13,503 nt of DNA, taken from assembly GCA_030606765.1 (NCBI GenBank), contig JAUWFX010000028.1:1-13503 (forward strand). Direction: 5' to 3'. Shown piece after piece: positions 1 to 13,503 of this stretch (positions within the stretch are counted from its first letter, which is position 1; each line of letters opens with the position of its first letter). The notes below the pieces were generated by a model. It was not told where the DNA came from. It did not search any database and was given only the letters and a program-made list of their open reading frames with translations. The DNA is from Dehalococcoidia bacterium (lineage in GTDB: Bacteria > Chloroflexota > Dehalococcoidia > GIF9 > AB-539-J10). The position numbers were made by a program, and so were the translations under genes.

Positions 1-740
1 CGATGTCCTAGCTCATGAGCCAAAGTTACCTCTATTTCATCCCATGAATATCCCTGGAGCAAAGTATCGCTGAAGATAATACGTCTAGATTTGCCCCAGC
101 CGCTTAACATGGCGTTAGCTGTAGTGGCTTTGCTGCTTAAATCCATGGTAAGGCACTCTTCAATATCAACTCCAGCCCTCCTGGCTAAATCTACCAATTT
201 CTCTTTGAGCCCTCCTTCTTCTAAGGGCTTTAATTTAAAAAATAAGGGTATAAGAAAGGTGGGTGTTAGCCGGGTGAGGATTAAGCTGACTAAGAACATA
301 ATCAAAGCAGTTGCTAGCCACCATAGCGCCGGGAGATTCCCTATAAGCCAGTAAACGATTATAACCAGACATAAGCCTAGCAGTAATTCCAGCCCCGAAG
401 CTTTAACCTTGTCCCTTAGCCAGCTTGCTAGGACTTGCTTTGATAAGCCATAGCGATGGCGCAGGACAAAACCGTAGTAATAGCCTAACGGTGCCACTAT
501 CACTCCATAGCCTGCTGCTAGTGTCAACAGATACAGGGCTGCCGACCAGGGAGAAGGAAAAGCTAGAAGGCTCGCCAGTGTAGTTGAGGCAGGGGTGAAA
601 AGAAGAACCAGTAATAAGATGCCCCCTATTCCGAGATCGAGCAATGAGCCGCGCCGCAGTAATCTATGGTATTCTCGTGCTTTCTGCTGGCGCGCCGGGT
701 CAGGGACAAGTTCTCTTAACTTCTTGAGGTCTTCCCCCAA
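1..740 (-). CDS. M48 family (Ste24/CaaX protease 1-like) membrane metalloprotease, partial
   Basis: A continuous minus-strand reading frame runs off the left edge; about 246 codons are present. It ends in HELGH (residues 242-246 if the TTG at 740 is residue 1), the zinc-binding HExxH motif of M48 metallopeptidases. Before it lie hydrophobic segments at about 33-60, 65-92 and 117-168, with RHRYGLSKQ and WLRDKVK at about 94-113, which is the layout of Ste24-type integral membrane proteases. Roughly the last 150-180 residues, including the third zinc ligand, are outside the window. No ATG or GTG fits the start. The in-frame TTG at 740 has AGGGTG five bases upstream and gives an N terminus (LVPDPARQQKAREYHRLLRR) like family members. 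It follows the CNNM gene by 45 bases and is probably co-transcribed. The family is confident, the start only moderately so. Confidence 0.85.
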   Translation of the reverse strand, partial: MGEDLKKLRELVPDPARQQKAREYHRLLRRGSLLDLGIGGILLLVLLFTPASTTLASLLAFPSPWSAALYLLTLAAGYGVIVAPLGYYYGFVLRHRYGLSKQVLASWLRDKVKASGLELLLGLCLVIIVYWLIGNLPALWWLATALIMFLVSLILTRLTPTFLIPLFFKLKPLEEGGLKEKLVDLARRAGVDIEECLTMDLSSKATTANAMLSGWGKSRRIIFSDTLLQGYSWDEIEVTLAHELGH

Positions 741-785
741 AATCGCACCCTGTTGAGATAGGATAAACTTGAGCTCCCATCTGAC

Positions 786-2060
786 CTATAATGTGGCAAT
801 GCCCTTTTCCTTGGTTACTATGACCTTCTCTATCTTTATTCCACGCATTTCAGTGATAACAAACTTAAGGTTCTGGTACTTAAAATGCTCCCCCTGCTTT
901 GGTATCCGACCAAGGTGGCTGAGAATAAAGCCGGCCACAGTCTCATAATCGCCGCTGGGTAAATTCAGCTCCAATTCCTCGTTAGCTTCCTCAATCCTGA
1001 ATCCTCCATCCAGTTGAAAGGTGCTGTCGCCAGTTACAATGAAATCCTTTTCTTGATCCGTTAGCTCATCGTGAATATCGCCGACAATCTCCTCAGTTAG
1101 CTGTCCGAGGGTAACCATTCCCGAGATTCCCCCAAACTCGTCGACAACGATTGCCGCATGATGACCACCGTCTCGCATCTCAGCCAGGAGCTCTCCCAGG
1201 CGTTTGCCTTCGGGCACAAAATAGGTCGGGCGCACCAAATCGTCGATGATGCTGTCTCTGTTGTCAGGTCCATCGGTTAACTTCATCAGCACATCCTTGG
1301 CATGCAATATACCTACCACATTATCGGTATTATCCTTATATACGGGGAAACGGCTATATCGTCCTTGGGTATAGAGATTCAAGAAATCGCTTAGCTTTGT
1401 CCCTTGAGCCACCCAGGTGATTTCCGTTCTCGGGACCATTATCTTACTCACCGGGCGGTCGGTAAATTCAAACACCTGGTGCAATATCTTTGCCTCATCT
1501 TGCTCCACCACACCTTCGCTTTCCCCGGCACTTATTGCCGAACGTATCTCGCCCTCGCTGATCAATTTTTTATCCTCCTCGGATACAGTTACTATCCTGG
1601 TAAGACTTAGCCCGATTCGCTCCAGGGCCAGGATAATGGGGTAAAAACACAATTCTATTATTTTTAGGGGATTAGCGTAGATTAGGGATAGCCGCTGGGC
1701 GTGATGCACAGCGAAAGTCTTGGGGATAACTTCGCCGAAGACCAAAATTATCGCTGTCACTCCAAAGACGGCTATAATTGGTCCCTTCACTACACCAAAA
1801 GCCGCCACGGCTATGATAGTGCCCAATGTAGCGGCAGCGATATTTACCAGATTATTACCTAGAAGGACGGTAGCCAGAAACCTCTCGGGCTTTTCGGCAA
1901 ATCTGGCCAGCTTTTCCGCTCCCTTAACACCGTTTTCCACCAGATATCTTATGCGAAGCTTGGGCAGAGCGATGAAAGCTGACTCAGCACTGGAAAAGAA
2001 GGCTGAAAGGGCTACGCAAACTAGAAAGGCTAATAAAAGCCAACTATCGGTGGCATCCAC
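786..2060 (-). CDS. CNNM/CorC (HlyC) family membrane protein with CBS pair, probable Mg2+/metal exporter
   Basis: The 424-residue protein has the complete domain order of the CorC/HlyC/MpfA group. A DUF21/CNNM transmembrane domain covers about 1-190 and includes SSAESAF near residue 23 and FGEVIPKTFA at 108-117. A CBS pair covers about 200-330, with IMVPRTEI at 207-214 and FPVYKDNTDNVVGILHAKD from 228. The C-terminal CorC_HlyC domain covers about 340-420. Characterised relatives export Mg2+ across the cytoplasmic membrane; the substrate here is not proven. The start is GTG at 2060: AGGGGGTGG lies six bases upstream, and the ATG four bases inside is out of frame. A near-consensus promoter lies about 90-120 bases upstream. 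The M48 protease gene follows in the same direction. Nothing appears truncated. Confidence 0.93.
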   Translation of the reverse strand: MDATDSWLLLAFLVCVALSAFFSSAESAFIALPKLRIRYLVENGVKGAEKLARFAEKPERFLATVLLGNNLVNIAAATLGTIIAVAAFGVVKGPIIAVFGVTAIILVFGEVIPKTFAVHHAQRLSLIYANPLKIIELCFYPIILALERIGLSLTRIVTVSEEDKKLISEGEIRSAISAGESEGVVEQDEAKILHQVFEFTDRPVSKIMVPRTEITWVAQGTKLSDFLNLYTQGRYSRFPVYKDNTDNVVGILHAKDVLMKLTDGPDNRDSIIDDLVRPTYFVPEGKRLGELLAEMRDGGHHAAIVVDEFGGISGMVTLGQLTEEIVGDIHDELTDQEKDFIVTGDSTFQLDGGFRIEEANEELELNLPSGDYETVAGFILSHLGRIPKQGEHFKYQNLKFVITEMRGIKIEKVIVTKEKGIATL

Positions 2061-2148
2061 TTATTACCACCCCCTAAGTCCCCTTCCCAACCGAATTGAC
2101 CATTTTGTTATCATTAACTTTGGCTATAATCCACACTTTATATAAGTT

Positions 2149-2177
2149 ATAATACCATTAGCTAACAAACCTGTCAA
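2149..2177 (-). promoter_or_regulatory. Sigma-70-type promoter for the CNNM/M48 genes
   Basis: On the minus strand TTGACA (2172-2177) is separated by exactly 17 bases from TATTAT (2149-2154). That is a perfect -35 hexamer and a 5-of-6 match to the -10 consensus at optimal spacing. Transcription would start near 2142 and give a leader of about 80 bases before the GTG start at 2060. It lies just outside the repeat block, between that block and the gene it would drive. Confidence 0.6.
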
Positions 2178-2213
2178 AACCCACATAATGGAGACTGATT
2201 ACTATTACCGCAT

Positions 2214-2292
2214 GTCGTTGCGAGGCTGACGGAGTCAGCCGAAGCAATCCCGTGGAGGGGTAATGAGATTGCCACGCTGCGCTCGCAATGAC
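2214..2292. repeat. 79-bp palindromic repeat unit (MITE/REP-like)
   Basis: The ends are inverted: GTCGTTGCGAG at 2214-2224 matches the reverse complement of CTCGCAATGAC (2282-2292) with one mismatch. Inside, GCAATC and GATTGC form a second nested pair. The left half also contains a perfect 7-bp hairpin GGCTGAC-GGA-GTCAGCC (2224-2240). Elements with GTCATTGCGAG ends and GCAATCTC cores are, from general knowledge, dispersed in many copies in several bacterial genomes and often yield spurious reading frames. No target-site duplication was identified, and no second copy is present in this window. Confidence 0.7.
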
Positions 2293-2363
2293 AAGGGGAG
2301 CATTTGTCGCGCTTCATTGGCATTGGATAGATCTGGGCCCCGAGGCTGTTTAAAAGTACTATC

Positions 2364-2420
2364 GTAGGGGAGGGACTCGTCCCCTCCCAATTTGCGGGAG
2401 ACTACAAGGGATTCCCCTAC
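2364..2420. repeat. 57-bp inverted-repeat element, GTAGGGGA ends
   Basis: Perfect 8-bp terminal inverted repeats, GTAGGGGA (2364-2371) and TCCCCTAC (2413-2420), enclose a smaller hairpin GGGAC-TC-GTCCC (2372-2383) whose stem extends outward with one mismatch and a wobble pair. It is unrelated in sequence to the 79-bp unit 71 bases away. The stretch between them (2293-2363) shows no gene. Together they fill most of the 422-base gap between the CNNM and ZIP genes, suggesting an insertion-tolerant site. One element could also act as a bidirectional RNA hairpin, but no clear T-tract follows. Confidence 0.55.
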
Positions 2421-2482
2421 GGAAGTTTTCGGCACGTGAATAGGTTGTTAATCAATGTCCTTCAGGTATTCCTTCATGTAGA

Positions 2483-3295
2483 CTAACCAAAGGCGACATC
2501 GAGCACCATCATTACCACAAAACCTATTATGGCTCCCATGGTGGCTAAATCGGTATTGCCACCACGCTGAGACTCAGGAACTAGCTCTTCAACCACAACG
2601 AAGATCATAGCACCGGCGGCAAAAGCCAGAGCATACGGTAAGATGGGCCTTGCCAGGATAACAGCGGCAGCCCCGATAACTCCGGCGATGGGCTCAACCA
2701 ACCCCGATAGCTGGCCGTACCAGAAACTCCTCCGCCGAGACAGACCTTCCCGACGAAGAGGCATGGAGACTGCTAGCCCTTCGGGAAAGTTCTGAATCCC
2801 GATGCCGATAGCCAAGGCGATAGCAGCCGGTAAAGTAGCTGCGGGAAAACCAGCAGCAACAGCTCCAAAGGCAACTCCGACTGCAAGACCCTCAGGGATA
2901 TTGTGCAGAGTTATGGCGAGGACAAGCAGGGTGCTGCGCCGCCAGGATGTCTTGATACCTTCGGCCTCCTCAATGGGAAAGCCAAGGTGGAGATGAGGAA
3001 GTACCTTATCAATACCCAGTAAGAAAATAGCTCCGATGAGGAAGCCCACTGCGGGTGGAACCCAGACGGGAAGGTTTCCCCCTTCAGACATTTCAATGGC
3101 CGGAGCAAGCAAGGACCAGTAGCTGGCGGCAATCATCACACCTCCGGCAAAGCCAAGCATTGTGTCGAGCACCCTCTTGCTTACATCTCTAGCCACAAAT
3201 ACTGTGGCTGCTCCGAGAGCGGTCATTGCCCAGGTGAAACATGTCGCCAAAAGAGCCTGGATTACAGGGTGGAGGTTTTGCAGGAAAGCTATCAT
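2483..3295 (-). CDS. ZIP family (GufA/ZupT-like) divalent metal transporter
   Basis: The 270-residue membrane protein has the two signature metal-binding helices of ZIP transporters: HNIPEGLAVG at 131-140 and QNFPEGLAV at 168-176. Further helices follow, with VEELVPE near 235-241. A His-containing loop (HLHLG, 101-105) precedes the core, as is usual in the family. Such proteins import zinc and sometimes iron, manganese or cobalt; the direction and metal here cannot be read from sequence. Length is normal. The ATG start is preceded by GAGG only two bases away and AAAGG eleven bases away, so translation initiation may be modest. It lies 44 bases downstream of the broken membrane-protein gene, next to the metallothionein-like gene, which fits a zinc or heavy-metal role. 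Confidence 0.9.
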   Translation of the reverse strand: MIAFLQNLHPVIQALLATCFTWAMTALGAATVFVARDVSKRVLDTMLGFAGGVMIAASYWSLLAPAIEMSEGGNLPVWVPPAVGFLIGAIFLLGIDKVLPHLHLGFPIEEAEGIKTSWRRSTLLVLAITLHNIPEGLAVGVAFGAVAAGFPAATLPAAIALAIGIGIQNFPEGLAVSMPLRREGLSRRRSFWYGQLSGLVEPIAGVIGAAAVILARPILPYALAFAAGAMIFVVVEELVPESQRGGNTDLATMGAIIGFVVMMVLDVAFG

Positions 3296-3309
3296 ATCCT
3301 CAAATACCT

Positions 3310-3339
3310 TTGGTCTTTATTCGGGAAAGACAAGACCAA
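3310..3339 (-). other. 8-bp inverted repeat / hairpin between the broken membrane-protein gene and the ZIP gene
   Basis: TTGGTCTT and AAGACCAA (3310-3317 and 3332-3339) are perfect complements around a 14-base loop; an alternative hairpin GTCTTT/AAAGAC with a 7-base loop overlaps it. It begins directly after the frame-corrected TGA stop of the upstream gene (3340-3342) and ends 14 bases before the ZIP start codon. There is no T-tract in the direction of transcription, so a leader structure or attenuating hairpin is more likely than a classical terminator. Confidence 0.35.
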
Positions 3340-3593
3340 TCACTTATTCCCCAGTTTTTTCGATTTGAAGTATTTTAACAGTGGCAGGAGCCAGATATGC
3401 AAGATTAACAAATTATGAAAGGAATTTCTAAATTTATATGAATTTTATGAGCCAGACTCTTAGTCAATAGTCCAAATGTTAGAGGTTCAACAATTCTGTA
3501 CTCAGTAATACCAAATCCAGTGATGAGACAGATTATTACCACAACTGTCAACAGCCAATGTATTGTAACTTTCATCAGTCGTTGATTAACCAT
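3340..3593 (-). pseudogene. Small two-helix membrane protein (cytochrome b-like), frameshifted
   Basis: The frame from ATG 3593 gives 62 residues and stops at 3405. The next frame continues without a gap as LLILHIWLLPLLKYF and ends at TGA 3340-3342. Adding one T to the TTT run at 3410-3412 restores a single 84-residue protein. The restored protein has two hydrophobic helices, about 11-29 and 56-73. Histidines are H12 in helix 1, H49 and H52 before helix 2, and H66 in helix 2, a pattern reminiscent of cytochrome b or DUF4405-like heme membrane proteins. Heme binding is only a suggestion. GGAG lies ten bases before the ATG. The lesion may be a genuine mutation or a homopolymer sequencing error. 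It lies between the metallothionein-like and ZIP genes. Confidence 0.65.
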
Positions 3594-3679
3594 GTTTTTC
3601 AGTCTCCAAAGAAGACTTTATTTATTCTTTGAATAACACAGCTTCCATTGCTATCTGTCTCGCATAGACATGACCCCAT

Positions 3680-3838
3680 CTAATGCTTTTCTTTCTCTTC
3701 TTCAACGGGGTGGCAGCATCCACACTTGTAAGGCCCACTACCGGTGGCATAGGGCTCACAACAATACTTAACGCCCTCCTTCTCGTAGCCCGCTCCCGCG
3801 ATGGTGCAACCACAAACCGGACATAGCTGCTCTGTCAT
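3680..3838 (-). CDS. Metallothionein-like Cys-rich small protein (52 aa)
   Basis: This short frame encodes 52 residues with eight cysteines at positions 6, 9, 11, 26, 27, 39, 41 and 42, arranged as CPVCGC, KYCCE and KCGCCHP, plus H43 and a terminal H52. The CxxCxC...YCCE...CxCCH layout resembles prokaryotic metallothioneins (SmtA/BmtA type), which bind Zn, Cd or Cu in thiolate clusters in the cytoplasm. The C terminus is charged (EEEKEKH). AGAAGG lies just upstream of the ATG at good spacing. The adjacent ZIP transporter and the copper ATPase nearby support a metal-buffering role. It could instead be a small zinc-ribbon protein, but the adjacent cysteine pairs favour metallothionein. A longer overlapping frame at 3622-3813 is its shadow. 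Confidence 0.8.
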   Translation of the reverse strand: MTEQLCPVCGCTIAGAGYEKEGVKYCCEPYATGSGPYKCGCCHPVEEEKEKH

Positions 3839-3954
3839 CTTTGCCTTCTTTTCTAAACTCTTATTGTTTATCGTCGCCGGAAATTACCTTAAATATTATC
3901 CAATTTTAAAAACCGCCACCCTTGTTGTATGTGACTTTTGTATCAATAATTTGA

Positions 3955-4260
3955 CTAGTGTGCCTTAACGTTAATCTTCAAACTATCTATTTTGCCCACC
4001 CCCTTTAATGAAGAGACCAAACCGGTTATTGTGTTGGTGATAATATCACTGGGGAAAGGGGTAAGGGGAAGTTCATTCCCATTGACGACGAGCTTGACAT
4101 CTCCTCGCTCCAGATAAAGTTCCAGGTCCCGTATGTTTTCAGCTCCTTTCAAGCAAGAGACTACAGCGACCACAGTTCGAGTTAAAAACTCCTCGGCGAA
4201 GGGGTTGAGTTCAGTAGATACATTGTTAACCGCAAGCTCTGTCCCAAGGTTCTTTTCCAT
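3955..4260 (-). CDS. Hypothetical protein with an internal tandem duplication (101 aa)
   Basis: I do not recognise a named family. The gene is credible because AGGAGGTG lies directly before the ATG at ideal spacing and it fits the gene order. The protein consists of two similar halves: residues 20-51 (starting PFAEEFLTRTV and containing VSCLKG) and 68-99 (starting PFPSDIITNTI and containing VSSLKG). I count 11 identities in 32 positions, with many conservative changes and a constant offset of 48. Each half would be an alpha helix followed by a beta strand. There is no signal peptide or membrane segment and only one cysteine. It lies 77 bases after the acetyl-CoA synthetase gene and may be co-transcribed with it, but a link to acetate metabolism is speculation. 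Confidence 0.75.
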   Translation of the reverse strand: MEKNLGTELAVNNVSTELNPFAEEFLTRTVVAVVSCLKGAENIRDLELYLERGDVKLVVNGNELPLTPFPSDIITNTITGLVSSLKGVGKIDSLKINVKAH

Positions 4261-4337
4261 TTTACACCTCCTGGCCTATAGCTACGCTGTTTAATTTTGA
4301 TTTTCCGTTCAATAGGGAATTAATATCTGACGACATC

Positions 4338-6272
4338 TTACTTCTTCTTTTCCTTCTCTTCTTTGAGCTCTTGATAGGCCTTGATTATTTCCTCCACGCA
4401 GCTTTCGTCTTCCAGAGTTGTGAGGTCACCTAGGCTGGTATTATTGGCCACAGCCTTCAAAACCCGCCGCATAATTTTGCCACTCCTTGTCTTGGGTAGC
4501 TTGGCGGCAAAATGAACCTCATCAGGAACTGCTATAGGCCCTACTACCTTTCGCATGTGACCAGCAATGTCTTTTTTCAGGTCCGGAGAAGGGTCAACAC
4601 CTTCTTTGAGCCTGGCAAAGATGACGATTCTCTCGCCTTTCACCGGGTCCTCTTTACCCACAACTGCTGCCTCAGCTACCTGAGGATGTGAGATGGCAGC
4701 GTCCTCTAACTCAGCAGTTCCGATTCTATGTCCGGCGATTTTGAGCACCTCGTCAGCCCTTCCCAAGACCCAGAAGTATCCATCTTTGTCCTTTACGGCG
4801 TAGTCGCCGGTATAGTAAACGCCGGGAAACCGTGACCAGTAGGCTTCCTTGTAGCGTTCCGGGTTTCCATGTATGCCAAGGAGCATCCCGGGCCATGGTC
4901 TCTTTATTACCAACAAACCCCTCTGCCCCGGCGGCACTGGCTTGCCATCCTCACCAACTATATCAGCCTCTACCCCCGGCAGTGGTAAAGTTGCTGAGCC
5001 AGGCTTCAGAGGCACACACTCTATACCAGGGCAAGGTGAAATCATGATGCCACCGGTTTCAGTCTGCCACCAGGTATCAACGATGGGGCATCTCTCACCA
5101 CCGACATGGCGGTAAAACCAGAGCCAGGCCTCAGGATTAATGGGCTCTCCCACGCTCCCTAACAGCTCCAGACTGCTGAGGTTATGCTTATTTAGCATCT
5201 CTTCTCCGTATCCCATGAACATCCTGATGGCTGTAGGTGAGGTGTAAAACACGCTAACTCCGTATTTCTCGATAATATCCCACCATCTCTCAATCGTAGG
5301 ATAGTCGGGAGCCCCCTCATAAAGGACTATGGCTGCCCCATGTGCCAGCGGGGCATATACTATTGAGCTATGCCCGGTAACCCAACCGACGTCAGCAGTA
5401 CACCAGTAGACTGATTCCTCTCGAAGGTCGAAAACCCACTTATAAGCAGAATAGTTCTGGACTAGATAGCCCCCGGTGCTGTGGACAATCCCTTTAGGCT
5501 TGCCCGTGGTACCCGAGGTATATAGTATATAGAGAGGGTGGTTCGACTCTACCGGCTCTGGTTCCACAAAGTGTGCTGCGCTATCAAGCAAGTCACGCAA
5601 CCAGAAGTCCCTTGATGACTTCATAGTGACCGGAACATCCGCTCTCTTAACCACAATAGCCCTCTCCACTGAAGGGCACTTTGTTAAGGCCTCATCGACT
5701 ATACTCTTCAGCGGGATTATCTTCCCCCTTCGAAATCCCCCGTCGGCAGTTACTAGTAACTTGGCTTGTATATCATTGATCCTGTCAGCCAATGCCTGAG
5801 CACTGAAACCGGAAAAAATCACCGTATGGATGGCGCCAATCCTGGCACATGCCAGCATGAAAATAGGCAGCTCGGGAATCATGGGCAGATATAAGACAAC
5901 CTTGTCCCCATCACCTACGCCACAGTTCTTTAAGACTGAGGCATATCTGTTGACTTCACGATATAGCGTAGAATAGCTTAAAACCCTTATATCGCCTGGC
6001 TCACCTTCCCAGTATATGGCTACCTTGCTCCTTCGCCAGGTCTTAGCATGACGGTCAACGCATATATGTGATGCGTTCAACCTCCCTCCTACAAACCACC
6101 TGGCAAAAGGCGGCTCCCATTCCAGTACCTTGTCCCAGGTTCTAAACCAATCTAACTGGCGTGCCTGTTCAGCCCAGAACTCCTCTGGCTTCTCCATAGA
6201 CCTTTGGTAGACATTGAGGAATTTCTTCAGAGGAAAATATCTGGACTCAAATGGTAAAGATAATTCAGCCAT
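4338..6272 (-). CDS. acs: Acetyl-CoA synthetase, AMP-forming
   Basis: The 644-residue enzyme converts acetate, ATP and CoA to acetyl-CoA, AMP and PPi in the cytoplasm. Family motifs are intact: the ATP-binding loop YTSGTTGKPKG at 251-261, DTWWQTETGG at 399-408, YTGD at 487-490, the hinge region GRADEVLKIAGHRIG at 504-518, and PKTRSGKIMRR at 593-603. W402 matches the pocket tryptophan that restricts the family to acetate (W414 of the Salmonella enzyme). K599 matches the lysine controlled by acetylation in other bacteria (K609). Length is normal. AAGGAGG precedes the ATG. A 182-base gap separates it from the Rieske gene upstream; I see no gene or clear promoter there. It may assimilate acetate or take part in acetyl-CoA turnover. 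Confidence 0.96.
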   Translation of the reverse strand: MAELSLPFESRYFPLKKFLNVYQRSMEKPEEFWAEQARQLDWFRTWDKVLEWEPPFARWFVGGRLNASHICVDRHAKTWRRSKVAIYWEGEPGDIRVLSYSTLYREVNRYASVLKNCGVGDGDKVVLYLPMIPELPIFMLACARIGAIHTVIFSGFSAQALADRINDIQAKLLVTADGGFRRGKIIPLKSIVDEALTKCPSVERAIVVKRADVPVTMKSSRDFWLRDLLDSAAHFVEPEPVESNHPLYILYTSGTTGKPKGIVHSTGGYLVQNYSAYKWVFDLREESVYWCTADVGWVTGHSSIVYAPLAHGAAIVLYEGAPDYPTIERWWDIIEKYGVSVFYTSPTAIRMFMGYGEEMLNKHNLSSLELLGSVGEPINPEAWLWFYRHVGGERCPIVDTWWQTETGGIMISPCPGIECVPLKPGSATLPLPGVEADIVGEDGKPVPPGQRGLLVIKRPWPGMLLGIHGNPERYKEAYWSRFPGVYYTGDYAVKDKDGYFWVLGRADEVLKIAGHRIGTAELEDAAISHPQVAEAAVVGKEDPVKGERIVIFARLKEGVDPSPDLKKDIAGHMRKVVGPIAVPDEVHFAAKLPKTRSGKIMRRVLKAVANNTSLGDLTTLEDESCVEEIIKAYQELKEEKEKKK

Positions 6273-6454
6273 AGCTTGACCTCCTTCAATTATTCTTGGC
6301 AGGCCTCCCTAGAAAGAGAAACTCACCCTTCCAACCCTTGCCCAATATTGTTTTGCCCTTATCAGGTGCTGGCGTTGTTATTTCATCTGCTGCGCAAGCT
6401 AACTTAGTTGGTCGCAAATATATCCTTCCTCACCCTTCCTTTTTCAAGCCAGCA

Positions 6455-6802
6455 CTAAAATTCAACCAGCACCTTGCCATCTTCAACCTTAACATTGTAC
6501 ACCTTAAGGGCCTTGGACATCTTGAGTGCACTACCGAGCTTCGACATCAGCCCTCCCTTTAACCAACGCACCACCTGCCCATTACTGATATCAAATCGAG
6601 AGCCATGCAGGGGACAAGTGACCACAGTCCCTTCGAGTTTACCCTGTGATAAGTCGCCCTTCATATGGGGACAGCGATTATCAACGGCGTAGTACTTATC
6701 TCCAACCCTGGTCAGGAGGATTTCTCGCCCCTCTGCAATTACCATCTTCATTGTTTCGCTTTTCAGTTCTTCTATTTTAGCTACCTCTATAAACTTACTC
6801 AT
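6455..6802 (-). CDS. Rieske-type [2Fe-2S] ferredoxin
   Basis: The 115-residue soluble protein has the two Rieske cluster motifs CPH at 44-46 and CPLHGSRFD at 63-71, separated by 16 residues. The two cysteines and two histidines (C44, H46, C63, H66) coordinate a [2Fe-2S] cluster. Length and the absence of a signal or membrane segment match stand-alone ferredoxins of the NirD/BphF type, which pass electrons to oxygenases or reductases or act as general carriers. No oxygenase is nearby, so the partner is unknown. An insertion of about 15 residues (LKGGLMSKLGSALKM) before the final strands looks like a family variation. GGGGGTG lies upstream of the ATG. It follows rubrerythrin by 53 bases, which suggests a redox role in the stress response. 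Confidence 0.92.
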   Translation of the reverse strand: MSKFIEVAKIEELKSETMKMVIAEGREILLTRVGDKYYAVDNRCPHMKGDLSQGKLEGTVVTCPLHGSRFDISNGQVVRWLKGGLMSKLGSALKMSKALKVYNVKVEDGKVLVEF

Positions 6803-6855
6803 AGAACACCCCCTTTCATAAATCCGAGCTATTAAGCAAATTTTTGCTCACCCGG

Positions 6856-7464
6856 CTAGACTACCTTCCGGAATTTCTCTTTGGGAGCGCCACAAATAGG
6901 GCATTCATCAGGGAGGACGCCGTCGGAGACGTGGCCGCAGACCTGGCAGACGTAGTACTCGGTCTCCTCTTCAGCCATCGTATGCGCCAGCGCCTTCTTA
7001 TAGAGCTTGGCGTGCCCCTTCTCCACATCGCGGGAATAACCCAGGACCGTCGCCACGCTCGTATTACCTTCCTCGTTTGCCTCTCTAATGAATTGAGGAT
7101 AAGTGCTGGCAGCCAAGTTTTCCCTCTCAAAGGCACTCTCAAGGTTCTCCTGGGTGCTGGACACAGCGTCCAGAAGGCGGAAGTGGTTGAAGGCGTGGAC
7201 TGACTCAGCTTCAGCGATAGCACGGAACAACCTCGCAACCTGAGAATAGCCCTCTTGCTCAGCCTTCATGGCAAAAGCCAAGTTCCTCAGATTTGCCTGG
7301 GACTCGGCCACGAAACCAGCTTTAAGATTCTTCAAGGTCTTAGTCCCTTTTATCCCGGACACCTCATGCGGGATGAGCTTCTCTGCCTCAGCACCACAGA
7401 CCGGGCAGCGGTGAGGTTTGTCGGTGCTGAGTTCTACGTGATGACAATTAGTACACTTCCACAT
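6856..7464 (-). CDS. rbr: Rubrerythrin with rubredoxin-like domains at both ends
   Basis: The 202-residue protein reduces peroxide with electrons passed through rubredoxin-type iron. A ferritin-like diiron bundle occupies about 45-160, with E54 (in AESQANL), E87/H90 (EAESVHA), E113/E115 (FERENL) and E148/H151 (DVEKGH) at the ligand positions. The C-terminal rubredoxin-like domain has CQVCG at 173-177 and CPICGAP at 188-194. Unlike classical rubrerythrin, a second four-cysteine knuckle (C4, C7, C20, C23) precedes the bundle. AGGGGG lies upstream of the ATG. The gene starts 20 bases after the YHS gene and 189 bases after CopA, indicating one transcript. The N-terminal knuckle may bind iron or zinc; which one cannot be told from sequence. 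Confidence 0.94.
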   Translation of the reverse strand: MWKCTNCHHVELSTDKPHRCPVCGAEAEKLIPHEVSGIKGTKTLKNLKAGFVAESQANLRNLAFAMKAEQEGYSQVARLFRAIAEAESVHAFNHFRLLDAVSSTQENLESAFERENLAASTYPQFIREANEEGNTSVATVLGYSRDVEKGHAKLYKKALAHTMAEEETEYYVCQVCGHVSDGVLPDECPICGAPKEKFRKVV

Positions 7465-7484
7465 ATTATTAACCCCCTGTAAAT

Positions 7485-7637
7485 TTATTTTTCCTCAACG
7501 AGGTGCTTCTCAGGGTTCCGGTCGAAAGCCTTCTTACAACCAGCAGCACAAAAGTAGGATTTCTTTCCTTTATACGAGGAAGTAGCTGCTGCCTTAGCTT
7601 CCTGTACCTGCATCTTGCAAACTGGGTCTATGGCCAT
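7485..7637 (-). CDS. YHS-domain small metal-binding protein (50 aa)
   Basis: This short gene encodes 50 residues beginning MAIDPVCKMQV and containing SYFCAAGCKKAFDRNPEKHL. This is the YHS domain (Tyr-His-Ser-type, related to TRASH), which is often found in or beside copper-transporting P-type ATPases. Conserved cysteines are C7, C30 and C34. It starts 16 bases after the CopA stop codon, with GGAGGTG four bases before the ATG, and ends 20 bases before rubrerythrin, so it is embedded in a tight operon. A cytoplasmic copper-handling or metallochaperone role is likely by context but not demonstrated. At 50 residues it is the domain alone with no extra module. Confidence 0.88.
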   Translation of the reverse strand: MAIDPVCKMQVQEAKAAATSSYKGKKSYFCAAGCKKAFDRNPEKHLVEEK

Positions 7638-7653
7638 TGAGCACCTCCTCTCA

Positions 7654-10140
7654 TTAAGTGCCAAGTCTGACTGTCTTAAACCTCCTTAGACGCAGGGAGT
7701 TTGATACGACAGTGATGGAGCTAGCCGCCATGGCTGCTGCGGCCAGAATCGGATTCAAGAAACCATACTCACCCAAGATGAAACGAAGCCCAGAGGGTAC
7801 ACCTACATTCCCGAAGGCAAGATACAATACCCCAGCTGCTATTGGGATTAGAGCAATATTGTAAGCAAAGGCCCAGAAGAGGTTCTGCTTGATAGTCCTC
7901 ATGGTCCGCTTGCTCAGGGATATAGCGGTTACCACTCCCATCAAATCTCCTCTAATCAGGGTAATATCTCCAGTCTCCATGGCAACATCGGTACCCGTAC
8001 CAATAGCGATACCAACATCCGCCTGGGCTAATGCCGGAGCATCGTTAATTCCATCGCCCACCATTGCCACCACCTTTCCCTCCTCTTGTAATTTCTTGAC
8101 CTCTCTGGTCTTATGCTCAGGGAGCACCTCAGCCAGGACACGGTCAATACCCGCCTCTCGAGCAATAGCTTCTGCCGTGCGCCGGTTATCCCCGGTGAGC
8201 ATAGCTGTTTCAATACCCATCTTTCGCAGCGCTTGGAGCGCTTCTTTGGCGCCTGGTTTTAGGGTATCAGCTAAGGCAATGATTCCTGCTACTTGGCTAT
8301 CTCGCCCCAGGAACATTACTGTCTTACCTCCTTCAAGGAGTTCAGCGGCTTCTTTCTCCAGCCCGTTTAGAGAAAAGCCTCGTTCTTTCATTAACTTGAG
8401 GTTGCCCAGAAAAAGCTTCTTGCCCTTCACCGAAGCCTCTATGCCCTGCCCTGGGATGGCATTAAAATCTGAGGACGGAGATAATTCCAACTTCTTCTCT
8501 AGAGCAGCCTGGACCACAGCCTCACCAAGTGGGTGCTCTGAGTTATGTTCAGCGGAGGCAGCTAGCTGGAGGACCTCTTCCTGAGAGAAGGAATGAGCAG
8601 AGATTATGTCAGTCACCACAGGCTCGCCACTGGTCAGAGTGCCTGTCTTATCCAGGAGAGCAGTGTTTATCTGGTGAGCCCTCTCCAGAGCCTCGCCATT
8701 CCTGATGAGAATCCCATGCTCGGCTCCCTTGCCCGTGCCGACCATAATCGCAGTGGGAGTGGCCAGCCCCAAGGCGCAGGGGCAGGCGATAACGAGCACG
8801 GCGACAAAGTTAAGAAAGGCGAAGGTGAGGGCTGGAGCTGGTCCCACGAAATACCAGACTACGAAGGTCACGATGGCAATGCCAATCACTGCTGGCACAA
8901 AGTAGCTGGCGATAACATCAGCAAGACGCTGAATAGGAGCTTTGCTTCCCTGTGCTTCCTCCACCATTCTGACGATATGAGCCAGCGTTGTATCCTTACC
9001 CACCTTGCTTGCTTCGATTTCAAGGCTGCCAGTCTTGTTAATAGTGGCACCAATCACCTCATCAGCTACCTTTTTCTCCACAGGGATACTCTCCCCGGTA
9101 ATCATGGACTCATCAACACTGGAATAGCCCTGGCGAACTATGCCATCTACGGGCACCCTCTCGCCAGGACGTACCAGGATAAAATCACCAACCTGAACCT
9201 CTTCAACGGGAATCTCCCTCTGCTCGCCCTCACGGATAACTAGAGCGGTTTTAGGTTGCATACCGATAATCTTCTTTATTGCTTCCGAGGTCTGTCCTCT
9301 GGCTCTAGCTTCCAGAAAACGGCCAAGAAGAATCAAGGTTATGATCGCCGCTGAGGTATGGAAGTATAAGTGGGGTTCCACTACACCAGTTGCAAAAAGG
9401 CCGGGGAAAATAACGGCTATCATGCTGTAGAAGTAAGCTACCGAGGTACCTACTGCAATCAGGGTATTCATATCAGAGGTTCTATGTTTCAGGGCTCCCC
9501 ATGCCCCTCGGTAGAATCTCAGACCCGCCCAGAACTGCACTGGCGTAGCCAAAGCTAATAGTAGATAGGACTTGCCAACAAAGGAAGGACCCCAGCCTAG
9601 GGCCATGATTGATGCGGTGAGGATAGCAGCGATAATAAATCTGTTCCGGAGAACTCGAATCTCCCGCTGGGCAGCAGTGGCCACGTCCTCCAGAGCCTGC
9701 GCCTCGGGGCCAAGTTCATAGCCGGCGTCTTTTACCGCCCGTCTCATGTCAGCCAGCCCCGTTCCTTCCAGGTACTCCACGGTAGCCTTCTCCGAGGCCA
9801 GATTCACACTGGCTGAAATCACCCCCGGCACGCTGGAGAGAGCCTCCTCTACTCGGGCAACACAGGAAGCGCAGGTCATTCCGCTTACCGGGAATATGGA
9901 CTTCCTGGTGGCGACCCCATACCCCAATTGCGCGACGGTATTCTTAATCCTGGCAAGGTCTACCTTCTTGGGATCGTATTCTATTGAAGCCTTCTCCGAA
10001 GCGAAGTTAACATCAGCTTGTTCCACACCAGGAGTCTGGGAAAGACCCTTCTTGATAGTAGCTGCACAGGTAGTGCAGGTCATCCCGGTTATATGGATTG
10101 AAGCCTTGTCAGCCTTCTTGGAATTAGTCTTATCAGCCAT
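7654..10140 (-). CDS. copA: Copper-translocating P1B-type ATPase with two HMA domains
   Basis: The 828-residue pump exports Cu(I) from the cytoplasm. In order it has HMA domain 1 (GMTCTTC, 19-25), HMA domain 2 (GMTCASC, 87-93), paired helices from about 165, the actuator TGES (348-351), and the transmembrane CPC motif (453-455). The phosphorylated D497 (DKTGT), the SEHPLGE loop (H536/P537) and GDGINDAP (695-702) follow. NLFWAFAYN (753-761) and MAASS (804-808) complete the Cu(I)-selective P1B-1 signature. Length is typical of two-HMA CopA. A purine-rich GGTGGGG precedes the ATG. It heads a run with the YHS and rubrerythrin genes. The 191 bases before it hold no gene or recognisable CsoR or CueR site, so copper regulation is not shown by the sequence. 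Confidence 0.97.
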
Positions 10141-10331
10141 TATCTTTTCCCCACCCCATGTCTTAATCTTTTAGATTTTTCGGGATTTGCAGTTTATGGT
10201 GAAGCGACCTAAATTTCCACTAAGATGCCGCTACTTCCAGCTTCACAACACATTAGTCAATTGCTGGGGTTGCTCTCTCCTCCCATTGCCGAGGCTCGAG
10301 CTGGCATTCCGTTGCCATCTCAACATACCAA

Positions 10332-11177
10332 TTAGCCTCGCTTTTCCTCTTCCTTCAGCAAGTCGCTGAATACATCGGCATGGTATACTTCGTGGTCCCT
10401 TATCCGGGTAAGAAGCTCTTTCAGGTCAGGCTCTTTAATTTCTTTGGCAGCGCGGTCATATTCAGCCGCCACCTTTTTCTCAATCTTGATATCGGCCCGA
10501 AGCATATCAGCGGTCTTGGTGGATTTATCAACCTCAATATGCTCAATCCTGGGACTGCCTTTTTTGTCAACCATCTCTTCAGACAGCCATCCCAGATGTT
10601 GCATCTCGTTTATAGCTTGGTCCTCCATTTCCTTCTTGACATCCTTGTTGCGCGTCATATAGGAATGGAGAAGGTATTGAAGGATAACGGTATATTCATG
10701 CTCGATGCCCCAGTTTAGAACCTGGGCAACCTTGTCTTGCCGAGAGCCCCTTAAATCCTTAGCCCCTTCCTTTTGGGCTTTAGTTACAAAGTGTTCGAAG
10801 TCGCCTCGGTGTGATTTTTCATCGGAGAAAATTCGCTGCAACAGCCGCCTTATCTTAGGGTCGCCGATGGCTTTAATGTGTTCCTCATATAAGGCAATGC
10901 CATCTTTCTCTTGCAGAACATCGTTTTTCATCCAATCGGGAACCGACTCGCCACCCGTGCGCATGTCTCCCCTCTCAAGGCTGGGAGTGCCGCCAAGGCC
11001 GACTATAGTCTCAGCCAGCCAGTCAAAATGGCGCATCTCCTCCCGGGCGATAGCCTCGATTTCACAGGCCATCTCGCCCTCACCCATGGCATAGGCGTGG
11101 ACCAAATATTGAATGACGGCTGCGTGTTCGCCCTCAAGGTCCTGATTTAGTAAAGCAATAATCTTATCCTTGTCCAT
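10332..11177 (-). CDS. Tandem ferritin-like (bacterioferritin-type) protein, two diiron domains
   Basis: The 281-residue protein contains two complete bacterioferritin-like four-helix domains. Domain 1 (about 1-135) has E17, E47/H50 (EEMRH), E90 (LQEKDG) and E120/H123 (DEKSH). Domain 2 (about 148-278) has E161, E191/H194 (NEMQH), E233 (KIEKK) and E263/H266 (HEVYH). Each set matches the dinuclear iron ligands of bacterioferritin. M48 and M192 occupy the place of the heme-ligating methionine of bacterioferritin (Met52 in E. coli). Known single-domain relatives oxidise and store iron; this two-domain form may detoxify peroxide or buffer iron. The frame extends upstream to a TTG at 11198, but the ATG at 11177 has AGGAGG at five bases and is the start. 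It follows the winged-helix gene, and CopA follows it. Confidence 0.9.
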   Translation of the reverse strand: MDKDKIIALLNQDLEGEHAAVIQYLVHAYAMGEGEMACEIEAIAREEMRHFDWLAETIVGLGGTPSLERGDMRTGGESVPDWMKNDVLQEKDGIALYEEHIKAIGDPKIRRLLQRIFSDEKSHRGDFEHFVTKAQKEGAKDLRGSRQDKVAQVLNWGIEHEYTVILQYLLHSYMTRNKDVKKEMEDQAINEMQHLGWLSEEMVDKKGSPRIEHIEVDKSTKTADMLRADIKIEKKVAAEYDRAAKEIKEPDLKELLTRIRDHEVYHADVFSDLLKEEEKRG

Positions 11178-11182
11178 TTGTC

Positions 11183-11188
11183 CCTCCT
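11183..11188 (-). promoter_or_regulatory. Ribosome binding site fixing the ferritin-like start
   Basis: AGGAGG on the minus strand lies five bases before the ATG at 11177. It would fall inside the coding sequence if the in-frame TTG at 11198 were used, so it selects the ATG. Confidence 0.85.
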
Positions 11189-11240
11189 GTGTCGCCAACT
11201 TTCTTGTCTATTTCATCGCGATAGACACTTAACCCTCCTC

Positions 11241-11257
11241 ACCAACAAATTGTTGGT
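11241..11257. promoter_or_regulatory. Perfect 17-bp palindrome, candidate operator
   Basis: ACCAACAAATTGTTGGT is a perfect inverted repeat (8 bases, one central base, 8 bases). It is nested in a looser pair CCTCAC (11237-11242) and GTGAGG (11261-11266). It lies in the 129-base gap between the winged-helix gene and the ferritin-like start. No T-tract follows on the minus strand, so a protein-binding operator fits better than a terminator. The binding protein is unknown; the small winged-helix protein encoded 50 bases upstream in the transcript is the obvious candidate. Confidence 0.45.
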
Positions 11258-11306
11258 TTTGTGAGGGTAAGATACCCCCTATATACATTCAAAATTGCCT
11301 GGGATA

Positions 11307-11528
11307 TTACTTTATCAGCTCGGCTCCCTTTTCACTAAGCTTGTACCTATCTTCTTTTTGGTCAGCTAGTCCAGCCTGAGTAAGTTCACGGAGGCCGCTT
11401 CTCACCCTGAATAGGGGCAGCCCAGTATCTCTGGCGATTTCTTCAGGAGACTTCAACCCTGCCTGTAGCGCACGGAGCATCTTGGAACCTGACTCAGTAG
11501 GTTTACCATCAGGGCTAATACATGCCAT
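11307..11528 (-). CDS. Small winged-helix DNA-binding protein (73 aa)
   Basis: The 73-residue protein is a single winged helix-turn-helix. Helices at about 12-25, 27-35 (SPEEIARDTG) and 38-52 (LFRVRSGLRELTQAG) are followed by a wing at 53-68 (LADQKEDRYKLSEKG). The pattern is that of MarR/ArsR-like or archaeal-type wHTH domains without a separate sensing domain. C3 is the only cysteine, so a classical thiol switch is not evident. GGAGGAG lies just before the ATG. It starts 18 bases after the peroxiredoxin stop, in the same transcript, and precedes the ferritin-like gene with the palindrome between them. A local stress regulator is plausible; the family is not otherwise identified. Confidence 0.78.
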   Translation of the reverse strand: MACISPDGKPTESGSKMLRALQAGLKSPEEIARDTGLPLFRVRSGLRELTQAGLADQKEDRYKLSEKGAELIK

Positions 11529-11546
11529 ATTCTCCTCCTATTTTGT

Positions 11547-12197
11547 TTACAGCTTCTTTTTGCAGAGATACCAATCCGTACACTCGTACCCCTGCTTGAG
11601 TCTCTCTTCAGCCATTTCCTGGGTGTTTGGCGGTGGCACCACTACCATGTCGCCCGGCCGCCAGTTAGCTGGAGTAGCCACAGCATTCTTGTCCGTCGTT
11701 TGTAATGCATCTATTATTCTCAGTATCTCATCCATGGTCCTGCCGGTGGTCAGCGGGTAGTACAGTATTGTCCTGATAACCTGGTTAGGGTCGATTATGA
11801 ACACGCATCGGACAGTCTCGGTCTTGCTCTGACCGGGGTGAATCATGCCATAGGCCAGAGAAACCTCCTTGCTGAGGTCAGCGATAATGGGGAATGGTAT
11901 CTTTACCTTGGTTTTCTCCTCCACATTGCGCACCCAGGCGATATGCGAAGAGACACTATCTACACTAAGGCCCAGCAGCTCTACTCCCCGTTTTTGCAGT
12001 TCGGGATGAATCTCGCTAAAAGCGATGAACTCAGTAGTGCACACCGGGGTAAAATCCGCCGGGTGAGAAAAGAGAATTAGCCAGCTTCCTTTGAAATCTT
12101 CCAGCTTGAGTACCCCATGAGTGGTAACTGCCTCAAAAGCTGGTGCCGGCTCGCCTATCCGGGGCATGTGACCTATTTGTTCTTTTATCTCTTCCAT
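11547..12197 (-). CDS. Thioredoxin-fold peroxiredoxin (Prx6/archaeal-type, C-terminal CxDWxxC)
   Basis: The 216-residue enzyme reduces hydrogen peroxide and organic peroxides. The active site PADFTPVCTTEF carries the peroxidatic C53 with T50 and P46; R130 is the probable catalytic arginine. The C terminus has C206 and C212 in GYECTDWYLC, the arrangement of archaeal peroxiredoxins such as the Aeropyrum enzyme (C50, C207, C213). A resolving cysteine is therefore likely, and it is not a true 1-Cys enzyme. The frame continues upstream to 12254, but the ATG at 12197 has AGGAGG at five bases and a normal Prx6 N terminus. It starts 14 bases after superoxide reductase, whose product is peroxide, so the pairing is functionally coherent. 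Confidence 0.95.
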   Translation of the reverse strand: MEEIKEQIGHMPRIGEPAPAFEAVTTHGVLKLEDFKGSWLILFSHPADFTPVCTTEFIAFSEIHPELQKRGVELLGLSVDSVSSHIAWVRNVEEKTKVKIPFPIIADLSKEVSLAYGMIHPGQSKTETVRCVFIIDPNQVIRTILYYPLTTGRTMDEILRIIDALQTTDKNAVATPANWRPGDMVVVPPPNTQEMAEERLKQGYECTDWYLCKKKL

Positions 12198-12202
12198 GTT
12201 TG

Positions 12203-12208
12203 CCTCCT
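12203..12208 (-). promoter_or_regulatory. Ribosome binding site fixing the peroxiredoxin start
   Basis: AGGAGG on the minus strand, five bases before the ATG at 12197. The upstream extension of the frame (to 12254) overlaps the superoxide reductase gene and lacks family similarity, so it is not used. Confidence 0.85.
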
Positions 12209-12211
12209 TTT

Positions 12212-12559
12212 TTAGATTTCCAAACAGTTTTCCCAGACGCCGTGTATGTTGCAATAAGAGACAGCGCAGAAGGCTTTAAATTGCTCCACTGGCACCTGAA
12301 ACCTGACGTTGGGATTGGTATAGGACGGGGCAAAGGCAGACCTGCCCAGGTTTATTACCTGTCCATCTTTCATCACTCCATAAAGCTCTATCCAGGCAAT
12401 ATGATGTTCCACAGTGTTGGGATGAGGCACTTCTTTACCCACCACTACATGGATAATATCTACACCTGCCTCACCCTTTCCTTTACCAACCTCGATTATT
12501 GGGACGTGTTTTTCCTTCCCTTCAGCTTCCTTTCCTTTTAAAATGTCTCCAAATTTCAT
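12212..12559 (-). CDS. Class II superoxide reductase (neelaredoxin-type)
   Basis: The 115-residue enzyme reduces superoxide to hydrogen peroxide in the cytoplasm of anaerobes without producing O2. The square-pyramidal iron site can be read directly: H18 (KEKHVP), H46 (VPHPN), H52 (VEHHIAW), and C103/H106 (SYCNIHG). E16 and K17 match the conserved Glu-Lys pair that assists catalysis (E14/K15 in the Pyrococcus furiosus enzyme). There is no N-terminal desulforedoxin domain, so it is class II (1Fe-SOR), not desulfoferrodoxin. AAGGAGG lies seven bases before the ATG. It precedes peroxiredoxin by 14 bases. Its electron donor is presumably a rubredoxin; none is encoded in the window apart from the rubredoxin-like domains of rubrerythrin. 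Confidence 0.95.
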   Translation of the reverse strand: MKFGDILKGKEAEGKEKHVPIIEVGKGKGEAGVDIIHVVVGKEVPHPNTVEHHIAWIELYGVMKDGQVINLGRSAFAPSYTNPNVRFQVPVEQFKAFCAVSYCNIHGVWENCLEI

Positions 12560-12649
12560 TTCCCTACCTCCTTAGTTTGTAAGATTAGGCAATTTCCTTT
12601 TTTGATTCCGTCACATTTAGCACAGCTTCAACCTTAGTTCACAATTCCA

Positions 12650-12780
12650 TCACCTTCCTTCTTCTTGTGTTATTTTCTCAACAATCTTCTTTCCAAACTC
12701 CTGACACTGTTTCAAGCCACCCTCGCCATCATCCCGGTATTGCCACTCCTGGAGTCATAGATTATCACTGCTTTGGACAT
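12650..12780 (-). pseudogene. Internally deleted flavodoxin remnant
   Basis: An ATG at 12780 with AAAGGAGG four bases upstream opens a 22-codon frame typical of flavodoxin N termini, with YDSRSGNT (residues 8-15) as the FMN phosphate-binding loop. It stops at TGA 12712-12714. Right there another frame reads LKQCQEFGKKIVEKIT and ends at TGA 12650-12652, which looks like the last helix of a flavodoxin. The central part, roughly 100 residues in an intact short-chain flavodoxin, is missing and the two ends are out of frame. It sits 27 bases after the flavodiiron gene, where an electron-donor flavodoxin would be expected. The N-terminal match is clear; the C-terminal match is weaker. An assembly deletion cannot be excluded. 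Confidence 0.6.
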
Positions 12781-12807
12781 CCTGCCTCCTTTCCTAGTAA
12801 GACATCA

Positions 12808-13503
12808 TCAGGCAAAGCCGCGCTCTTTATGCTTTTCTGCGATGGTGTTAGCCAAGTTGTCCAGGGCTTTGAAATGCTCTTCTCTGGGAAATCCCTTGCT
12901 TATCACGGGAGCCAGTACCTCCACTTTTAGGTTGGGAATCATTCCGCTGAGCTGTTCTACAGCCTTGCTGCCCCAGCCATAGGAGCCGATAATGGAGATG
13001 AACTGGAGTTTGGGTTTTAGGGCATTAGCTAGAAGTGCAGCATAAGCAACATTGGGATGTGGACCAAGCAAAACAGTAGGCGTGCCAATGACCAAAGTGG
13101 CTGCATCCACCAATGCCATGGCCAGTTTCCCAATATCAGTTGCCGCCAGGTTGAACTGCTTAACCGTGACACCTTTGCCAGCCAAGGCTCCAACAAAATA
13201 TTCCACCATTTTTTGGGTGCTGCCATGCATGGAGATATAAGGCAAGACCACTATGTTTTTTGGTTCGTCGAATGCCCAGCTATGATAGGCTTTCAGGATA
13301 AACTCAGGCCTATCGTGCATGGGGCCGTGGCTGGGAGCAATAATGTCAATCGCGTAGTCCTTTATTTTCACCAGGTTCTTCTGGATATTCGTTTGGAAGG
13401 GCATCATGATTTCGGCATAATATCTCTTGGCGGCTTCATAGATCTGCCCCCCATCCCTGACATACAGGTCGGTTGTAGCTAAGTGGGAACCCAAGAAATC
13501 GCA
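12808..13503 (-). CDS. fprA: Flavodiiron protein (FprA/ROO type), C-terminal part
   Basis: The frame enters from the right edge; 231 residues remain, starting CDFLGSH. D2 is the probable bridging aspartate and H59 (APSHGPMH, 56-63) the last histidine ligand of the diiron metallo-beta-lactamase-like domain. A flavodoxin domain runs from about 82 to the end, with the FMN loop SMHGSTQKM (91-99) and later GTPTVLLGPHPNV and GSYGWGSKA at the other flavin contacts. Flavodiiron proteins reduce O2 to water or NO to N2O in the cytoplasm; which one is not readable here. No C-terminal rubredoxin domain is fused. It heads the visible stress cluster. The remaining half of the diiron domain lies outside the window. 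Confidence 0.94.
   Translation of the reverse strand, partial: CDFLGSHLATTDLYVRDGGQIYEAAKRYYAEIMMPFQTNIQKNLVKIKDYAIDIIAPSHGPMHDRPEFILKAYHSWAFDEPKNIVVLPYISMHGSTQKMVEYFVGALAGKGVTVKQFNLAATDIGKLAMALVDAATLVIGTPTVLLGPHPNVAYAALLANALKPKLQFISIIGSYGWGSKAVEQLSGMIPNLKVEVLAPVISKGFPREEHFKALDNLANTIAEKHKERGFA

Follow-up and report, generated by a model that had tools for sequence, protein, structure and literature searches.

The window, that is, the whole 13,503-nucleotide stretch of DNA analyzed here, encodes on its minus strand (10332–11177) a 281-residue tandem ferritin-like protein of the two-bundle bacterioferritin type, which we consider quite probably to be a shell-free, mini-bacterioferritin-like ferroxidase, of predicted activity and assembly state, within an oxygen-defence island of a Dehalococcoidia-like organism. 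In the proposed course of events, an ancient internal duplication would have given rise to a tandem two-bundle enzyme, each half of which would oxidize Fe(II) with O2 or H2O2 through a complete canonical diiron site, as its conserved ligands suggest. Aquificales-type and some Chloroflexota members of the family carry a C-terminal cargo-loading peptide, and the genes of the latter adjoin an encapsulin gene; since neither such a tail nor an encapsulin was found in its own branch, the window protein most likely acts free of any encapsulin shell, its genome presumably having none. Its role is most likely that of a soluble ferroxidase that detoxifies iron and peroxide, encoded in the company of genes for superoxide reductase, peroxiredoxin, rubrerythrin, and a flavodiiron protein.

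Two diiron bundles from an internal duplication

The frame runs on the minus strand of the window sequence from an ATG at 11177 to a stop ending at 10332, with a directly legible ribosome-binding site (AGGAGGG; 11182–11188, minus strand) 5' of the start codon, and its assignment draws on the open reading frame, Pfam, relatives, and AlphaFold2. The Pfam Ferritin profile (PF00210) matches the protein in two stretches (E 2.4e-27; 96 bits against a gathering cut-off of 24.5), and the AlphaFold2 model, built on an input alignment of 58 tandem rows that included the window protein, comprises eight helices in two four-helix bundles (mean pLDDT 96.8, pTM 0.91). The N-terminal bundle (residues 3–137; 10767–11171, minus strand), delimited by model helices 3–31, 35–60, 79–103, and 107–137 and by ligand conservation, contains the ligands E17, E47, H50, E90, E120, and H123; the C-terminal bundle (residues 149–280; 10338–10733, minus strand), delimited likewise by helices 149–174, 178–204, 222–246, and 250–280, contains E161, E191, H194, E233, E263, and H266; and the modeled linker between them spans residues 138–148 (10734–10766, minus strand). 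Sequence and alignment place a methionine at the bacterioferritin heme-ligand position in each half (Met48, codon at 11034–11036; Met192, codon at 10602–10604; both minus strand). Neither half has a helix E in the model, each being a bare four-helix bundle, and the chain ends in KEEEKRG. The two complete bacterioferritin-type diiron bundles that the original prediction had placed in a single chain are confirmed by the double PF00210 match and the model, and all twelve diiron ligands that it named, together with M48 and M192, were read directly in the protein sequence.

Prediction of the monomer structure had been proposed as a check, and both halves emerged from the model and the fold search as bacterioferritin-like bundles. 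The best folds in a PDB structure search were mini-bacterioferritin (9qq4/9qq5), followed by a Dps-like protein and bacterioferritins; among the matches listed, each spans one bundle, and the one full-length solved relative (9viw, discussed below) does not appear, the end date of the fold library (2026-04-08) possibly predating it. A viral structure library yielded no match at E ≤0.001, and PHROGs yielded one unnamed family. A trivial origin of the tandem arrangement, wherein a sequencing error or misassembly joined two adjacent single-domain genes, is hardly credible and was ruled out: the best 120 of 3365 relatives are all 278–284 residues long, tandem forms occur at 80 loci in public genomes, and the structure of a full-length relative has been solved.

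Conservation was gauged over 320 tandem rows, namely the window protein with its 119 closest listed relatives, 80 genome loci, and 120 proteins termed Aquificales-type, which are the best 120 of 127 matches to 9viw (rows P0121–P0240). Eleven of the 12 diiron ligands are conserved in 316–320 of these rows, with gaps and three individual rows making up the difference. As for E191, the remaining ligand, every Chloroflexota-type row that shows the position has it, and the C halves of all 120 Aquificales-type rows have Ser in its place but retain M192 and H194; the second diiron site of these relatives is thus probably altered or dead, and the halves are, as far as the alignment goes, specialized.

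The relatedness of the halves is directly apparent, as they share 31% identity over 136 columns (BLASTP E 2e-22). A tree was computed from 21 N and 21 C halves of 21 tandem proteins, 16 single-domain mini-bacterioferritins (drawn from 120 listed), four bacterioferritins, and one DpsL; it was flagged for several long branches, and its bootstrap was still short of convergence. All 42 halves fall on one side of a branch separating them from the bacterioferritins, mini-bacterioferritins, and DpsL (support 100/97), with the C halves together on one side (99/91) and the N halves likewise, though weakly (45/78). This topology fits a single duplication preceding the split between the Chloroflexota and Aquificales-type proteins. 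The old duplication and subsequent divergence surmised at the outset are accordingly supported by the separation of the halves, by the grouping of the C halves, and by the uniform Ser at E191 in the Aquificales-type rows.

Family identity, cargo peptide, and encapsulin

A search of 5.8 billion proteins returned 3365 relatives at E ≤0.001; few of the best 120, a set that counts the window protein itself, carry an organism name, and those that do come from Dehalococcoidia or Chloroflexota. In GTDB genomes, at least 129 tandem matches were confirmed, of which 80 loci were kept; their titles are nearly all Dehalococcoidia, Dehalococcoidales, Anaerolineales, Chloroflexi, or Chloroflexota, along with four Deltaproteobacteria. 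The sole full-length solved relative found, PDB 9viw ("Bacterioferritin"; 33% identity, E 4.5e-40), has the same sequence as Thermocrinis minervae protein P0121 throughout the stretch searched, and the named proteins among the best 120 of its 127 matches are mostly Aquificales. The window protein differs from 9viw in that the C half of the latter has Ser in place of ligand E191 and P0121 ends in the peptide-like FTIGGL. No paper naming 9VIW was found in a literature search that had most subscription journals and bioRxiv outside its reach.

A two-bundle "bacterioferritin" has been reported as a Family 1 encapsulin cargo in Aquificae and Chloroflexi (Andreas and Giessen, 2021; PMC8346489, accessible in part), and the window family appears to be this class, as matched by description and host phyla rather than by accessions. 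The proteins studied here have in common with that class two four-helix bundles per chain, and the relatives share with it, going by the accessible portion of the paper, the C-terminal peptide and, in Chloroflexota, the adjacent encapsulin. The window protein, in contrast, lacks the cargo peptide, and three of the genomes closest to it (L001, L003, and L005; 87–93% identity) lack encapsulin. It is no orphan: in outline, its family has been known as a putative cargo of encapsulins. The original prediction named an already characterized two-domain family without heme as a finding that would refute it, and this applies by half: the family is in print as putative cargo, but the accessible portion of that account is silent on heme for the two-bundle class. 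A 2024 review of encapsulated ferritin-like proteins names, in its accessible portion, four other structural classes (PMC11202242). The same literature search, with the same limits of reach, found no description of tandem proteins that lack the peptide.

The nearest established groups differ from the window protein in instructive ways. Classical bacterioferritin shares with it all diiron ligands of both halves and the heme-methionine position, but the window protein scores 64.5 bits on the bacterioferritin profile TIGR00754, below the cut-off of 125.55, lacks helix E, and has two bundles per chain. It also falls below the cut-offs for encapsulated ferritins (EncB NF058679, 74.7 bits against 90; TIGR04535, 43.9 against 125). 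EncFtn, as described in partly accessible sources, has two main helices and a ferroxidase center that forms on assembly, whereas the window halves are full bundles; the ferroxidase cargo role of EncFtn/EncB may be likened to that of the peptide-bearing relatives only. Mini-bacterioferritin (Mper-mBfr, 9qq4/9qq5; PMC13168243, accessible in part) has one bundle per chain, forms a 12-mer, and was seen with coproheme; the tandem protein has other residues in place of its Arg13 and His27, and its heme-binding methionine (Met52 in the alignment) is present twice, as M48 and M192.

The co-occurrence of cargo peptide and encapsulin is directly observed. At five of the 80 loci (L073, L075, L077, L078, and L080, titled Anaerolineales in one case and Chloroflexi or Chloroflexota in the others), the protein closes with a linker followed by a TVGSL-like peptide; two more (L054 and L079) run off their contigs before the C-terminus, leaving their tails outside view. 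Each of the five has an encapsulin open frame 3' of the tandem ferritin, beginning no more than about 160 bases from the end of that gene (L073, 4412–5302; L075, 3910–4743; L077, 8932–9750; L078, 5050–5844; L080, 5976–6803), and encapsulin genes occur at none of the other loci. Whole-genome searches with the encapsulin profile PF04454 covered 25 host genomes picked from the 80 loci so as to contain all five peptide-bearing ones, mostly metagenome-assembled and of unstated completeness, with the ribosomal L4 control detected in 25 of 25. Encapsulin was found in exactly the five peptide-bearing genomes, in 0 of the 20 genomes of peptide-less relatives, and in 3 of 14 control genomes; these encapsulin searches concerned Chloroflexota-type loci and genomes. 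A phmmer search found no encapsulin open reading frame in the 13.5 kb window. Among Aquificales-type rows, 100 of 120 end in a cargo peptide by a strict pattern and 115 of 120 by a relaxed one, compared with background rates of 2/1198 and 7/1198, respectively, in blocks of 45 residues taken from other parts of these proteins; by either pattern, the peptide is present in 0 of the 120 sequences formed by the window protein and its 119 closest listed relatives.

One locus, L074, lacks peptide and encapsulin alike although it is nested in the tree within a group possessing the two, so that both seem to have been lost together. The link between peptide and encapsulin amounts to one clade and one nested exception and therefore reflects few independent events. 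Placing the Aquificales-type proteins and the peptide-bearing Chloroflexota (with L074) on one side was not rejected in an AU test (p 0.63), for which the group was named after the tree had been seen; the constrained tree was 7.23 log units better than the free one. A single change plus the L074 exception is enough to account for the distribution of the peptide, with gain or loss depending on the root of the unrooted tree. Judged from the genomes and proteins searched, the tail-less branch, in which no encapsulin was found, is the larger one and consists mostly of Dehalococcoidia; the window protein is one of its members.

The methionine pair, heme, and assembly

M48 and M192 align with Met50 of mini-bacterioferritin, which, in the accessible portion of its description, is the axial coproheme ligand at the twofold interface of the dimer (PMC13168243); the original prediction was thus correct that both halves have methionine at the bacterioferritin heme-ligand position. 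It further supposed that the covalent pseudo-dimer could hold a heme, a proposal that the evidence leaves unsupported. In its fullest form, one heme or Fe-coproporphyrin III would sit between M48 and M192 at the internal pseudo-twofold and serve to reduce and release stored iron, which we regard as unlikely. The constancy of the pair speaks for this reading: M48 and M192 are each Met in 319 of the 320 tandem rows, with one gap apiece, whereas four other methionine columns of the C half, to which the comparison was restricted, have Met in only 155, 156, 195, and 246 of 319–320 rows. M192 moreover persists in all 120 Aquificales-type rows despite Ser at E191, and the best fold match binds coproheme through the equivalent methionine at its dimer interface. 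Chance is excluded for the pair because each of its members is so nearly invariant, and we conclude from the alignment that the pair is under strong selection.

The surroundings of the methionines point the other way. Arg13 of Mper-mBfr, said in the same partly accessible paper to hold the coproheme propionates with Tyr28, is Arg in 118 of the 120 closest listed single-domain relatives of that protein (the other two being gaps), yet is Leu14 and Ile158 in the window protein; the paper records Ile at this position for mini-bacterioferritins other than Mper-mBfr and anticipates that the heme of these is a different one (PMC13168243). The Tyr28 equivalents are kept as Tyr29 and Tyr173, but are Phe in nearly all Aquificales-type rows, and the mini-bacterioferritin signature residue His29 (Mper His27), found in 106 of the 120 single-domain Mper-mBfr relatives listed, is replaced by Ala28 and Ser172. 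The Dps-like protein PA4880 also aligns with Met in the same place. Its kind, DpsL, is listed as heme-free in the accessible part of PMC13168243, which also states that the methionine is absent outside mini-bacterioferritins and bacterioferritins; the latter claim does not agree with the PA4880 sequence as aligned here. In the part of the PA4880 paper covered by a look-up of the spelling "heme" (PMC11150526), the word occurs once only, in the reference list, the spelling "haem" lying outside that look-up.

Host gene content likewise weighs against heme. In the 25 genomes, HemC (porphobilinogen deaminase) is solid in four and ferrochelatase is present in one; AhbC matches, listed at a limit of E 1e-60 with weaker ones unseen, are strong but under the cut-off of 650 bits in three (G004, G009, and G014; 504–547 bits). 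AhbD matches occur in 25/25 genomes and 14/14 controls and, being mostly weak, were taken as other radical SAM proteins; G009 and G014 have AhbD-like matches (457 and 473 bits) and G004 a partial one (291 bits), none reaching the cut-off of 500, and matches of 288–318 bits to the AhbD profile in G005, G008, and G011, which have no listed AhbC, are unexplained. Five of the 25 (G004, G006, G009, G013, and G014) thus have HemC, ferrochelatase, or AhbC, singly or in combination, a point in favor of heme, and none of the three is convincing in the remaining 20 (19 if a HemC fragment in G023 is counted), though L4 was detected in every genome. The G023 matches were discounted, that to HemC for scoring 22.1 bits, at the cut-off, with two stops inside, and that to ferrochelatase for scoring 19.5 bits, below its cut-off. 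Cytochrome bd was found in 0/25 host genomes, and no stand-alone Bfd was found in any of the 25, as eight Bfd-type matches (in seven genomes) all lie inside open frames of at least 324 residues. One chromosome-titled record (L056; 2,295,986 bases) comes from a genome without HemC, ferrochelatase, or AhbC and encodes a tandem protein that keeps both methionines. Going by these gene searches, most hosts are unlikely to synthesize heme; in the window protein it is possible but unproven, and for the ferroxidase role proposed here a bound heme would be dispensable.

Covariation offers no arbitration between packings. Mean-field couplings computed from 317 tandem rows (an effective number of about 80) peak on an antiparallel helix B–B' diagonal around M48 and M192, but 34 of 60 within-group shuffles of the half pairing reached or exceeded the observed value, and the peak was rejected as interface evidence for that reason. 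Contact masks were reached by 5/60 shuffles in the antiparallel case and by 1/60 in the parallel one. The covariation signal leans, if at all, against bacterioferritin-like packing as much as for it.

A broader reading, which we hold to be rather doubtful, is that the family has shifted between encapsulin-loaded and shell-free states through gain or loss of the tail together with the shell gene, all the while keeping the invariant methionine pair in hosts of which most are unable to produce heme. These methionines would then either bind heme scavenged from neighbors or have a non-heme role, such as binding a soft metal or forming a structural contact.

As to assembly, six chains could form a 12-bundle, mini-ferritin-like hollow sphere, with pseudo-dimers replacing the homodimers of mini-bacterioferritin, and the protein would then be an iron-storing cage in its own right; we entertain this arrangement only tentatively. 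The halves are bare bundles without helix E, as in the 12-mer mini-bacterioferritin, and Gly34 (Mper Gly32), a residue said in the accessible part of PMC13168243 to mark 12-mers, occurs in the N half of all 120 closest listed rows and of 78 of the 80 loci. It is present, however, in only 28 of the 120 Aquificales-type rows, and its counterpart in the C half, at an offset of 144 in the sequence, is Lys178; the peptide-bearing relatives, furthermore, appear to be packed in shells, which suggests that at least those store no iron alone.

An oxygen-defence island and its significance

The neighborhood of the gene is directly legible in the window, where the following genes stand in order on one (minus) strand: a flavodiiron protein represented by its C-terminal portion, as the window ends within it (12808–13494; NCBIfam flavorubredoxin residues 167–394, below cut-off as a fragment); a desulfoferrodoxin/neelaredoxin-type superoxide reductase (12212–12559; PF01880 E 2.6e-25, TIGR00332 above cut-off); a peroxiredoxin with a 1-Cys C-terminal domain (11547–12254; PF00578, PF10417, and NF009668 above cut-off); the tandem ferritin; a copper-type P-type ATPase with two HMA domains (7654–10140; PF00122, and PF00403 in two stretches), taken as copper-type from its CPC motif; a rubrerythrin with rubredoxin-like domains at both ends (6856–7464; PF02915, PF21349 in two stretches, NF045720); and a Rieske-type ferredoxin (6455–6802; PF00355). 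The tandem ferritin locus is thus an oxygen- and peroxide-defence island. Gene islands of this kind are known from anaerobes, and a protein that removes Fe(II) along with O2 or H2O2 would suit such a setting well. Elsewhere in the window, downstream of an acetyl-CoA synthetase gene, a 101-residue protein (3955–4260) with no Pfam match contains the similar-looking stretches PFPSDIITNTITGLVSSLKG and PFAEEFLTRTVVAVVSCLKG.

Across the 80 loci, same-strand neighbor clusters within 2.5 kb include a mixed cluster with a pyridine-nucleotide oxidoreductase as its representative (32 loci), flavodiiron proteins (22), copper ATPases (20), Rieske proteins (19), SOD-like proteins (18), desulfoferrodoxins (15), three rubrerythrin-like clusters (13, 10, and 9), SufC-like and SufB-like proteins (11 each), PAS-like proteins (9), and peroxiredoxins (8). 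Clusters absent from the window, the SOD-like one among them, were named by eye, and those wholly on the opposite strand were excluded as shadow frames. In 20 of the 80 loci, a copper-type ATPase is found on one side or the other of the tandem ferritin at a distance of at most 1.5 kb, an observation that may be cited beside the soft-metal option for the methionine pair.

What was known before is the two-bundle family as putative encapsulin cargo; what is added here is a tail-less tandem branch wherein no shell was detected and for which no description was found in the literature searched. This large natural set of relatives, tail-less and, as far as searched, shell-less, could serve as a control for what the shell adds to a ferritin-like enzyme. 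Likewise, an invariant methionine pair in hosts seemingly without heme synthesis offers a test of whether this position always means heme. Finally, the preferred reading of the window protein as a shell-free ferroxidase would put a name to a likely iron-handling part of the oxygen defence of uncultured Dehalococcoidia.
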